A DNA stretch of 64,000 nucleotides from Alphaproteobacteria bacterium UBA4588. GTDB taxonomy: Bacteria; Pseudomonadota; Alphaproteobacteria; Rhodobacterales; Rhodobacteraceae. Position 1 is the stretch's first letter; each line of letters opens with the position of its first letter. A program made the position numbers and the translations under genes. A model generated the notes under the pieces. That model worked only from the letters and a program-made list of their open reading frames with translations, did not search any database and was not told the DNA's origin. Below, piece after piece: positions 1 to 64,000 of this stretch. The stretch covers positions 248,001 through 312,000 of the forward strand of contig CAJJAW010000002.1 in NCBI GenBank assembly GCA_905182195.1. Reading direction: 5' to 3'.

Positions 1-149
<149 letters not shown>

Positions 150-1679
150 ATGCGCGGTCCACATAATATATTTCGTTTGATCCGCACGGGCGCCACACTG
201 GAGCGCACAGGCGCAATGAATGTTATTTTAGATGCCTATAATGCCCCTTGGGGTGTACGTCTCGGAGCAAAAGTTTTAGGCTGGCCATTCCAATGGCTTG
301 GCTACAAGGGCGATACCACCATGCCACCGGCAACCCGCGCGCTTACAGCCTTAGGACCTGCCTACATAAAGTTTGGGCAAATTTTGTCAACTCGGCCCGA
401 TGTGGTGGGCGAAGAGTTGGCCGTTCAGATGCGAGTGCTACAAGATAAGCTTCCCCCCTTCCCCATGGCGGACGCCAAACAGATGATTGAGGCTGAGCTT
501 GAACAGCCCTTGGAGGGACTTTTTAGCGAATTTAGTGAACCTGTTGCAGCAGCATCCATCGCACAAGTTCACCGTGGCAAGCTAATCTCTGATGGGTCTA
601 ATGTTGCAGTCAAAGTACTTCGCCCCGGAATTGAAAAAGCCTTTCGCCGCGACATAGATGCTTTTTACTTTGCAGCCAGAATGATTGAGACCTTAGCACC
701 CAGCGCCCGACGTCTGCGTCCTCTGGATGTGATCGCCCACTTCGAAGGCGTGGTAATGGGAGAGCTGGACTTGAGACTAGAAAGCAGTGCGGCTGGTGAA
801 TTCGCAGCCAACACTGAAGCCGACTTAGGATTCCAGTTGCCAAAGGTCAATTGGAACTTATCTGGCAAGAATGTAATGACAATGGACTGGGCCGAAGGCA
901 TCTCGGCTGGAGATAATGCCGCATTGGACGCTGCGGGCCATGACCGGAGAAAAATTGGCGAACGAATCTTACAACTATTTTTATCCCACGCACTGCGCGA
1001 TGGGTTTTTCCACGCTGATTTACATCAGGGGAATATTAAAGTCGCCGCTAATGGAGATGTGATTGCTTATGATTTTGGCATCATGGGGCGCATCGATGAA
1101 TACACTCGCCGGGTCTATGCCGAAATCCTCTTTGGCTTTATCCGCCGTGATTACAAGCGCGTGGCAGAGGTGCATTTTGAAGCTGGTTATGTTCCAGCTG
1201 ATAAAGATGTCGATGAATTTGCCCGTGCACTTCGGGCCGTAGGTGAGCCAATTTTCGGTATGGACGCCACCCAAATAAGTATGGGCAAAGTTTTAACATA
1301 TCTTTTTGACGTCACAGAGCAGTTTGGTATGGAGACTCGCACAGAACTAATTTTATTACAGCGCACCATGGTTGTAGTGGAGGGAGTAGCTCGCAGCTTG
1401 CACCCTCAGATCAATATTTGGGAAGTGGCCCATCCAATTGTGGAAGATTACATCAAACAAAGCATTGGGCCCAAGGCCCTGATGAAAGATCTGTTAAAAA
1501 CTGCACGTATATTGTCGCGCTTTGGTCCCAAACTTCCACAAATGGCAGAGGCAGCACTAATTAAAACATACAACACATCTCATAAAGGCCTTAAGCGTTC
1601 CTCTCACACAAAACGTTGGTTTTTTATGGCACTTGCCTTGGGCCTATCTGTCGGCTGGATCACAGCGCAGGTACTTTGA
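150..1679 (+). CDS. ubiB: UbiB, atypical ABC1/ADCK-type kinase for ubiquinone biosynthesis
   Basis: A 509-residue protein of normal UbiB length. The family KxGQ motif is seen as KFGQ near residues 74-77, the alanine-rich nucleotide loop as AAASIAQVHRG near 132-142, the catalytic-loop motif as HADLHQGN near 288-295, and the metal-binding DFG as YDFGIMGR near 306-313. The C-terminus carries a hydrophobic segment (residues about 490-508) that would anchor it in the inner membrane. UbiB proteins are ATPases that support ubiquinone synthesis, probably by extracting lipid intermediates from the membrane; they are not normal protein kinases. The ATG follows the ubiE stop with no gap, so translation is probably coupled. 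Confidence 0.96.
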   Translation: MRGPHNIFRLIRTGATLERTGAMNVILDAYNAPWGVRLGAKVLGWPFQWLGYKGDTTMPPATRALTALGPAYIKFGQILSTRPDVVGEELAVQMRVLQDKLPPFPMADAKQMIEAELEQPLEGLFSEFSEPVAAASIAQVHRGKLISDGSNVAVKVLRPGIEKAFRRDIDAFYFAARMIETLAPSARRLRPLDVIAHFEGVVMGELDLRLESSAAGEFAANTEADLGFQLPKVNWNLSGKNVMTMDWAEGISAGDNAALDAAGHDRRKIGERILQLFLSHALRDGFFHADLHQGNIKVAANGDVIAYDFGIMGRIDEYTRRVYAEILFGFIRRDYKRVAEVHFEAGYVPADKDVDEFARALRAVGEPIFGMDATQISMGKVLTYLFDVTEQFGMETRTELILLQRTMVVVEGVARSLHPQINIWEVAHPIVEDYIKQSIGPKALMKDLLKTARILSRFGPKLPQMAEAALIKTYNTSHKGLKRSSHTKRWFFMALALGLSVGWITAQVL

Positions 1680-1783
1680 GTTTTTAGTAATTTTGTATCA
1701 ATAACATAGATAGTAATTTGCCCACATCGGATGTATCAATTTGAAAGTGGATAATGTACTTAGTAGGCCTGAGAGGAATAAAA

Positions 1784-3127
1784 ATGAAACGTACCCTGTT
1801 TGGAACAGATGGAGTGCGCGGAACCGCGAATACTTATCCGATGACAGCAGAGACTGCGTTGCGGTTGGCGGCGGCCGCTGGGCGATATTTTAGGACAGAC
1901 AAAACGCAAGGTCATAAGGTCGTTATCGGGAAGGATACGCGGCGGTCTGGCTATATGATTGAAAGTGCATTGACTGCTGGGTTTTTGTCTACTGGAATGG
2001 ACGTAGTGCTTTTGGGCCCAATCCCCACACCAGCGGTTGGCATGCTTACACACTCAATGCGCGCTGATGTTGGCGTTATGGTTTCAGCCAGCCATAACCC
2101 ACATCATGATAATGGAATTAAGTTTTTTGGGCCTGATGGCTATAAGCTTTCAGACACGGCAGAAGCAGAAATTGAATCTCTATTTCACAGCGGTGTTGAT
2201 CTTTGCTTGCCTGATAATATTGGTCGCGCAAACCGTATTGAAAGCGCAACAGGGCGTTATGTTGAAGCGGTCAAAACTACTTTTCCCATAGGCCGGCGCT
2301 TAGACGGGATGAAAGTGGTTATTGACTGCGCCAACGGTGCGGCTTATCGAGCCGCCCCAGAAGTGCTTTGGGAATTAGGTGCAGAGGTTATCCCCATTGG
2401 GGTGGAACCTAATGGCTACAATATCAACAAGGCTGTAGGATCTACTGCTCCACAGGCAGCAGTAGCCTCAGTTTTGAAATACGGTGCAGATCTTGGTATT
2501 TGCCTAGACGGTGATGCTGATCGCGTCGCAATTGTTGATGAAAAAGGCCAGATTGCCGATGGTGATCAAGTTATGGGGCTGATTGCGGGACGTTGGGCAA
2601 AGTCTGGCAATTTACGTGGTGGCGCTTTGGTTACCACAGTCATGTCAAATCTTGGTTTAGAGCAGTGGCTGGAGGGCCAAGGCATTGGCATGCATCGTAC
2701 AGACGTAGGTGATCGTTACGTAGTAGATGCAATGCGCCAAGGCGGATTTAATCTTGGGGGTGAGCAATCTGGCCATATCGTCATGAGCGATTACGCCACA
2801 ACAGGAGATGGCCTGCTCGCAGGACTTCAGTTTTTAGCTGCTATGGTTGAAACTAATAAAACAGCAAGTGATTTGGCCAAGGTCTTCACGCCCTGTCCAC
2901 AAGTTTTAAAGAATATCAGATTTGTACCAGGTAAATCACCACTTGAACAAACCAAAGTGCAGGCCGTGGTCAAAAACGCTGAAGCCTCTTTGATCGGCAA
3001 AGGCCGGTTACTTATTCGCAAATCAGGCACTGAACCACTAATCCGTATCATGGTTGAAACCCAAGATGAGGTTTTGCTAATGCAAGTTGCCGAGGATGTA
3101 TCGCAGGCGGTGCGTAACGCGATATAA
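1784..3127 (+). CDS. glmM: GlmM, phosphoglucosamine mutase
   Basis: Converts glucosamine-6-phosphate to glucosamine-1-phosphate, the step leading to UDP-GlcNAc for peptidoglycan and lipopolysaccharide. The 447-residue protein starts [13 protein letters not shown]. The active-site phosphoserine loop is [12 protein letters not shown] (about residues 98-109), the magnesium loop is DGDADR (about 241-246), and the phosphate-binding tail loop is [10 protein letters not shown] near residue 412. I chose ATG 1784 over the in-frame ATG at 1754 because GAGAGGAA sits just upstream of 1784 and the family starts there. About 100 bases separate it from ubiB, so it probably has its own promoter. Confidence 0.96.
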
Positions 3128-3146
3128 AACCACCATTTACGCTTCA

Positions 3147-3275
3147 TTAAACCACCCAGCCACGTTTAAAATCATTCTGATAACTGTTTGATTTATGCTT
3201 ATCTGGGATGTAATCTTGCAAAGGCTTGCGAACAAAGTCAACCAGCAGTCCTAAGCCTTCGCGCCCCTTAGCATT
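3147..3275 (-). other. Open fragment with coding-like sequence, no start codon
   Basis: On the minus strand a stretch of 42 codons runs from an in-frame TGA (3276-3278) to a TAA at 3147-3149. It reads like a protein C-terminus (it contains LLVDFVRKPLQDYIPDK and ends FKRGWVV) but has no ATG or GTG, and the only TTG lies well inside it. It may be the tail of a decayed gene or chance. I recognise no family. The rest of the 3128-3400 gap holds only the promoter for the small lipoprotein. Confidence 0.2.
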
Positions 3276-3342
3276 TCAATCGCTTATTGAGGCGTTATAT
3301 CCAGTTGGGTTGAATTTTATCAGAACATGCTGGGGAGTTGCT

Positions 3343-3372
3343 TTGATTTTATATAACCGCTATTGATATAAT
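3343..3372 (+). promoter_or_regulatory. Predicted sigma70-type promoter of the small lipoprotein gene
   Basis: TTGATT at 3343-3348 and a perfect TATAAT at 3367-3372 are separated by 18 bases, and the start codon lies 28 bases after the -10 box. This is the best-matching housekeeping promoter I see in the window. Confidence 0.6.
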
Positions 3373-3400
3373 ACGTAGAAAAAATAAATGGATACGAACA

Positions 3401-3520
3401 ATGCGGAAACTTGGAACTCTTCTTCTAATCTGTAGCACACTTGCTATTTCAGCGTGTGCCTCACCAAATGCAATGGTAGAACCAGCAGTTGCATCAGAGA
3501 CTAAAATGAACAAACTCTAA
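3401..3520 (+). CDS. Very small predicted lipoprotein (39 aa)
   Basis: ATG at 3401 opens a 39-residue frame ending with TAA at 3518-3520. The start is MRKLGTLLLICS, followed by a hydrophobic run and a lipobox (LAISAC), so Cys19 would be lipidated and only about 21 residues would remain in the mature protein. A good promoter lies just upstream and an intrinsic-terminator-like hairpin starts 9 bases after the stop, so this looks like a complete monocistronic gene. The ribosome-binding site is weak (GGA about 8 bases upstream). It does not match entericidin or another small lipoprotein family that I can name. Function unknown. Confidence 0.6.
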   Translation: MRKLGTLLLICSTLAISACASPNAMVEPAVASETKMNKL

Positions 3521-3528
3521 TATATTAT

Positions 3529-3554
3529 AAAATATTGTTTCAAAACAATATTTT
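3529..3554 (+). terminator. Intrinsic terminator after the small lipoprotein gene
   Basis: A perfect 12-bp inverted repeat (AAAATATTGTTT / AAACAATATTTT) with a 2-base centre begins 9 bases after the stop codon and runs into a T-run. It is AT-rich, but position and U-tract support termination. Confidence 0.55.
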
Positions 3555-3560
3555 TAAATA

Positions 3561-3594
3561 AATAACCTAGGCTTTTCTAAAAGCCCGGGTTATT
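3561..3594. terminator. Bidirectional terminator between the lipoprotein gene and secA
   Basis: AATAACCTAGGCTTTT (3561-3576) pairs with AAAAGCCCGGGTTATT (3579-3594) over 16 positions, with one A-C mismatch and one G-U pair. T-rich sequence follows on both strands, so it could end the lipoprotein transcript and the oppositely oriented secA transcript. Confidence 0.65.
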
Positions 3595-3602
3595 TATTCT
3601 TT

Positions 3603-3621
3603 AGGTTATTTTCAATAACCT
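3603..3621. repeat. Third hairpin in the stack, sharing arms with the preceding one
   Basis: AGGTTATT, TTC, AATAACCT form a perfect 8-bp stem with a 3-base loop. Its arms repeat the outer arms of the 3561-3594 hairpin, so the two structures could exchange strands. It lies about 55 bases downstream of the secA stop and may be part of the secA terminator. Confidence 0.5.
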
Positions 3622-3677
3622 GAGCGCCTTTATCAATTAGGTTAATCAAAGCGACTTAATTTTTTGACGACAGCGCC

Positions 3678-6350
3678 TCAAAGCCTCCCATGGCAGTGCT
3701 TGAACTTCTTACCCGATCCACAAGGGCAGCTTTCGTTACGCCCAGGATTACCCCAAGTGGTGCGGTCTTTTTCATCAAATACACTGGATGCGCCAACTGT
3801 CTTTACTTCCTGTTGTGGGGCAACTTGCGAACGCAATTGTTGCTCCATCAATGCTTGTTGTTCTTCCGCTGATCGCATGCGTACATGCCCAAGCACCTGG
3901 GTTACCCCCTCGCGCAAACCATCTAATAGACTTTGGAACAATTGAAAGGCTTCAGACTTATACTCATTCAACGGATCACGTTGGGCATAGCTTCTAAATC
4001 CAACAACAGAGCGTAAGTGCTCCAAGGTCAGCAGGTGCTCACGCCATTTTCTATCAATAGTTTCAAGCAGAACTTGTTTTTCGATCATCCGCATAGTCTC
4101 AGGCCCAAAATCAACAGCTTTCTTCGCCATAAATTCGTCACTGAAATCTTCCAGCTTTTCGCGGATTGCGTCATCATCAACACCTTCTGCAGCAGCCCAT
4201 TCAACCACTAAAGCTTGAAACCCCAAATCCTCAACAACTGCAGCTTGCAGGCCCTCAGTATCCCACTGATCCGAATAAGACTTCGGTGGCATAAATTGGG
4301 TCACCAAATCATAAATAACCTGATGGCGCATATCCTGTGTTATTTCAGCCAAATCTTCTGCTTCCATGATTTCACGGCGCTGACCAAAAATTACTTTTCT
4401 TTGGTCATTCATCACATCATCAAACTTTAATAACTGCTTGCGGATATCAAAATTTCGGCCCTCTACCTTGGCTTGCGCACGCTCCAGGGATTTATTGACC
4501 CAAGAGTGCACAATCGCCTCACCTTCCTTCATGCCCAAAGTATTTAGAACTTTTTCTAAACGCTCTGAGCCAAAGATCCGCATCAAATCATCGTCAAGCG
4601 ACAGGAAGAACGAACTGCGCCCTGGGTCCCCTTGCCGGCCTGAACGGCCACGTAACTGATTATCAATACGCCGCGACTCGTGCCGCTCTGTCGCCAAAAC
4701 ATATAACCCACCAGCCGCTATCACCGCATGTTCATTGCTGATATGCTCTATCTCAATTCGCCTGCGAATTTCGTCAGGGTTGGTACTTGGGTCAGCGGTA
4801 ATCGCTTCCATGATTGTAAATTCGACATTGCCACCCAGCTTTATGTCAGTCCCACGACCCGCCATATTAGTTGCTATCGTCACCGCACCAAGTTTGCCCG
4901 CATCAGCCACTATTTGTGCTTCTTGCTCATGTTGACGTGCGTTCAAAACATTGTGGATCACGCCTGATTCAGTCAACAGACTAGAAAGAAATTCAGATTT
5001 CTCAATCGAGGTTGTACCTACCAAAACGGGCTGATTTCGACTGTTTGCAACTTTGATCGCCTCGACCACCGCTGTGTGTTTTTCTGCCGCTGTGCGGTAA
5101 ACTTGATCATCTTCATCTACACGTGATACCGGTTGATTGGTTGGAATCTCCACAACACCCAGACCATAAATTTCAGAAAATTCATCTGCCTCAGTCAAAG
5201 CAGTACCAGTCATGCCGCCTAATTTATCATAAAGGCGGAAATAGTTTTGAAATGTTACAGAGGCCAGTGTCACGTTTTCTGGCTGTATTTGGCACCCTTC
5301 TTTGGCCTCAATCGCTTGATGCAAACCATCTGACAAGCGGCGACCTGCCATCATTCGGCCTGTAAATTCATCAATCAGTACAACTTCATTGTCACGCACG
5401 ATATAGTCCTTATCACGGGCAAACAATTTATGAGCCCTAAGGCCTTGGTTTACGTGATGCACGATTGTTGTGCTTTCAGGGTCGTAGAGAGACTGACCCT
5501 CTGGTAAAATCCCTTTTTCGCTCAAAATCCCTTCAAGCCAGTCATTACCCTCATCAGAAAAAGTCACATTTTTGGTTTTTTCGTCGAGTGTATAATGGCT
5601 GCCCTTTACGTCTGGTATCAATAAATCAATAGTCTGGTAAAGCTCAGAGCGGTCTTGCGCTGGGCCAGAAATAATCAACGGTGTTCGCGCTTCATCGATC
5701 AGAATCGAATCTACCTCATCCACAACAGCAAAGTTGTGAACCCTTTGATGCATTTGGCTCAACTCAGATTTCATATTATCCCGTAGGTAATCAAAACCAA
5801 GCTCGTTGTTTGTGGCATAGGTCACATCACAGGCATAAGCAGCTGCTTTTTCTTCGTCCAGCTGCTGCGGATACACGACGCCAGTGGTCAGCCCCAGAGC
5901 ACCATACACTTTTGACATCCAATCTGCGTCACGGCGCGCGAGATAATCATTAACCGTTACAATATGGACACCTTTGCCAGTCAGCGCGTTTAAATAGGCT
6001 GGGAAGGTAGCAACCAAAGTTTTCCCTTCCCCTGTTTTCATCTCAGCAATATTGCCCTGATGCAAAAAAATTCCACCCATGAGCTGCACATCAAAGGCTC
6101 TAAGGCCCAATGCGCGCTTGGCGGCTTCCCGGCAATTGGCGAAGGCTTCAGGCAACAGGCTTTCTAAGGTCTCACCAGCCTTGGCACGATCTCCAAGATC
6201 CTTAGTTTTTATGATCAGCCCTTCATCACTTAAGGTTTCAAATTCTACCTCAAGCGCATTAATTTGATCGACAACAGGTCGAGTGGCTTTGATCTTACGA
6301 TCATTTGGTGTGCCAAAAACTTTTTTGGCAAATGTTCCTAAACCCAGCAT
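3678..6350 (-). CDS. secA: SecA, preprotein translocase ATPase
   Basis: The motor that pushes unfolded preproteins through the SecYEG channel. At 890 residues it has normal alphaproteobacterial length. Walker A is seen as MKTGEGKT (about 104-111), followed by the [14 protein letters not shown] region (about 208-221) and the second helicase domain with [14 protein letters not shown] and [11 protein letters not shown]. The C-terminal SEC-C zinc motif [16 protein letters not shown], which binds zinc and SecB, is intact. It is divergent from the ppiC-argJ-mutT operon. ATG at 6348-6350 is the family start ([13 protein letters not shown]). Confidence 0.98.
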
Positions 6351-6391
6351 ATTCGCTCCGCATGGTTATTCAAATCATATGAGAGATCTGC

Positions 6392-6419
6392 TTGCCCACT
6401 GCGCCACCTCAGCTTATTA
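6392..6419 (+). promoter_or_regulatory. Possible promoter of the ppiC-argJ-mutT operon
   Basis: TTGCCC (6392-6397) and TTATTA (6414-6419) are separated by 16 bases, about 120 bases before the ppiC start. A GC-rich hairpin (CGCGGG 6505-6510, CCCGCG 6517-6522) lies in the leader just before the ribosome-binding site. The match is moderate only. Confidence 0.3.
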
Positions 6420-6539
6420 AAAGTGAAAGGCGTATACACCGAACTCGCTAGGCCCCTCATGGCCGCCTAATCGATGTATGGGCCCTGCATTACAGTGTCA
6501 ACGGCGCGGGCTATTCCCCGCGTAGCAAAGGATGAAACA

Positions 6540-7382
6540 ATGGTAAAATCACACTCTATTTTGCATGGGGTAGCGTTCGCGATAATATTTTCATCTTCGC
6601 TAGCCGCCGAGGAGGTAAAGCTCAGCACAGTGGTTGCCACGGTTGCTGGCACAGAAATTACCATAGCGCACATGCTTGACGTGAAGCGCCAGCTACCAGA
6701 GCAGTATGAGTCTCTTGAGGACAGTGTATTGTTCAACGGCATTATAGATCAATTACTGCAACAAGAGCTGTTGGCCAGTTCAATAACTGAAGATCCTAGC
6801 TGGTTGGCCATTGCCATGCAGAACCAGCGCCGCAACCTTCTGTCCTCCGTTGTAATCAACGATCTTCGCGCCAATTCCGTTACAGAAGATATCTTAAAAA
6901 ACACATATGCCGCTAAATATCCAGCTGGCGCAGGCGAACAGGAATATAAAGCTTCTCATATTTTAGTTGAAACAGAACAAAGAGCAAAAGATCTCCTGGC
7001 GTTGCTAGATGGCGGCACCGATTTTGGCGGCTTAGCGATTGAACATTCCACTGGTCCCTCAGCTCCAAGCGGCGGGGATCTAGGCTGGTTTGGTAAGGGC
7101 CAAATGGTTGCACCTTTTGAATCCGCTGTTACGGGTATGGAAGCGGGCACATACACTGGCCCTGTGAAAACGCAGTTTGGCTATCATTTAATTTTTTTAA
7201 ACGACCGTCGCGAAACATCTCCGCCATCCTTTGAAGATGTACGTGGAGAAATTGAAGTTGAAATTCAAAATGCAGCTGTTGAAGCACATCTACGTGGGTT
7301 AATGGCAAATGCTGATGTTTTGATGCCCACTGAGGAAATTGATCCGTCTATCCTGTCAATATTAGATTTTACTTCCGAATGA
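6540..7382 (+). CDS. Periplasmic parvulin-type peptidyl-prolyl isomerase
   Basis: A 280-residue protein with an N-terminal signal peptide (hydrophobic run HGVAFAIIFSSS, likely cleavage after SLAA), an alpha-helical chaperone-like section and a parvulin domain from about residue 135 to 245. Rotamase motifs are ASHILVE, SGGDLGWFGKGQM and FGYHLIFL. It resembles PrsA/SurA-type folding catalysts for exported proteins, consistent with its place opposite secA. I chose ATG 6540 because AAAGGA lies about 8 bases upstream and the signal peptide starts there; an upstream in-frame start at 6474 would bury the signal. It overlaps argJ by 4 bases (ATGA). Confidence 0.88.
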   Translation: MVKSHSILHGVAFAIIFSSSLAAEEVKLSTVVATVAGTEITIAHMLDVKRQLPEQYESLEDSVLFNGIIDQLLQQELLASSITEDPSWLAIAMQNQRRNLLSSVVINDLRANSVTEDILKNTYAAKYPAGAGEQEYKASHILVETEQRAKDLLALLDGGTDFGGLAIEHSTGPSAPSGGDLGWFGKGQMVAPFESAVTGMEAGTYTGPVKTQFGYHLIFLNDRRETSPPSFEDVRGEIEVEIQNAAVEAHLRGLMANADVLMPTEEIDPSILSILDFTSE

Positions 7383-8596
7383 TAAAAAAGTCGCCTCTAG
7401 CCCCTAATTCCTTTCCTAAACTTCCAATCATTGACGGAGTGCGATTTGCAACGGCCGCAACAGGTGTAAAATATCGTGACCGCACAGATGTTATGCTTGC
7501 GTCGATTGCCGCAGGCTCAACCGTTGCGGGGGTGTTCACTCGGTCCGCCACTCGCGCTGCCTGTGTGCTGGACTGCCAATCCAAGATTGGAGGAGATACG
7601 TCACGCGGCGCTGCGATCTTAGTCAACTCAGGCAATGCTAATGCTTTTACCGGCGTAGCGGGTCAAGAATCGGTTAGTCGAATCTGTGCCGCTGTTGCAG
7701 AAGGTCTTGGCTTACCAGTCAGTGCTGTCTTCACATCTTCAACTGGCGTCATTGGCGAGGTTCTACCCGACCATAAAATCACAAAATGTATCGGTAGTTT
7801 GACCAGGTCTATGCATAGCAACGCAATTGAGGATGCGGCAAATGCCATTATGACTACTGACACTTTCACAAAAGGATCTACCGCGTCAGTGGAGGTCTCT
7901 GGTAAAACCGTGAAGATTAGTGGGATCGCCAAAGGTTCTGGAATGATTGCTCCAGATATGGCAACAATGTTGGTTTATATTTTTACAGATGCCAAAATTA
8001 TACAATCAGAACTGCAGACCCTACTCACAGATTTAACCGATAGCAGCTTCAACTGCATCACAGTTGATAGCGACACCTCAACTTCTGACGCCGTGATCTG
8101 TGCCGCAACAGGTACTTCTGGTGTGGACGTTACTAGAAATGAAAGTTTTAAAAAGGCGCTGGGGCATGTGATGCTGGATTTAGCCCATCAAGTAGTCAAA
8201 GATGGAGAAGGCGCAACAAAATTTGTTGCAGTGGAGGTCACAGGTGCAGCCTCAGACGGTGACGCGCGCAAAATTGCAATGTCGATTGCCAACTCACCCT
8301 TAGTAAAAACAGCAGTCGCTGGTGAAGATCCAAATTGGGGTCGGATCGTAATGGCCGTTGGAAAGTCTGGAGCGACAGCGAATCGTGATCGCCTTTCAAT
8401 CTGGTTTGGGCCACATTTGGTGGCTGAAAAGGGTTGGGTTTCTAAAAGCTATAACGAAAAAACCGGCGCCACTTATATGAAACAAAACAACTTAATTATT
8501 CGCGTGGACCTAGGGTTAGGTAATGCCACCACCACAGTTTGGACCTGCGACTTGACCCATCAGTATATTGAAATAAACGCGGATTACCGCTCATGA
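7379..8596 (+). CDS. argJ: ArgJ, glutamate N-acetyltransferase / ornithine acetyltransferase
   Basis: Transfers acetyl between N-acetylornithine and glutamate in the cyclic arginine pathway. The 405-residue precursor contains the self-cleavage site KGSGMIAPDMATML; Thr196 in ATML becomes the N-terminal nucleophile of the beta chain. The oxyanion-hole region is seen as STGVIGE (about 121-127). The start overlaps the ppiC stop by 4 bases and its own stop overlaps the mutT start by 4 bases, so the three genes form one translationally coupled operon. argG is encoded elsewhere in this window. Confidence 0.96.
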   Translation: MIKKSPLAPNSFPKLPIIDGVRFATAATGVKYRDRTDVMLASIAAGSTVAGVFTRSATRAACVLDCQSKIGGDTSRGAAILVNSGNANAFTGVAGQESVSRICAAVAEGLGLPVSAVFTSSTGVIGEVLPDHKITKCIGSLTRSMHSNAIEDAANAIMTTDTFTKGSTASVEVSGKTVKISGIAKGSGMIAPDMATMLVYIFTDAKIIQSELQTLLTDLTDSSFNCITVDSDTSTSDAVICAATGTSGVDVTRNESFKKALGHVMLDLAHQVVKDGEGATKFVAVEVTGAASDGDARKIAMSIANSPLVKTAVAGEDPNWGRIVMAVGKSGATANRDRLSIWFGPHLVAEKGWVSKSYNEKTGATYMKQNNLIIRVDLGLGNATTTVWTCDLTHQYIEINADYRS

Positions 8597-8991
8597 AAAC
8601 TATACTGGTCTCAGCTGTTGCCCTAATTGACCAAGATGGTCGCGTGCTATTGGCACAACGGCCTAAAGGCAAATCAATGGCCGGCCTCTGGGAATTTCCC
8701 GGCGGCAAGGTTGAAACAGATGAAACTCCAGAAGCAGCTCTAATCCGGGAACTTCAAGAAGAGTTGGGAATTAATACTTGGAAAAGTTGCCTTGCGCCGC
8801 TGACCTTCGCAAGCCACGCCTATGATGGCTTTCACTTGTTGATGCCACTATTTGCATGCCGAAAATGGGAGGGTGTCCCACTTCCACGCGAGAACCAAAC
8901 CCTTAAATGGGTCAGAAAGCAGGACCTGCGAGCATATGAAATGCCTGCTGCAGATGTCCCACTCATCCCAATATTATATGATTGGCTATAA
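8593..8991 (+). CDS. mutT: MutT, 8-oxo-dGTP diphosphatase (Nudix)
   Basis: Hydrolyses oxidised dGTP to keep it out of DNA. This 132-residue protein has a complete Nudix box at residues 38-60 (G-X5-E-X7-REL-X-EE-X-GI: Gly38, Glu44, Arg52, Glu53, Glu56, Glu57, Gly59). The preceding GLWEFPGGK and the leading VSAVALID strand are typical of MutT. It is the last gene of the ppiC-argJ-mutT operon and is followed by a shared terminator. Confidence 0.93.
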   Translation: MKTILVSAVALIDQDGRVLLAQRPKGKSMAGLWEFPGGKVETDETPEAALIRELQEELGINTWKSCLAPLTFASHAYDGFHLLMPLFACRKWEGVPLPRENQTLKWVRKQDLRAYEMPAADVPLIPILYDWL

Positions 8992-9024
8992 GCGGTAAAC
9001 AAGTGTCACTGTAATAAAGAGGGT

Positions 9025-9055
9025 AAAAATGGCGCCTAATTATGACGTCATTTTT
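9025..9055. terminator. Bidirectional terminator between mutT and infB
   Basis: AAAAATGGCG (9025-9034) pairs with CGTCATTTTT (9046-9055) with one G-T pair and an 11-base loop. The A-run and T-run on the two sides let it act for both converging transcripts. Confidence 0.6.
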
Positions 9056-9071
9056 ATTATAAATAACAGGC

Positions 9072-11537
9072 TTAGGCCAGATTGCGCTCAACCTCTTCAC
9101 GCTCAAAGATTTCGATCACATCATTTGGACGAATATCATCATAATTTTCAAACGCCATTCCACACTCTTGACCTGATTGCACATCAGAAACTTCATCTTT
9201 GAAACGTTTTAGTGTTTTTAAGGTACCCTCATGGACCACAACATTATCGCGGAGCAAACGCACCCCTGCAGACCGGCGCGCCACGCCTTCCGTTACAAGA
9301 CAACCCGCAACCTTACCAACACCAGTTACTTTGAAAACCTCTTTAATATTCGCATATCCAATGAATGTTTCACGAATTTCCGCACTCAGTAAACCAGACG
9401 CTGCAGCCTTTACATCATCTACTAAATCATAAATCACAGAATAATAGCGAATCTCAACACCTTTTTGGTTAGCGGTATTGCGCGCCGATGTGTTGGCACG
9501 GACATTAAAGCCAAAAACAGGGGCTCCAGATGCCTCGGCTAAACCAATGTCTGTTTCTGTAATCGCACCAACACCAGAATGCAGAACACGCACTCGCACT
9601 TCGTCATTACCAATCTTAGCCATGGCTTGGACAATCGCCTCAGCCGAACCTTGGACGTCAGCTTTCAATATAATTGGTAACTCACTTACGTCTTCGTTAG
9701 CCTTTGCGTTGGCCATTAATTGTTCCAGCGTTGTCGCAGCACCAGCAGCTGCACGTTTATCTTTAGCAGCTTGTGCGCGATATTCTGCAATCTCTCTCGC
9801 TTGTGCCTCAGTATCAACCACGTTGATAACGTCACCAGCTTCCGGCGTACCATTTAAGCCCAACACTTCAACGGGTGTCGAAGGACCGGCAGTTTGGATT
9901 CGAGCACCAGCATCATTGATCAATGCACGAACCTTACCCCACTGCTCACCCACAACAAAGATATCACCAAGTTTTAGAGTGCCGTTTTGAACCAAAACAG
10001 TTGCAACTGGACCGCGGCCAATATCAAGTTGCGCCTCAATCACAGCACCAGATGCAGCACGATTAGGGTTAGCTTTAAGTTCCAAAATTTCAGATTGCAG
10101 AGCAATCGATTCTAGCAAAAGATCCAGTCCTTGACCTGTGGTAGCCGATACTTCAACGTCCTGAACTTCACCCGACATTTGCTCAACAATAACTTCATGT
10201 TGCAGCAAATCAGTACGCACCTTTTGGGCATCAGCCGCGGGACGATCCATTTTGTTAATCGCCACAATCATTGGCACCTTAGCCGCTTTGGCGTGGGCAA
10301 TTGCCTCAATAGTTTGTGGCATAACAGCATCATCTGCCGCCACAACTAAGATCACTATATCCGTAACCTGTGCACCGCGAGACCTCATGGAGGTAAAGGC
10401 TGCGTGGCCTGGAGTGTCCAAGAAGGTAAGTAACCCACCATTTTGTTCAACTTGATACGCACCAATGTGTTGCGTAATTCCACCTGCTTCACCAGAAACG
10501 ACTCGCGCATTTCGGATCGCATCCAAAATCGATGTTTTACCGTGATCAACGTGGCCCATCACTGTAATAATTGGCGCTCGCGTCATCAAGTCTTCAGGGT
10601 TATCAATAACTTGGTCTATAACATCTTCAACATCAGCATCTGAAACACGGACCATTTTATGGCCAAATTCTTCGACAATCAATTCGGCAGTATCTTGATC
10701 TATTGTCTGGTTTTGTGTCACCATCATGCCCATTTGCATTAATGATTTTACAACATCAGCTACTCGTTCTGCCATCCGGTTAGCCAGTTCTTGTACCATA
10801 ATACCATCAGGCACCTGTACATCTCGTACAATTTTTTCACGTTCAACTGTGCCGCCCATCGCTTTTTGACGTGCCCGCTCCTGCTTTCGCTTCATCGAAG
10901 CCATTGAGCGATGCCGACCGTCACCACCTGTGCTCGCTTGATTTACAGTAAGCTTACCAGAGCGCCGATTGTCCTCACGGCCTTTATTGCGATTTGGACG
11001 TGCGGGTTCTTCACGGCGTGGTGGCTCCGCAACCTTGTTGCGCAGAACACCAGACTTTGCAGCACGCTCTTCAGGTGTTGGCGGAGGAGCAGCCGCAACG
11101 ATTGCGGCAGCCTCAGCTTCACGGGCTTTGGTTGCTTCAGCTTCTACTTTAGCTTTGGCGCGTACTTCACGCTCACGCAGCTCAAGCTCTTTGGCTTCAC
11201 TTTCTTCACGACGCTGCTTGCGCTCAACCTCACGGCTGAGGTCTTCTTGAGCGCGGCGTTCTGTATCTTCTGTTTCCCGCGCTTTTGCAGCTTGAACCGC
11301 CTTCAGACGGCGGTCCATTTCTACATCTGAAATCCCAGCAGGGCGACGCGCAGGGTCACTGCCACGCACAGCACCAGGTGCTGCGGGTTTAGCTGCACCT
11401 GGTTTTGGCACAACGACGCGTTTACGTTTAGTTTCCACTACAACATTCTTAGTTCGGCCATGGCTGAAACTTTGTTTCACATTTCCCGAACGTGGTCCGC
11501 CCAGCAAACCCAATGTCTTTTTACCGTCGTCGCTCAT
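9072..11537 (-). CDS. infB: InfB, translation initiation factor IF-2
   Basis: GTPase that brings initiator tRNA to the ribosome. The 821-residue protein has a long low-complexity N-terminus rich in Lys, Arg, Glu and Ala (about residues 60-210, including runs of [13 protein letters not shown] type). The GTPase domain follows: G1 [10 protein letters not shown]3 DTPGHAAF, G4 NKMD. After it come domain II, a linker, and the C-terminal fMet-tRNA-binding domain ending in [11 protein letters not shown]. It is the last gene of the rimP-nusA-ylxR-infB operon, 34 bases after ylxR. Confidence 0.97.
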
Positions 11538-11571
11538 AAAGCTCTATCGTCCTTTTCAGAGGGCAAATGCC

Positions 11572-12174
11572 CTATGCCACTGTAGTGGCTTCTCGTAATC
11601 CGCGCAATCTTGCGGCCTCATGTACTACACGTTCGCTGAGTTTGCCACCCGAGAGTGCGCAGTGTATCGCATGCCCGCGCCCAAATGCCAAACCCAATTC
11701 CTGTGCAGTCAAACAACCGAAAAACCTACCACCCTCCGGCGTCCATAATTTACCTTTTCCACGTTCAGATCCATCACTGGCTTGAAGTAAAATTTTGGCA
11801 CGGCCTTCGGCCAACCAACCCTTTACCTTTTCAAAGCCCGTTACTGCTCGCCCAGCCTTGCGCGCAATAGATACCAAATCCACAACACGACGTGCCAGCT
11901 GCCGGTCAATCTCTATAATTAGATTTTCAGGAATAGTAACTTGGGCCTTCGCTCCACGAGAAAAAACTTTTTGCTTTACGGCCTCTTCCAAAACGTTGAA
12001 ATCAGAGGTCACATAATAGCCTCGACCTGGCAGCTTTTCCATAACATCAGGTACAACCACCCCATCAGGGCTGGTCACAAAACGAATTAGACCCGCTTTA
12101 GGACCAGATTCCCGGCTGACCAGACACTTACGCTCAGCTAGATCTTCAGAATTATGCGCACCACCACGACTCAT
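11572..12174 (-). CDS. ylxR: YlxR-type RNA-binding protein with an L7Ae-like C-terminal domain
   Basis: A 200-residue protein with the YlxR (DUF448) nucleic-acid-binding domain in the first 90 residues (motifs KCLVSRESGPKAGLIRFV and LPGRGYYV) and an L7Ae/ribosomal-protein-like domain in the second half (about 95-185). The two-domain form is common in alphaproteobacteria, whereas Firmicute YlxR (reported to modulate RNase P) has only the first domain. It starts immediately after the nusA stop. A role in RNA or ribosome metabolism is inferred from domain and operon. Confidence 0.88.
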   Translation of the reverse strand: MSRGGAHNSEDLAERKCLVSRESGPKAGLIRFVTSPDGVVVPDVMEKLPGRGYYVTSDFNVLEEAVKQKVFSRGAKAQVTIPENLIIEIDRQLARRVVDLVSIARKAGRAVTGFEKVKGWLAEGRAKILLQASDGSERGKGKLWTPEGGRFFGCLTAQELGLAFGRGHAIHCALSGGKLSERVVHEAARLRGLREATTVA

Positions 12175-13788
12175 TTAGTTCTCCTGAACCGTGTCGTCAT
12201 CAGAAGCTTCAACCACCTTTTCAGCCAACTCTGCAGGATCAACCCAACCCAGCATAATTCGGGCCGTCATCACCATATTTTGCGCTTCAGCCAAATCTAC
12301 CTCAAACTTCTCAAGTACACCTTCGTCTTTGACACGCTCACCATCGACTGTGGTCCAACCACCAGCCAGCTCCCAGTCAGCACAAGTAGCAAAATCCTCA
12401 AGGTTTTTTACGCCATCGTCAGCCAAAGCTTCAATCATCTGCGGAGTTAAGCCTTCAAAGTTGACCAAACTATCTTCCACACCCATTTCACGTGCACGTG
12501 TCATTGCACGAGTATTTTCAGCTTCAAGCACATCACGGGCACGAGCTTGCAGCTCTCCCGCCGTGGCCTCGTCAACACCATCAATCACCAGCAACTCATC
12601 AACTTCAACGTAGGCAACCTCTTCGAGGCTAGTGAACCCTTCAGATACCAAGAGCTGGGCAAAGAATTCATCAAGATCTAGATTATCGACAAACAGCTTG
12701 GTACGCACCTCAAATTCAGCCTGGCGCCGTTTTGATTCTTCCTCTTCAGTCATAATATCAATATCAAGGTTAGTTAGTTGGCTGGCCAAGCGAACGTTTT
12801 GACCACGACGGCCAATAGCTAGGCTCAGCTGCTCATCCGGCACCACAACGACAATTTTACCAGCTTCCTCATCCAAAACAACTTTGGTGACTTCCGCTGG
12901 TTGCAGCGCATTCACCAAAAATGTTGGCTGGTCTTCGTTCCAAGGGATGATATCAATTTTTTCGCCCTGCAGCTCATTAACCACAGCCTGAACCCGGCTA
13001 CCGCGCATACCAACGCAGGCACCAACGGGATCGATTGAGCTGTCATAGGAAATTACTGCGATTTTGGCCCGTGAACCAGGATCCCTAGCCACCGCTTTTA
13101 TCTCGATGATGCCATCATAGATCTCTGGAACTTCCATTTTAAATAGCTCGGCCATAAATTCTGGGGCTGTCCGTGAAAGAAAAATCTGCGGACCACGCTG
13201 TTCGCGGCGCACCTCCTTGATGAAAACCCGAATACGATCATTGGGGCGGTAACCTTCACGACCAATTTTCTCATTGCGGCGCAACACGGCTTCACCGCGG
13301 CCGATATCAACAATCACATTGCCATATTCTTCACGCTTAACCAGACCATTGATAATGGTGCCGGCCCGGTCTTTGAATTCTTCGTATTGACGGTCCCGCT
13401 CAGCTTCGCGGACTTTCTGCAAGATCACCTGCTTTGCTGCTTGTGCTGCAATGCGACCCATCTCGACTGGGGGAACTTCTTCCACCAATTGCTGACCAAC
13501 TTCAGGGTTTTCCATATACTGCTTTGCTTGCTCAACAGTAAATTCTGCTTGGTAATTTTCTAGAAGTTCTTCTGTGACAACTGTCCGAACACGAGTGAAG
13601 GTTGCGCGACCAGTTTTACGGTCAATGGAAACACGAATATCCATCTCAGCGCCGTAGCGAGACTTGGCTGCGCGTGCCAAGGATTCTTCCATTGCTTCAA
13701 TCACCAATCCTGGGTCGATCATTTTTTCACGAGCAACAGCTTCAGCGGTTTGTAACAGCTCAAGCTGGTTAGCAGATGTAATAGCCAT
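12175..13788 (-). CDS. nusA: NusA, transcription termination/antitermination factor
   Basis: Binds RNA polymerase and nascent RNA and modulates pausing, termination and antitermination. The 537-residue protein has the N-terminal polymerase-binding domain, an S1 domain (about 130-200), two KH domains (about 225-365, with GACVGMRGSRVQAV and SLAIGRRGQNVRLASQL), and a C-terminal extension with two helix-hairpin-helix-like acidic repeats (around EGFTSLEEVAYV and EALADDGVKNLEDFA). Its ATG overlaps the rimP stop by one base (TAATG). Confidence 0.97.
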   Translation of the reverse strand: MAITSANQLELLQTAEAVAREKMIDPGLVIEAMEESLARAAKSRYGAEMDIRVSIDRKTGRATFTRVRTVVTEELLENYQAEFTVEQAKQYMENPEVGQQLVEEVPPVEMGRIAAQAAKQVILQKVREAERDRQYEEFKDRAGTIINGLVKREEYGNVIVDIGRGEAVLRRNEKIGREGYRPNDRIRVFIKEVRREQRGPQIFLSRTAPEFMAELFKMEVPEIYDGIIEIKAVARDPGSRAKIAVISYDSSIDPVGACVGMRGSRVQAVVNELQGEKIDIIPWNEDQPTFLVNALQPAEVTKVVLDEEAGKIVVVVPDEQLSLAIGRRGQNVRLASQLTNLDIDIMTEEEESKRRQAEFEVRTKLFVDNLDLDEFFAQLLVSEGFTSLEEVAYVEVDELLVIDGVDEATAGELQARARDVLEAENTRAMTRAREMGVEDSLVNFEGLTPQMIEALADDGVKNLEDFATCADWELAGGWTTVDGERVKDEGVLEKFEVDLAEAQNMVMTARIMLGWVDPAELAEKVVEASDDDTVQEN

Positions 13789-14360
13789 TAGTCTTCCTCT
13801 CCATCAACGATGGTTTGCACTTCATCATATTGGGTTTCATCAATCTGACCCGCATCTTTCCGGCCCTTTAGGACCGAGCGAATCAAATCATCTGTTAAGA
13901 TCAGCTTCGCTTCTGCAAGCCAGTCAAATTTCAGTCCTATCGTGCCTTCGTCGATGGTGATCAGTATTTCGTCACCTTCTGTGCCTGCAACTTCACCCTT
14001 AAAACGGCGGCGGCCATCAACCAGCTGTTCAGTTTCAACCTTGGCGGCATAGCCAATCCATTGGTCAAAATCTTTGAGTCGCGTAAGTGGGCGGTCAATT
14101 CCAGGGCTCGACACCTCCAGAGTATATGCTTCAATAATAGGATCTTCGACATCCATCAAAGCAGAAACTGCTGTACTGATCTCAGCACAGCCATCCACTT
14201 CCATAGTGCCATCAGGCTTTTGTGCCATGATTTGCAGGATAGGCGTATTGCCTGTCATCAGACGTAACCGCACAATCTCATACCCCAAACCCTCAATCAT
14301 TGGGTTCAGGATTGTGAACAGGCGCTGGTCCATCGCTGCTTTTGCAATCAGATCTGTCAT
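13788..14360 (-). CDS. rimP: RimP, 30S ribosome maturation factor
   Basis: Assists late assembly of the small ribosomal subunit. The 190-residue protein has the RimP N-terminal alpha/beta domain ([26 protein letters not shown]) and the C-terminal SH3-like barrel. I place the start at ATG 14360 ([14 protein letters not shown]) because AAAGG lies 5 bases upstream; an in-frame GTG two codons earlier (14366) is possible. It heads the rimP-nusA-ylxR-infB operon, and its short leader contains an intrinsic-terminator structure. Confidence 0.95.
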
Positions 14361-14377
14361 AGGCACCTTTCAGGCAC

Positions 14378-14400
14378 AAAAAAACGGGCGCGCGGCCCGT
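14378..14400 (-). promoter_or_regulatory. Terminator-type hairpin in the rimP leader (putative attenuator)
   Basis: Read on the minus strand, ACGGGC-CGCGC-GCCCGT forms a 6-bp GC stem followed by seven T residues, ending about 18 bases before the rimP start codon. An intrinsic terminator inside the leader implies that transcription of the operon is attenuated, plausibly sensing NusA or translation-factor levels. A putative rimP leader attenuator has been proposed from comparative work in proteobacteria; I cannot test membership here. Confidence 0.6.
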
Positions 14401-14532
14401 GGTATTTTCCGGTGGAGCCTTGGGGGTGGAAGCCAATGCGCCGCTATTCAGATCCAGTTACAGAGTTTGCTGGGAAGTTTCAATCCCAGATAAAAAAATG
14501 TTTCTTTAACCTAAACTTTGACCCAACTGGAA

Positions 14533-14556
14533 AAGGCCCCGGAAAACCGGAGCCTT
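14533..14556 (-). terminator. Terminator of the peptide ABC transporter operon
   Basis: On the minus strand AAGGCTCCGG, TTTT, CCGGGGCCTT forms a 10-bp stem with one U-G pair followed by a short T-run, 22 bases after the binding-protein stop codon. Confidence 0.65.
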
Positions 14557-14578
14557 AAACTTAAGAAGCCCAATAGGA

Positions 14579-16123
14579 CTATGCAAACCACCAGCGCTCT
14601 GTAAGGCGGCTAGAATCCATCATCCAAACATTCCCAATGTCCGGACCGTGGGCTAGCTTCGATGAGGCTGCATCAACAAAATTAGCAAACATCGGAATGA
14701 TTACTCCGCCTTCAGCGGAAGCTAACATCTGCATTTCTCCATATTGCTCACGGCGTTTGTCGCTATCAAGCTCGCCACGCGCACTGAGCAGAAGCTCCTG
14801 GAATCGAGCATTTTCCCAATGAGAATCATTCCACGGAACACCAGTTGCCCAGCTGGTCGAGAACATCCAATCTTCTGTTACACGGCCAGACCAATAGCAT
14901 GCACACCAACCTTTTTTCAGCCAGACATTTGACCAATAACCATCAGAAGGTTCCTGTACCACATTGATATTAATTCCAGCTTCTTTTGCAGAGGCTTGAT
15001 AGAGTTGTCCCGCATCAACCGCCCCATTGAAGGCTGCATCAGATACCGACATGTCCAAATTCAGTTCCGTTAAACCCGCCGCTTTCAGGTGGAATTTAGC
15101 TTTATCGATATCCATTTCGAGCTGTGGAATATCTTTAGCAAGATATTGGTTCGCTGGGCCAATAGGATGATCGTTACCAATCGCACCATGGCCTTGTAGA
15201 ATTTTATCTACCATCTCTTGGCGGTTAAGGCCGTACTTCAGCGCCTTACGAACATTGATGTCATCAAATGGCGCTTGATTTGTCAACATTGGGAAGGTGT
15301 ATTGCATATTACCCGTCATCTCAAAAATGTTCACATTTGGATTGGCGCGCATCAAAGGCTCTGTTTTATAATCCACTTTGGACACCGCATCGACCTGTCC
15401 AGTCATCAAAGCATTCATTCGTGCAGATGAGTCATTGATGGCAATAGCTTCGATATCGTTAAACCAGCCGGCCCGCCCATCTTTATAGTGGCTATCCACG
15501 CGGGTCAAAACGCAGCGTACACCAGGATCAAAGCTGACCACTCGATAAAGGCCCGTGCCAATACCTTTTGCAATTGCTTGTTCCACCATGCCCGCCGGGA
15601 ACATCAGGATGTGATAATCTGACATCAAGAATGGGAAGTCAGCATTTCCAGCCTCCAAAACAAACTGGACCTGGTGCTCACCTAACTTTTTCATTTCAGA
15701 AATTGCGGCAACAATAGGCTTGGCAGCAGATTTTGCTCCTTCCGCTGTGTGCATATTCAAAGACTCAATGACATCATCTGCGCCAAAAGATTTTCCGTTG
15801 TGAAATTTAACGCCTTTGCGTAGGTTGAACGTCCAGGTTTTCGCATCGGCAGAGGCTTCCCAGCTTTCCGCCAATTCGCCAATTAATTCACCTGAAGCTG
15901 AAATTTCGGTCAGGCAATCGAATACTGTGCCATGACCCATGTGGATCATGAAATGGTCAGAATGTGTTCGGCCATCCCAGCTATCAGATGTATTAGCTCC
16001 AGATAGGCCGAGACGCAGTGTGCCACCAGGTTTTGCAGCGGCTTTGGCTGGAAGGCCAGTTGCTGCAATGATACCCGCAGCAGCGCCACTCTTTAAAAGA
16101 CCACGTCTACTTAGTTGCGACAT
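14579..16123 (-). CDS. Peptide/opine-type ABC transporter substrate-binding protein (SBP_bac_5)
   Basis: A 514-residue periplasmic binding protein of the DppA/OppA family. The N-terminus has a twin-arginine signal (SRRGLLKSGAAAG) with a likely cleavage after LPAKA, so it should be exported folded. The body shows family features such as WTFNLRKGVKFHNGKSF, the ALKYGLNRQEMVDKI helix and a C-terminal WMMDSSRLTERWWFA. The ligand (oligopeptide, dipeptide or related amide) cannot be assigned. It is the last gene of a four-gene operon and is separated from the ATPase gene by a GC-rich hairpin, which may protect its mRNA. Confidence 0.9.
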   Translation of the reverse strand: MSQLSRRGLLKSGAAAGIIAATGLPAKAAAKPGGTLRLGLSGANTSDSWDGRTHSDHFMIHMGHGTVFDCLTEISASGELIGELAESWEASADAKTWTFNLRKGVKFHNGKSFGADDVIESLNMHTAEGAKSAAKPIVAAISEMKKLGEHQVQFVLEAGNADFPFLMSDYHILMFPAGMVEQAIAKGIGTGLYRVVSFDPGVRCVLTRVDSHYKDGRAGWFNDIEAIAINDSSARMNALMTGQVDAVSKVDYKTEPLMRANPNVNIFEMTGNMQYTFPMLTNQAPFDDINVRKALKYGLNRQEMVDKILQGHGAIGNDHPIGPANQYLAKDIPQLEMDIDKAKFHLKAAGLTELNLDMSVSDAAFNGAVDAGQLYQASAKEAGININVVQEPSDGYWSNVWLKKGWCACYWSGRVTEDWMFSTSWATGVPWNDSHWENARFQELLLSARGELDSDKRREQYGEMQMLASAEGGVIIPMFANFVDAASSKLAHGPDIGNVWMMDSSRLTERWWFA

Positions 16124-16166
16124 TTTTTTCTCCCTTGTTAAACGTCATTATTGGCAGGTTTCCCTG

Positions 16167-16191
16167 CACCCCCTGATACACAGGGGGGGTG
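16167..16191. repeat. Intercistronic GC-rich hairpin between ATPase and binding-protein genes
   Basis: CACCCCCTG (16167-16175) can pair with CAGGGGGGGTG (16181-16191) around a 5-base loop with two extra G residues. Such hairpins between ABC transporter genes often act as mRNA stabilisers or partial terminators; no long T-run follows here. Confidence 0.5.
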
Positions 16192-16199
16192 ATTCGATA

Positions 16200-17846
16200 C
16201 TACATCTTCTGGACAGCCGCGTCACCGATGTTATCAACTCCGCGTATTTTAAGCAGGTTTGTGAGCCAATCTGGGTCCATTTCGGGCACAGATGACAGTA
16301 AAAGATCAGTATATGGATGATGAGGTGGCCGGAACATTTCAGCTTTTGGCCCCTGCTCCACCACACGGCCGTCTTTCATAACCACAACTTCATCACTGAT
16401 AGCGCGTACAGTCGCCAAGTCATGGGTGATAAACATGTAAGACAGGCCTAGGTCATCCTGCAGCTGCGCCAAAAGCTTCAAAATGCCCTCAGCCACAAGC
16501 TGATCCAACGCGGACGTAACCTCATCACAAATGATAAATTGCGGTTCAGCGGCCAAAGCGCGCGCAATACCAATGCGTTGCTTTTGGCCACCTGAAAGTT
16601 CCCCCGGCAAACGGTCGATATATTGGCTCGGCTCCATTTCAATTTGAACTAAGAGCTCCTCAACCCGCTTCCGCTTTGCTGGTCCTGTAAGCCCAGAATA
16701 AAATTGAACCGGCCTGCCAATAATGTCTCCAATACGGCTGCGCGGGTTTAACGCCGTATCCGCCATTTGATAAATCATCTGCGCCTGGCGCAATTGCTCC
16801 TTGCTGCGCTTGCGGTAATCTAACGGCAATGCTTCGCCATTGAACTCGATATGGCCCTGCTTTGGCGGCAAAAGTCCAGTGATGCAGCGGGCCGCCGTCG
16901 ATTTTCCAGAGCCAGACTCGCCCACCACAGCAACCGTACGCCCAGCATGAATCTCAAAATCCACATCAAACAAAACGGGGGATTTCCCATAAGCCGCAGA
17001 TACGTTTTTTAGTGACACAATTGGCGTGGCGCCTTTAAGAACTGCAGGTTTTGAGGGTCTTTGGAATGACCGCACGGCCCAAAGTGATTTGGTGTAATCT
17101 TCCTTAGGGTCTGTTAACATATTCCTGGTGTCGGCCTCTTCTACCTCATCACCGCGCAGGAGCACTTTAATTCTATCCGCCATCTGCGCAACAACTGCAA
17201 GATCATGGGTGATATAAATTGCAGCGGTGTCAAATTGTTCAACAATATCACGGATAGCTGCCAGAACTTCAATTTGAGTTGTCACGTCCAGCGCGGTTGT
17301 TGGTTCATCAAATATGATCAAATCTGGCCGGCACGACATCGCCATAGCGGTCATCGCACGCTGCAATTGCCCACCAGACACTTGGTGCGGATAGCGAAAC
17401 CCAATGTTGTCTGGGTCTGGCAAACGCAGGCGACGGTACAGCTCAATTCCATCCAATTCGCTATCGGCCTTCAACTGCAACCCATGTTGGGTGGGCGCTT
17501 CGGTGTGTTGGTCCATCAATCGGTGAGCTGGATTAAAGCTAGCAGCAGCAGATTGCGCCACATATGCGATTCTTTTTCCAAGCATGCCGCGCTTTACTGC
17601 AGCCGAAGCTGTAACCAGATCAATCCCAGCAAACTCAACCAATCCGCCAGAGATCCGACAGCCATCTCGGGTAAACCCCATAGCGGCCAACCCAACTGTA
17701 GATTTACCAGCCCCAGATTCGCCAATCAACCCAAGCACTTCACCTTTTTTCAGATCAAGATCTATCCCGTTTACAATCGGGTTCCAGATTTCATCTGATT
17801 TACCTTCAATCTTCAGACCACGTATTTTAAGAAGCTGTTGTGTCAT
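16200..17846 (-). CDS. Peptide ABC transporter, fused double ATPase (DppD-DppF type)
   Basis: A 548-residue fusion of two nucleotide-binding domains. The first half has Walker A GESGAGKST (about 41-49), signature VSGGQLQRA and Walker B LIIFDEPTTALD. The second half (from about residue 275) has Walker A GESGSGKST, signature LSGGQKQRIGIARAL and Walker B FIICDEVTSALD. The second Walker B has Asp-Glu-Val rather than Asp-Glu-Pro, still with the catalytic Glu. The final segment (PHHPYTDLLLSSVPEMDPDW) is the usual peptide-importer tail. It energises the adjoining permeases; 4 bases separate it from the second permease gene. Confidence 0.94.
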   Translation of the reverse strand: MTQQLLKIRGLKIEGKSDEIWNPIVNGIDLDLKKGEVLGLIGESGAGKSTVGLAAMGFTRDGCRISGGLVEFAGIDLVTASAAVKRGMLGKRIAYVAQSAAASFNPAHRLMDQHTEAPTQHGLQLKADSELDGIELYRRLRLPDPDNIGFRYPHQVSGGQLQRAMTAMAMSCRPDLIIFDEPTTALDVTTQIEVLAAIRDIVEQFDTAAIYITHDLAVVAQMADRIKVLLRGDEVEEADTRNMLTDPKEDYTKSLWAVRSFQRPSKPAVLKGATPIVSLKNVSAAYGKSPVLFDVDFEIHAGRTVAVVGESGSGKSTAARCITGLLPPKQGHIEFNGEALPLDYRKRSKEQLRQAQMIYQMADTALNPRSRIGDIIGRPVQFYSGLTGPAKRKRVEELLVQIEMEPSQYIDRLPGELSGGQKQRIGIARALAAEPQFIICDEVTSALDQLVAEGILKLLAQLQDDLGLSYMFITHDLATVRAISDEVVVMKDGRVVEQGPKAEMFRPPHHPYTDLLLSSVPEMDPDWLTNLLKIRGVDNIGDAAVQKM

Positions 17847-17850
17847 GCCC

Positions 17851-19050
17851 TTAGTCCTTCAACCCCGAAGATTTGTGCAGCATCCAGTCCACCACGAAAT
17901 TCACCGCCACAGTCAGCAGGGCAATCGCCCCCGCCGCCAGTAAAGGTGCTGTGGCCACATTGGGAGCAAAGGCAGCAAAATTGATGAATTGTGATAAATC
18001 TTTGACCATGGTGCCCCAATCAGCCAGCGGTGGCTGGATGCCCACACCAAGAAAGGACAATGACGCAATTGTTAGGAACACAAAGCAAAAGCGCAGACCA
18101 AATTCAGCTAAAAGCGGTGCCAGAGCATTAGGTAGGATCTCTTTGAAGATCAGATATCCCATGCCCTCACCGCGTAATTTTGCAGCCTCAATGTAATCCA
18201 TCACCACAATATTTTGACCCACAGCCCGCGACAGGCGATACACCCTAGTACTGTCAATCATCGCTATAATCAAAATCATAAATATGGTGCGGTCAATACC
18301 AAGCTGATTGGACCAAACGCTGGCGATGGTCATCAACAATAACGCAAAGATCAAAGCAGGAATTGCCATTAAAACATCCACAGCGCGCGACAGCAGCTGA
18401 TCTATCCATCCACCCAAAATTGAAGCTAAAAAACCCAAAGACCCACCCACAAAAAAAGCTAGGCATGTGGTCGCAAAGGCAATGCCCACGGTATTCTGGG
18501 CACCATAAATCAGGCGGCTATAAATATCACGGCCAATTTGATCAGTACCCAAAGGAAACTCAGGATTGCCGCCCAAAAGTGGGTTGCCGCCCGGAACTAT
18601 ATTAGAACCGGCCAAAATCTCCTCCTGGCCGTGGGGCGCAATCGCCCCAGCAAAAATTGAAACAGCCGCATAAATAATAATGACCAACACACCAAAAGCT
18701 GCAGTCAGCGGCATGGAGCCAAACAGCTTGCGTGTGCCCGCTGTACCCACATAGCGTCCAAAAAGGCGAAACAGGTAGGCCGCAATCGCAAAGCCAACAA
18801 ACCCTTGCACGGCCCAGCGGAAAAAGATCACCCCAGCTGCAGGCACACCATTTTTGTCGGTGGACTGCAAATAATAGATCATCGCACCCACCAAAACCAC
18901 GCCACCAAAGACATAGCCAAAGGCAATTACAAATGGCATATCACGGTAAAACGGCCTATTTTCAGTAAGCTGTTGACCGGCGAACCGAAACACCCAAGCG
19001 ACAGCACCCGTCGTGGTTAGGATCAATATCAGGTAAATCCACCAGCTCAT
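17851..19050 (-). CDS. Peptide ABC transporter permease (DppC type) with extra N-terminal membrane domain
   Basis: A 399-residue inner-membrane permease. The canonical DppC/OppC part begins near residue 110 (first helix about 114-135, then the periplasmic segment FPLGTDQIGRDIYSRLIYGA, and the EAA-like loop EAAKLRGEGMGYLIFKEILP). Before it lies an unusual extension of about 110 residues with three predicted membrane segments (about 4-21, 40-61, 74-94). I chose ATG 19050 because ATGA there overlaps the stop of the upstream permease gene; longer in-frame starts would run into that gene. Confidence 0.92.
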   Translation of the reverse strand: MSWWIYLILILTTTGAVAWVFRFAGQQLTENRPFYRDMPFVIAFGYVFGGVVLVGAMIYYLQSTDKNGVPAAGVIFFRWAVQGFVGFAIAAYLFRLFGRYVGTAGTRKLFGSMPLTAAFGVLVIIIYAAVSIFAGAIAPHGQEEILAGSNIVPGGNPLLGGNPEFPLGTDQIGRDIYSRLIYGAQNTVGIAFATTCLAFFVGGSLGFLASILGGWIDQLLSRAVDVLMAIPALIFALLLMTIASVWSNQLGIDRTIFMILIIAMIDSTRVYRLSRAVGQNIVVMDYIEAAKLRGEGMGYLIFKEILPNALAPLLAEFGLRFCFVFLTIASLSFLGVGIQPPLADWGTMVKDLSQFINFAAFAPNVATAPLLAAGAIALLTVAVNFVVDWMLHKSSGLKD

Positions 19051-20042
19051 TTTGGGTGCCTCAGTCTTGGGTTGGAGAGAATAGAGAGAATGTCTGCAAT
19101 CAGATTCAGCAAAATATAAGCTGCGGCAAAAATCAAACAACAGGCTTGTACCACAGGAATGTCTCGGATTTTTACGCTATCGACAAATAACTGACCAATG
19201 CCAGGATATACAAACACCACCTCAACCACGACCACCCCAGTGATTAGGTAGGCCAGATTAAGTGCGATCACATTGATGATCGGCGCTAGAGCATTGGGAA
19301 GCGCATGGCGCACAATCACCCGCATCGGGCTAATGCCTTTAAGTCGCGCCATTTCAATGTAGGGGCTGGCCAAAAGGTTGATAATCGCTGCCCGGGTCAT
19401 CCGCATCATATGCGCGGTCACCACCAGCGTAAGCGTCAACGCTGGCAACATGGTCCGGTTTAACTTTTCGCCCAAAGCCATACCCTCATAAACATTCGAC
19501 AGAGATGGAAACACCGGGTTTAACACAGCAAGCAGGAGAATCAGGATATAGGCGAGGAAAAATTCAGGGCTGGAAATTGACGACAACGTGGCAATGTTGA
19601 CAGTTCGGTCAAACAGAGAATTACGATACAAAGCTGCCAAAATACCTAAAGTGATAGAAATTGGCACCGCAATCATAGCTGTCACACCAGCCAAAAACAT
19701 CGTGGCACGAAATCGCGGGGCTATTTGCTCAGCCACGCCTACCAGTGAAACTTGGTCGCCACCCATGCCAGAAGCGAAATTCATTTGCGCAAAGCTGATA
19801 CCAAGGTTGCCAGTCAAAACGTTCCCAAGCCACCCAAAATAACGCAAGAAATAATTCTGATCCAGGCCTAGGTCAGCCCGAATCTGCGTCACAGCCTCAT
19901 CGGTCGCACCTTGGCCCAAAATCGCCTGAGCAAAGTCTCCAGGCAAAGCGTTCACTGCTACAAAAATAACCATCGAAACTATCAGAAGTGTCACTAATCC
20001 CAGTGCTAGCCGATGAAGAATAATCTGAAAGATAGACCCCAC
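19047..20042 (-). CDS. Peptide ABC transporter permease (DppB type)
   Basis: A 331-residue membrane protein that heads the operon. It shows the DppB pattern: an N-terminal anchor (RLALGLVTLLIVSMVIFVAV), then a periplasmic region with LPGDFAQAILGQGATDE and the LGLDQNYFLRYFGWLGNVL strand, then a five-helix core with the cytoplasmic EAA-like loop EMARLKGISPMRVIVRHALP. The start is a GTG at 20040-20042 preceded by AGAGGA with a 6-base spacer. Its stop overlaps the next permease by 4 bases. Confidence 0.93.
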   Translation of the reverse strand: MGSIFQIILHRLALGLVTLLIVSMVIFVAVNALPGDFAQAILGQGATDEAVTQIRADLGLDQNYFLRYFGWLGNVLTGNLGISFAQMNFASGMGGDQVSLVGVAEQIAPRFRATMFLAGVTAMIAVPISITLGILAALYRNSLFDRTVNIATLSSISSPEFFLAYILILLLAVLNPVFPSLSNVYEGMALGEKLNRTMLPALTLTLVVTAHMMRMTRAAIINLLASPYIEMARLKGISPMRVIVRHALPNALAPIINVIALNLAYLITGVVVVEVVFVYPGIGQLFVDSVKIRDIPVVQACCLIFAAAYILLNLIADILSILSNPRLRHPK

Positions 20043-20075
20043 CAGACATCCTCTTGTTTTAAATTAGTGTTTAAA

Positions 20076-20089
20076 AGAGGTTAACCTCT
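20076..20089. promoter_or_regulatory. Perfect palindrome upstream of the peptide ABC operon (candidate operator)
   Basis: AGAGGTTAACCTCT is a perfect 14-bp palindrome 34 bases upstream of the first permease start codon, in the 84-base gap to pip. Position suits a repressor or activator site. The protein that would bind it is unknown. Confidence 0.35.
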
Positions 20090-20126
20090 GCGAGACTTAT
20101 GTAAAGCCCTTAGTCCAACTTTTGAG

Positions 20127-21095
20127 CTATACGCGCAAAGCATCCATGATTTTTACCAATTCCGCGCTAATAGGAGTATCTGAAAGTGCGTGGCCAGCCT
20201 TTGCGACCATTTTCAGCTGGGATTTTGGCCAAGCCTGCGCCACACGCCAAGCCGTTTGCGGTGGGCAAATCATATCATAGCGACCCTGCACAATGTGGCC
20301 TGAAATATCAGAAATCTTAGAGATATTATCTAAAATGGCCTGACCAGGTCCCAAAAATAACTTGTTAGAAAAGTAATGGTTCTCCAGCCTGGCAAAAGCG
20401 CGGGCATATTGAGGCGGAGCATCTCCCGACATACCGTTTGACTCAATTGAAGCCAAAGCATTTTCCCAGCCCGCCCAGGCACGGGCGTAGCAAGCTTCAA
20501 GCATTACATCCCCGCTGAACAGCCTCTTGGAATAGGCCGCAATCAAATCACCGTGTTCGTCAGTAGGGATTAAATTCGAGAATCGCTGCCAAGCCTCTGG
20601 CCAAAACTGCCCCGCGCCACCACCATAAAACCAATCCAGCTCAGCCTGTGTTCCCAAAAAGACCCCACGCAAGATCAGATGGCATACGGCATGGGCATGT
20701 GACTGTGCATAAATCAACGCCAGGGTTGCGCCCCAACTGCCGCCAAAAACCATCCAACGATCAATATCAAGTGCCGACCGAATTTGTTCTATATCCGCCA
20801 CTAAATGCCAGGTGGAGTTGTGCATCACCTCCGCATGAGGGCTCGAACGACCACAACCACGCTGATCAAACAAAATAATTCGATAATGGCTTGGATCGAA
20901 ATATCGACGCATTGCTGGGCTACAGCCGCCCCCAGGGCCACCATGCAAAACTACGACTGGCACCCCATCAGGCTTGCCACATTGCTCAACATAAACGTAA
21001 TGCCCATCACCAACATCTAATGTTTGCTGATCAAAAGGCTCAATCGGTGGATAGAGAAATTGCACTGTGCGTTTTTGATCTACGACTTTGTCCAT
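20127..21095 (-). CDS. pip: Proline iminopeptidase
   Basis: Alpha/beta-hydrolase (peptidase family S33) that removes N-terminal proline from peptides. The 322-residue protein has the oxyanion motif HGGPGGGCSP (about 51-60), the nucleophile elbow GGSWGATLAL (Ser about 118), the acid in RYDMICPP and the catalytic His in KAGHALSD near residue 301. It lies directly upstream of the peptide importer, on the same strand but with its own gap and palindrome between them, so both may serve peptide use. Start MDKVVDQKRT matches family length. Confidence 0.94.
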   Translation of the reverse strand: MDKVVDQKRTVQFLYPPIEPFDQQTLDVGDGHYVYVEQCGKPDGVPVVVLHGGPGGGCSPAMRRYFDPSHYRIILFDQRGCGRSSPHAEVMHNSTWHLVADIEQIRSALDIDRWMVFGGSWGATLALIYAQSHAHAVCHLILRGVFLGTQAELDWFYGGGAGQFWPEAWQRFSNLIPTDEHGDLIAAYSKRLFSGDVMLEACYARAWAGWENALASIESNGMSGDAPPQYARAFARLENHYFSNKLFLGPGQAILDNISKISDISGHIVQGRYDMICPPQTAWRVAQAWPKSQLKMVAKAGHALSDTPISAELVKIMDALRV

Positions 21096-21164
21096 AGCTG
21101 CCCTATATATGTCAGAGGTAGAGTACCACTCTGCGGTTTAAGTTAAATCCATATGGAGATCGGA

Positions 21165-21911
21165 ATGCAAGGTAACCAATCAACAGTCGACCCAGCAGAA
21201 GTCGCAAAGTTTGAAGCGATGGCCATGGAATGGTGGGATCTTGAAGGTAAGTTTAAACCCTTACATATGCTCAACCCCTGTCGCTTGGATTATATAACCC
21301 AGCAGATTGCTACCGAATTTGGTTGCGACCTTAAGGGTGACTTACCGTTCAAAAAACTGCGTATCTTGGACATTGGCTGTGGCGGTGGTCTTTTGTGCGA
21401 ACCCATGGCACGACTTGGTGCAACAGTTGTGGGCGCCGATGCTGCAGCTAGAAATATTCCAGTGGCACAATTACATGCTCAAACGTCTGGTCTTGAAATT
21501 GATTATCGCCACATCACCGCCGAAGCCCTGGCAGAGGCTGACGAAAAATTTGATATAGTTTTGAATATGGAAGTTATTGAGCATGTAGCAAGCCCCGAGG
21601 CATACCTTTTGGCTTGCCAGAAATTACTGCGCCCAGGCGGACTACACATTTGCTCAACCCTGAATCGCAACCCAAAGAGCTTTCTATTTGCTATTATTGG
21701 TGCTGAATGGGTGATGCGTTGGTTGCCAAAGGGCACTCATGATTGGAATAAATTCATAACGCCAGATGAATTATTTGCCCTGATGTCTGCGGCAGGCCTG
21801 AACCCGGTTGATCGCAAGGGCTTTGTATTCGACAAACTAAGATGGAGCTGGTCGCTCTCAACGCACGACCTCAGCGTAAATTACGTAACCGCAAGCATAA
21901 AACCCACTTAA
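21165..21911 (+). CDS. ubiG: UbiG, ubiquinone biosynthesis O-methyltransferase
   Basis: Catalyses both O-methylations of the ubiquinone ring. The 248-residue protein has the SAM-binding motif [19 protein letters not shown] (about 66-84), the acidic GADAA strand end, NMEVIEHV, and the UbiG signature [16 protein letters not shown] prefer ATG 21165 because GGAG at 21155-21158 and GGA at 21162 precede it, while an in-frame ATG at 21153 has no ribosome-binding site. The stop overlaps the convergent marR gene by 4 bases. Confidence 0.96.
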
Positions 21912-22351
21912 GGAGCTTTGGCCAAATTTGTACGCAGCTCTCGTAATATAGGTAAAATACTTTTAAGGTTTTCTGAGCCTGCAGCGCCAGTTGCTTTTGC
22001 CAAAATTGGGCCAATTTGCGCGAAGGCATGGTCGCGGGCAGATCTACCCGCTGGACTAATCACAACTTGCTTGCGCCGCGCATCATCCCAATCTGGCCGG
22101 ATGTGTACATAGCCAGACCACTCAAGTTTAGTCAGCGTATTAGTAATGGCGCCGCGGGTTAAATTAAATGATTTTGCCAAATCAGCTGGTGTTCGCTCCC
22201 CACCAACATGGGCCAGGTGATTAAGTACAGAAAAGTGCGACAGCTCCATACCCCTTGGTAACCCCTTAGAAATCCGACTGCGGAGCAATTGATCAAGCGC
22301 CAGTATTTCAGAGAACAGGCTTATAGAAAGAGTTTCAATCGGATTTGTCAT
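21908..22351 (-). CDS. MarR-family transcriptional regulator
   Basis: A 147-residue winged helix-turn-helix protein. The recognition region is [21 protein letters not shown] (about 54-74), followed by the wing [16 protein letters not shown]. Long N- and C-terminal helices would form the dimer interface. It is the third gene of the grxC-nitrilase-marR operon and its start lies 17 bases inside the nitrilase gene. Ligand and targets are unknown; thiol or oxidant sensing would fit the neighbours but is only inference, and the protein contains no cysteine. Confidence 0.88.
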
Positions 22352-23177
22352 GACTGGGATAATATCTCACCTCAAAGGGCCGGTCGTGTTGCAAGGATGC
22401 CATGCGTGCCCTTGCTTTGTCCACGCTACTTAGATCAAGTTTAGCAAAATACAAACCCGGTACTTGCCCGGCGTCCAAAATTACCTGGCCCCATGGATCC
22501 ACAATTAAGCTGTGGCCATAGGTTTTACGTCCAGAACCTGAGTGCTCGCCGGTTTGTGCCGCGGCAATCACAAAGCACCCCGTTTCAATAGCCCGGGCCC
22601 GCAATAAAACATGCCAATGAGCCTCTCCCGTAGTTTGCGCAAAGGCAGATGGAACAACCAAAACTCCAGCCCCGGCCTGCGCCAAAGTACGGTAAAGCGT
22701 TGGAAAACGTAGATCATAGCAAATACTCAACCCCATCCACCCCCAAGTCGTTTGCGCCAATACAGCAGAATTTCCTGGCCTATAGCTCCTCGACTCGTGA
22801 TACCGCTCTGTGGCAGAAAGATTGATATCAAACATGTGAATTTTATCATATTGCGCAACCACCACCCCAGATGAATCAATCAGAATAGATCTATTCGCAT
22901 AGCGGCCATCTAGATCATGCGTTTTCAGTGTAATCGAGCCCAGCGCCACCCAAAGGCCCATCTCACGAGCCTTTTTACAAACAGCTTCAACAAACCAGTT
23001 ATTGTCAAAATAATCCAAAACTTGGGCCTGATGTGCCCAATCCAGCGACACACAGTTAGTAACTTCTGGCAAAAACAGAATATCTTGATCGGCAGATTGA
23101 TCAATTAACTCCAGAACTAACGCTAGGTTTTCCGCCGGTTGGTCGCTCGACGTTATCTGTCCAACCGCTACCCTCAA
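22335..23177 (-). CDS. Carbon-nitrogen hydrolase (Nit1/omega-amidase-like)
   Basis: A 280-residue nitrilase-superfamily amidase with the catalytic triad visible as Glu38 (FLPEVTN), Lys112 (YDKIHMFD) and Cys153 (SICYDLRFP). The YDKIHMFDI and HWHVLLRARAIE motifs are those of the Nit1/Nit2 branch, which removes deaminated glutathione or alpha-keto acid amides. The glutaredoxin gene directly upstream (4-base ATGA overlap) supports a thiol or glutathione link, but the substrate is not proved by sequence. Confidence 0.92.
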   Translation of the reverse strand: MRVAVGQITSSDQPAENLALVLELIDQSADQDILFLPEVTNCVSLDWAHQAQVLDYFDNNWFVEAVCKKAREMGLWVALGSITLKTHDLDGRYANRSILIDSSGVVVAQYDKIHMFDINLSATERYHESRSYRPGNSAVLAQTTWGWMGLSICYDLRFPTLYRTLAQAGAGVLVVPSAFAQTTGEAHWHVLLRARAIETGCFVIAAAQTGEHSGSGRKTYGHSLIVDPWGQVILDAGQVPGLYFAKLDLSSVDKARARMASLQHDRPFEVRYYPSHDKSD

Positions 23178-23431
23178 TCCGCCAACATAGCCCCTAACTT
23201 GCCAGAACGCTCCAACGCGTGCAGCTCATCACAGCCCCCAATATGCTTATCGTTGATAAAAATCTGTGGTACCATATGCTTACCATTGGACCGCGCCAAC
23301 ATTTCTGAACGCCGTCCCGGATCCCGTGAAATATCAACCTCTTGAAAAGTAGCGCTTTTGCTAGTGAGTAGCCGTTTCGCCGCATGACAATACCCACAAT
23401 AGGGGGAAGTATATAATTCAACAATTGACAT
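23174..23431 (-). CDS. grxC: Glutaredoxin 3 (dithiol type)
   Basis: An 85-residue thioredoxin-fold protein with active site Cys12-Gly-Tyr-Cys15 (SPYCGYCHAAKRLL), the cis-proline segment MVPQIFIND and the glutathione-binding GGCDELHALE. CGYC instead of the common CPYC is found in many alphaproteobacterial homologs. It reduces protein disulfides and mixed disulfides with glutathione. It is first in the grxC-nitrilase-marR operon; AAGGAG lies upstream of the ATG. Confidence 0.95.
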   Translation of the reverse strand: MSIVELYTSPYCGYCHAAKRLLTSKSATFQEVDISRDPGRRSEMLARSNGKHMVPQIFINDKHIGGCDELHALERSGKLGAMLAD

Positions 23432-23782
23432 GCGCTTAGTCTCCTTAAATCTATTGCTAGTTTATGCCTATTTTACCGCACAGGCCAGTGTTAAGATGAG
23501 CAAAGTTTTAGCCCAGCCAGCCACCAAACACGGGTAGCTTCAGAAATGTCGCGGCAGGGGTGAAAGCATCGCTATCACTGCCATCACCCAGCTTTTGTCT
23601 GTGACATATATTTATCTACGGCATATTTGGATTACCACTTTGAATACGGTGAGCTGTCCACCAAAAATCTGGTCAAAAGCTTGGGGCCAATTTCATTAGC
23701 ACTCGGTATCCATAGCATTGACGTAGATAAATCAGTCTCAACAGCACTTGCAATATAGGTGGCCCCCTTTTACCCAAGCCCA
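23432..23782. other. 351-base gap without a clear gene
   Basis: This gap between the divergent grxC and methyltransferase genes should hold both promoters, but I see no confident -35/-10 pair. On the minus strand 23632-23769 is an uninterrupted, coding-like 45-residue stretch (with MLWIPSANEIGPKLLTRF) that ends in TAA and continues in frame for another 15 codons. It has no ribosome-binding site and could be the remains of a gene lost between grxC and the methyltransferase. Confidence 0.3.
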
Positions 23783-24598
23783 ATGACACCGCCCAAGCTT
23801 TTCAACATCAAAGTCCAATCTGCTAAGCGCGCCCGCACGACTCTGGAGGGTATGTTTTTGCAGGAATTGGCTCGTGATGAAATCTTAGAAAGGCTGGACG
23901 CTGTTAACAGATCTTTTAGTGCGATCGCGATTGTGACTGGCCATCCAAAGATTTGGGCTTCAGCCTTGCCAAATGCAACCATTATACCTGATGACGATGT
24001 GCTAGATTTGGAGACAGCGTCCTATGATCTGGTAATCCATGCCATAACACTGCACCATTGCAATGATCCCGTTGGCCAAGTCGTACAATGCAGCCGTGGC
24101 TTACGACCAGACGGGCTTTTCTTGGCCGGCTGCTTTGGCGGGCAAACTTTGACCGAGTTACGCGCAGCCTTGTCTGTGGCAGAAACTGATCTTCGTGGAG
24201 GATTATCTCCAAGAGTATCACCGATGGCTGAGATTCGTGAGCTTGGAACAATTTTACAGCGCGCTGGCCTGGCATTGCCTGTTGCCGATTCCCTAAAAAT
24301 TCCGACCTCTTACCGTGATATATTCCACCTGATGCGAGATCTCCGGGCCATGGGGGAGACCAATATCATGAATGCCCGCGCCATGGGCCTTACCCCCAGG
24401 GCACTTTTTGAGCGCGCACAAAAAATCTATGCCGTAGAATACTCCAACTCTGACGGCCGGTTGACCTGCACTTTTGAATTGGTGTTCTTATCTGGATGGG
24501 CGCCTGATGCCAGTCAGCCAAAACCTCTAAAGCCCGGATCAGTGAGTAAAACACTGCAACAAGCCCTAAATGAGGTAAAAAATTCATCCAACAATTGA
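23783..24598 (+). CDS. SAM-dependent methyltransferase-fold protein, NDUFAF5/BioC-like
   Basis: A 271-residue class I methyltransferase-fold protein. The SAM region is degenerate (IAIVTGHPKIWASALP instead of a glycine-rich loop), while the later motif SYDLVIHAITLHHCNDP and GLRPDGLFLAGCFGGQTLTELR are strongly conserved in the NDUFAF5 group. NDUFAF5 is the mitochondrial complex I assembly factor that hydroxylates an arginine of NDUFS7; alphaproteobacterial relatives may serve their own complex I. I chose ATG 23783 (MTPPKLFNIKV); an in-frame GTG at 23759 is less likely. Confidence 0.8.
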   Translation: MTPPKLFNIKVQSAKRARTTLEGMFLQELARDEILERLDAVNRSFSAIAIVTGHPKIWASALPNATIIPDDDVLDLETASYDLVIHAITLHHCNDPVGQVVQCSRGLRPDGLFLAGCFGGQTLTELRAALSVAETDLRGGLSPRVSPMAEIRELGTILQRAGLALPVADSLKIPTSYRDIFHLMRDLRAMGETNIMNARAMGLTPRALFERAQKIYAVEYSNSDGRLTCTFELVFLSGWAPDASQPKPLKPGSVSKTLQQALNEVKNSSNN

Positions 24599-24649
24599 CG
24601 GGACAGCCTATCCAGTTACTTGGATAAGGAAAACATCAAGGAATTAGCA

Positions 24650-25720
24650 GTGACAGATCATCAACCAACTTATTTGCCTCTTACTACAGCTCCAGCTGAA
24701 CACCCAAAGGTTAAGTCTCCTAAGATTGGAGTTTTGCTATCGAACCTAGGCACGCCAGACAATTATGATTATTGGTCCATGCGGCGCTATTTGGGAGAAT
24801 TTTTATCAGATCGCCGGGTCATAGATTACAGCCCATGGCTTTGGCAGCCATTGTTGCAGCTAGTTATTTTGACCAAACGCCCATTTTCATCTGGCGCAGC
24901 CTATAAATCGATCTGGAACAATGAGGCCAATGAAAGCCCCTTGGCTACAATCACTAAGGCGCAAACCGACGCCGTGCGGGCCGAAGTTATCAAACGTCAT
25001 GGCGACGAGGTGATTGTTGAATATTGCATGCGCTACGGTAAGCCATCCATTCAATCAATTGTGCAAAAAATGGTTGATGCTGGGTGTCAAAAAATCTTGT
25101 TTTTTCCACTCTACCCACAATATGCAGGTGCCACCTCTGCCACCGCTAATGATGAATTTTTCCGCAGCTTGATGAAGCAAACTTGGCAGCCAACAGCTCG
25201 AACCGTCAGCCCCTACTTTGATCGCCCCGATTATATTGACGCTTTGGCGACCTCAATCGAGCAGGCCTATGCTAAAGCAAAAATTCGCCCAGGTGTCTTG
25301 GTGTGTTCATATCATGGGGTGCCAAAACGCTACCTAATGCAGGGCGATCCTTATCATTGCCAATGCCAGAAAACCACGCGCCTGCTCAAAGAGCGGTTGG
25401 GTTGGGACGACACACAAATCGTCACCACCTTTCAATCTAAATTCGGACCAGAACAATGGTTGCAGCCTTATACTGTTGAGGAAGTGGCTCGTATGGCGGA
25501 AAAAGGACAAAAGAATATTGCAGTCTGCGCCCCTGCATTCTCTGCAGATTGCATTGAAACGTTGGAAGAGATTAACGAAGAGATCAAGGAAAGCTTTGAG
25601 CATGCAGGAGGGGAGCACTTCAACTATATTCCATGCCTTAATGACAATGAAAATCATATCTCAGTTTTAACTAATATAATTTCAGAAAACCTACAGGGTT
25701 GGGAGCAACCGAAGGGTTAA
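24650..25720 (+). CDS. hemH: HemH, ferrochelatase
   Basis: Inserts Fe2+ into protoporphyrin IX, the last step of heme synthesis. The 356-residue protein has the family opening KIGVLLSNLGTPD, the active-site His in VCSYHGVPKRYL (about residue 220), and the Glu-rich motif CIETLEEINEEI near 300. Cysteines around DPYHCQC resemble the position of extra cysteines in other ferrochelatases. I chose the GTG at 24650 because AAGGA lies 8 bases upstream and homologs start MTD; a TTG at 24620 would add ten residues without support. Confidence 0.96.
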   Translation: MTDHQPTYLPLTTAPAEHPKVKSPKIGVLLSNLGTPDNYDYWSMRRYLGEFLSDRRVIDYSPWLWQPLLQLVILTKRPFSSGAAYKSIWNNEANESPLATITKAQTDAVRAEVIKRHGDEVIVEYCMRYGKPSIQSIVQKMVDAGCQKILFFPLYPQYAGATSATANDEFFRSLMKQTWQPTARTVSPYFDRPDYIDALATSIEQAYAKAKIRPGVLVCSYHGVPKRYLMQGDPYHCQCQKTTRLLKERLGWDDTQIVTTFQSKFGPEQWLQPYTVEEVARMAEKGQKNIAVCAPAFSADCIETLEEINEEIKESFEHAGGEHFNYIPCLNDNENHISVLTNIISENLQGWEQPKG

Positions 25721-25781
25721 CCCCGCATTTACCATAATAACACCCACACAAACTGCAGGTATTTTGATCTCTATTAAGCAA

Positions 25782-25973
25782 TTACTTAACCGTATTCATT
25801 GCGGCAATGGCGAGCAATGCCATTATAATATACGTAGCTGCAGATGAAGTGGACGGTACTCGGTCCATTGTAGCTGCCACAACCTGTACGTCCATTGCGG
25901 GCTTACTAACATTTCCAGCAAGTACTGTTGTTGCAGATAATGTGAATACTGTCGCCAGAACTAAATTTTTCAT
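25782..25973 (-). CDS. Small exported protein with C-terminal membrane segment (63 aa)
   Basis: A 63-residue frame with a clear signal peptide (MKNLVLATVFTLSATTVLAG, cleavage after VLA) and a second hydrophobic helix near the C-terminus (ATYIIMALLAIAAM). A very strong ribosome-binding site, GGAGGG, lies 4 bases before the ATG, which argues that it is expressed. Short proteins with this plan (signal, Pro/Val/Glu/Ser linker, C-terminal helix) are frequent and unnamed in Rhodobacteraceae. It is convergent with hemH. Function unknown. Confidence 0.75.
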   Translation of the reverse strand: MKNLVLATVFTLSATTVLAGNVSKPAMDVQVVAATMDRVPSTSSAATYIIMALLAIAAMNTVK

Positions 25974-26043
25974 ATTGCCCTCCAGAGCATCGATTTCCTT
26001 TTTTATTTAATAAACAAATTATTAAACTAAAAAATACCGCTCT

Positions 26044-26643
26044 TCAAATTATTAAAACTTGGGTACCAAGTTTCGTCAAATTAAATAATTCTGCAATTTG
26101 CTCATTATAAAGCCCGATGCATCCGTTAGAAGATTTTCGCCCGATTTTGCGAGTATCATGTGTTCCATGGATACGGTAATATGTCCAAGACAGATATAGC
26201 GCATGCGATCCCAGCGGATTTTCGGGACCAGGCCCAATGAATTCAGGCCATTCTGGATTACGTATGAGCATCTCGGGAGTTGGTCTCCATGATGGGCCTA
26301 CCACCTTTTGCACCACCTCGGTCCGACCTTTTCGTGTCAAATCATCTGTAATAGGAACAGACGTTGGATATAATTTGTAGATCGATTCATCTTCTGACCA
26401 GAAATGTATTGTTCGAGAACTAATATCAGACAGAATTGCCCCATTTCTTAAGCTCTTAAAATAAGGGCGCCAGTCTAACATTCGAAAACTGCTAATATTA
26501 CGCCGAGACACACCAGAAACTACTTTCTCTTGCTCAAGATTACTTGAGGACCCCACGTTTTGTGCAATGGCAACAGTACCAGTCAGTGATGTCACACCAG
26601 CCAAAAATACGCGCCTCGGGATCAGTCGGCTAGATTTACTCAT
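26044..26643 (-). CDS. L,D-transpeptidase (YkuD domain), Tat-like signal
   Basis: A 199-residue protein starting MSKSSRLIPRRVFLAGVTS, with a twin-arginine-like signal and cleavage likely after AIAQ. The YkuD catalytic signature HGTHDTRKIGRKSSNGCIGL carries the His and the nucleophilic Cys (SNGC). Such enzymes make 3-3 peptidoglycan cross-links or attach proteins to peptidoglycan in the periplasm. I chose ATG 26643 because GGAG lies 7 bases upstream and the signal peptide begins there. It is divergent from a CAP-domain lipoprotein gene. Confidence 0.9.
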   Translation of the reverse strand: MSKSSRLIPRRVFLAGVTSLTGTVAIAQNVGSSSNLEQEKVVSGVSRRNISSFRMLDWRPYFKSLRNGAILSDISSRTIHFWSEDESIYKLYPTSVPITDDLTRKGRTEVVQKVVGPSWRPTPEMLIRNPEWPEFIGPGPENPLGSHALYLSWTYYRIHGTHDTRKIGRKSSNGCIGLYNEQIAELFNLTKLGTQVLII

Positions 26644-26740
26644 TACTTCACTCCACATATGGTAACGCCTTGTTACGCAAAAAATGTGCCTTGCACAAAT
26701 CAAAGAAGTGTTCCTTAACCACTTTTTCCTAGTATTGGGT

Positions 26741-26768
26741 TTGATTGGAGACACATTCGGTCTATAGC
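26741..26768 (+). promoter_or_regulatory. Possible promoter of the CAP-domain lipoprotein gene
   Basis: TTGATT (26741-26746) and TATAGC (26763-26768) are separated by 16 bases and lie 24 bases before the start codon. The match is reasonable but not proved. Confidence 0.35.
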
Positions 26769-26791
26769 ACTTTGAAAAACAGGAGTTTAGC

Positions 26792-27313
26792 ATGGGTTTT
26801 CGCATACTAGTGGCAGTTACTTTACTAATTCTAGTAGGATGTACTCAAAATACTGAAGCTAATTTGGGTCCAAACGGCCTTCCATATCAGCGTACGTATC
26901 TTATTACAGAGTCAGATATCAGCCGAATCCAGTTTAATATGTTGGACGGCATAAATAGTATCCGCACCGCGCGCAGCCTTAAAGCCCTGGTACTCAACCC
27001 ACAACTCAACGCCGCAGCGGCTACACACTCACGCGATATGTCAATACAAAACAGGGCTTGGCATTTTGGATCAGACGGATCCTCGCCCCCGGAGCGCCTT
27101 CTACGAGTTGGCTATGAGGGTAATCTGTTAGGTGAAAATATTTCGGAAACCTTTGAATCTGAGCTGGAAACTTTAGCTGCATGGATGGAAAACCCTGCGA
27201 CCCGAGAGGTTGTCCTTACCGGTTCTGCTGAAGAAATAGGGTTTAGCTGGTTTCAGGAAGATGGTGGCAAAATTTGGTGGACCCTGGTCATAGGCTCTAC
27301 AAAATCAGATTAG
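26792..27313 (+). CDS. CAP/SCP-domain lipoprotein
   Basis: A 173-residue protein with a lipoprotein signal peptide (VAVTLLILVGC, lipid-modified Cys17) and a CAP (cysteine-rich secretory/SCP-like) domain: INSIRTARSLKAL, LNAAAATHSRDM, WHFGSDGSSPPER, GENISE, and the final GFSWF...WWTLVIG strand. Bacterial CAP proteins are extracytoplasmic and mostly uncharacterised. AGGAG precedes the ATG. The gene sits between two L,D-transpeptidase genes and overlaps the downstream one at the 3' end, suggesting a shared envelope function. Confidence 0.88.
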   Translation: MGFRILVAVTLLILVGCTQNTEANLGPNGLPYQRTYLITESDISRIQFNMLDGINSIRTARSLKALVLNPQLNAAAATHSRDMSIQNRAWHFGSDGSSPPERLLRVGYEGNLLGENISETFESELETLAAWMENPATREVVLTGSAEEIGFSWFQEDGGKIWWTLVIGSTKSD

Positions 27314-27795
27314 GGAAATATCCAAATAGTCGTTCCAATGTCAACCATCGCATAGATTTCCTCAATATCTCGATTGCTTACTGCGATACAGCCCCAAGTC
27401 CAGTCCTTAAACATAAATCGAAATAGCCGAGGGGTTCCATGGATGAAAATGTCACCGCCAGGGTCTTTGCCATTTGCTGCCGCACGGTCAGCGGCATTTG
27501 GATAAGAAATTCCTACTGAAAGGTAATAGCGGCTGTTTGGGTTTTTGCGGTCAATATAGTACTTTCCCTCTGGGGTTTTCCCATCACCCTGAAACTGCTT
27601 GTGGCCAATAGGCGCAAAACCAAGCTTAAACTTATACTCTTTGACAACCGTATTTCCATTAAGCAACACCATCCGATGTTCTGCTTTAAACACCTGAATC
27701 TGCGTCACCTTTGGCAGCGCTTGCCGGTCAAGAGATGAACAGGACCCAAGCGTCATAGCTAAACAAATCATCATAATATATTTAATTAGCCGCAT
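27310..27795 (-). CDS. L,D-transpeptidase-family lipoprotein (YafK/DpaA-like)
   Basis: A 161-residue protein with a lipobox (AMTLGSC, Cys19) and a YkuD domain with GDGKTPEGKYYIDRKNP, the conserved His in FIHGTPR and the catalytic Cys in WGCIAVSNRDIEEIY. The GKTPEG and SNRDIEEIY features resemble the YafK/DpaA branch, which in Escherichia coli cleaves the Braun-lipoprotein link rather than making cross-links; whether this protein does so is inference. The stop overlaps the convergent CAP gene by 4 bases. Confidence 0.88.
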   Translation of the reverse strand: MRLIKYIMMICLAMTLGSCSSLDRQALPKVTQIQVFKAEHRMVLLNGNTVVKEYKFKLGFAPIGHKQFQGDGKTPEGKYYIDRKNPNSRYYLSVGISYPNAADRAAANGKDPGGDIFIHGTPRLFRFMFKDWTWGCIAVSNRDIEEIYAMVDIGTTIWIFP

Positions 27796-27983
27796 CGTGC
27801 TTACCCCAAATCATCCAAAGGCACCTCTATCTTAACTTGGCCAAAAAGCAACTCAGCCCACAGCGTCCATCCGCGCCTCAATTGTGCTGCGGCAGCTGTC
27901 TATTTTTGGCCAGCCTTAACGGCTGTAATAAAATTTAGAACGTGCTGAAATTCAAGGGCTTTGTGTATAAAAGTCATAACGCT

Positions 27984-29198
27984 TTAGGCCTTGTGGAAGT
28001 GGGCAACAATCTCAATATGAGGCGACCAACGGAATTGGTCAACCACCTCCACCCATTTTAACATATATCCACCGGCGCATAAAATATTAGCGTCACGAGC
28101 AAAGCTGACTGGGTTGCACGACACCATTGCGATATCAGGCACACTACTTTGAGCCAATTGCTGAACCTGTTTTTCGGCCCCAGCTCGCGGAGGGTCAACA
28201 ATTGCGGCATTAAATTTTATCAAATCGGTATGATCAACCGGGTTGCGATATAAGTCACGGGCAGAGGTGGTTACGCTTTTAATTCCCTGGGTATGGCGCA
28301 CACCATGGGCAAGCGCATCCAATAGGCCTTTGTCATTTTCCACACAATGCAACGTCGCAACCCCCGCCAAAGGCAGGCTAAGTGTACCCACTCCCGAGAA
28401 CAAATCAATCACCTTATCTGCCCCAGCCAAAGCCAGGCCGACAGCGTCTTGCAATGTTTTTTCACCCTGTGGAGTAGCCTGCGTAAATGCCCGCGGCGGG
28501 GTGGAAACAGTAACCTTGCCAAAGGTCAACTGTGGTGCTTGATGTTGACAAATTATTTCATTACCAATCGAAAGACGCGCTATTCCATTTGATCCAGCCC
28601 ATAGCGCGAATAACCCAAGATCCTTTTCTAATTGATGCTCCATGCCCTCAACCGAGAGGTCAATTCCAGTATCCGTCGACAACACCCAAAAACCAAGCTG
28701 CCCCTTACGGGAACCAAACTGCACAGAGAATGTCTGAAGGGCTGGAATAATCGCCAAAATTTCTGGTGCCAAAACCTTGCAGGGCTCAATGGCTTGAATG
28801 ATGTTGCTAGCCTTACCAAAAAATCCAACCGTTGCACCCTTTTTGGTGCGCCTACCACTAAGTTTTGCACGCCTACGGCTATTTTCTGGTGAGGTGTGGA
28901 TGGCTTGAATTTCAACCGTTACGCCCTGAGCCACCAATGCGCGGGCTACCACAGCTTGCTTCCAATCTGCTACAAAATCAGGGTGGGCGTGATGTAGCGA
29001 GCAGCCACCACAGCGCTTGAAAGCGGCACAGCTTGCCACAATACGGTGCTCAGAGGGCTGAGTGATACGAACGTTTTCTAATCGGTCTCCAACCAGCTCT
29101 CCAGAAACTACCTCTCCGGGTAGCGCACGGTCCACGAAGATTGGCCCTGCAGCCAAACCATCACCCAGATGTCCCAAGCGCCCAATAGTGATTTCCAT
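27984..29198 (-). CDS. RlmD/RumA-type 23S rRNA (uracil-5-)-methyltransferase
   Basis: A 404-residue radical-independent SAM methyltransferase with a TRAM-like N-terminal domain, a [4Fe-4S] cluster set (Cys57, Cys63, Cys66 in CAAFKRCGGC, and Cys140), the SAM-binding DLFSGVGTLSLPLA, and the catalytic motifs DPPRAG and SCNP, where the Cys is the nucleophile. Which uridine it methylates cannot be decided. I chose ATG 29198, which overlaps the upstream ABC gene stop by one base (TAATG); the longer in-frame start lies inside that gene. Confidence 0.92.
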   Translation of the reverse strand: MEITIGRLGHLGDGLAAGPIFVDRALPGEVVSGELVGDRLENVRITQPSEHRIVASCAAFKRCGGCSLHHAHPDFVADWKQAVVARALVAQGVTVEIQAIHTSPENSRRRAKLSGRRTKKGATVGFFGKASNIIQAIEPCKVLAPEILAIIPALQTFSVQFGSRKGQLGFWVLSTDTGIDLSVEGMEHQLEKDLGLFALWAGSNGIARLSIGNEIICQHQAPQLTFGKVTVSTPPRAFTQATPQGEKTLQDAVGLALAGADKVIDLFSGVGTLSLPLAGVATLHCVENDKGLLDALAHGVRHTQGIKSVTTSARDLYRNPVDHTDLIKFNAAIVDPPRAGAEKQVQQLAQSSVPDIAMVSCNPVSFARDANILCAGGYMLKWVEVVDQFRWSPHIEIVAHFHKA

Positions 29199-31036
29199 TA
29201 GTTTTTTTCCATTGCCAAAAAGCCACCAGACTGATGCTTCCAAAATTCAGCATAGGCCCCTTCCGCCGCCAATAAGCTGGCATGCGTTCCCTCTTCCACA
29301 ATATGCCCTTTATCAAGAACAATAATACGATCCATGCGTGCAATCGTGGAAAGTCGGTGTGCGATAGCTATTACTGTCTTACCAGCCATCACTTTATAAA
29401 GTGTTTCTAGAATTTCAGCCTCCACAGCACTGTCGAGTGCTGATGTTGCCTCATCCAATACCAAAATTGGCGCATCCTTCAAAATCACGCGCGCTAAAGA
29501 CACCCGTTGGCGTTGGCCACCGGAAAGCTTCACCCCACGCTCACCAACTTGTGCATCATATCCAATGCGTCCTTCTGGATCTTGCAAGGTCAGGATGAAA
29601 TCATGTGCTTCAGCCTTCTTTGCCGCTTCAATCATTTCAGCTTCAGAGGCATTAAGCCTACCATATAAAATATTATCCCGCACCGAGCGATGCAAAAGCG
29701 AGCTGTCTTGCTGGACCACACCAATCTGCGCACGTAGGCTGTCTTGGGTAACTTGCGAAATATCTTGACCATCAAATTGAATTTGGCCCGATTCAATATC
29801 ATAAAATCGCAACAACAGCTTTATAAGTGTTGACTTGCCCGCACCACTGGCCCCAACCAGCCCAACACTTTGCCCAGGCTTGATCTCAAGCGAAACTCCT
29901 TCGAGCCCACCAAAGTCTCGTCCATAACGATGGGTCAGGTTTGAAACCACAATTTTTCCCGCCCCCATCTGTAAGGGCTGCGCATCAAATACATCCACAA
30001 GCTCAATAGGGGATGAAATTGTTTCCATCCCCTCACGGATTACACCCAATTGACGAAAAACTGTTGTTAACGCCCACATAATCCAGCCAGACATGCCATT
30101 CATACGGGTGGTAAGAGCAGCGCCTGCCACAATTACTCCAACACTGGCGCTGCCAACAGTCCAGAGATAAATTCCCCAGCCCACCACACTGACAACTAAT
30201 AATCCGTTAAGCATCACAAGCCCAATATCCATAAGTGTATAAAGTCGCATTTCATACTGGAATGTGCTGCGAGCCCTTTCAATAGCCTCAACCCCGTAAT
30301 TCAACTCCTGATTATTTTGCGAAAACATCTTCACCGAATGGATGTTTGTATAACTATCTACCACCCGCCCAGTAACGGCACTGCGTGCATCAGAAGAGGC
30401 TGTCGATGCTGGTCCAACCCGTCGCACAGTCCAAAAAACTAGCGCCCCATAAAGCCCCGCCCAAATAAGCATGGGGATGGCCAGCCGTGGATCAGCCTCC
30501 GCCAACAGAAAAATTGCACCGATTAGGTAGGCAATCGAAAATGTGACCGCATCAAAAGCTTGAAATACAACCTCACCAGTCGCGGGTGGAGTTTGCATAA
30601 TCCTGTTGGCAATACGACCCGCAAAGTCATTCTCAAACCAGCTGACCGATTGTGATAAAACGTGCTTATGCGCCCGATAGCGCACCAAAGTACCAACATT
30701 GGGCAACATCGCATTATTTTGTAGCAATGTATCAATAGCTTGAATAAGTGGCCGAAGTGTCAAAATGGATACGGCTACTAAAATAAGCTCCACTTTATGT
30801 GCCGCCCAAAACACAGTGGGCGTTGTATCGGACAATAGGGTAACGAGCCGACCTAGATACCAAATCAACCCAATCTCAATGGCGGCCACGACAGTTGAAA
30901 AACACCCCAAAAACCAAAATATTTTTTTGAAGGGTAAAAGGTAATCACGCAAAAATGGCCCAAGCTGTTTTGGCGGCGTGTTGCTAATAGGATAGGCTTG
31001 ATAGGGATCAACTAATTTTTCAAAAAATCTAAACAT
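29198..31036 (-). CDS. ABC transporter, fused membrane and ATPase domains (exporter type)
   Basis: A 612-residue half-transporter with a six-helix type I exporter domain (about residues 25-330) and an ATPase domain (about 355-600): Walker A GASGAGKST, Q-loop VQQDSSLL, signature [16 protein letters not shown], Walker B ILVLDEATSALD, and switch AHRLST. The family is the MsbA/multidrug-like group; the substrate is unknown. I chose ATG 31036 (MFRFFEKLVDPYQAY), the start seen in relatives. It is downstream of the CCA gene by 50 bases. Confidence 0.92.
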   Translation of the reverse strand: MFRFFEKLVDPYQAYPISNTPPKQLGPFLRDYLLPFKKIFWFLGCFSTVVAAIEIGLIWYLGRLVTLLSDTTPTVFWAAHKVELILVAVSILTLRPLIQAIDTLLQNNAMLPNVGTLVRYRAHKHVLSQSVSWFENDFAGRIANRIMQTPPATGEVVFQAFDAVTFSIAYLIGAIFLLAEADPRLAIPMLIWAGLYGALVFWTVRRVGPASTASSDARSAVTGRVVDSYTNIHSVKMFSQNNQELNYGVEAIERARSTFQYEMRLYTLMDIGLVMLNGLLVVSVVGWGIYLWTVGSASVGVIVAGAALTTRMNGMSGWIMWALTTVFRQLGVIREGMETISSPIELVDVFDAQPLQMGAGKIVVSNLTHRYGRDFGGLEGVSLEIKPGQSVGLVGASGAGKSTLIKLLLRFYDIESGQIQFDGQDISQVTQDSLRAQIGVVQQDSSLLHRSVRDNILYGRLNASEAEMIEAAKKAEAHDFILTLQDPEGRIGYDAQVGERGVKLSGGQRQRVSLARVILKDAPILVLDEATSALDSAVEAEILETLYKVMAGKTVIAIAHRLSTIARMDRIIVLDKGHIVEEGTHASLLAAEGAYAEFWKHQSGGFLAMEKN

Positions 31037-31086
31037 GGCCGCTTTCAATGCATACAGACAGGTTTTGAAAAAAGACAAGGCCCATC

Positions 31087-32250
31087 CTATTCCTGCTCCA
31101 GACGCATCTGTGCGATCAATTCAGCCCTTTCAAGCTGCATATGTGAATTAATCCAAGCTGCTTGCGCCTGCTTCAATGCCCCCCCAAGCGCCGGGCCCTC
31201 AAATAGGTCCTTGAGGTCTTCAGCACTCACTGGAAATTTGGCCTGGGCCCCTGCTGTAACTGCATGCCAATCCTCTGGCGTTGGGGTTTTCTCTAACCAA
31301 ACACAGCGCAGCAACCAAGACGACCAGCCACGATCAACACCCAGTGCAAACCCATGCCCCAAGGCCAAGTCAGTATTCTGCCCATGATAACGCAACTGTT
31401 GTACATGTTTTGCCACAGCGTTACTGAGCCGCAATTGTGGTTGTAAGTTTTCGCCACCCAAAAGGGCTAACCGCCGCAGAGCATCCGGTTTCGCATCATT
31501 TTCCAGCTCTACTAAAAGCGCCACTCCCCTAGCCGTAGCCCCAGGAATAATCCGCATAAGAATACCTGTCGCCTCCATCGCTGCCAAAGCTGGCGCTGGG
31601 TGTGGAGCTGCCAAAAGCTTTAAGAGCTCGGCGCCAATACGTTCTTTCGAGACGCCATCAAGTCCAGGCTGCAACCCTGCACAGGCCGCAAGGCCATCAG
31701 GGTCTATGCCCAGGTTAGGATCCCCGTACCAAGCCCAAAACCTAAAAAACCGCAAAATGCGCAAATAATCTTCCTCAATGCGGCCACTAGCAATACCTAT
31801 AAACTTAAGCCTTTGGCTTTTGGCATCTTCCAATCCACCAAGAGGATCTATCAGATTGCCCATAGCATCTGCGTAGAGCGCATTCATCGTGAAATCACGG
31901 CGAGCCGCATCCACCTCAACCGATGTCCCGAATGACACTGTTGCGTGTCTGCCATCAGTACCAACATCCTGACGAAAGGTAGTGATTTCGTACCCCGTTT
32001 TGCCCAGCTGGAAGGTCAAGGTGCCGTGCTCCTCTCCCGTTGGAACCACACGGACGCCCAGCGCCTCTGCAATTTTACGCATCTGAAGTGGCGTGGCATC
32101 CGTGGCCAGATCAATATCTGTGGCATCTGCCACCATCACAGCGTTTCGAACACAACCGCCAACGTAGAGCAGCTTAAAACCAGCATTGGCAAAACCCATA
32201 AATATCGGTGCTAAAACGGTTTGATCCAACGTAGCTGTATTGATTCTCAT
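31087..32250 (-). CDS. cca: CCA tRNA nucleotidyltransferase / poly(A) polymerase family (class II)
   Basis: Adds or repairs the CCA end of tRNAs. The 387-residue protein has the nucleotidyltransferase head GGCVRNAV and the metal-binding DIDLAT (Asp45, Asp47), the RRDFTMNALY motif (MNALYAD) and the EDYLRILRFFRFWAWYG template motif. VRN instead of VRD is a substitution also known in alphaproteobacterial relatives. ATG 32250 overlaps the stop of the upstream Nudix gene by 4 bases. A poly(A) polymerase role cannot be excluded from sequence alone. Confidence 0.9.
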   Translation of the reverse strand: MRINTATLDQTVLAPIFMGFANAGFKLLYVGGCVRNAVMVADATDIDLATDATPLQMRKIAEALGVRVVPTGEEHGTLTFQLGKTGYEITTFRQDVGTDGRHATVSFGTSVEVDAARRDFTMNALYADAMGNLIDPLGGLEDAKSQRLKFIGIASGRIEEDYLRILRFFRFWAWYGDPNLGIDPDGLAACAGLQPGLDGVSKERIGAELLKLLAAPHPAPALAAMEATGILMRIIPGATARGVALLVELENDAKPDALRRLALLGGENLQPQLRLSNAVAKHVQQLRYHGQNTDLALGHGFALGVDRGWSSWLLRCVWLEKTPTPEDWHAVTAGAQAKFPVSAEDLKDLFEGPALGGALKQAQAAWINSHMQLERAELIAQMRLEQE

Positions 32251-32843
32251 GATGCACTCATCTGTTCTGCAAAGCCACGAAGAATGCGGGCCGTCGCCCC
32301 CCAAATATAATAGGGGCCGTATGGCACGCTGTAATATGCACGGTTTTGCCCATTCCATATTCGCGTTTGAACCTGAAAGTTCCGCAATTGTAAGACATGG
32401 CAAAGGGGAACTTCAAAAACCTCAGAGACCTCGCCCGGAGCTGCCACTATCTGCCAAGGTTGCGAAATCCAGCCAATCGTTGGGGTCACTTTAAAGCCAG
32501 TGACAGTGTAATGCACAGGCAAATGCCCCAAAACATGAACAAGCTCCGGATTCAAACTAATTTCCTCATGCGCCTCACGCAGTGCTGTAGCTGAAATATC
32601 CACATCTTCTACATCTCTTTTACCGCCTGGAAAAGCAATTTGGCCTGGATGAACGGCAAGATGGGCGGCGCGTTTGGTCAGGATAAGATGCATTCCACAT
32701 GGCCGCTCAATTAATGGAACCAAAACTCCAGCTTCCCGCATTGGGACAACACGACCTACTAGCTCTGGGTTCAGATCAAAATCTGAGGATGCCGCCGCAG
32801 GACGGTCCAGCGCACACAGGATATTAGCTTTTTGCTGGATCAT
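32247..32843 (-). CDS. Nudix hydrolase, CoA pyrophosphatase (NudL-like)
   Basis: A 198-residue protein with the NudL-type signature: HPGQIAFPGGKRDVEDVDIS followed by TALREAHEEISL, and the later GWISQPW. NudL enzymes hydrolyse coenzyme A and CoA esters. I chose ATG 32843 (MIQQKANILC), which places the start 20 bases inside the hslO gene; no strong ribosome-binding site is present, so reinitiation after hslO is likely. It is coupled to cca downstream. Confidence 0.88.
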   Translation of the reverse strand: MIQQKANILCALDRPAAASSDFDLNPELVGRVVPMREAGVLVPLIERPCGMHLILTKRAAHLAVHPGQIAFPGGKRDVEDVDISATALREAHEEISLNPELVHVLGHLPVHYTVTGFKVTPTIGWISQPWQIVAAPGEVSEVFEVPLCHVLQLRNFQVQTRIWNGQNRAYYSVPYGPYYIWGATARILRGFAEQMSAS

Positions 32844-33834
32844 TTTTTTCAGAAAGTTTGGCTTCAAACCCCAATGTCTCAGGATCAAGGATGTAATGCG
32901 CGCCACAAAACTGACAATCAGCGGTAACCTGATTATCATCAGTGGTCATATGACCAATATCTTTAGCTGAATAAATCGATAAGCTTTGTCGCACACGATC
33001 GTCAGAACAAGTGCACCCAAAGGTGACAGGTTGAATGTCATAAATCCGTGGCTGTTCTTCATGAAATAGGCGTAACAATAATTGTGCCGGCTCAATCGAT
33101 GGGCCTACAAGCTCAAGCTGATCTACCGTATCAAGCAAGATATTAACTCGGTTCCAGTTTTCGTTTGCATCACCATCCAACAAGTCAGCTGCACTCAACA
33201 AACCACCTTCTCCCGTGCCTTCTTCAGACGTTACATTTGCACCACCTGATGGCAAATGTTGCAGTATAATACCGCCCGCACGCCAACCATTGCTGCCGTC
33301 TGCTTCCTGAGAGTGTCCAAAGGCTAATGAAAACCGGGTGGGAATCTGTTCCGATTGCGCAAAATATGCCTCAGCACAGGACGAAAGCGAGGCGCCGGCA
33401 ATTGGTGTAATACCTTGATATGGTGCCGTATCTTGACCCTGGTCAATCAAAATTGCGAAATAGCCAGTGCCTACCTGTGAAAACCCACCAGCATTGTGAT
33501 CGATTGAATCTGCATCATAGCTTGCATACGCACGGATCCGGGCGGGTTCGCCATCATCCGTTGGTCCATAGTAATCTGTTGCGATCAAGCGAACCGGCCC
33601 ACTACCACGCACCTGTAGCGACAGCTTCCATCGTAGCTTCATGGTTTGACCGATCAATGCCGTCAATAAAGCCATCTCCGACACGAGTGCTTCTACGACA
33701 GGCGGGTACTCATGCTGTGCAAGCACTTGATCTAAAACCCCATCCAGGCGCGCTACGCGGCCACGGATATTTGATGCATCCAATTGAAACGGCAAAACCG
33801 TATCATCCCAACTAATTTTTGCAGAACGTGTCAT
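32824..33834 (-). CDS. hslO: Hsp33, redox-regulated chaperonin
   Basis: A 336-residue holdase that becomes active when its zinc is lost under oxidative stress. The redox switch cysteines are visible as Cys-X-Cys in FGCTCSDDRV (about 272 and 274) and Cys-X2-Cys in DCQFCGAHY (about 308 and 311). The N-terminal domain opens MTRSAKISWDDTVLPFQL. It heads an operon hslO-nudL-cca and probably onward to the ABC exporter and RNA methyltransferase, since gaps are short. Confidence 0.95.
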   Translation of the reverse strand: MTRSAKISWDDTVLPFQLDASNIRGRVARLDGVLDQVLAQHEYPPVVEALVSEMALLTALIGQTMKLRWKLSLQVRGSGPVRLIATDYYGPTDDGEPARIRAYASYDADSIDHNAGGFSQVGTGYFAILIDQGQDTAPYQGITPIAGASLSSCAEAYFAQSEQIPTRFSLAFGHSQEADGSNGWRAGGIILQHLPSGGANVTSEEGTGEGGLLSAADLLDGDANENWNRVNILLDTVDQLELVGPSIEPAQLLLRLFHEEQPRIYDIQPVTFGCTCSDDRVRQSLSIYSAKDIGHMTTDDNQVTADCQFCGAHYILDPETLGFEAKLSEKNDPAKS

Positions 33835-33914
33835 AATTGCTTTCCATAGATTGGCCTTGCCATAACTTGTAAATATAAGCAGGTCCAGATAGACGCCAAC
33901 CCTTGGAGATCAGA

Positions 33915-34388
33915 TTGAAACGTTTTGGCACCACACCAGACCCCGCACGCGACTATACAACCCGCCCTGGTGTCTATGCAATTTTGCCCTATTCAAACGG
34001 CATCCTAACAACGTTCCAAGCTGGGGTACATAATGAATATCAATTGCCTGGGGGTGGCGTAGATCCTGGTGAACAGCCACTACAGGCCCTTTACCGTGAG
34101 GTTTTTGAGGAAACTGGCTGGCATATCACACAACCACGCATGTTTTTTCGCTTCAAGCGTTTTGTGTTCATGCCTGATTATGATCTTTGGGCTGAAAAAA
34201 TATGTACAATCTACAGCGCAAAGCCGGTTGGGCGATATTTAACAGCGCCTGAGCCGGAACATCGCCCTGTTATTTTGCAAGCCTCTGAGGCAATAAACTG
34301 CCTCGCTGTTTCCGGTGATCGCCATGCAGTATCACAATTTTTTAAGCTTAAGCCTGGGCCCAAAACTGCTCGTGGACAGACTAAATAA
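33915..34388 (+). CDS. Nudix hydrolase of unknown substrate
   Basis: A 157-residue protein with a full Nudix box GGGVDPGEQPLQALYREVFEETGW near residues 46-68 (REVFEETG core). It is distinct from MutT and NudL in this window. I place the start at a TTG (33915) because GGAG is 6 bases upstream; an earlier in-frame TTG at 33903 lies before that site. The 3' end overlaps the convergent ilvA gene by 8 bases. The substrate cannot be told. Confidence 0.85.
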   Translation: MKRFGTTPDPARDYTTRPGVYAILPYSNGILTTFQAGVHNEYQLPGGGVDPGEQPLQALYREVFEETGWHITQPRMFFRFKRFVFMPDYDLWAEKICTIYSAKPVGRYLTAPEPEHRPVILQASEAINCLAVSGDRHAVSQFFKLKPGPKTARGQTK

Positions 34389-35616
34389 TCAGGTCCACCA
34401 TAGCTTCATCCCCAGTGATATCACGGATCGACATTCCAGCATTTTCCAAACGCTCCAAAAGGCTGACAAAGTTTTCAGGTGATGAGGTTTCTACCCCCAG
34501 CAGGACGGTCCCAAAATTTCGTGCTGACTTTTTAAGATACTCGAATCGTGAGATGTCGTCATCTGGTCCCAAAAGACCCAAAAAATCTTTCAACGCACCA
34601 GGTCTTTGCGGCATCCGAAGAATAAAGTACTTCTTAACACCTGCGAAGCGCTGGGCGCGTTCTTTAACTTCTGGCAAACGCTCAAAGTCGAAGTTCCCAC
34701 CAGATGACACACAAACAACCGTTTTGCCTTTTATCTTTTCTTTCAAATCTTTTAGGGCATCCAGGGCCAGAGCTCCGGCAGGTTCTAGTACCACGCCTTC
34801 AATGTTCAGCATTTCCAATATCGTCGTACAAATACGGTCCTCAGGAATCGCTAGGACGTGGTCAGCGTCAATGCCTTTAAGGGCTGCAAAGGTATGCTTG
34901 CCAATACACGCTACCGCGGCACCATCTACAAATGTGTCAACATTTTTAATCGTTGTAGGCTCGCCAGCTAGTACAGCTGCCGCAAGACTTTTTCCTCCCG
35001 TAGGCTCAACATAGAATATTTCTGTGTCAGGGGCCCGCTCCATCAAAAGACGGCGTGCAGAGGACGAAAGACCGCCCCCACCCACAGGTACAACCAAAAT
35101 ATCCGGCGCACCTTCAAGCTGCTCGAGCAGCTCATGGGTCACCGTAGCCTGGCCCTCGATCACATCCAGATCATCAAAGGGCGATAAAAAATGCCCCCCC
35201 ACTTCAGCGCAATAGGTTTGGCTGGCGCGTAAGGTATCATCAAAATAGTCGCCTACTAAGCGCACCTCGACCCACCCCCCACCAAACAACTTTGTTTTGC
35301 TTATCTTTTGCTGTGGAGTGGTCACAGGCATGAATATCACACCACTTTTGCGCACGTGCTTACAAACAAAAGCTACGCCTTGTGCATGGTTTCCAGCACT
35401 CGCACAAACAAATACTTGCTTATCCGCCTGCTTGCTCATCGCGTTATAGGCACCGCGTAGCTTATACGAGCGCACCGGGGAAAGGTCTTCACGCTTGAGC
35501 CAAATATCAGCGCCATACGCAATCGACAAATAATCGTTGCGTTGTAGTGGTGTTGCGGGAAACAATTTCCGCATACGAAGAGTGGCCTCAGCGGCTTGGG
35601 TACTAAAGTTTGTCAT
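34381..35616 (-). CDS. ilvA: IlvA, threonine dehydratase (PLP)
   Basis: Deaminates threonine to 2-oxobutanoate, the first step of isoleucine synthesis. The 411-residue protein has the PLP lysine in RSYKLRGAYNAM (about residue 51), the phosphate-binding loop VPVGGGGLSSS and SAGNHAQGVA, and one C-terminal ACT-like regulatory domain (from about 325: KKYFILRMPQRPGALKDFL), the short form rather than the two-domain E. coli form. Confidence 0.94.
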   Translation of the reverse strand: MTNFSTQAAEATLRMRKLFPATPLQRNDYLSIAYGADIWLKREDLSPVRSYKLRGAYNAMSKQADKQVFVCASAGNHAQGVAFVCKHVRKSGVIFMPVTTPQQKISKTKLFGGGWVEVRLVGDYFDDTLRASQTYCAEVGGHFLSPFDDLDVIEGQATVTHELLEQLEGAPDILVVPVGGGGLSSSARRLLMERAPDTEIFYVEPTGGKSLAAAVLAGEPTTIKNVDTFVDGAAVACIGKHTFAALKGIDADHVLAIPEDRICTTILEMLNIEGVVLEPAGALALDALKDLKEKIKGKTVVCVSSGGNFDFERLPEVKERAQRFAGVKKYFILRMPQRPGALKDFLGLLGPDDDISRFEYLKKSARNFGTVLLGVETSSPENFVSLLERLENAGMSIRDITGDEAMVDLII

Positions 35617-35799
35617 AACCGTGACTAGTGACCCAAACTACCGAAATGCGCAAGTTCTAGGTCAGAAACGCTTTTTCAGGCGGCAAACCATTAGAGCTGG
35701 TAGGGGTCCTCAAAAATTAAGTCCATCAACTTGCCGTGCAACCAAAAACCATATACCTCCGCGCGGATCATACTTCAGCATATTTGAATTGGAAAACAC

Positions 35800-37017
35800 A
35801 TGTCAGTCCCTAAGAAAGTTGTTCTGGCCTATTCAGGCGGATTAGACACTTCAATCATTCTCAAATGGTTGCAAATCGAATATGGTTGTGAAGTTGTAAC
35901 GTTTACAGCAGATCTGGGCCAGGGTGAAGAGCTTGAGCCAGCACGAGCTAAAGCTAAACTAATGGGGGCCGCTTCAATCTATATTGAAGATGTACGTGAA
36001 GAATTTGTTCGTGATTTTGTGTTTCCAATGTTTCGCGCCAATGCTCTTTATGAGGGCCTTTATCTTCTTGGAACATCAATCGCACGGCCCTTAATCTCAA
36101 AGCGCTTGGTTGAAATTGCAGCAATTGAGGGTGCGGACGCTGTAGCACATGGCGCCACTGGAAAAGGCAATGACCAAGTGAGGTTTGAGCTAGCGGCCTA
36201 TGCACTGAACCCAGATATAAAAGTGATTGCTCCCTGGCGGGAATGGGATTTGTCCAGCCGCACCAGGCTAATCGACTTTGCAGAAAAAAACCAAATACCA
36301 ATCGCTAAAGACAAGCGTGGCGAAGCGCCTTTTAGTGTAGATGCAAACCTACTGCACACTTCTTCAGAGGGTAAAGTTCTAGAAAATCCAGCATTAGAAG
36401 CTCCAGAATACGTGTATCAGCGCACAGTAAACCCTGAAGATGCCCCAAATACCCCAGAATATGTTGAGCTTGGTTTTAAAGCTGGCGATGCTGCGTCTAT
36501 CAACGGCATTGAAATGTCGCCTGCCACTATTCTAACAGAGCTAAACGCCCTGGGAGGCAAGCATGGTATTGGACGGCTTGACCTGGTTGAGGGCCGTTTT
36601 GTTGGTATGAAGTCTCGCGGCATATATGAAACTCCAGGCGGCACTCTACTCCTTGAAGCCCACCGCGCCATTGAATCTATAACTCTTGATCGTGGCGCAG
36701 CACATCTTAAGGACGAGCTAATGCCAAAATATGCCGAGTTGATTTATAATGGCTTTTGGTTCAGCCCTGAGCGCGAAATGTTGCAAGCAATGATAGATAA
36801 ATCACAAGAGCATGTGACCGGCACAGTGCGTTTGAAGCTATACAAAGGGTTGGCAAGCACTGTTGGCCGTTGGTCAGACTATAGCCTATACTCCGAGGCA
36901 CATGTGACCTTCGAAGATGATGCGGGCGCTTATGATCAAAAAGATGCGGCCGGTTTTATCCAGCTCAACGCTCTGCGATTAAAGCTTTTGGCCGCTCGAA
37001 AAAATCGAGTTAGCTGA
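35800..37017 (+). CDS. argG: ArgG, argininosuccinate synthase
   Basis: Condenses citrulline and aspartate with ATP in arginine synthesis. The 405-residue protein has the N-type ATP pyrophosphatase loop [16 protein letters not shown] at residues about 9-24, the citrulline/aspartate site [15 protein letters not shown] and IAPWREWDL. The start [14 protein letters not shown] is the family start. The 183-base upstream gap separates it from divergent ilvA; I see no clear promoter there. Confidence 0.97.
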
Positions 37018-37085
37018 TTTCATCATATCTTTGAAATGAAGTAAAACTTAAGGGACTTTTTTATATTTTGCAGTGGTTGCATAAG

Positions 37086-37175
37086 TCAAAGATTCACAAC
37101 CGAAATGGCCTCAATGTTTAACATGCCGCCCAAGTTGTCGGCCTCAATCATACCTATTAGGCTAAGAAGATTCAT
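37086..37175 (-). CDS. Candidate 29-aa small protein coupled to the sulfotransferase gene
   Basis: An ATG at 37175 overlaps the sulfotransferase stop as ATGA, the same junction used between the two preceding genes, and opens a 29-residue frame (MNLLSLIGMIEADNLGGM and so on, ending VVNL) closed by TGA. The first eight residues are hydrophobic. It is too short to judge by composition. If real, it would be the third member of the aminotransferase-sulfotransferase operon. Confidence 0.3.
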   Translation of the reverse strand: MNLLSLIGMIEADNLGGMLNIEAISVVNL

Positions 37176-37897
37176 ATCTTAGGTTCCTTGCTAATCACAT
37201 CAAATTTTTGGTATATTTCTTTTGCTTGCTCCAGAATTTCTGAAAACTCAGGGGCCACAACTGGTATAGGCCCCGGCACAGCACCAAATCCAGTAGATTG
37301 GTGCACCGCATCATACCAATGAGACGCCCAAACACCATCTTCAGCGCGGGGCCCAGCCGTCCAACTTAGCATTGCCGAATCAAACCCGATTCCAAGGCCA
37401 GCACAAAGCCCCAAAAGGGCCGTTCGTGGGTTGGAAAGTATATCATCGCTATCAATCACGATTGGCCTCTGTCCCAGAGCCACACAATGATCATAAATCC
37501 GCTTTTGTTGTACAAACCCAAGATCCTCTAGAGTTAGAGTTTCACGTTTGCGCTCATAGCTCGCAATTACTCTTGCAGGCTCTCTTATCAAAAACACATT
37601 TTCTTGCTGTGCAACCCAATCCACCGAAAACTGTGGAAGCATATGGTGGGTAAGTTGCTTTTGGTACCATATCGCATGACCACCGGGCACAGGGCCTGTG
37701 ACGTGCGCACTTATCAGCTCTGGATCATGCGGCAAGCTTTCAAGGATTGCATCGTTCATCGGGTGCTGGATTCCAGAGTGGTGCAAATAGGCGCCATAAT
37801 AAGGTTCATCCACAATAGTCGTATCTGCACGATTTCCAAAAGCATACATCATAGCCGTAGAGAGGTTGCGCGGCCCAGACCACATAGCAATTCTCAT
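37172..37897 (-). CDS. Sulfotransferase-like P-loop protein
   Basis: A 241-residue protein whose start MRIAMWSGPRNLSTAMMYAF holds a 5'-phosphosulfate-binding-like loop (WSGPRNLSTA) and whose middle holds a 3'-phosphate-binding-like motif (FLIREPARVIASYER). These are PAPS-dependent sulfotransferase features, but an activity is not proved. The gene overlaps the upstream class IV aminotransferase gene by 4 bases (ATGA), so the two products are probably made together. Confidence 0.8.
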   Translation of the reverse strand: MRIAMWSGPRNLSTAMMYAFGNRADTTIVDEPYYGAYLHHSGIQHPMNDAILESLPHDPELISAHVTGPVPGGHAIWYQKQLTHHMLPQFSVDWVAQQENVFLIREPARVIASYERKRETLTLEDLGFVQQKRIYDHCVALGQRPIVIDSDDILSNPRTALLGLCAGLGIGFDSAMLSWTAGPRAEDGVWASHWYDAVHQSTGFGAVPGPIPVVAPEFSEILEQAKEIYQKFDVISKEPKI

Positions 37898-38802
37898 GCA
37901 GTGACTCTCCCAATAAGGTCTTTATACAGCCCATGGATTTTGGTCGTGACCAGCCCCATACCTCCACCACCAATAGGCCGTCCATCAAGTTCAATCACCG
38001 GTGTTTGAGCACCAAACGTACCCGTAAGGAAGGCCTCATCAGCGCCATAAGTATCAACTAAACTATAGTTCCTTTCATAAATAGGAATATCATTTACACG
38101 ACACAAATCGATCACCTTTTGGCGGGTGATCCCATTCATGCAATAATCACCCGTACTAGTCCAAACGGCCCCCTTGCGCACAATGAAGAAATTGCAAGCG
38201 TTCGTCGTGTTTACAAAACCATGGGTGTCGAGCATCAAAGCCTCGTCCGCCCCAGCCTTTTCCGCAGCAATACAAGCCAAAACACAGTTGAGCTTTGAGT
38301 GCGAGTTAAGCTTTGGGTCTTGGGTCATCGGTAAACCCCGCAAATGCGGTACCGTCGCCAACCTTATTCCCCGCGGCAAGCTAGGTTGTGAGTGCTCCAT
38401 AATAATCGTGACGGTCGGGCCTGATTGAGAAAGTGCAGGGTGCTGAAATGGGCGCCTTTTCATACCTCGCGTAACCATAAGACGCGCGTGGGCATCTGTG
38501 TGCATATCGTTGGCAGCCTGTGTGTCCAGCAGAGCCTGCACTACACCAAAACGGTCCATTCCAATATCAATATCGACAGCCTTCGCAGCCTCGAAAAGCC
38601 GATCCAAGTGTTCATCAAGAAAGGCCCAAGTTCCATTATACAGACGCAGCCCCTCCCAAACGCCGTCTCCCAGCATAAAACCGCTGTCATAAACGCTGAC
38701 TAAAGCACGCTCCTTAGGGACCAGCGCACCATTCAGGTAAATCTGGATATTTTCATTGCGAATATCTTCCGCGGCTTGGTGTGTTGTTACATAATTTGTC
38801 AT
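37894..38802 (-). CDS. Class IV PLP aminotransferase (branched-chain/D-amino acid type)
   Basis: A 302-residue fold-type IV aminotransferase. It shows NENIQIYLNGALVPKERALV at the N-terminus, then SVYDSGFMLGDGVWEGLRLYNG, the probable PLP lysine in SHSKLNCVLA, the conserved Glu in DEALMLDTHGFV and the phosphate-binding NACNFF. The precise amino acid cannot be assigned; the sulfotransferase partner makes a normal branched-chain role doubtful. I chose ATG 38802 (MTNYVTTHQAAED) as the family-like start. Confidence 0.87.
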   Translation of the reverse strand: MTNYVTTHQAAEDIRNENIQIYLNGALVPKERALVSVYDSGFMLGDGVWEGLRLYNGTWAFLDEHLDRLFEAAKAVDIDIGMDRFGVVQALLDTQAANDMHTDAHARLMVTRGMKRRPFQHPALSQSGPTVTIIMEHSQPSLPRGIRLATVPHLRGLPMTQDPKLNSHSKLNCVLACIAAEKAGADEALMLDTHGFVNTTNACNFFIVRKGAVWTSTGDYCMNGITRQKVIDLCRVNDIPIYERNYSLVDTYGADEAFLTGTFGAQTPVIELDGRPIGGGGMGLVTTKIHGLYKDLIGRVTA

Positions 38803-39129
38803 AATTGAGACCGTAGGCCGTGAAACAATTGCCGCCAAGTGGTAAAACAATTTGTAATACAAATGTTGTGATGTACCAAAAAACTGCTTGGGGGTTTTTA
38901 AGATATGTTGATCATCAACCTGCAATAGCCAGGCTAAAAAACAACCACAAATATATTGCCAACTCTGGTAGATTATACAGGTGTCAACTTAATAGCCTGA
39001 ACGACAAACTCTATCTAAAATAAATGTGAAACTAACCCACCACACCTTTAAAAAATTATTTGAAGCTGCTCAAACCCCACAGAAAAATGGAAATTGCATT
39101 CTAGATATCTTTTCGATTATGCTTAAAAA
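38803..39129. other. 327-base divergent intergenic region
   Basis: The region lies between the aminotransferase operon (leftward) and the sugar island (rightward). It contains a perfect palindrome at 38850-38864 and two AAACAATT repeats (38823-38830 and 38845-38852). I see no convincing -35/-10 pair and no open frame with a ribosome-binding site. Confidence 0.5.
38850..38864. promoter_or_regulatory. Perfect 15-bp palindrome, candidate operator
   Basis: ATTTGTAATACAAAT is fully symmetric about its central A, 48-62 bases upstream of the aminotransferase start. Its TTGTA-TACAA half-sites resemble those bound by GntR-family (FCD) regulators, but no such gene is in the window. Confidence 0.35.
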
Positions 39130-40116
39130 ATGAAAGAAAATAATAAGCCCCGCTTCGCTGCGCGCCTCAACGCTTTCAAAATTGGTGCTGCTGAATATTG
39201 GCCAGGAAAAAATTCGATCACGACGGCTGATCTTCTGGCCCGTGCCGCAACAGCTGGCTTGAATGCCGCAGATTTGAATTATCCAGATCATTTCCTTGAT
39301 GATAGCACAGCTGATCTAACGCGCGCCCTAGATGATAATGGGATGATACTCAACGGCTTGGCGATGCGATACTATACCGAGTCTGGCTATAAGTTGGGAG
39401 CGTTTACGCATCCAGATCCTACAGTTAGGCGGGCTGCAATTGATGAAACAAAACGTGGGTTAGACGCCTTGGCCGAGATGGGTGGCAATCTGATGACGCT
39501 GTGGATGGGGCAAGATGGTTTCGATTATTCTTTCCAGATGGATTATAAGCGAGCATGGGGCGACACGATTGAAGCAATGATTGAGGTGGCCGACCACATG
39601 CCTGCAATCAATATTGCTTTGGAATATAAGCCCAACGAGCCGCGAGCCTTTGCGTTGATGCCTGATGCAGCAACAACTCTTTTGGCAATCAAGGAGATTG
39701 GGCGTGATAACACTGGCGTCACTTTAGATTTTGCTCATGTGCTCTATGCTGATGAAATGCCTGCCTTTGCTGCCGCCTTGGTTGCACGCCACTCGCGTAT
39801 ACTTGGTGTACATTTGAACGATGGCTACGGAAAGTGGGACAATGGATTAATGGTTGGAGCGGTTCACCCAATCCAAACGGTGGAATTGCTCGTCGAGCTA
39901 GAGCGTTTGGGGTATGATGGCGCTATCTATTTTGACACATTCCCTGACCATTCGGGCCTCGACCCTGTTGAAGAGGCGCGAACAAACATTGAGGTTCTAA
40001 AGCGGCTGCGTGCGACGGCTGAGAAGCTGGTAGGCAGTGCCGAACTTCAGTCAGCGATTGCGCTACAAGACGCGCCAAAGGCCATGCGTCTAGTTCAGGC
40101 AACAATGCTGGCATGA
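39130..40116 (+). CDS. Sugar phosphate isomerase/epimerase family TIM barrel
   Basis: A 328-residue xylose isomerase-like TIM-barrel protein. Metal-ligand positions are seen in IALEYKPNEP (Glu), VTLDFAHVLYADE (Asp, His), GVHLNDGYGKWDNGL (His) and YFDTFPD at the last strand. Relatives include sugar isomerases and epimerases acting on free or phosphorylated sugars, such as the L-rhamnose isomerase-like group. The ATG has no obvious ribosome-binding site. The gene overlaps the following PfkB kinase gene by 4 bases, pointing to isomerisation followed by phosphorylation. Confidence 0.85.
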   Translation: MKENNKPRFAARLNAFKIGAAEYWPGKNSITTADLLARAATAGLNAADLNYPDHFLDDSTADLTRALDDNGMILNGLAMRYYTESGYKLGAFTHPDPTVRRAAIDETKRGLDALAEMGGNLMTLWMGQDGFDYSFQMDYKRAWGDTIEAMIEVADHMPAINIALEYKPNEPRAFALMPDAATTLLAIKEIGRDNTGVTLDFAHVLYADEMPAFAAALVARHSRILGVHLNDGYGKWDNGLMVGAVHPIQTVELLVELERLGYDGAIYFDTFPDHSGLDPVEEARTNIEVLKRLRATAEKLVGSAELQSAIALQDAPKAMRLVQATMLA

Positions 40117-40958
40117 GCTTACTAGTTGCAGGATCATTACACTTAGATGTCGTGTTACGCGCCCCACACTTCCCGGGTCTCGATGAGACTGTGTCAGGGA
40201 GTTCTGTCGACTACGTATTTGGTGGGAAGGGTGGAAATCAGGCGGTTTCTGCTGTGCGCATGGGGACTAAAGTTCATTTCGCTGGGCGTGCGGGCAGTGA
40301 CTCTTTTGGCGATATGATACGTGAAACACTTGCGGCTAGCGGTATGGGTTTGTCACAGCTCCAGCGCGACGATGGGCCCAGCGGGATGAGCGCTGCTATT
40401 GTGGATGCAAATGGTGAATATGGTGCAGTCATCGTTTCAGCGGCTAACCTCAATATCGCAGCGCATGAGGTAGCCATGCCAGAAGGGACATCACTTGTTC
40501 TTCTGCAGAATGAAATCCCTGACGATGTTAACTTGGCTGTAGCCCTTAAGGCCAAGGCGTCCGGCGCTAAGGTTTGGCTGAATGCCGCACCCGCACGGGA
40601 GATTTCAAATGGTTTGGTTGAGGTGATAGATTTACTAATTGTAAACAAAGTGGAGGCAGAATTTTACGCAGGTGCAGGGTTTGTACTAAATTTATTAAAG
40701 ACCCTTGGCGCAGAGGGTGTTTCTTATAATGGTGTGCAGTATTCAGGCTTTCCAGTTGATGTGGTGTCGACCCATGGGGCCGGCGATATGTTCGTGGGTG
40801 CACTAGCCTCCCAAGTGGTTTGTGGTGCCAATATGGTCGATGCGATCAAATTTGCACAGGCTGCTGCAGCACTTCATGTTTCATCTCAACTAGATAAGCG
40901 TAAAAAGTTAAACAATCAGGCCACCACTGCGTTTTTAGCCACTCAAAATAGACGATAA
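40113..40958 (+). CDS. PfkB-family carbohydrate kinase (first of two)
   Basis: A 281-residue ribokinase-like protein with the substrate-binding GGKGGNQAVSAVRMG (about 37-51) and the catalytic STHGAGDMFVGAL (Asp about 225). The ATP-side NKVEAEFY motif is present. It is shorter than the second PfkB protein in this window (304 aa). The start overlaps the isomerase gene (ATGA); the 3' end overlaps the convergent amidohydrolase gene by 16 bases. The sugar is unknown. Confidence 0.88.
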   Translation: MSLLVAGSLHLDVVLRAPHFPGLDETVSGSSVDYVFGGKGGNQAVSAVRMGTKVHFAGRAGSDSFGDMIRETLAASGMGLSQLQRDDGPSGMSAAIVDANGEYGAVIVSAANLNIAAHEVAMPEGTSLVLLQNEIPDDVNLAVALKAKASGAKVWLNAAPAREISNGLVEVIDLLIVNKVEAEFYAGAGFVLNLLKTLGAEGVSYNGVQYSGFPVDVVSTHGAGDMFVGALASQVVCGANMVDAIKFAQAAAALHVSSQLDKRKKLNNQATTAFLATQNRR

Positions 40959-41809
40959 AACCTGGCAGCCGTACCACCAAAAATTTCTGCACGATCAGAG
41001 TCAGACAAGCTTTGGGTTAAGTCTTGCGCGATGTCATGCCAGTCGTCATATTCTGTCTGCAAACGGCAGACAGGCCAATCTGACCCCCACATGACTCGTG
41101 TTGACCCAAAGGTACTCAGGACGTGTTCTGCGAATGGGCGTAGGTCATCTATTGTCCAACCTTCACCCGCCTCTGTGACGATCCCAGAAAGCTTGCAACA
41201 ACCGCTAGTTTCATTCGCCAGTCTGGAAATGCCAGCTGCCCATTGCAAAAATACCTCTTTGCCTGCGCGTTGATCACAAATTTGCGGCTTCATGCAGTGA
41301 TCATAGACGACACGCATCTCTGGGTAGCGCGTTATAAGTTTTAGAAAATTGGTCAGGTGCACGGGAAAGCCAAGTGCGTCAAAGGTTATGTCCAAATCGA
41401 CCACAGCTCGAAACGCCCACTGTACGTCGTCACGCAACATCCAGTTCACATCTGGGATGTCTTGGATCATTGGCCGGACACCAAGAAACTTCGGGTGTGC
41501 TGCAAACCGTTCAAGATGCATCACGTCACTTGGGTTTTCAAAATTGATCCAGCCCACGACGCCTAAAATGTATGGCGTGGCGTCAGCCAACCCCAACATA
41601 TATTCTGTTTCATGAATGGTGGCCGCGGCTTGGACAATAACAGTGCCGTCTATGCCATGCCTTTCCAAACTTGGGCTAAGGTCGGAGGGGCCATACGCAC
41701 GGTTCAAAACTAGGTTTTCGCGCGGCATCCAATCATAGTCGCCGCGCAAAGGTTGCCAAAAATGTTGATGTGCATCAATTTTCAGGGTGTGCTTTAAGGT
41801 GGGGCTCAT
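40943..41809 (-). CDS. COG3618-type amidohydrolase (fuconolactonase-like)
   Basis: A 288-residue TIM-barrel metal-dependent hydrolase: N-terminal DAHQHFW metal site, VVGWINFENP, VRPMIQDIPDVNWML, VYDHCMKPQI, and the terminal MWGSDWPVCRL with the catalytic Asp. Members of this family hydrolyse sugar lactones such as L-fucono-1,5-lactone or L-rhamnonolactone. The gene overlaps the upstream aldo/keto reductase gene by 4 bases, which fits oxidation of an aldose to its lactone followed by hydrolysis. Confidence 0.88.
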   Translation of the reverse strand: MSPTLKHTLKIDAHQHFWQPLRGDYDWMPRENLVLNRAYGPSDLSPSLERHGIDGTVIVQAAATIHETEYMLGLADATPYILGVVGWINFENPSDVMHLERFAAHPKFLGVRPMIQDIPDVNWMLRDDVQWAFRAVVDLDITFDALGFPVHLTNFLKLITRYPEMRVVYDHCMKPQICDQRAGKEVFLQWAAGISRLANETSGCCKLSGIVTEAGEGWTIDDLRPFAEHVLSTFGSTRVMWGSDWPVCRLQTEYDDWHDIAQDLTQSLSDSDRAEIFGGTAARFYRLF

Positions 41810-42834
41810 GTCGGAGCATCCTCACGCATGAGACCTGCTGCCTTCAGGTCTACCCAAAGTTCTGCGGGAATATCCGCATATGCTGCTTGCAGGTTGCCGG
41901 CCATTTCGGCCACCCCTTGCCCACCAGGGATCACGGCAACATGTGCTGGATGCAACAGTGGGAACTGGAAAGCAGCGTCAACCATGCGAACATTGTGATC
42001 ACTGCAAACGACTTCTATCGCATTTACTCGGTCAATTATGTCTTGGGGCGCCAGGTCATAGTTGTAGAAGGACCCAGGCTTTGCTCCAGTGGCAAGAATA
42101 CCAGAATTATAAGGACCTCCCGTTATGATCCCAATTCCGCGCGTCTCACAAAGTGGTAAGAAACTATCAAGCGCGTTTTGCTCTAAAAGAGTATATCGTC
42201 CAGCGAGCAAAAACAGGTCGAAATCGCCGCGTTCAGCAAGGTTTTGGCAAACTTCCCACTCGTTCACGCCACCACCAATAGCTTTGATCATTCCTTGGTC
42301 ACGCAAAGAGATCATTGCCTCATAGCCTCGGCCAGCAAAGAATTCTTCAACACGCATGTCCGAGGCGGCTTTTGACCCGTGGGAAAATGCGCACAGGTCA
42401 TGGACGTATAGAATGTCAATCCGATCCACACCAAGACGTGAAAATGAATGTTCAAACGAACGCATCACGCCGTCATAAGTATAGTCAAAATTCTCGCGCC
42501 GTTGTGGAACGTTAAACCATTTGCCAATGCCTGCGCGATGTTCTGGATGACAGTACTCAATCAGGCGACCCACCTTACTAGATAAAATATATTCATCACG
42601 CGGTTTGTCACGCAAAAATGGATTCAAGCGTGTTTCTGACAATCCTAGACCATAAAGCGGTGCGGTGTCGAAGTAACGCACACCGCCATCCCAAGCGGCC
42701 TCAAGTGTCGCACGTGCCTCATCATCCGAGATTGCCTTATAGAGGTTTCCCAATGGTGCGGTACCAAACCCCAATTCAGTGAATGTTAGGCCGCCATTCC
42801 CAAGCCTGTCCCAGTGTCGTGTTTTTAACTTCAT
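41806..42834 (-). CDS. Aldo/keto reductase, L-fucose/D-threo-aldose dehydrogenase-like
   Basis: A 342-residue (beta/alpha)8 oxidoreductase with the AKR tetrad in FDTAPLYG (Asp, Tyr), SSKVGRL (Lys) and ILYVHDL (His). The YDYTYDGVMRSFEHS-like segment (FDYTYDGVMRSFEHSF) and the C-terminal MREDAPT are typical of the aldose dehydrogenase/pyridoxal dehydrogenase branch, which oxidises aldoses to lactones with NAD(P)+. It is paralogous to the product of 54349-55344. It is divergent from the SgcQ-SgcX-kinase operon. Confidence 0.88.
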   Translation of the reverse strand: MKLKTRHWDRLGNGGLTFTELGFGTAPLGNLYKAISDDEARATLEAAWDGGVRYFDTAPLYGLGLSETRLNPFLRDKPRDEYILSSKVGRLIEYCHPEHRAGIGKWFNVPQRRENFDYTYDGVMRSFEHSFSRLGVDRIDILYVHDLCAFSHGSKAASDMRVEEFFAGRGYEAMISLRDQGMIKAIGGGVNEWEVCQNLAERGDFDLFLLAGRYTLLEQNALDSFLPLCETRGIGIITGGPYNSGILATGAKPGSFYNYDLAPQDIIDRVNAIEVVCSDHNVRMVDAAFQFPLLHPAHVAVIPGGQGVAEMAGNLQAAYADIPAELWVDLKAAGLMREDAPT

Positions 42835-42927
42835 CGCAATCTCCCTACATCTCTACAGTAACTTAGCCAGTTTTTCTTTGCATGAATAGACTACCAGTAA
42901 TAAGGTTTAAGAAGGGAGAAGGTAACT

Positions 42928-43728
42928 ATGAGTATGAATTTTAAAAGTGTCTTTGGCGAAACCAAACCAGTCATTGGTATGGTCCATATTGGGGCTCTGC
43001 CTGGATCTCCCCTTTTTGACCCAGCACTTGATTTGGTTGCAAGCGCGCGCACTGATCTTCTGGCTTTGCAAAAAGCGGGCTTTGACGCCGTAATGTTTGG
43101 TAATGAAAATGACCGCCCCTACGAGTTTGACGTTGATACAGCCTCAACCGCAACGATGGCAGTAATTATTGGCCAGCTTAAATCAGAAATTACGGTGCCA
43201 TTCGGTGTGAATGTTCTATGGGATCCAATGTCGAGCATTGCACTGGGTGTGGCTACAGGAGCTGCTTTTGTGCGTGAAATTTTTACAGGCACTTATGCGT
43301 CTGACATGGGCCCATGGACGCCAGATGCGGGACGCGCTATGCGTTACCGCAATCGGCTGGGGCGCCCTGATATGGCTATGCTTTACAATGTTTGCGCCGA
43401 ATTTGCGCATTCTCTTGATCAACGTTCCCTACCTGACCGTGCACGCAGCGCAGTGTTTTCGTCGGTCCCAGATGCCATTCTTGTGTCCGGTCAAATTACT
43501 GGCGAGGCGGCGGCCCTTTCAGATTTAGAGGCAGTAAAAGCCGTTCTACCTAAGACGGCGATTATGGCAAATACCGGTGTGAAGCATGATACCGTCGCGG
43601 ATGTTTTGGCAATAGCAGATGGATGCATAGTGGGATCATCGCTAAAGTTTGACGGGGACACGTGGAAGTGCATCGACCCAGACCGCGCTTCAGATTTTAT
43701 GGACCGAGTAAGAGCGGCAAGAAAATGA
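42928..43728 (+). CDS. BtpA/SgcQ family protein
   Basis: A 266-residue TIM-barrel-like protein with family motifs: IGMVHIGALPGSPLFD at the N-terminus, AVMFGNENDRPY, GVNVLWDP, FVREIFTGTYASDMG, DAILVSGQITG and ADGCIVGSSLK. BtpA was linked to photosystem I stability in cyanobacteria; SgcQ is a member of the sgc sugar cluster of E. coli. The biochemical activity is not established. AGGGAGAAGG precedes the ATG. The stop overlaps the next gene (ATGA), an SgcX-like M42 protein, reproducing the sgcQ-sgcX association. Confidence 0.9.
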   Translation: MSMNFKSVFGETKPVIGMVHIGALPGSPLFDPALDLVASARTDLLALQKAGFDAVMFGNENDRPYEFDVDTASTATMAVIIGQLKSEITVPFGVNVLWDPMSSIALGVATGAAFVREIFTGTYASDMGPWTPDAGRAMRYRNRLGRPDMAMLYNVCAEFAHSLDQRSLPDRARSAVFSSVPDAILVSGQITGEAAALSDLEAVKAVLPKTAIMANTGVKHDTVADVLAIADGCIVGSSLKFDGDTWKCIDPDRASDFMDRVRAARK

Positions 43729-44819
43729 AGAACCGCATAAAGCACGATTTGATGGACTTAATGATGATCCCGGGCTTATCAGGGCATGAGGACCGCGTGC
43801 GGCGAGATCTAAGTGGCCGGTTGAGCGCGATTGGCGTTGAGAGCAGGTCAGACCGTTTGGGGAATCTAGTGGCGCATTTTCCAGGTGATGGGCCGCGCGT
43901 TATGTTGTTCACACATATGGATCAGCTTGGGTTTATTGTGCGCCAGATAGAGGCAGATGGATTGATCCGTTTAGAGCGACTGGGGGGTGTTCCAGAACGT
44001 GCATTGGCCGCTCAAGAAGTTTTGATTTGTGTCGGTGAAGGTCTTGATGTTTCAGGTATTATCGCAAATAAAAGCCACCACGCAACTACACCTTCAGAGA
44101 AAAATCAGGTGGTGCCCTACGCCGAGCTTTATGTAGATACCGGCCTTTCGTCCACTTCTGAGGTTGAGGCGGCGGGTATCCGCATTGGCTCACCGGTTGT
44201 TTATGCGCCTCAGGCTTTAGAGTTGGGCGATAGTCGTATTTGCGGGACCAGTATTGATGACCGTGCCGGATGCGCTGTTTTGCTTGAGGTCGCACGTTTA
44301 TTAAAGAACCGCACGAGTGGGCCACCAGTTGATCTAGCCTTCACTGTGCTTGAAGAGTTCAACCTTCGTGGAGCCCTGCCGTTGGCGCAAAATTTGTTGC
44401 CTGATATCGCAATCCAGCTTGATTTGATGCTCGCAACAGATACGCCAGACATGGACGCGCGTGGTGAAATGGTGCTGGGTGGTGGTCCAGGAATGAGTAT
44501 GTATTCCTTCCATGGGAGGGGGACTTTGAACGGTGTAATACCCCATCCGGCAATGGTTGACCTATTTGAGCGAGCGGCCAATGCTAAACAAATTTCTTTG
44601 CAACGAAGTGCCCAAGTTGGAGTATTAACTGACTTATCTTACGTGCAGCTGGTTGGTGAGGGTGTGGCTTCAATCGATATGGGGTTTCCAATGCGATATT
44701 CGCATTCTGCGCGTGAAATTTGCGATCTGACCGATTTGGTTTCGCTGGCCAAGTTGCTGGATGCCGCACTATATCAGATAGGGCAGAAATTCTCGTTAAA
44801 CCGGGATGATTACACCTGA
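43725..44819 (+). CDS. M42-family metallopeptidase-fold protein (SgcX-like)
   Basis: A 364-residue protein of the M42 aminopeptidase/endoglucanase-like family. The full set of metal and catalytic positions can be read: His64 (THMDQLG), Asp178-Asp179 (SIDDRAG), Glu210-Glu211 (LEEFNLRG), Asp239 (ATDTPD) and His327 (SHSARE). The enzyme is therefore expected to be active, on a peptide or on an acylated or amino sugar. The ATG at 43725 overlaps the SgcQ-like stop; an upstream in-frame start would overlap it by 67 bases and lacks support. Confidence 0.9.
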   Translation: MKNRIKHDLMDLMMIPGLSGHEDRVRRDLSGRLSAIGVESRSDRLGNLVAHFPGDGPRVMLFTHMDQLGFIVRQIEADGLIRLERLGGVPERALAAQEVLICVGEGLDVSGIIANKSHHATTPSEKNQVVPYAELYVDTGLSSTSEVEAAGIRIGSPVVYAPQALELGDSRICGTSIDDRAGCAVLLEVARLLKNRTSGPPVDLAFTVLEEFNLRGALPLAQNLLPDIAIQLDLMLATDTPDMDARGEMVLGGGPGMSMYSFHGRGTLNGVIPHPAMVDLFERAANAKQISLQRSAQVGVLTDLSYVQLVGEGVASIDMGFPMRYSHSAREICDLTDLVSLAKLLDAALYQIGQKFSLNRDDYT

Positions 44820-46306
44820 TGGACTATACGCTCGGGATTGATATTGGAACCTATGAAACCAAGGGTGTTTTGGTAGATGGGGCTGGCGTGATCCATGCAC
44901 AAGCTGCGCGCGCGCACAAAATGCTGGTGCCTAAGCCCGGTTGGGCAGAGCACAACCCAGAAAAGGATTGGTGGGGGGATTTTGTTTTTATTTGCAAAAC
45001 TCTTTTAAAAAAAAGCGGCGTAAACGCATCTCAGATCAAGGCTGTTGCATGCAGTGCGATTGGTCCTTGTATGCTACCCGTGGATACAAACGGCGATCCT
45101 TTAATGAACGGTGTTTTATACGGAGTTGATGGGCGAGCCGAAACCGAAGTCCATGAGCTAAACGAGCGCATCGGCGAAGAGACTATAATCGCCCGTTGCG
45201 GTAATGCTCTGACATCTCAATCCGTTGGACCTAAAATACTCTGGCTGAAGCGGCAGCGTCCTGAAATATACTCAAAAACATCCTATATTCTTGGTTCGAC
45301 CAGTTTCATTGTAATGCGCCTCACAGGTGAGGTGGTAATCGATCATTATACAGCAGCAAATTTCTCTCCACTCTATGATGTCACTACACAGTCATGGGTT
45401 GATGATCTGGCTGATGACATCCTACCATTAGAAAAACTGCCTCGATTAATGTGGTCAGATGAAATTGCGGGCCACGTCACCAATGAGGCAGCAGAAATGA
45501 CGGGCCTTGCCTGTGGCACGCCCGTTACGGTGGGCACTATAGATGCGGCCGCAGAAGCGCTTTCAGTTGGCGCGGACAAGCCGGGCGATATGATGATGAT
45601 GTATGGTTCGACCATTTTTATCATCCTTCGGGCACAATCTAGAGTTGCCGACCCACGCATCTGGTACGCACCTTGGTTGTTCAAGGGCGAGCATGCATCA
45701 ATGGCAGGGCTGGCCACGTCTGGTACACTTACCCATTGGTTTCGTGACCAAGTGGCGCGAGATCTATCCGTCCAAGATGCGTTTCCAGCCTTGGCTGAGG
45801 AAGCATCCAAGTCTCCGCCTGGCGCCAACGGACTGTTGATGTTGCCGTACTTCTCAGGTGAGCGTACACCTATTCATGACGTAAGCGCCAAGGGCGCTAT
45901 GTTCGGCTTTAACCTTACGCACACGCGTGGAGACATGTATCGTGCTTTAATTGAGGGGATTGCCCACGGTACACGGCACGTGACCGACACCTTTACTCAG
46001 CTCGGTCAGGCACCCACGCGTTTGCTTGCAGTTGGCGGGGGAACAAAGAATGCTCTTTGGCTTCAAGTGACATCTGACATAACTGGTATTGATCAAATCG
46101 TCTGTGAAAAAACTACAGGGGCAAGCTATGGCGATGCATTTTTAGCGGCAATTTCTATTGGTTTGGTTGAGCGAGATGCTATCTCAACGTGGAACCCCGC
46201 GGTGAAGACGATAATTTCTCAGCCAAGCGCTGCCTATGACAAAGCACACGGTTTGTTTCATAGGCTTTATGAGCAGACCAAAGATATTGCGATAGAGCTT
46301 ACTTAA
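44819..46306 (+). CDS. FGGY-family carbohydrate kinase
   Basis: A 495-residue sugar kinase with the N-terminal phosphate-1 motif GIDIGTYETKGVLVD and the C-terminal ATP-binding region LLAVGGGTKNALWLQ. Sugar-binding loop residues include GWAEHNPEKDWW and the central TIDAAAEALSVG. The family covers xylulokinase, ribulokinase, fuculokinase and others; the substrate is not clear. The ATG shares one base with the preceding stop (TGATG). The 3' end overlaps the convergent permease gene by 8 bases. Confidence 0.92.
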   Translation: MDYTLGIDIGTYETKGVLVDGAGVIHAQAARAHKMLVPKPGWAEHNPEKDWWGDFVFICKTLLKKSGVNASQIKAVACSAIGPCMLPVDTNGDPLMNGVLYGVDGRAETEVHELNERIGEETIIARCGNALTSQSVGPKILWLKRQRPEIYSKTSYILGSTSFIVMRLTGEVVIDHYTAANFSPLYDVTTQSWVDDLADDILPLEKLPRLMWSDEIAGHVTNEAAEMTGLACGTPVTVGTIDAAAEALSVGADKPGDMMMMYGSTIFIILRAQSRVADPRIWYAPWLFKGEHASMAGLATSGTLTHWFRDQVARDLSVQDAFPALAEEASKSPPGANGLLMLPYFSGERTPIHDVSAKGAMFGFNLTHTRGDMYRALIEGIAHGTRHVTDTFTQLGQAPTRLLAVGGGTKNALWLQVTSDITGIDQIVCEKTTGASYGDAFLAAISIGLVERDAISTWNPAVKTIISQPSAAYDKAHGLFHRLYEQTKDIAIELT

Positions 46307-47213
46307 CTGCACCTGCGGCCATGCCCTTGATAATATATTTCTCAAGAAAAATAGCAACAATCACGAGTGGTAGAATTGCAGCTGATGAAAGTGCCGCCAT
46401 CGACCACCAATTGATCCCCTGTGACCCTGTTTGTGAAGCTACCATGACGGGTAATGTTGAGGCATTGCTTGACGTTAGTAGCGCTGCAAAAAAGTATTCA
46501 TTCCAGCAAAGCACTAGCGACAGAATAAATGCAGCTACCATACCTGGAAGCGCTATGGGCAAAACAATCTGCGTGAAGGCACCCCAAATGCCGAGGCCAT
46601 CGACAAGGGCTGCTTCTTCTAATTCAATCGGAATGCCTTGGAATTGGTCACGCATAATCCAGATAACAATGGGCAGGACCATTAAAGTATATAGTAAAAT
46701 CAATCCGATCCTGCTGTCTAACAGTCCCAAAGATTTGTATAAAATAAGGAATGGCAGAGCGAGAACTACGGGCGGTAAGATCATTTGGCTGAGAAAGAAA
46801 AACGAAATGTCTGAGTTTTTCATAAATCCAAACCGGTAACTGAAGCGTGATAGGCCATAAGCTGCTAGGGACCCCAATATTACTGCAAGAAGTGCTGCAG
46901 AAATTGAAATAATAGTGCTATTCCAGAAGCGTTTAAAAAACTCCTCGCGGACTGTAGAGACCTCCCCAATCAACCGGGGCGAAAGGCCTATAGATTCCCA
47001 ACCCTTCCATCTTGGCGTAAAATCCCACCACGGAATTAGATTTCCCTTCATAACGTCTGGAGCAAGTTTAAAGGATGTTGTGATTGTCCACAAAATTGGG
47101 AACAGGCAGACCACCATCCATACAAAAAGGGCAGTGTATATTGCTATACGGCTAGCCCACCATTTAGTGTTTACCCGCAGGTCAGCTTCGTGTTCTTTGA
47201 AAATGGCAGTCAT
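46299..47213 (-). CDS. Sugar ABC transporter permease (MalG type)
   Basis: A 304-residue inner-membrane permease with six predicted helices (first: IYTALFVWMVVCLFPILWTI) and the EAA loop EEAALVDGLGIWGAFTQIVLP. The C-terminus (EKYIIKGMAAGAVK) is the usual MalG end. I chose ATG 47213 because ATGA there overlaps the stop of the upstream permease gene; the in-frame codon at 47231 would add six residues. It pairs with the MalF-type permease. Confidence 0.93.
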   Translation of the reverse strand: MTAIFKEHEADLRVNTKWWASRIAIYTALFVWMVVCLFPILWTITTSFKLAPDVMKGNLIPWWDFTPRWKGWESIGLSPRLIGEVSTVREEFFKRFWNSTIISISAALLAVILGSLAAYGLSRFSYRFGFMKNSDISFFFLSQMILPPVVLALPFLILYKSLGLLDSRIGLILLYTLMVLPIVIWIMRDQFQGIPIELEEAALVDGLGIWGAFTQIVLPIALPGMVAAFILSLVLCWNEYFFAALLTSSNASTLPVMVASQTGSQGINWWSMAALSSAAILPLVIVAIFLEKYIIKGMAAGAVK

Positions 47214-48907
47214 GCGGGCCGCTCCATCCATCGGCTAACCAACTTTAAAAGCAGGGTCACAAAAATTACGATTAGCACCAAATAGACCATTGCCAATAAA
47301 GTACCATAGCCCACATTTGAACGGTCTCTGTATTCGCGGAAGATAAAGCTTGTGACACTGTCGGTTGCACCACCTGGGCCGCCGGAGGTCACATTGATAA
47401 TCACGTCAGCTAATTTTAACTTAAAAATAATTCGAATCACTACCGCTGTAACAGAAACAGGCAGCATCAGCGGAAATACAATCTCCCTAAAGCTCTGCCA
47501 GCCAGATGCACCATCGACTTTTGAGGCTTCCAGAACCTCACGCGGTAGAGCCTGAAGGCCAGCCAAAAGCATAATCATCATAAACGGAATAAAAGTCCAC
47601 GCATCCATAGCCATTATCATAAAACGCGCAATTTCAGGATTTCCAAAGAATGTGGGCTCCCCCCCAAACTCACGGATAAGGCGAGAGACTGGCCCGAACC
47701 GGACCTCAAACATGGATTTCCCAATCATCCATGAAACTGCTACGGGACTTAGCATTAAGGGCAGGAGGAAAACGACGCGAAAGAACTTACGCGCCCGGAT
47801 TTGGGCGTTCAGTAGGAGGGCTAAGCCAAACGCGATTACGTATTCCACGCCCACAGCCAGTACATAATATACCATATTTTTTAGTGCATTCCAGTAGAAG
47901 CTATCATTCCACATCTGAACAAGATATTCGCGGAAGATAAAGCTTGTGACACTGTCGGTTGCACCACCTGGGCCGCCGGAGGTCACATTGATAATCACGT
48001 CAGCTAATTTTAACTTAAAAATAATTCGAATCACTACCGCTGTAACAGAAACAGGCAGCATCAGCGGAAATACAATCTCCCTAAAGCTCTGCCAGCCAGA
48101 TGCACCATCGACTTTTGAGGCTTCCAGAACCTCACGCGGTAGAGCCTGAAGGCCAGCCAAAAGCATAATCATCATAAACGGAATAAAAGTCCACGCATCC
48201 ATAGCCATTATCATAAAACGCGCAATTTCAGGATTTCCAAAGAATGTGGGCTCCCCCCCAAACTCACGGATAAGGCGAGAGACTGGCCCGAACCGGACCT
48301 CAAACATGGATTTCCCAATCATCCATGAAACTGCTACGGGACTTAGCATTAAGGGCAGGAGGAAAACGACGCGAAAGAACTTACGCGCCCGGATTTGGGC
48401 GTTCAGTAGGAGGGCTAAGCCAAACGCGATTACGTATTCCACGCCCACAGCCAGTACATAATATACCATATTTTTTAGTGCATTCCAGTAGAAGCTATCA
48501 TTCCACATCTGAACAAGATTATCCCAACCATTGGGCTGTGGCCCGTTTGGGGATGCAAGGTTCCAATCAGTGAAAGAAATATAAAGCGCAAAAAGTAGAG
48601 GGAAGACAACAAGGCTTATAACAAAGAGCGCTGCTGGAAGCACAAAAAGTGTGCGCTTTCCTTTCTCTCCATTGACGATCACCTGTGCGAAACATAGGGC
48701 CGTAGCCCAAAGCATATACGCATATAAAATTGGGCGCCACGTTTCGAAGCCAATACTGATACGCTCGGCCTGATATGCCGCTTGCAAGACTGCCAGTGAA
48801 ACACATAGCAGCGCAGAGCCCCATACCATTGACTTGCCAAGACGTTTACGACCGTCCGAAATATTATCGGCGGTTACCGTGTGTAGAAGGTCGCCAACTG
48901 TATTCAT
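47210..48907 (-). CDS. Sugar ABC transporter permease (MalF type) carrying an exact internal tandem duplication
   Basis: The reading frame gives 565 residues, but residues 131-328 are repeated exactly as 329-526. Without the second copy the protein would be 367 residues, normal for this family with its N-terminal helices. Each copy contains four predicted membrane helices (about MVYYVLAVGVEYVIAFGL, VVFLLPLMLSPVAVSWMI, FMIMAMDAWTFIPFMMIM, MLPVSVTAVVIRIIFKL) and one EAA loop, EASKVDGASGWQSFREIVFP. The even helix number keeps the final helix and C-terminus (VSRWMERPA) in the original orientation. The duplicated protein would have two coupling loops, so function is uncertain. The gene follows the binding-protein gene. 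Confidence 0.9.
   Translation of the reverse strand: MNTVGDLLHTVTADNISDGRKRLGKSMVWGSALLCVSLAVLQAAYQAERISIGFETWRPILYAYMLWATALCFAQVIVNGEKGKRTLFVLPAALFVISLVVFPLLFALYISFTDWNLASPNGPQPNGWDNLVQMWNDSFYWNALKNMVYYVLAVGVEYVIAFGLALLLNAQIRARKFFRVVFLLPLMLSPVAVSWMIGKSMFEVRFGPVSRLIREFGGEPTFFGNPEIARFMIMAMDAWTFIPFMMIMLLAGLQALPREVLEASKVDGASGWQSFREIVFPLMLPVSVTAVVIRIIFKLKLADVIINVTSGGPGGATDSVTSFIFREYLVQMWNDSFYWNALKNMVYYVLAVGVEYVIAFGLALLLNAQIRARKFFRVVFLLPLMLSPVAVSWMIGKSMFEVRFGPVSRLIREFGGEPTFFGNPEIARFMIMAMDAWTFIPFMMIMLLAGLQALPREVLEASKVDGASGWQSFREIVFPLMLPVSVTAVVIRIIFKLKLADVIINVTSGGPGGATDSVTSFIFREYRDRSNVGYGTLLAMVYLVLIVIFVTLLLKLVSRWMERPA
47331..48518. repeat. Exact tandem duplication, 2 x 594 bp, in frame
   Basis: 47331-47924 and 47925-48518 are identical in my base-by-base reading. 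The unit is 594 bp (198 codons). Beyond the unit the flanks differ at once (G at 47330 versus A at 47924 on the left; A at 47926 versus T at 48520 on the right), leaving only one base of shared T at the junction. The lack of any difference implies a very recent event or an assembly error. Confidence 0.97.
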
Positions 48908-48986
48908 AATGTGTCTCTAGAAAAATGGGAGGTGTGTAATTATTGATACGCGTAAACTCTCAGAGGTGTTTGTTCAGTAAAAAAAA

Positions 48987-49010
48987 CAGGCGGCCCCGAG
49001 GCGCCGCCTG
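48987..49010 (-). terminator. Intrinsic (partial) terminator after the sugar-binding-protein gene
   Basis: On the minus strand CAGGCGGC, an 8-base loop and GCCGCCTG form an 8-bp GC-rich stem followed by eight T residues, 23 bases after the binding-protein stop and about 80 bases before the permease start. Reduced readthrough would give more binding protein than permease, as is common in such operons. Confidence 0.75.
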
Positions 49011-49032
49011 CTCAAAGTGTATAGAATTATGA

Positions 49033-50658
49033 TCACATGCCCAGAGAGGCTTTGTACACTGAGATCTGGCTGTCACGGCCAATCTGGTCTGTGATTTTCT
49101 CCCAAGCTGCCGCAATGGCATCCGCAGTTTCCTGCGCAGAGCTATACTGGCCAGCATAGCCTTTTGCCAACTCATCTTCGGCCACAGAGTAATATTGGAA
49201 GATGCCTGGAATTCGCGGTTCAATCGCCGCGTTCGGGTGATTATAGCTATCTGCGTTGGAGCCGAGATAATCCTCGACATATTCGCGGTCGTAGCCAGCC
49301 TCTTCCCACTCTTCATACTGGAAGTGTGAGTTGCGGTAGGGCTGAAAGCCCGACGGGTATGCAGATGCCCAGAGAGAAAGATCTTTACCACCAAGATGGG
49401 CAGCAGCAGACCAAGCCGCTTTTTTCTTTTTCTCGTCGCCGTCTACTCTTGCCATGACGTAAACGCCCCAGCCAATATAGGCCATGTTTGGCGCTTCGTT
49501 TCTGGTCTCTTCCCAGGCTCCAGCTTTCGCGTTGTAAACACGGTCTGAAGCTGGGTTGATACCAAAGCCTACAACATCACCTACAACAGATGTATCAGAT
49601 GTCCGTGCGCTTGAACCCACATCGCCCCACCAAGATAGCATTGAACCAGTTCCAGCGAGGAACTGTTGGAATGCCGTTGTGCCAGGGTCTGCGTTGATTT
49701 GGTCAGTGGGATATGCACCCGCTTCAATCAGATCCATGACATCTTGGATGGCTTGGACCCAAGCTGGATTGTTTACCATTGGCTTCATTGTGTCTGGCTC
49801 AAACAACCAAGCTGGGCTATTTGGGTGCTTAGCATATGCTGAAGCACGGTTTTCAAGGAAGTAGAAGCCGAAGCCGCCCCAGCCTTTGAGTGGGTCGAGG
49901 TAACCGTGTGCTGGAAGTCCAGTAAGCGGATCTTCTTTGCCAATCAATTCCTTAGAGATCTCATTGATCTCCTGCCAAGTGGTGGGCACATCACGCCCAG
50001 TTATAGAGCCTGGGCCAAAATAATCTTTACGATAAGCGAATGTGTGACAATCACCATCAATAGAGACCCGGTATGTTTTACCACCCCAAGTACCAACAGG
50101 CGCCTTTAAGTAATCTACATAGTCGTCCATGTCGATTTGCTCTTTGACCCACTCAGGCATTTCTGAAGCAAGGCCCTTACCGAGCACATCACCCTCAAAC
50201 GGTGCGCCCATTTCAATGATATCAAAATCAACGGTACCAGTAGCAATGGACTGCTGAAGGCGCGCGTTATAGTCGCCTTGTGCTAGATCGATCCAATTGA
50301 TCTTCGCACCAGTGTAGGCTTCCCACGGCTTCAAGAATCCACGGAAAAGAAAGTTGTGTAGATTTTGGTTGTTCAAGCCCATAAAGGTCAACTCAACCCC
50401 ATCAAACTCACCCTCAGCAACATTGCCCTTGGTGGCGCCTAAGCACATCTTCCCAACTTTTTGCCAATCACTATCGGTGGGCGACCCAGAACCGACACCT
50501 GGAATTTTTAATATCTCGGCCCGAACATTACTGTGCCCATCCGCCAATGCTCCCTGAGGCATCATTGCAACGGCTCCAAGTGCTGCTGAACCCTTCAGCA
50601 TTTGACGTCGGTTCATTTTTTGAGCAGCTTTAATGTAATTATATAGCTCTACTTTCAC
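49033..50658 (-). CDS. Sugar ABC transporter substrate-binding protein (family 1)
   Basis: A 541-residue periplasmic solute-binding protein of the MalE/UgpB type, unusually long. It has a Tat-type signal with MNRRQMLKGSAALGA (from residue 15) and cleavage after GALA. The body shows FMGLNNQNLHNFLFRGFLKPW, DIIEMGAPFEGDV, GLPAHGYLDPLKGWG and GAYPTDQINADPGTTAF. I chose the GTG at 50658 because GGGAGG lies exactly 6 bases upstream; an ATG at 50616, just before the twin arginines, has no ribosome-binding site. The ligand is unknown. Confidence 0.9.
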   Translation of the reverse strand: MKVELYNYIKAAQKMNRRQMLKGSAALGAVAMMPQGALADGHSNVRAEILKIPGVGSGSPTDSDWQKVGKMCLGATKGNVAEGEFDGVELTFMGLNNQNLHNFLFRGFLKPWEAYTGAKINWIDLAQGDYNARLQQSIATGTVDFDIIEMGAPFEGDVLGKGLASEMPEWVKEQIDMDDYVDYLKAPVGTWGGKTYRVSIDGDCHTFAYRKDYFGPGSITGRDVPTTWQEINEISKELIGKEDPLTGLPAHGYLDPLKGWGGFGFYFLENRASAYAKHPNSPAWLFEPDTMKPMVNNPAWVQAIQDVMDLIEAGAYPTDQINADPGTTAFQQFLAGTGSMLSWWGDVGSSARTSDTSVVGDVVGFGINPASDRVYNAKAGAWEETRNEAPNMAYIGWGVYVMARVDGDEKKKKAAWSAAAHLGGKDLSLWASAYPSGFQPYRNSHFQYEEWEEAGYDREYVEDYLGSNADSYNHPNAAIEPRIPGIFQYYSVAEDELAKGYAGQYSSAQETADAIAAAWEKITDQIGRDSQISVYKASLGM

Positions 50659-50891
50659 GTGAATCCTCCCAAGAATTATCAAAATTAATTACATGCAAGA
50701 AATGTAATGGTGCACAGAATAGTTATTTATTTGAATAAATTATTCCCCAGTATTTCAAACATAAAAAATACTACGACTTAAAATTACGAAGAGTCAACAA
50801 TGGGTCCGTATATAAAACCCGGTTTCACTCTTGGGCGTGGACAGTGCTAAATTGTTTAGCTAGAATTACAGATCACAGGAGGCGCATCAAA
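50659..50891. promoter_or_regulatory. Divergent control region between binding-protein and ATPase genes
   Basis: This 233-base AT-rich gap must hold promoters for both arms of the transporter. It contains two dyads: ATTACAT-7-ATGTAAT (50688-50708), close to the binding-protein start, and the palindrome ATTTATT-TG-AATAAAT (50725-50740). AGGAGG sits just before the ATPase start. I cannot place the -35/-10 boxes with confidence. The dyads are candidate sites for a regulator encoded elsewhere. Confidence 0.45.
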
Positions 50892-51929
50892 ATGGCAAAC
50901 GTCACAATAAAAAAAATTCGTAAGTCCTATGACGGCTTGGAGGTCATCCATGGACTAGACATTGATATTGCCGATGGTGAGTTTGTAGCGCTAGTTGGTC
51001 CATCTGGTTGTGGTAAGTCCACACTTTTAAGGATGGTCGCTGGGTTAGAGGCTATCGATAGCGGTACTATCGCCATCGGTGAGCGGGTGGTGAACAACCT
51101 ACCACCCTCCGAACGAGACATTGCAATGGTGTTCCAAACCTATGCTTTGTACCCACACAAATCAGTAGCAGAAAATATGGGCTTTGCGCTAAAGGTTGCT
51201 AAAACCAGCAAGTCAGAGATTGACCGCAGGGTAAAAGATGCCGCTGAAATACTAAGCCTGACAGAATACTTGGGCCGTAAACCTCGTCATCTGTCTGGTG
51301 GCCAACGCCAACGTGTTGCAATGGGTCGGGCTATTGTGCGCGACCCTCAAGTGTTTTTGTTTGATGAACCACTTTCTAATCTTGACGCAAAACTGCGCAT
51401 TCAGATGCGAACTGAAATCAAAGAGCTGCACCAACGCTTAAAAACCACAACGATCTTTGTGACCCACGATCAGATTGAGGCCATGACATTAGCAGATCGA
51501 ATTGTGGTCATGCAGGGCGGAATTGTAGAACAGGTTGGCACACCGCTTGAGTTATACGACAACCCTGCCAACCAATTTGTGGCGACATTCATCGGTGCGC
51601 CGTCAATGAACCTACTTGGTGGCGTACTGTCAAAGGGTATTGTGAAGGTTGGTGAGGAGCTGTTTGTGGGCCCAAAGGGGGCGGGCAAAGTTAAACTTGG
51701 CGTGCGGCCAGAACATTTAATCTTGTCTAAGAAAGGCGGCTTGCCAATGCAGGTCAAGGTTGTCGAACCAACGGGTGCTGAGACTATGGTTTTCTTGCGT
51801 TTTGAAGGTCAGGACATAACCGCAGTCTTCCGGGAACGCCATAACTTTGAAAGCGGTCAAACAATTTACCTAAAGCCCGATCCAGACCACCTGCATGTTT
51901 TCGACGCTGATACTGGCGCACGGCTGTAA
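50892..51929 (+). CDS. Sugar ABC transporter ATPase (MalK/UgpC type)
   Basis: A 345-residue ATPase: Walker [11 protein letters not shown]-loop [17 protein letters not shown], signature [16 protein letters not shown], Walker [17 protein letters not shown], switch VTHDQIEAM, then a C-terminal OB-type regulatory domain (from about 235: [21 protein letters not shown]). ATG 50892 is preceded by AGGAGG; a start at 50844 is not supported. It heads the rightward operon that continues with fucU, rbsK, SMP-30 and the reductase and works with the leftward permeases. Confidence 0.95.
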
Positions 51930-51951
51930 TAATTACTTTTAGGGGGCCCAT

Positions 51952-52398
51952 ATGCTTAAAAATATTAATCCAATTCTGAATGCAGACGTGCTTTATGCAT
52001 TGCGCGCAATGGGGCACGGGGATGATTTGATTATTACAGATACTAACTTCCCGTCAGACAGCGTCGCACGAGAAACTGTGCTGGGAGAGGTGTTGCGAAT
52101 AGAAAGCTCGGCAGCAGAAGTGGTGCGCGCGGTTCTCTCACTTTACCCACTTGATACTTTTGTAGACGATGCCCTGGCAAGGATGGAGGTAGTGGGCGAG
52201 CCCAACAAACTCCTACCAGTAATGGAAGAGGTTCAGGCCGAAGTGCTTGCTGCCGGTGGCACTACAATGATTGGAATTGAACGTTTCGCCTTCTATGAGC
52301 GTTCAAAGAAGGCCTACGCAGTAATTCAAACTGGTGAGCGGCGTTTTTATGGCTGCTTTGCTTTCCGCAAAGGTGTTGTGCCACCGGATGCGAATTAA
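51952..52398 (+). CDS. fucU: FucU/RbsD-family sugar mutarotase
   Basis: A 148-residue protein of the RbsD/FucU pyranase-mutarotase family. The N-terminal LNADVLYALRAMGHGDDLIITDTNFP contains the catalytic His; later motifs include RFAFYERSKKAYAVIQTGERRFYGCFAFRKGV, where the Tyr residues mark the FucU branch. FucU interconverts anomers of fucose and related sugars, which implies that the imported sugar needs a particular anomer for the next enzyme. It is 22 bases after the ATPase gene with AGGGGG before the ATG. Confidence 0.88.
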   Translation: MLKNINPILNADVLYALRAMGHGDDLIITDTNFPSDSVARETVLGEVLRIESSAAEVVRAVLSLYPLDTFVDDALARMEVVGEPNKLLPVMEEVQAEVLAAGGTTMIGIERFAFYERSKKAYAVIQTGERRFYGCFAFRKGVVPPDAN

Positions 52399-52401
52399 AC
52401 C

Positions 52402-53316
52402 ATGGGAAGGGTTGTCATCCTTGGCGTTTTTGTCGCTGACACTGCCTATCGAGCAGCACGTATGCCGAAGATGGGCGAGACCATCATGGGCAACTCTTTT
52501 GCTCTTGGTCCTGGTGGAAAGGGCTCTAATCAGTCAGTGGCCTCTGCCCGCATGGGGGCCGAAACACACATAATCTCAAAATTAGGCAAAGACGACTTTG
52601 CAAAACTTGCGCTTGATACTTGGGAACAGGCTGGTGTCATACCACATGTGAAACAGGTCAGAGGTAGCTATACTGGTGCTGCATACATCTTTATCGAGGA
52701 CAGTACGGGCGACAACGCGATTATTATTGCGCCAGGCGCAGCGGCATTGATTGGTGTTACTGACATTAACTCTCATGCCAAGTTGATCGAAAGCGCAGAT
52801 GTTTTCGTAACACAGCTTGAGCAGCCAATGTTAGCCGCAATGCGTGGGCTAGAAATTGCACGGGAGGCGGGCGTGACAACGCTTCTCAATCCGGCGCCGG
52901 CAGCATCCCTGCCTGACGGTATGCTGGCTTTATGTGATTACATCACTCCAAACGAGACCGAGTGTGAAGCATTAACCGGCATCGCAGTACGTACACAGGT
53001 AGAAGCAGAGCTGGCCTGTGAGGCGTTGCGGGATCTTGGCGTTGGAACGCCTATCATTACCATGGGTGACCAAGGAGCTTTTTTGTATGGCCACGGACTT
53101 GTCCCCGCGGTAACTGTAGGTACAGTAATTGAAACGACAGGAGCTGGCGACGCATTCAATGGTGGCTTTGCAGCAGCTCTGTCTGAAGGATTATCGACAT
53201 TAGAAGCTGTACGCTACGGCTGTGCCACTGCGGGAATCTCAGTCACTAAATCTGGCACAGCGCCTTCAATGCCCAATCGTGACGCAGTAGACTCTCTTAT
53301 TAAGTCGAGCAGCTAA
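52402..53316 (+). CDS. rbsK: Ribokinase-type PfkB kinase (second of two)
   Basis: A 304-residue kinase with full ribokinase layout: GPGGKGSNQSVASARMGAE (about 37-55), the linker strand TLLNPAPA, TPNETECEALTG and the catalytic ETTGAGDAFNGGFAAAL (Asp about 253). It resembles true ribokinases more than the shorter paralogue at 40113-40958, but its sugar may differ given the FucU neighbour. It begins 3 bases after fucU. Confidence 0.9.
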   Translation: MGRVVILGVFVADTAYRAARMPKMGETIMGNSFALGPGGKGSNQSVASARMGAETHIISKLGKDDFAKLALDTWEQAGVIPHVKQVRGSYTGAAYIFIEDSTGDNAIIIAPGAAALIGVTDINSHAKLIESADVFVTQLEQPMLAAMRGLEIAREAGVTTLLNPAPAASLPDGMLALCDYITPNETECEALTGIAVRTQVEAELACEALRDLGVGTPIITMGDQGAFLYGHGLVPAVTVGTVIETTGAGDAFNGGFAAALSEGLSTLEAVRYGCATAGISVTKSGTAPSMPNRDAVDSLIKSSS

Positions 53317-53375
53317 AGTTTTAACACCAAAATATATTTACGGAGTTTGAATCTCTTGGTTAAAGGAAAAACACC

Positions 53376-54344
53376 ATGTCCAATGCCCTGTCAGACCAAG
53401 ATACTTGGCGACCAGCGTCTCGCTATCCCGACCCAGCAGTCATGTCTCTGGATCCAAGATTCGACGAATACAAGCTGCCTTTGGCCTCGATCGAGAGATT
53501 AGCTACAGGTTGCCGGTGGTCCGAGGGGCCGATTTGGTTTGGAGATGGGCGCTATCTTTTATGGAGTGATATCCCAAACAACCGAATTATGCGCTGGGAT
53601 GAGGTAACTGGACAGGTTTCTGCTTATCGAGAACCATCAAATTTTGCAAACGGACAGACGCGCGACCGGGTAGGCCGGCTCATAACCTGTGAACACGGTG
53701 GTCGACGAGTGACCCGAACCGAATACAACGGCTCAATCTCAACTCTTGTCGATAACTATAAAGGAAAACGCCTTTCTTCACCGAATGACGTGATCGTCAA
53801 GTCTGACGGTTCAATCTGGTTTACTGATCCACCGTTTGGTATTCTGGGGAATTACGAAGGCCATAAAGCTGAACCAGAGCTGGGTGAAAACATTTATCGC
53901 CTTAACCCCGAAACTGGATCTGTAACGGTCGTTGCCGACAACGTTTTAGGACCTAACGGGCTTGCGTTTTCGCCAAACGAAGATCGGCTGTACGTGGTCG
54001 AGTCTCGTGGCAGCCCTGCGCGAAAAATATTGGAGTATGATGTCGCTAGCGATGGGATGAAAATTCTGAATAAGCGGGTTCTAATCGATGCTGGGTCCGG
54101 AACCCCTGATGGGCTTCGTGTGGACGTTGACGGTAATCTTTGGTGTGGCTGGGGTATGGGTTCAGATGATTTGGATGGTGTGATGATCTTCGCACCCGAC
54201 GGCAGCCCAATCGGTCGCATAGCACTACCAGAGCGCTGCGCAAACCTTTGCTTTGGCGGGCGCGCAAACAGTCGGTTATTTATGGCAGCAAGTACGTCTA
54301 TCTATGCGCTGTATGTGAATGTAGCGGGCATTAAGGGAGGGTAA
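53376..54344 (+). CDS. SMP-30/gluconolactonase-family lactonase
   Basis: A 322-residue six-bladed propeller hydrolase. All usual metal-site residues are in place: Glu in CRWSEGPIWF, Asn in SSPNDVIV, Asn in VLGPNGLAFSP and Asp in SGTPDGLRVD. Such enzymes open sugar-acid lactones (for example glucono-, xylono-lactones). There is no signal peptide, so it is cytoplasmic. AAAGGA precedes the ATG. With the following aldo/keto reductase it forms a dehydrogenase-lactonase pair. Confidence 0.93.
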   Translation: MSNALSDQDTWRPASRYPDPAVMSLDPRFDEYKLPLASIERLATGCRWSEGPIWFGDGRYLLWSDIPNNRIMRWDEVTGQVSAYREPSNFANGQTRDRVGRLITCEHGGRRVTRTEYNGSISTLVDNYKGKRLSSPNDVIVKSDGSIWFTDPPFGILGNYEGHKAEPELGENIYRLNPETGSVTVVADNVLGPNGLAFSPNEDRLYVVESRGSPARKILEYDVASDGMKILNKRVLIDAGSGTPDGLRVDVDGNLWCGWGMGSDDLDGVMIFAPDGSPIGRIALPERCANLCFGGRANSRLFMAASTSIYALYVNVAGIKGG

Positions 54345-54348
54345 TGTT

Positions 54349-55344
54349 GTGGAAAAAAGAAATGTGGGAAAGACCCAACTCAAAATAGATGTCCTTGGCC
54401 TTGGTGGCGCCCCGCTTGGAGGCAATTTCGCCGATCTTGATTATGCGCAAGGCATAGAAATCATCTCCGCTGCTCTTGATGCGGGTATGTCTTATTTTGA
54501 CACAGCTCCATGGTATGGGTTCGGGCGCTCAGAACGTGTCGTAGGTGACCAGTTGCGCGGGAAAAATTATATACTATCGAGTAAAGTGGGACGGCTACTA
54601 GCTCCTGGTGCTGTCGCAACGCCTATGGATTTTGGGATGATTGATCCACTCCCGTTTCATCCTGTTTATGATTATAGCTATGATGGTGTGATGCGGGCTT
54701 TTGAGGATGGCCTACAGCGGCTTGGCTTGGACCGTATCGATATTCTTTTGGCCCATGACATTGGAACTTTTCAGCATGGCGATGACAATGCAAAGCACTT
54801 CAAAGACCTACAAGGGGGTGGTTATAAAGCTATGGCTGAATTGCGTGCTGATGGCCGCGTACAAGCAATCGGTCTTGGGGTGAACGAAAACCAAGTGTGC
54901 CTAGATGCCCTAAATATCGGTCGGTGGGATGTTTTTCTACTTGCTGGTCGCTACACGCTTCTCGAACAAACAGCACTTGATGAGCTTTTCCCCGCTTGTG
55001 ACGTTGTTGGAACTACCATTATCTGCGGTGGTCCTTTCAATTCTGGTATATTGGTTGGGCGCGAAATGTGGAATTATAATAATGCTCCTAAAGCTGTTGT
55101 AAACAAGGTCAAAGCGTTGGGCGCCGTGGCAGACAAATACGGCATACCTCTTCCAGCAGCCGCACTTCAATTTCCGTTAGCGCATAATACTGTCACTTCA
55201 GTGATTCCTGGACCGCGTTCAAAAGTAGAGTTGGAAGAAATTTTACAATGGCAATCAATCAAGATTCCAAATGAATTCTGGGCCAGTCTAAAGTCGCAAG
55301 CGCTTGTTCATGAGGATGCTCCCACCCCAGGCCATGCTTTGTGA
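54349..55344 (+). CDS. Aldo/keto reductase, second aldose dehydrogenase-like paralogue
   Basis: A 331-residue AKR with the tetrad in FDTAPWYGFG (Asp, Tyr), LSSKVGRLL (Lys) and ILLAHDI (His), and the branch-specific YDYSYDGVMRAFEDGLQ and C-terminal HEDAPTPGHA. It shares these blocks with the product of 41806-42834, so the two are paralogues. The start is GTG 54349, with GGGAGGG 8 bases upstream; the nearby ATG at 54344 is out of frame. It closes the rightward transporter operon. Confidence 0.9.
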   Translation: MEKRNVGKTQLKIDVLGLGGAPLGGNFADLDYAQGIEIISAALDAGMSYFDTAPWYGFGRSERVVGDQLRGKNYILSSKVGRLLAPGAVATPMDFGMIDPLPFHPVYDYSYDGVMRAFEDGLQRLGLDRIDILLAHDIGTFQHGDDNAKHFKDLQGGGYKAMAELRADGRVQAIGLGVNENQVCLDALNIGRWDVFLLAGRYTLLEQTALDELFPACDVVGTTIICGGPFNSGILVGREMWNYNNAPKAVVNKVKALGAVADKYGIPLPAAALQFPLAHNTVTSVIPGPRSKVELEEILQWQSIKIPNEFWASLKSQALVHEDAPTPGHAL

Positions 55345-55410
55345 CTTGCCACAAAATTTATCAAATAAGTTTAAATTAGATCGTGAACCACACTCCACAC
55401 TTGTAGACCG

Positions 55411-57666
55411 TTATCGAATATTACAGGCTGCAATAACAGCCATGTTGAGAATATCGTTCGCCGAAGACACCGTTGAACAAATCTGAATTGGCTTATCAAT
55501 CCCAGTCAAGATTGGACCAATGACCGTAGCGCCTCCCATTTCCTGCATCAACTTAACCGAAATTGACGCAGAATGCCTCGCAGGAACAACCAACACATTC
55601 GCAGGGCCCGTGAGGCGGCTGAAAGGGTATTTCTTCATTTCGTTGACATTCAACGCCACATCCACAGCCATCTCACCTTCGAATTCGAAATCAACGCCGC
55701 GCTTGTGCAAAACTTCAGGAGCGATCCTCATTTTTTCTGCGCGTTCTGAGATGGGGTAGCCAAAAGTTGAAAAGCTTACGAAAGCCACGCGGGGCTCAAG
55801 GCCCAACGCCCGGGCCACACTTGCACCACGCTCTGCGATATCAGCCAAATCATTTTCGTCTGGCCATTCATGCACCAATGTATCCGAGATCAAAACAATT
55901 TTGCCCTTCGACAAAACGGCCGTCACCCCAACTGCGCCATCATGTGGTCCCACATCATAGACGTGGTTGATCAAATCCAACACATGTGCTGACTTACGTG
56001 TCACCCCTGTAACCAAACCATCACCGTGATCGTGCGCAAGCATAAGCGAGCCAAACACATGACGATCACGGGCCGCCAGCCGATGAACGTCCGTTTTGTC
56101 AAAGCCTTTGCGGTGAAGTCGTTCGTAAAGATACTCTTTGTAAGTGTCTAAATGCTCCGTTTTCCCCGCATTCACAATTTCAAGCTCATTCATAGCATCT
56201 GCAAGACCAGCGGCCTCCAACCCAGCAAGCACGTCACTTTCACGTCCCACAACAATGGATTGCCCAAACCCTTGGCGTTGGTACATCACAGCTGCGCGCA
56301 ATACACGCTCATCATGCCCCTCAGAAAAAATCATCCGCGCTTGTGAAGATCGAGCACGGGCGTTAATTCCACGCAGAATACTGGCTGTTGGATCCATCCG
56401 AGTTTTAAGCGACAACTCATAACCCTCCATATCCACTATCGGACGGCGCGCTACACCAGTGTCCATGCCAGCCCGCGCTACCGCTGGAGGAATACGGTAA
56501 ATCAAGCGTGGGTCAAAGGGTGTAGGAATGATGTAGTCTCGGCCAAAACTCAATTTAGTACCATAGGCTAACGCAACCTCGTCTGGCACCTCCTCACGCG
56601 CCAGCTCCGCCAAGGCCCGCGCGCAAGCAATTTTCATCTCGTCGTTAATCGCACGGGCATGAATATCCAGCGCGCCGCGGAATAGATAAGGGAAACCCAA
56701 AACATTGTTTACTTGGTTGGGGTAGTCTGAGCGTCCAGTAGCTACAATTGCATCAGGCCGTACTTCATGTGCTTCTTCTGGTGTGATTTCAGGATCTGGA
56801 TTAGCCATAGCAAAAATCACTGGGTTGGGGGCCATGCTCACAACCATTTCTGATGTGACGGCGCCCCTCACAGACACACCTAAAAATACATCTGCGCCCA
56901 CCATGGCCTCGTCCAAAGTACGCAAAGGCGTAGTAATAGCATGAGCAGACTTCCACTGGTTCATACCCTCAGTTCGGCCCTGATAAATGATGCCCTTGGT
57001 GTCACAAACCACACAATTGTTATGTTTTGCACCCATAGACTTAAGTAGCTCAATACATGCAATTCCGGCGGCGCCCGCGCCATTCAACACAATCTTTACA
57101 TCTTGAATAAGTTTACCTGAAAGGTGCAACGCGTTGATTAGGCCTGCCGCACAAATTACAGCTGTGCCGTGTTGATCGTCGTGAAACACAGGGATATCCA
57201 TGACCTCTTTAAGAGCCTGCTCGATGATAAAGCATTCTGGCGCCTTAATGTCCTCAAGATTAATGCCCCCAAATGTGGGACCCATTAACTTAACTGCATT
57301 AATAAATTCGTCAGGGTCCTCCGTATCAAGTTCAATATCAACTGAGTTCACATCAGCGAAGCGCTTAAACAAAACAGCCTTGCCTTCCATAACGGGTTTG
57401 CTTCCCAGAGCGCCAAGGTTTCCAAGGCCCAAAACAGCGGTGCCGTTGGAGATTACTGCAACCAAGTTACCTTTATTAGTGTAGTCATACGCAAGCTCAG
57501 GGTTTTCAGAGATCGCCAAACAAGGGACGGCCACACCGGGGGAATACGCAAGAGAAAGATCACGCTGTGTTGTCATTGGGACTGTCGCGGTGATTTCAAA
57601 TTTTCCTGGGGTTGGCTCAGCATGGAACGCAAGCGCGTCTTCATCTGTTACTTTGTTGCTGGCCAT
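55411..57666 (-). CDS. maeB: MaeB, NADP-dependent malic enzyme with phosphotransacetylase-like domain
   Basis: Decarboxylates malate to pyruvate, yielding NADPH. The 751-residue protein has the malic enzyme part (about 1-430: [42 protein letters not shown]-like [12 protein letters not shown]) and a C-terminal phosphate acetyltransferase-like part (about 430-751: [34 protein letters not shown]). In this fusion class the second part is regulatory rather than a proven transferase. It is divergent from mutS. Confidence 0.96.
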
Positions 57667-57775
57667 TCAAAAACTCCCTACTCGCTATCACTTGTACCCT
57701 CGCAACAAAGCCACGACAACCGCTTCCTTTCAGCGAAAGTTTTGCATAATACTGGTGACAAACGGAGATCAACCT

Positions 57776-60412
57776 TTGACTAAGTCTGAATATTCCATAA
57801 CGCCTATGATAGCACAGTTTCTAGAAATAAAGGCGGAATATCCAGAAGCCCTACTATTTTATCGGATGGGTGATTTTTATGAATTGTTTTTTGATGACGC
57901 CGTTTTAGCAGCACAGGCTCTCGATATAACGCTCACACGGCGCGGAAAACACCTTGGCGAAGATATTCCGATGTGTGGCGTTCCCTTTCATGCAGCAGAG
58001 GGCTATCTGCTCAATCTCATCCGAAAGGGCTTTCGTGTTGCGGTTTGCGAACAATTAGAAAAACCAAAAGAGGCCAAAAAACGCGGTCCTAAGTCCGTAG
58101 TGAGGCGAGGTGTAGTGCGTCTTGTTACCCCAGGGACCCTAACAGAAGATAGCCTGTTGCTTCCGCGTCAAAGCAATTTTCTTGCGGCCTTTGCACAAGT
58201 ACGAGACCAGAGCTGCTTAGCTTGGCTAGACATCTCAACTGGCGATGTGCGCTATAGTTCCTGCCCTGTTGTACGTCTTGGCCCAGAGATCGCTCGGATC
58301 GCCCCAGCAGAGGTTTTAATCTCAGAGAACACAGTGCCCAGCTTACTTGAGGTGATCACAGAAACTGGTGCTGCCGCAACGCCCTTGGTGCAGTCAATGT
58401 TTGATAGTTCAATCGGATTAGAGCGGCTCTCATCAGCCTTTGGCGTCACTACACTTAATGGTTTTGGGGATTTTTCTCGTGCTGAAATCGCAGCACTCGG
58501 TGCGCTGGTTGAATATGTATCAATAACGCAAAAAGACCAGCAACCACTGTTGCGTCAGCCAGTTTGTGAAGATCGGGGTGATTTTGTGACAATTGATGCT
58601 GCAACTCGCCGTAATCTTGAGTTGACCCAAACCCTGTCTGGTGAAAAAAAGGGGTCGGTGCTGTCAGTTGTAGATCGGTCAGTAACGGCTGCGGGAGCAC
58701 GGCTTCTGTATCATAGGGTGACAACTCCATCACAAAGACTTGGCATTATTGAGGCGCGAGCCTCAGCTGTCCAGTTTTTCTGCGAAAACAGTAGTGTGCG
58801 AAAAGCTATACGCAACACCTTAAAAAAACTACCCGATACCGAACGCGCTTTAGGCCGGTTGGCTCTTGCGCGCGGAGGTCCTAGAGACCTTGTAGCAATC
58901 TCAAACAGTATGTCTCAAGCTACAGAGATCTATCACCTTTTAGTCAGCCACAAACTACCAAATTTGCTGGACGACTCAAAGTCATCATTAATGGGGCCCA
59001 CAGCGCTCTTGAACAAATTAGACTTGGCCTTGATAGCATTACCGCCTCTACTGCTCAGGGATGGTGGCTTTATATCAGTTGGCTATTCAGTTGAGCTAGA
59101 TGAGGTAAAGTCTTTGCGTGATGAGGCACGTTCTGTAATTGCGGGTATGCAGACCGATTATGCAAACCTTACTCAGGTCACAACGCTAAAAATCAAACAC
59201 AACAACGTGCTTGGTTACTTCATTGAAACAACCGCCACACACGCTGAGCGGATGCTGGCCGCCCCCCTAAATGAAACCTTCATCCATAGACAAACCACCG
59301 CTAATGCAGTGCGCTTTACAACTGTGAATTTGAGTGAATTAGAGACCAAGATCCTGAATGCCGCAGGCAGGTCCGCGGAATTAGAGTTAGAAATATTTGA
59401 TGATCTACGCACTCAGGTTTTAAGCCATGCCTCCGCCCTACAAGGCTTAGCCGTTTCTATAGCTGAATTTGATGTGGCTTCCGCACTGGCTGAGCTGGCA
59501 ATGAATGAGGGTTGGGTGCGGCCGTTGTTAAATGACAGTCGTAACTTTGTAATTGAGCAGGGTCGCCACCCGGTTGTGGAGGCGGCGATAAGAGCAAAAC
59601 CCTCTTCAGTGTTTGTGGCCAATGACTGTACGCTGAGAAGCTCTGATGACATGATTTGGTTACTTACCGGACCAAATATGGCTGGGAAATCAACATTTTT
59701 GCGTCAAAATGCTTTAATCGCCCTACTAGCACAAGCGGGGTCATACGTTCCTGCAAATCGTGCAGAAATTGGGGTTGTTTCTCAAATTTTCAGCCGCGTG
59801 GGAGCGGCAGATGATCTAGCGCGCGGCCGTTCAACCTTCATGGTTGAGATGGTCGAAACTGCCGCTATCTTGAATCAAGCGGACGACCGGGCCCTGGTCA
59901 TCCTCGATGAGATTGGCCGTGGCACATCAACTTATGACGGGCTATCAATTGCTTGGGCCACCCTAGAGCACTTGCATAACGTGAACAAATGCCGCGCTCT
60001 TTTTGCCACTCATTATCACGAACTGACGCAACTTTCGACAAAGTTGGAGCATGTGGACAATGCCACCGTAATAGTTCGTGAATGGCAGGGGGATGTGATC
60101 TTTTTACATGAAGTTAAGAAGGGGGCTGCAGATCGATCTTATGGCGTACAGGTGGCAAAGCTGGCTGGGTTACCTCAATCTGTTTTGGAGCGAGCAAAAG
60201 TTGTACTAGAGGCACTTGAACGAGGAGAGCGCGAAGGACACAGTAAGCAAAGAGCGCTAATTGATGATCTGCCACTATTTTCAACAATACCCCCACCAAA
60301 ACCTGCTAAGATCACAGCTGTAGAGGAGGCTTTAGAAAGTATACAGCCAGACGCCCTAAGTCCAAAAGAGGCACTTGATCTAATCTATGAGCTTAAATTA
60401 AAATTAGAATGA
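57776..60412 (+). CDS. mutS: MutS, DNA mismatch recognition protein
   Basis: Recognises mismatches and starts repair. The 878-residue protein has the mismatch-contact motif [14 protein letters not shown] near residues 26-39 (the Phe-Tyr-Glu wedge), connector and lever domains, Walker [15 protein letters not shown], Walker [16 protein letters not shown] and the ATHYHEL helix. A TTG at 57776 is the best start: GGAG lies 8 bases upstream and homologs begin shortly before [12 protein letters not shown]; an ATG at 57806 is the alternative. Confidence 0.96.
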
Positions 60413-60413
60413 T

Positions 60414-60445
60414 TAATTAAGGGCGGCCAAGGCTGCCCTTAATTA
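60414..60445. terminator. Bidirectional terminator between mutS and grpE
   Basis: TAATTAAGGGC (60414-60424) and GCCCTTAATTA (60435-60445) form a perfect 11-bp stem around a 10-base loop, directly after the mutS stop and followed by TGTTTTCT. It also faces the end of convergent grpE. Confidence 0.75.
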
Positions 60446-60473
60446 TGTTTTCTAATAGGCGCGTTGCAAAGTT

Positions 60474-61028
60474 TTAGCCCGGTGTAGACGAAACGCCAAC
60501 TTGGGCTGGCCGCAACAAGCGATCATGCAACATAAAACCCTCAGCCATCACCTGAATGATGTCACCAGCTTTTGTCCCCGGAGCTGGGGCCTCAAACATA
60601 GCCTCGTGGTTCTGTGGGTCAAATCTATCACCCATCTCAGGCATAATGGGCTCAATACCATGCTTTTTGAACACGTTAACAATTTCACGCATGGTCAGTT
60701 CAACTCCCTCTATTAAGGCTGCCGCTATCTCTCGGTGCTCATCTGTAGTCACCTCTAGCCCCCGCTTAAGAGAATCATATACAGGCAGCAAATCACGTGC
60801 GAGCTTAGATCCGCCATAATTTTCAGCCTCACGACGATCCCGCTCACTACGTTTGCGTGAATTCTCAGCATCGGCTAGGCCGCGCATCCACTTATCTTTC
60901 AGAGCATCACGTTCAGCCCGTAAAGCGTCAAGCTCGAGCTCTTCTTCGGTGTGCTCTTCTTCACCATACTCTTCTTCTTCAGCAAGACTAATGTCTTGAA
61001 GAAAACCATCTTCATTTTCTGTCGCCAT
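60474..61028 (-). CDS. grpE: GrpE, nucleotide exchange factor of DnaK
   Basis: A 184-residue protein with a very acidic N-terminus (runs of Glu), a long coiled-coil helix (LRAERDALKDKWMRGLADAE), and the C-terminal beta domain with FDPQNHEAMFE, GDIIQVMAEGFMLHDRLLRPAQVGVS, the GrpE signature. It speeds ADP release from DnaK. It follows hrcA by 6 bases, the standard heat-shock arrangement. Confidence 0.96.
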   Translation of the reverse strand: MATENEDGFLQDISLAEEEEYGEEEHTEEELELDALRAERDALKDKWMRGLADAENSRKRSERDRREAENYGGSKLARDLLPVYDSLKRGLEVTTDEHREIAAALIEGVELTMREIVNVFKKHGIEPIMPEMGDRFDPQNHEAMFEAPAPGTKAGDIIQVMAEGFMLHDRLLRPAQVGVSSTPG

Positions 61029-61034
61029 CTGGAC

Positions 61035-62096
61035 CTAACCCCGTTCAGATAAAACTCGCCCAACCATCTGGGCGGTATAATTAACAATTGGCACAATTCT
61101 GCCGTAATTCAAATGTGTTGGCCCAATTACCCCAATTGCACCCACCACCTTTCGATCCGCGTTCATATAGGGAGAAACTACCAAAGAGGAACCCGAAAGT
61201 GAAAAGAGTTTGTTTTCCGACCCAATAAAAATGCGAACCCCATCCCCCTCATCAGTCAATTGCAGGAATTCTGCAATATCACGCTTTCGTTCTAGGTCGT
61301 CAAAAAGCACTCGAACACGCTCCAAGTCTTCAGCGGTACCCGCTTTTTCCAAAAGATTCGATCTGCCACGCACGATAAGGCGCTCATTGTCTCCACCCGC
61401 ATCTTGCATAACAGCAATTCCAGCTTCAACAAGGTTAGTTGTCAAAATATCTAGTTCGGTGCGGTGTCTTTTTATTTCTAAAACGATTGTAGACTGTAGC
61501 TCTTGCAAGGTCCTACCCTGGCCAACAGCATTTAAAAAGTTCGCAGCCTCGCGCATTTGGCTCGGGGTTTGACCCAACGGTGGACGAAAAATACGGTTTT
61601 CGACCTCACCATTTGCAAAGACCAAAACCACCAAAGCGCGGTCTGTGGCCAAGGATACAAACTCTATATGCTTTATTGGCGATGCTTTTTTTGGCGCCAA
61701 AACCAGTGAGGCCCCCTGAGTTAGTCCAGACAGGGCGCTCGACATACGATCAAGCATAATTGTAATGCTATCACTTTCATCCATGCTGGCTTCGATTTTA
61801 CGCTGGTCAGCTTCATCAGGGTCACCCACCTCCATAATACCATCCACAAACATTCGAAGGCCAAGCTCTGTAGGCTGGCGACCCGCTGATGTATGCGCGC
61901 TGTCGAGCAAGCCAAGAAGCTCCAAGTCTTTCATTACGTTGCGAATGGTGGCGGCACTTACCTGCTGGCTCATGTGCTGTGTCAGTGTATTACTGCCCAT
62001 TGGCTCGCCTGAGGAAAGATAGCTTTCCACAATTCTCTGAAACACTTCGCGGCTGCGTGTGTCCATGTCTGAAAATAGTTCTGCTGACGAATCCAT
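61035..62096 (-). CDS. hrcA: HrcA, heat-shock repressor
   Basis: A 353-residue repressor that binds CIRCE operators, normally at groESL. It has an N-terminal winged helix ([22 protein letters not shown], about 38-59) and the HrcA effector domain, ending [25 protein letters not shown]. No CIRCE element (TTAGCACTC-N9-GAGTGCTAA) is present in its own upstream region, so it is probably not self-regulated through CIRCE. It is cotranscribed with grpE and divergent from rph. Confidence 0.96.
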
Positions 62097-62106
62097 TCAC
62101 CTAGCC

Positions 62107-62142
62107 CTTGCCATTTAGGGTGCGCATCGCATATTCGCTCAA
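62107..62142. promoter_or_regulatory. Overlapping divergent promoters between hrcA and rph (tentative)
   Basis: Rightward, CTTGCCA (62107-62113) and CATATT (62130-62135) could drive rph. Leftward, TTGAGC (62142-62137) and CTAAAT (62118-62113), 18 bases apart, could drive hrcA-grpE. Both have the CTTG plus C-rich/AT-rich -10 look of alphaproteobacterial sigma32 promoters, but the match is loose. The 66-base gap leaves no room for separate sites. Confidence 0.3.
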
Positions 62143-62162
62143 GAAAGCTGAGAGGACAAGCT

Positions 62163-62873
62163 ATGCGACCATCCAATCGAAAATTAAACCAAATGCGCGA
62201 CATTATAATCGAAACGGGAGTCACCCGCCATGCGGAGGGATCTTGTTTGATAAAGGTCGGAGATACTCATGTTTTATGTACGGCGAGCCTGGAGGAGCGG
62301 GTTCCATCGTTTTTGCGGAACTCTGGTCTTGGTTGGGTAACAGCTGAATACGGCATGCTACCACGGGCTACGCACACCCGTATGCGCCGGGAGGCCAAAA
62401 ACGGGCAATCTGGCCGCACGCAGGAAATTCAACGCCTAATTGGCCGCAGCTTGCGCGCAGGGGTGGATCGAGTGGCTTTAGGTGAACGGCAAATAAATAT
62501 TGATTGTGATGTGATTCAGGCTGATGGGGGAACCCGCTGTGCTGCGATCACGGGCGGCTGGGTGGCTTTAAAACTGGCTATTCAAAAGCTGATGGAGGCA
62601 GGGGATATTCAAACTGATCCACTTTTAGATCCAGTAGCAGCTGTAAGTTGCGGAATATATGCAGGTCAGGCTGTTTTAGATCTGGATTACCCAGAAGATA
62701 GCGAAGCTGGTGTTGATGGTAATTTTGTAATGCTGGGCTCAGGTAAAATCGTTGAGGTGCAAATGTCAGCTGAGGGCTCAACCTTTTCACGTGATCAAAT
62801 GGGCCAATTAATGGACCTGGCAGAAGCTGGTGTTACACAATTAGTAGCAGCACAAATGGCTGCTGTTAAGTGA
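62163..62873 (+). CDS. rph: RNase PH
   Basis: A phosphorolytic 3'-5' exoribonuclease that trims tRNA 3' ends. The 236-residue protein shows [20 protein letters not shown], the phosphate-site region [19 protein letters not shown] and the metal-site [28 protein letters not shown] precedes the ATG. The stop shares a base with the rdgB start (TGATG). Confidence 0.97.
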
Positions 62874-63481
62874 TGCGTAAGCTTACAGATTCAAAAATCG
62901 TACTGGCTACTCACAACAAAGGAAAGCTCAGTGAAATAAAAGTTCTTTTCAATCCTTTTGGTATTGGGTGTGTGAGTGTGGGAGATCTTGGGCTGAAAGA
63001 ACCAGAAGAAACCGAAACGAGCTTTGTCGGAAATGCGCGCTTGAAAGCACATTTTGCCGCAAAGGAATCAGGCTTGCCCGCTTTATCAGATGATAGTGGA
63101 ATTTCGGTAGACGCCTTAGGTGGTGCACCTGGCGTTTACACGGCCGATTGGGCAGAAACCCCCAACGGTCGGGATTTTTCAGTGGCTATGTCTAAGGTGT
63201 GGGAAATGTTGCAGGCAAGTAATGCGCCCCCGCCACATATGGCCAAATTTAATTGTGTGCTTTGTCTGGCTTGGCCTGACGGCCACGATGAGATTTTTAA
63301 GGGTTGTGCGCTAGGACAGGTCGTTTGGCCAACGCGGGGCAACCACGGCTTTGGGTTTGATCCTATGTTTCAACCTGACGGGCATGTCTTAACATTTTCT
63401 GAAATGCTCCCCTCTGAAAAACAACCACTTACACACCGTGCAGACGCTTTTGCCAAGTTGGTGGCCAACTGTATTGAGTGA
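62873..63481 (+). CDS. rdgB: RdgB/HAM1, XTP/dITP diphosphatase
   Basis: Removes deaminated purine triphosphates (ITP, XTP). The 202-residue protein has the N-terminal ATHNKGKLSEI, FVGNARLKAHFAAK, SDDSGISVDALGGAPGVYTA and the C-terminal GFGFDPMF and SHR-like THRADAF motifs. ATG 62873 overlaps the rph stop by one base; a GTG codon directly before it is less likely. Confidence 0.96.
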   Translation: MRKLTDSKIVLATHNKGKLSEIKVLFNPFGIGCVSVGDLGLKEPEETETSFVGNARLKAHFAAKESGLPALSDDSGISVDALGGAPGVYTADWAETPNGRDFSVAMSKVWEMLQASNAPPPHMAKFNCVLCLAWPDGHDEIFKGCALGQVVWPTRGNHGFGFDPMFQPDGHVLTFSEMLPSEKQPLTHRADAFAKLVANCIE

Positions 63482-64000
63482 TGATTGGCGCCATGGTGGC
63501 TTCGGTCTCTACATCCATTGGCCATTCTGTGAAGCTAAGTGCCCATACTGCGATTTTAATTCCTATGTTAGCCCTAGTGTGGATACCGGCATTTGGGAAA
63601 CAGCTCTTATGTCGGAGCTTGATCGCCACGCAGAACTGATGCATGGGCGTTTGTTAAACTCCATATTTTTTGGCGGTGGTACACCTAGCTTAATGCCGCC
63701 CGCTTTAGTTGAGCGGCTAATCAGCCGCGCCCTACAGCATTGGACGCCCGCTAATGATATTGAAATTACACTAGAGGCCAACCCGTCTTCCGTAGAGGCT
63801 GCGCGCTTTGCGGGTTTTCGAGCAGCAGGTGTTAATAGGGTTTCGGTTGGAATTCAAGCACTTAACAACCCAGACCTGAAGCGCCTTGGTCGCCTTCACT
63901 CCGTCGATGAGGCGACGGCCGCTCTCAAAGTAGCAAACCTAAACTTTGACCGTGTAAGTTTTGATCTAATTTATGCAAGGCAGAATCAATCTCTCGAACA
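63474..64000 (+). CDS. hemW: HemW, radical SAM heme chaperone, 5' part
   Basis: The reading frame is open from 63474 to the window end (175 codons). It carries LYIHWPFCEAKCPYCDFN with the radical SAM Cys-X3-Cys-X2-Cys, then IFFGGGTPSLM, TLEANPSS and NRVSVGIQAL, diagnostic of HemW, formerly called oxygen-independent coproporphyrinogen oxidase-like. The family lacks the true HemN activity and is involved in heme handling. The best start is a TTG at 63474, 8 bases inside rdgB; the ATGs at 63481 and 63493 are out of frame. The C-terminus lies beyond the window. Confidence 0.93.
   Translation, partial: MSDDWRHGGFGLYIHWPFCEAKCPYCDFNSYVSPSVDTGIWETALMSELDRHAELMHGRLLNSIFFGGGTPSLMPPALVERLISRALQHWTPANDIEITLEANPSSVEAARFAGFRAAGVNRVSVGIQALNNPDLKRLGRLHSVDEATAALKVANLNFDRVSFDLIYARQNQSLE

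Follow-up and report, generated by a model that had tools for sequence, protein, structure and literature searches.

As assembled, an ABC sugar permease gene of a marine bacterium contains a 594-base unit twice, head to tail and in frame, which lengthens the encoded protein from 367 to 565 residues. We regard this, at marginally better than even probability, as a single and very recent tandem duplication in one Planktomarina-like lineage, the product of which is likely to be impaired or to act with one of the two units set aside.

Sequence of the duplicated gene and its surroundings

In a self-comparison of the window (the whole 64,000-nucleotide stretch that was analysed), the two units are identical at 594 of 594 positions, and chance is excluded as the source of this identity. 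The run of matches of 47331 against 47925 comprises 595 bases and does not extend leftward; the junction therefore has exactly one ambiguous base. The reading frame is preserved across both copies: the unit opens with the third base of codon 130, and Tyr-Leu is encoded where the copies meet. The permease gene contains 191 repeated 8-residue stretches. A DNA search of the source genome (2,623,753 bases in 12 contigs) places the unit at exactly these two sites. An earlier, first-pass annotation of the window had described an exact in-frame duplication at this position with a single base of junction homology, and both statements are borne out by these data (Table 1).

Table 1. Coordinates within the window of the duplicated permease gene, its repeat units and the genes alongside
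Feature	Position	Strand	Basis
ABC sugar permease gene, MalF/UgpA type, BPD_transp_1	47210-48907	-	ORF, 565 codons as assembled; PF00528
594-base unit, first (N-terminal) copy	47925-48518	-	Exact identity
594-base unit, second (C-terminal) copy	47331-47924	-	Exact identity
Novel junction between unit copies	47924-47925	.	One base of homology
Partner permease, MalG type	46299-47231	-	ORF and Pfam; overlaps end of duplicated gene
Solute-binding protein with Tat signal, upstream of permease, part of its gene set	49033-50682	-	PF01547, PF10518
ABC ATPase, UgpC/MalK type, divergent, beyond binding protein	50844-51929	+	NF008653, 507.1 bits (cut-off 432)

The permease stop lies within an ATGA, the ATG of which is in frame with the ORF of the MalG-type partner. 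A general stop-start overlap was considered as the reason for keeping the frame and rejected: all 24 relatives of an earlier chosen subset have the ATGA at the stop, but over the full set it is 50 of 80, which makes it common, not general. More widely, positions 42928-53316 of the window form a sugar-use cluster, in which a BtpA/SgcQ-like protein, an M42 peptidase, kinases and a mutarotase-like protein are encoded around the transporter. The kinases are an FGGY kinase closest to xylulokinase and a ribokinase-like kinase, and the mutarotase is fucose mutarotase/RbsD-like; the best NCBIfam scores of all three genes fall under the curated cut-offs.

Predicted consequences for the protein

PF00528 (BPD_transp_1) matches two stretches of the permease, with 107.7 bits against a gathering score of 26.4, and the NCBIfam equivalog models for MalF and UgpA themselves remain below their cut-offs (162.6 versus 392 and 151.7 versus 335 bits). 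Judged on sequence, the permease is related to MalF and UgpA and is not MalF or UgpA proper. The EAA loop of such permeases follows a pattern of the E-A-x3-G...P type, and it occurs in both units, with EAS at residues 262 and 460 and EASKVDGA...PLMLP as the sequence read.

A simple Kyte-Doolittle scan gives twelve hydrophobic segments: three ahead of the unit, four in each copy and one behind (3 + 4 + 4 + 1). Accordingly, the gain of 198 residues with four additional hydrophobic segments and a second EAA loop, as first annotated, is reproduced by the ORF and its hydropathy. Predicted helices 4-7 occur twice, as does the EAA loop, whereas helices 3 and 8 stay single. The core of the permease fold consists of six helices, corresponding here to helices 3-8; with helices 3 and 8 single, the product would be one core with a repeated middle and not two whole cores, and the term 'double-core' permease, used initially, was an overstatement. 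Since the number of helices added is even, the last helix and the C-terminus would stay on their side of the membrane. The intact ORF is itself not evidence of function, as the frame is kept by a one in three chance and an in-frame duplication adds no stop.

A single unit in all relatives examined

Relatives were GTDB species genomes, the best 80 of 350 being examined as loci (one of which, L044, is truncated by its contig end). In each of these 80 loci the unit has exactly one strong match, and a repeated 8-residue stretch is absent from the ORFs of all 80. The orthologue measures 367 codons in 24 of 24 among those listed, against 565 here. Comparison with related genomes, which the first-pass annotation had proposed as a check, thus gives a single copy throughout these best 80 of 350. 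MAFFT, applied to 17 of the 80 loci, aligned the single unit of each relative with the second copy, so that the first copy would receive zero alignment depth.

Within the genus, 19 other genomes were compared, the source species being represented by one genome. An orthologue is detectable at the DNA level in five of them (G004, G005, G007, G012 and G015), each with a single unit in one open frame of 370-372 codons (stop to stop); the coordinates show three of these (G005, G007 and G015) to be identical to the records L003, L004 and L006, and hence not independent. No DNA match was found in the other 14, several of which are incomplete and some of which have more distant permeases by protein. 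With a single unit in all relatives examined, the duplication appears to be private and young.

Two groups of loci looked at first sight like further cases. Match spans of about 1.8 kb occur in several (L011, L013, L024 and others); eight long loci were inspected. Besides a single strong unit match, each shows a weak one (55-68 residues, identity 31-36%) about 0.65 kb beyond it, and we attribute the weak match to the adjacent partner permease. In L074 and L078 the stop-to-stop frames are long (596 and 487 residues), yet each locus contains just one unit.

Age and origin of the copies

Relative to L003, the nearest orthologue by protein score, DNA identity is 93.4% over the unit, 92.6% over the stretch before it and 91.2% over the stretch after it; across 6.7 kb, from 41217 to 47925, L006 is the nearer of the two (92.5%). 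The unit is as distant from L003 as its flanks are, which indicates that the copies are native sequence, and transfer of one copy from elsewhere was rejected on the same ground together with the identity of the copies. With none of the 594 sites differing, the divergence between the copies is at most about 0.5% (rule of three), and the duplication would be younger than about 8% of the L003 split if the sequences evolve in a clock-like manner without gene conversion. The event was initially called very recent: this is supported when age is measured against the nearest sequenced relative, although the identity of the copies may also stem from gene conversion or from no biology at all.

As to the mechanism, a repeat-mediated origin was rejected, there being no direct repeat beyond one base at the unit ends. 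Ku-type end joining is also unlikely, as Ku was not found in a search of the source genome (the control search was positive in one of 14 genomes, that of B. subtilis). When 44,000 window positions were compared with the points 594 bases away, 55% had no homology and 27% exactly one base; a one-base junction is therefore what blind joining gives. In the mechanism that we favour, the 594-base stretch encoding helices 4-7 and the EAA loop would have been copied once, probably through template switching or slippage at a point almost free of homology. The frame would have been retained by the one in three chance noted above, leaving the overlapping partner gene translatable.

Genuine mutation or assembly fault

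The principal rival to a duplication in the organism is an artefact of assembly or library preparation (an untrimmed overlap join, a chimeric read, or a seam between strains that polishing later made identical), in which case the real gene would have 367 codons. The caution expressed on this point in the first-pass annotation was fair: the evidence on the two sides is balanced, and we consider an artefact to have a substantial probability, somewhat short of even, while a real duplication, all biological readings taken together, is moderately probable. The single base of junction homology resembles that of random joins, the copies are perfectly identical, the duplication is seen in none of the 80 loci (best 80 of 350 relatives) and none of the five genus orthologues, and the failure to find Ku in the source genome points the same way. 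The longer junction homology of duplications verified in bacteria (compared below) also speaks against a real mutation. Conversely, the adjacent genes form long ORFs. Retention of the frame, a one in three event, weighs against a faulty join, but equally so against a random mutation.

The state of other repeats in the assembly bears on the same question. Two rRNA stretches (C2:462872-466156 and 552808-556092 of the source genome, G000) agree over 3,285 bases except at one position; both have the same orientation, at a distance of 90 kb, the first internal to contig C2 and the second running off the end of the contig within the 23S gene. A 300-base-unit tandem array is present at L104:4907-9438 (about 23.9-28.4 kb on contig C2), its exact repeats reaching 274 bases; it has one offset of 299 and a frame shift inside, which leaves two ORFs, one of 731 and one of 779 residues. 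The frame shift is either real or a consensus error in repeats. Short-read assemblies usually collapse near-identical rRNA copies. That such copies were kept apart here, together with the presence of the array, suggests that long reads were used, and these would span the 1.2 kb of the duplication, which argues against an artefact; the one-base offset that splits the frame in the array, on the other hand, hints at an imperfect consensus in repeats.

We also scanned 446 kb (17%) of the 2.62-Mb assembly for exact direct repeats of at least 25 bases; 350 kb came from contig C2, with the window among them, and 96 kb from contig C1. Of the 25 longest repeats listed for C2, one is the permease duplication and the other 24 (43-274 bases) all fall within the one 300-base array, and the part of C1 scanned has a single exact repeat, of 26 bases. 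The lack of a second isolated exact tandem duplication in these 446 kb (for C2, among the 25 longest listed) may count against an artefact, although an artefact could stand alone.

If real, the gene captures an intragenic duplication that has not yet decayed or collapsed, and it is a natural experiment on whether an ABC permease tolerates a doubled coupling segment. If not, it is a warning that an assembly join in a near-complete genome can yield a long, clean ORF that stays in frame.

Stability and possible function

Taking the duplication as genuine, its most likely effect would be an impaired transporter, or one that functions while one of its units is displaced. Recombination by RecA (the gene for which is present in the source genome) between the copies would restore the gene for the 367-residue protein. 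In Deinococcus, cells lacking one of two 438-bp repeats, with a spacer between them, arise at a median frequency of 6.5e-4, and the values for 358-bp repeats in H. pylori are more than 10-fold lower (PMC4627823). By analogy, a perfect 594-base tandem repeat should collapse readily. Given such instability, the presence of the duplicated state as the only assembled allele would have to be explained by a clone sampled before collapse, by selection or by an artefact. The allele is most likely unstable, impaired or neutral. Among the papers that literature searches listed, none deals with the permease gene or its duplication.

A more consequential outcome seems very unlikely, be it a working permease in which the second coupling loop and four helices, acquired in a single step and observed ahead of any divergence of the copies, alter coupling to its ATPases, or a population toggling between 367 and 565 codons. 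We consider it very unlikely that the duplication is a reversible on/off state, in which it disables or alters the permease until recombination restores it, as in pneumococcal capsule genes. Phase-variable surface traits do not usually include sugar importers. Nor does the state recur, with a second unit or a repeated 8-residue stretch in none of the 80 loci (best 80 of 350 relatives), and the one-base junction means that the unit ends lack sequence that would favour recurrence. What speaks for such a switch is the substrate for collapse that 594 bases of perfect direct repeat offer in an organism with RecA, the Deinococcus frequency given above (set against the lower H. pylori values), and the spontaneous, reversible duplications within capsule genes cited in PMC4243769. 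Least probable of all, and likewise very unlikely, is a selected, working double permease that uses two EAA coupling loops to contact two or more ATPases or another partner: the frame is kept, an even number of hydrophobic segments is gained, the partner ORF is intact, single-chain two-domain permeases of the ThiP/FbpB type exist and the NCBIfam ThiP and PhnU2 models span 535 and 546 positions, but neither copy is a full core by hydropathy, the MalG-type partner gene is retained, the copies have not diverged and the arrangement is absent from all relatives examined (best 80 of 350).

Overall, a single recent duplication remains our preferred reading: a one-off of an ordinary kind, at most a private young allele and probably no new kind of machine.

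Comparison with known systems

The gene resembles other permeases of the MalF/UgpA type (PF00528) in sequence family, in its EAA loop and in having a MalG-type partner, a binding protein and an ATPase alongside; it differs in the 198 extra residues, with helices 4-7 and the EAA loop present twice. Fused permeases of the ThiP/FbpB type have two complete six-helix membrane domains per chain, which replace the partner permease. Two EAA loops in one chain are common to these proteins and the present one, whereas here neither copy is a whole domain by hydropathy and the separate MalG-type gene remains.

The spontaneous, reversible duplications in pneumococcal capsule genes (cited in PMC4243769) likewise lie inside one ORF and could be undone by recombination; the permease differs from them in giving no sign of recurrence among the 80 loci. 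The spontaneous duplications and amplifications of laboratory Salmonella and E. coli (PMC3411829 and PMC3161906) are, as here, tandem and private to one lineage, and the difference lies in junction homology, which is one base in the permease gene. In the Salmonella study, duplications were confirmed in five of eight tested, the confirmed ones having 11 bp or more, while candidates with 7, 9 and 17 bp were unconfirmed and long homologies were favoured by the study design (PMC3411829). In E. coli, all 40 of 40 amplicon junctions had microhomology, and three deletions had only 1-4 bp (PMC3161906).
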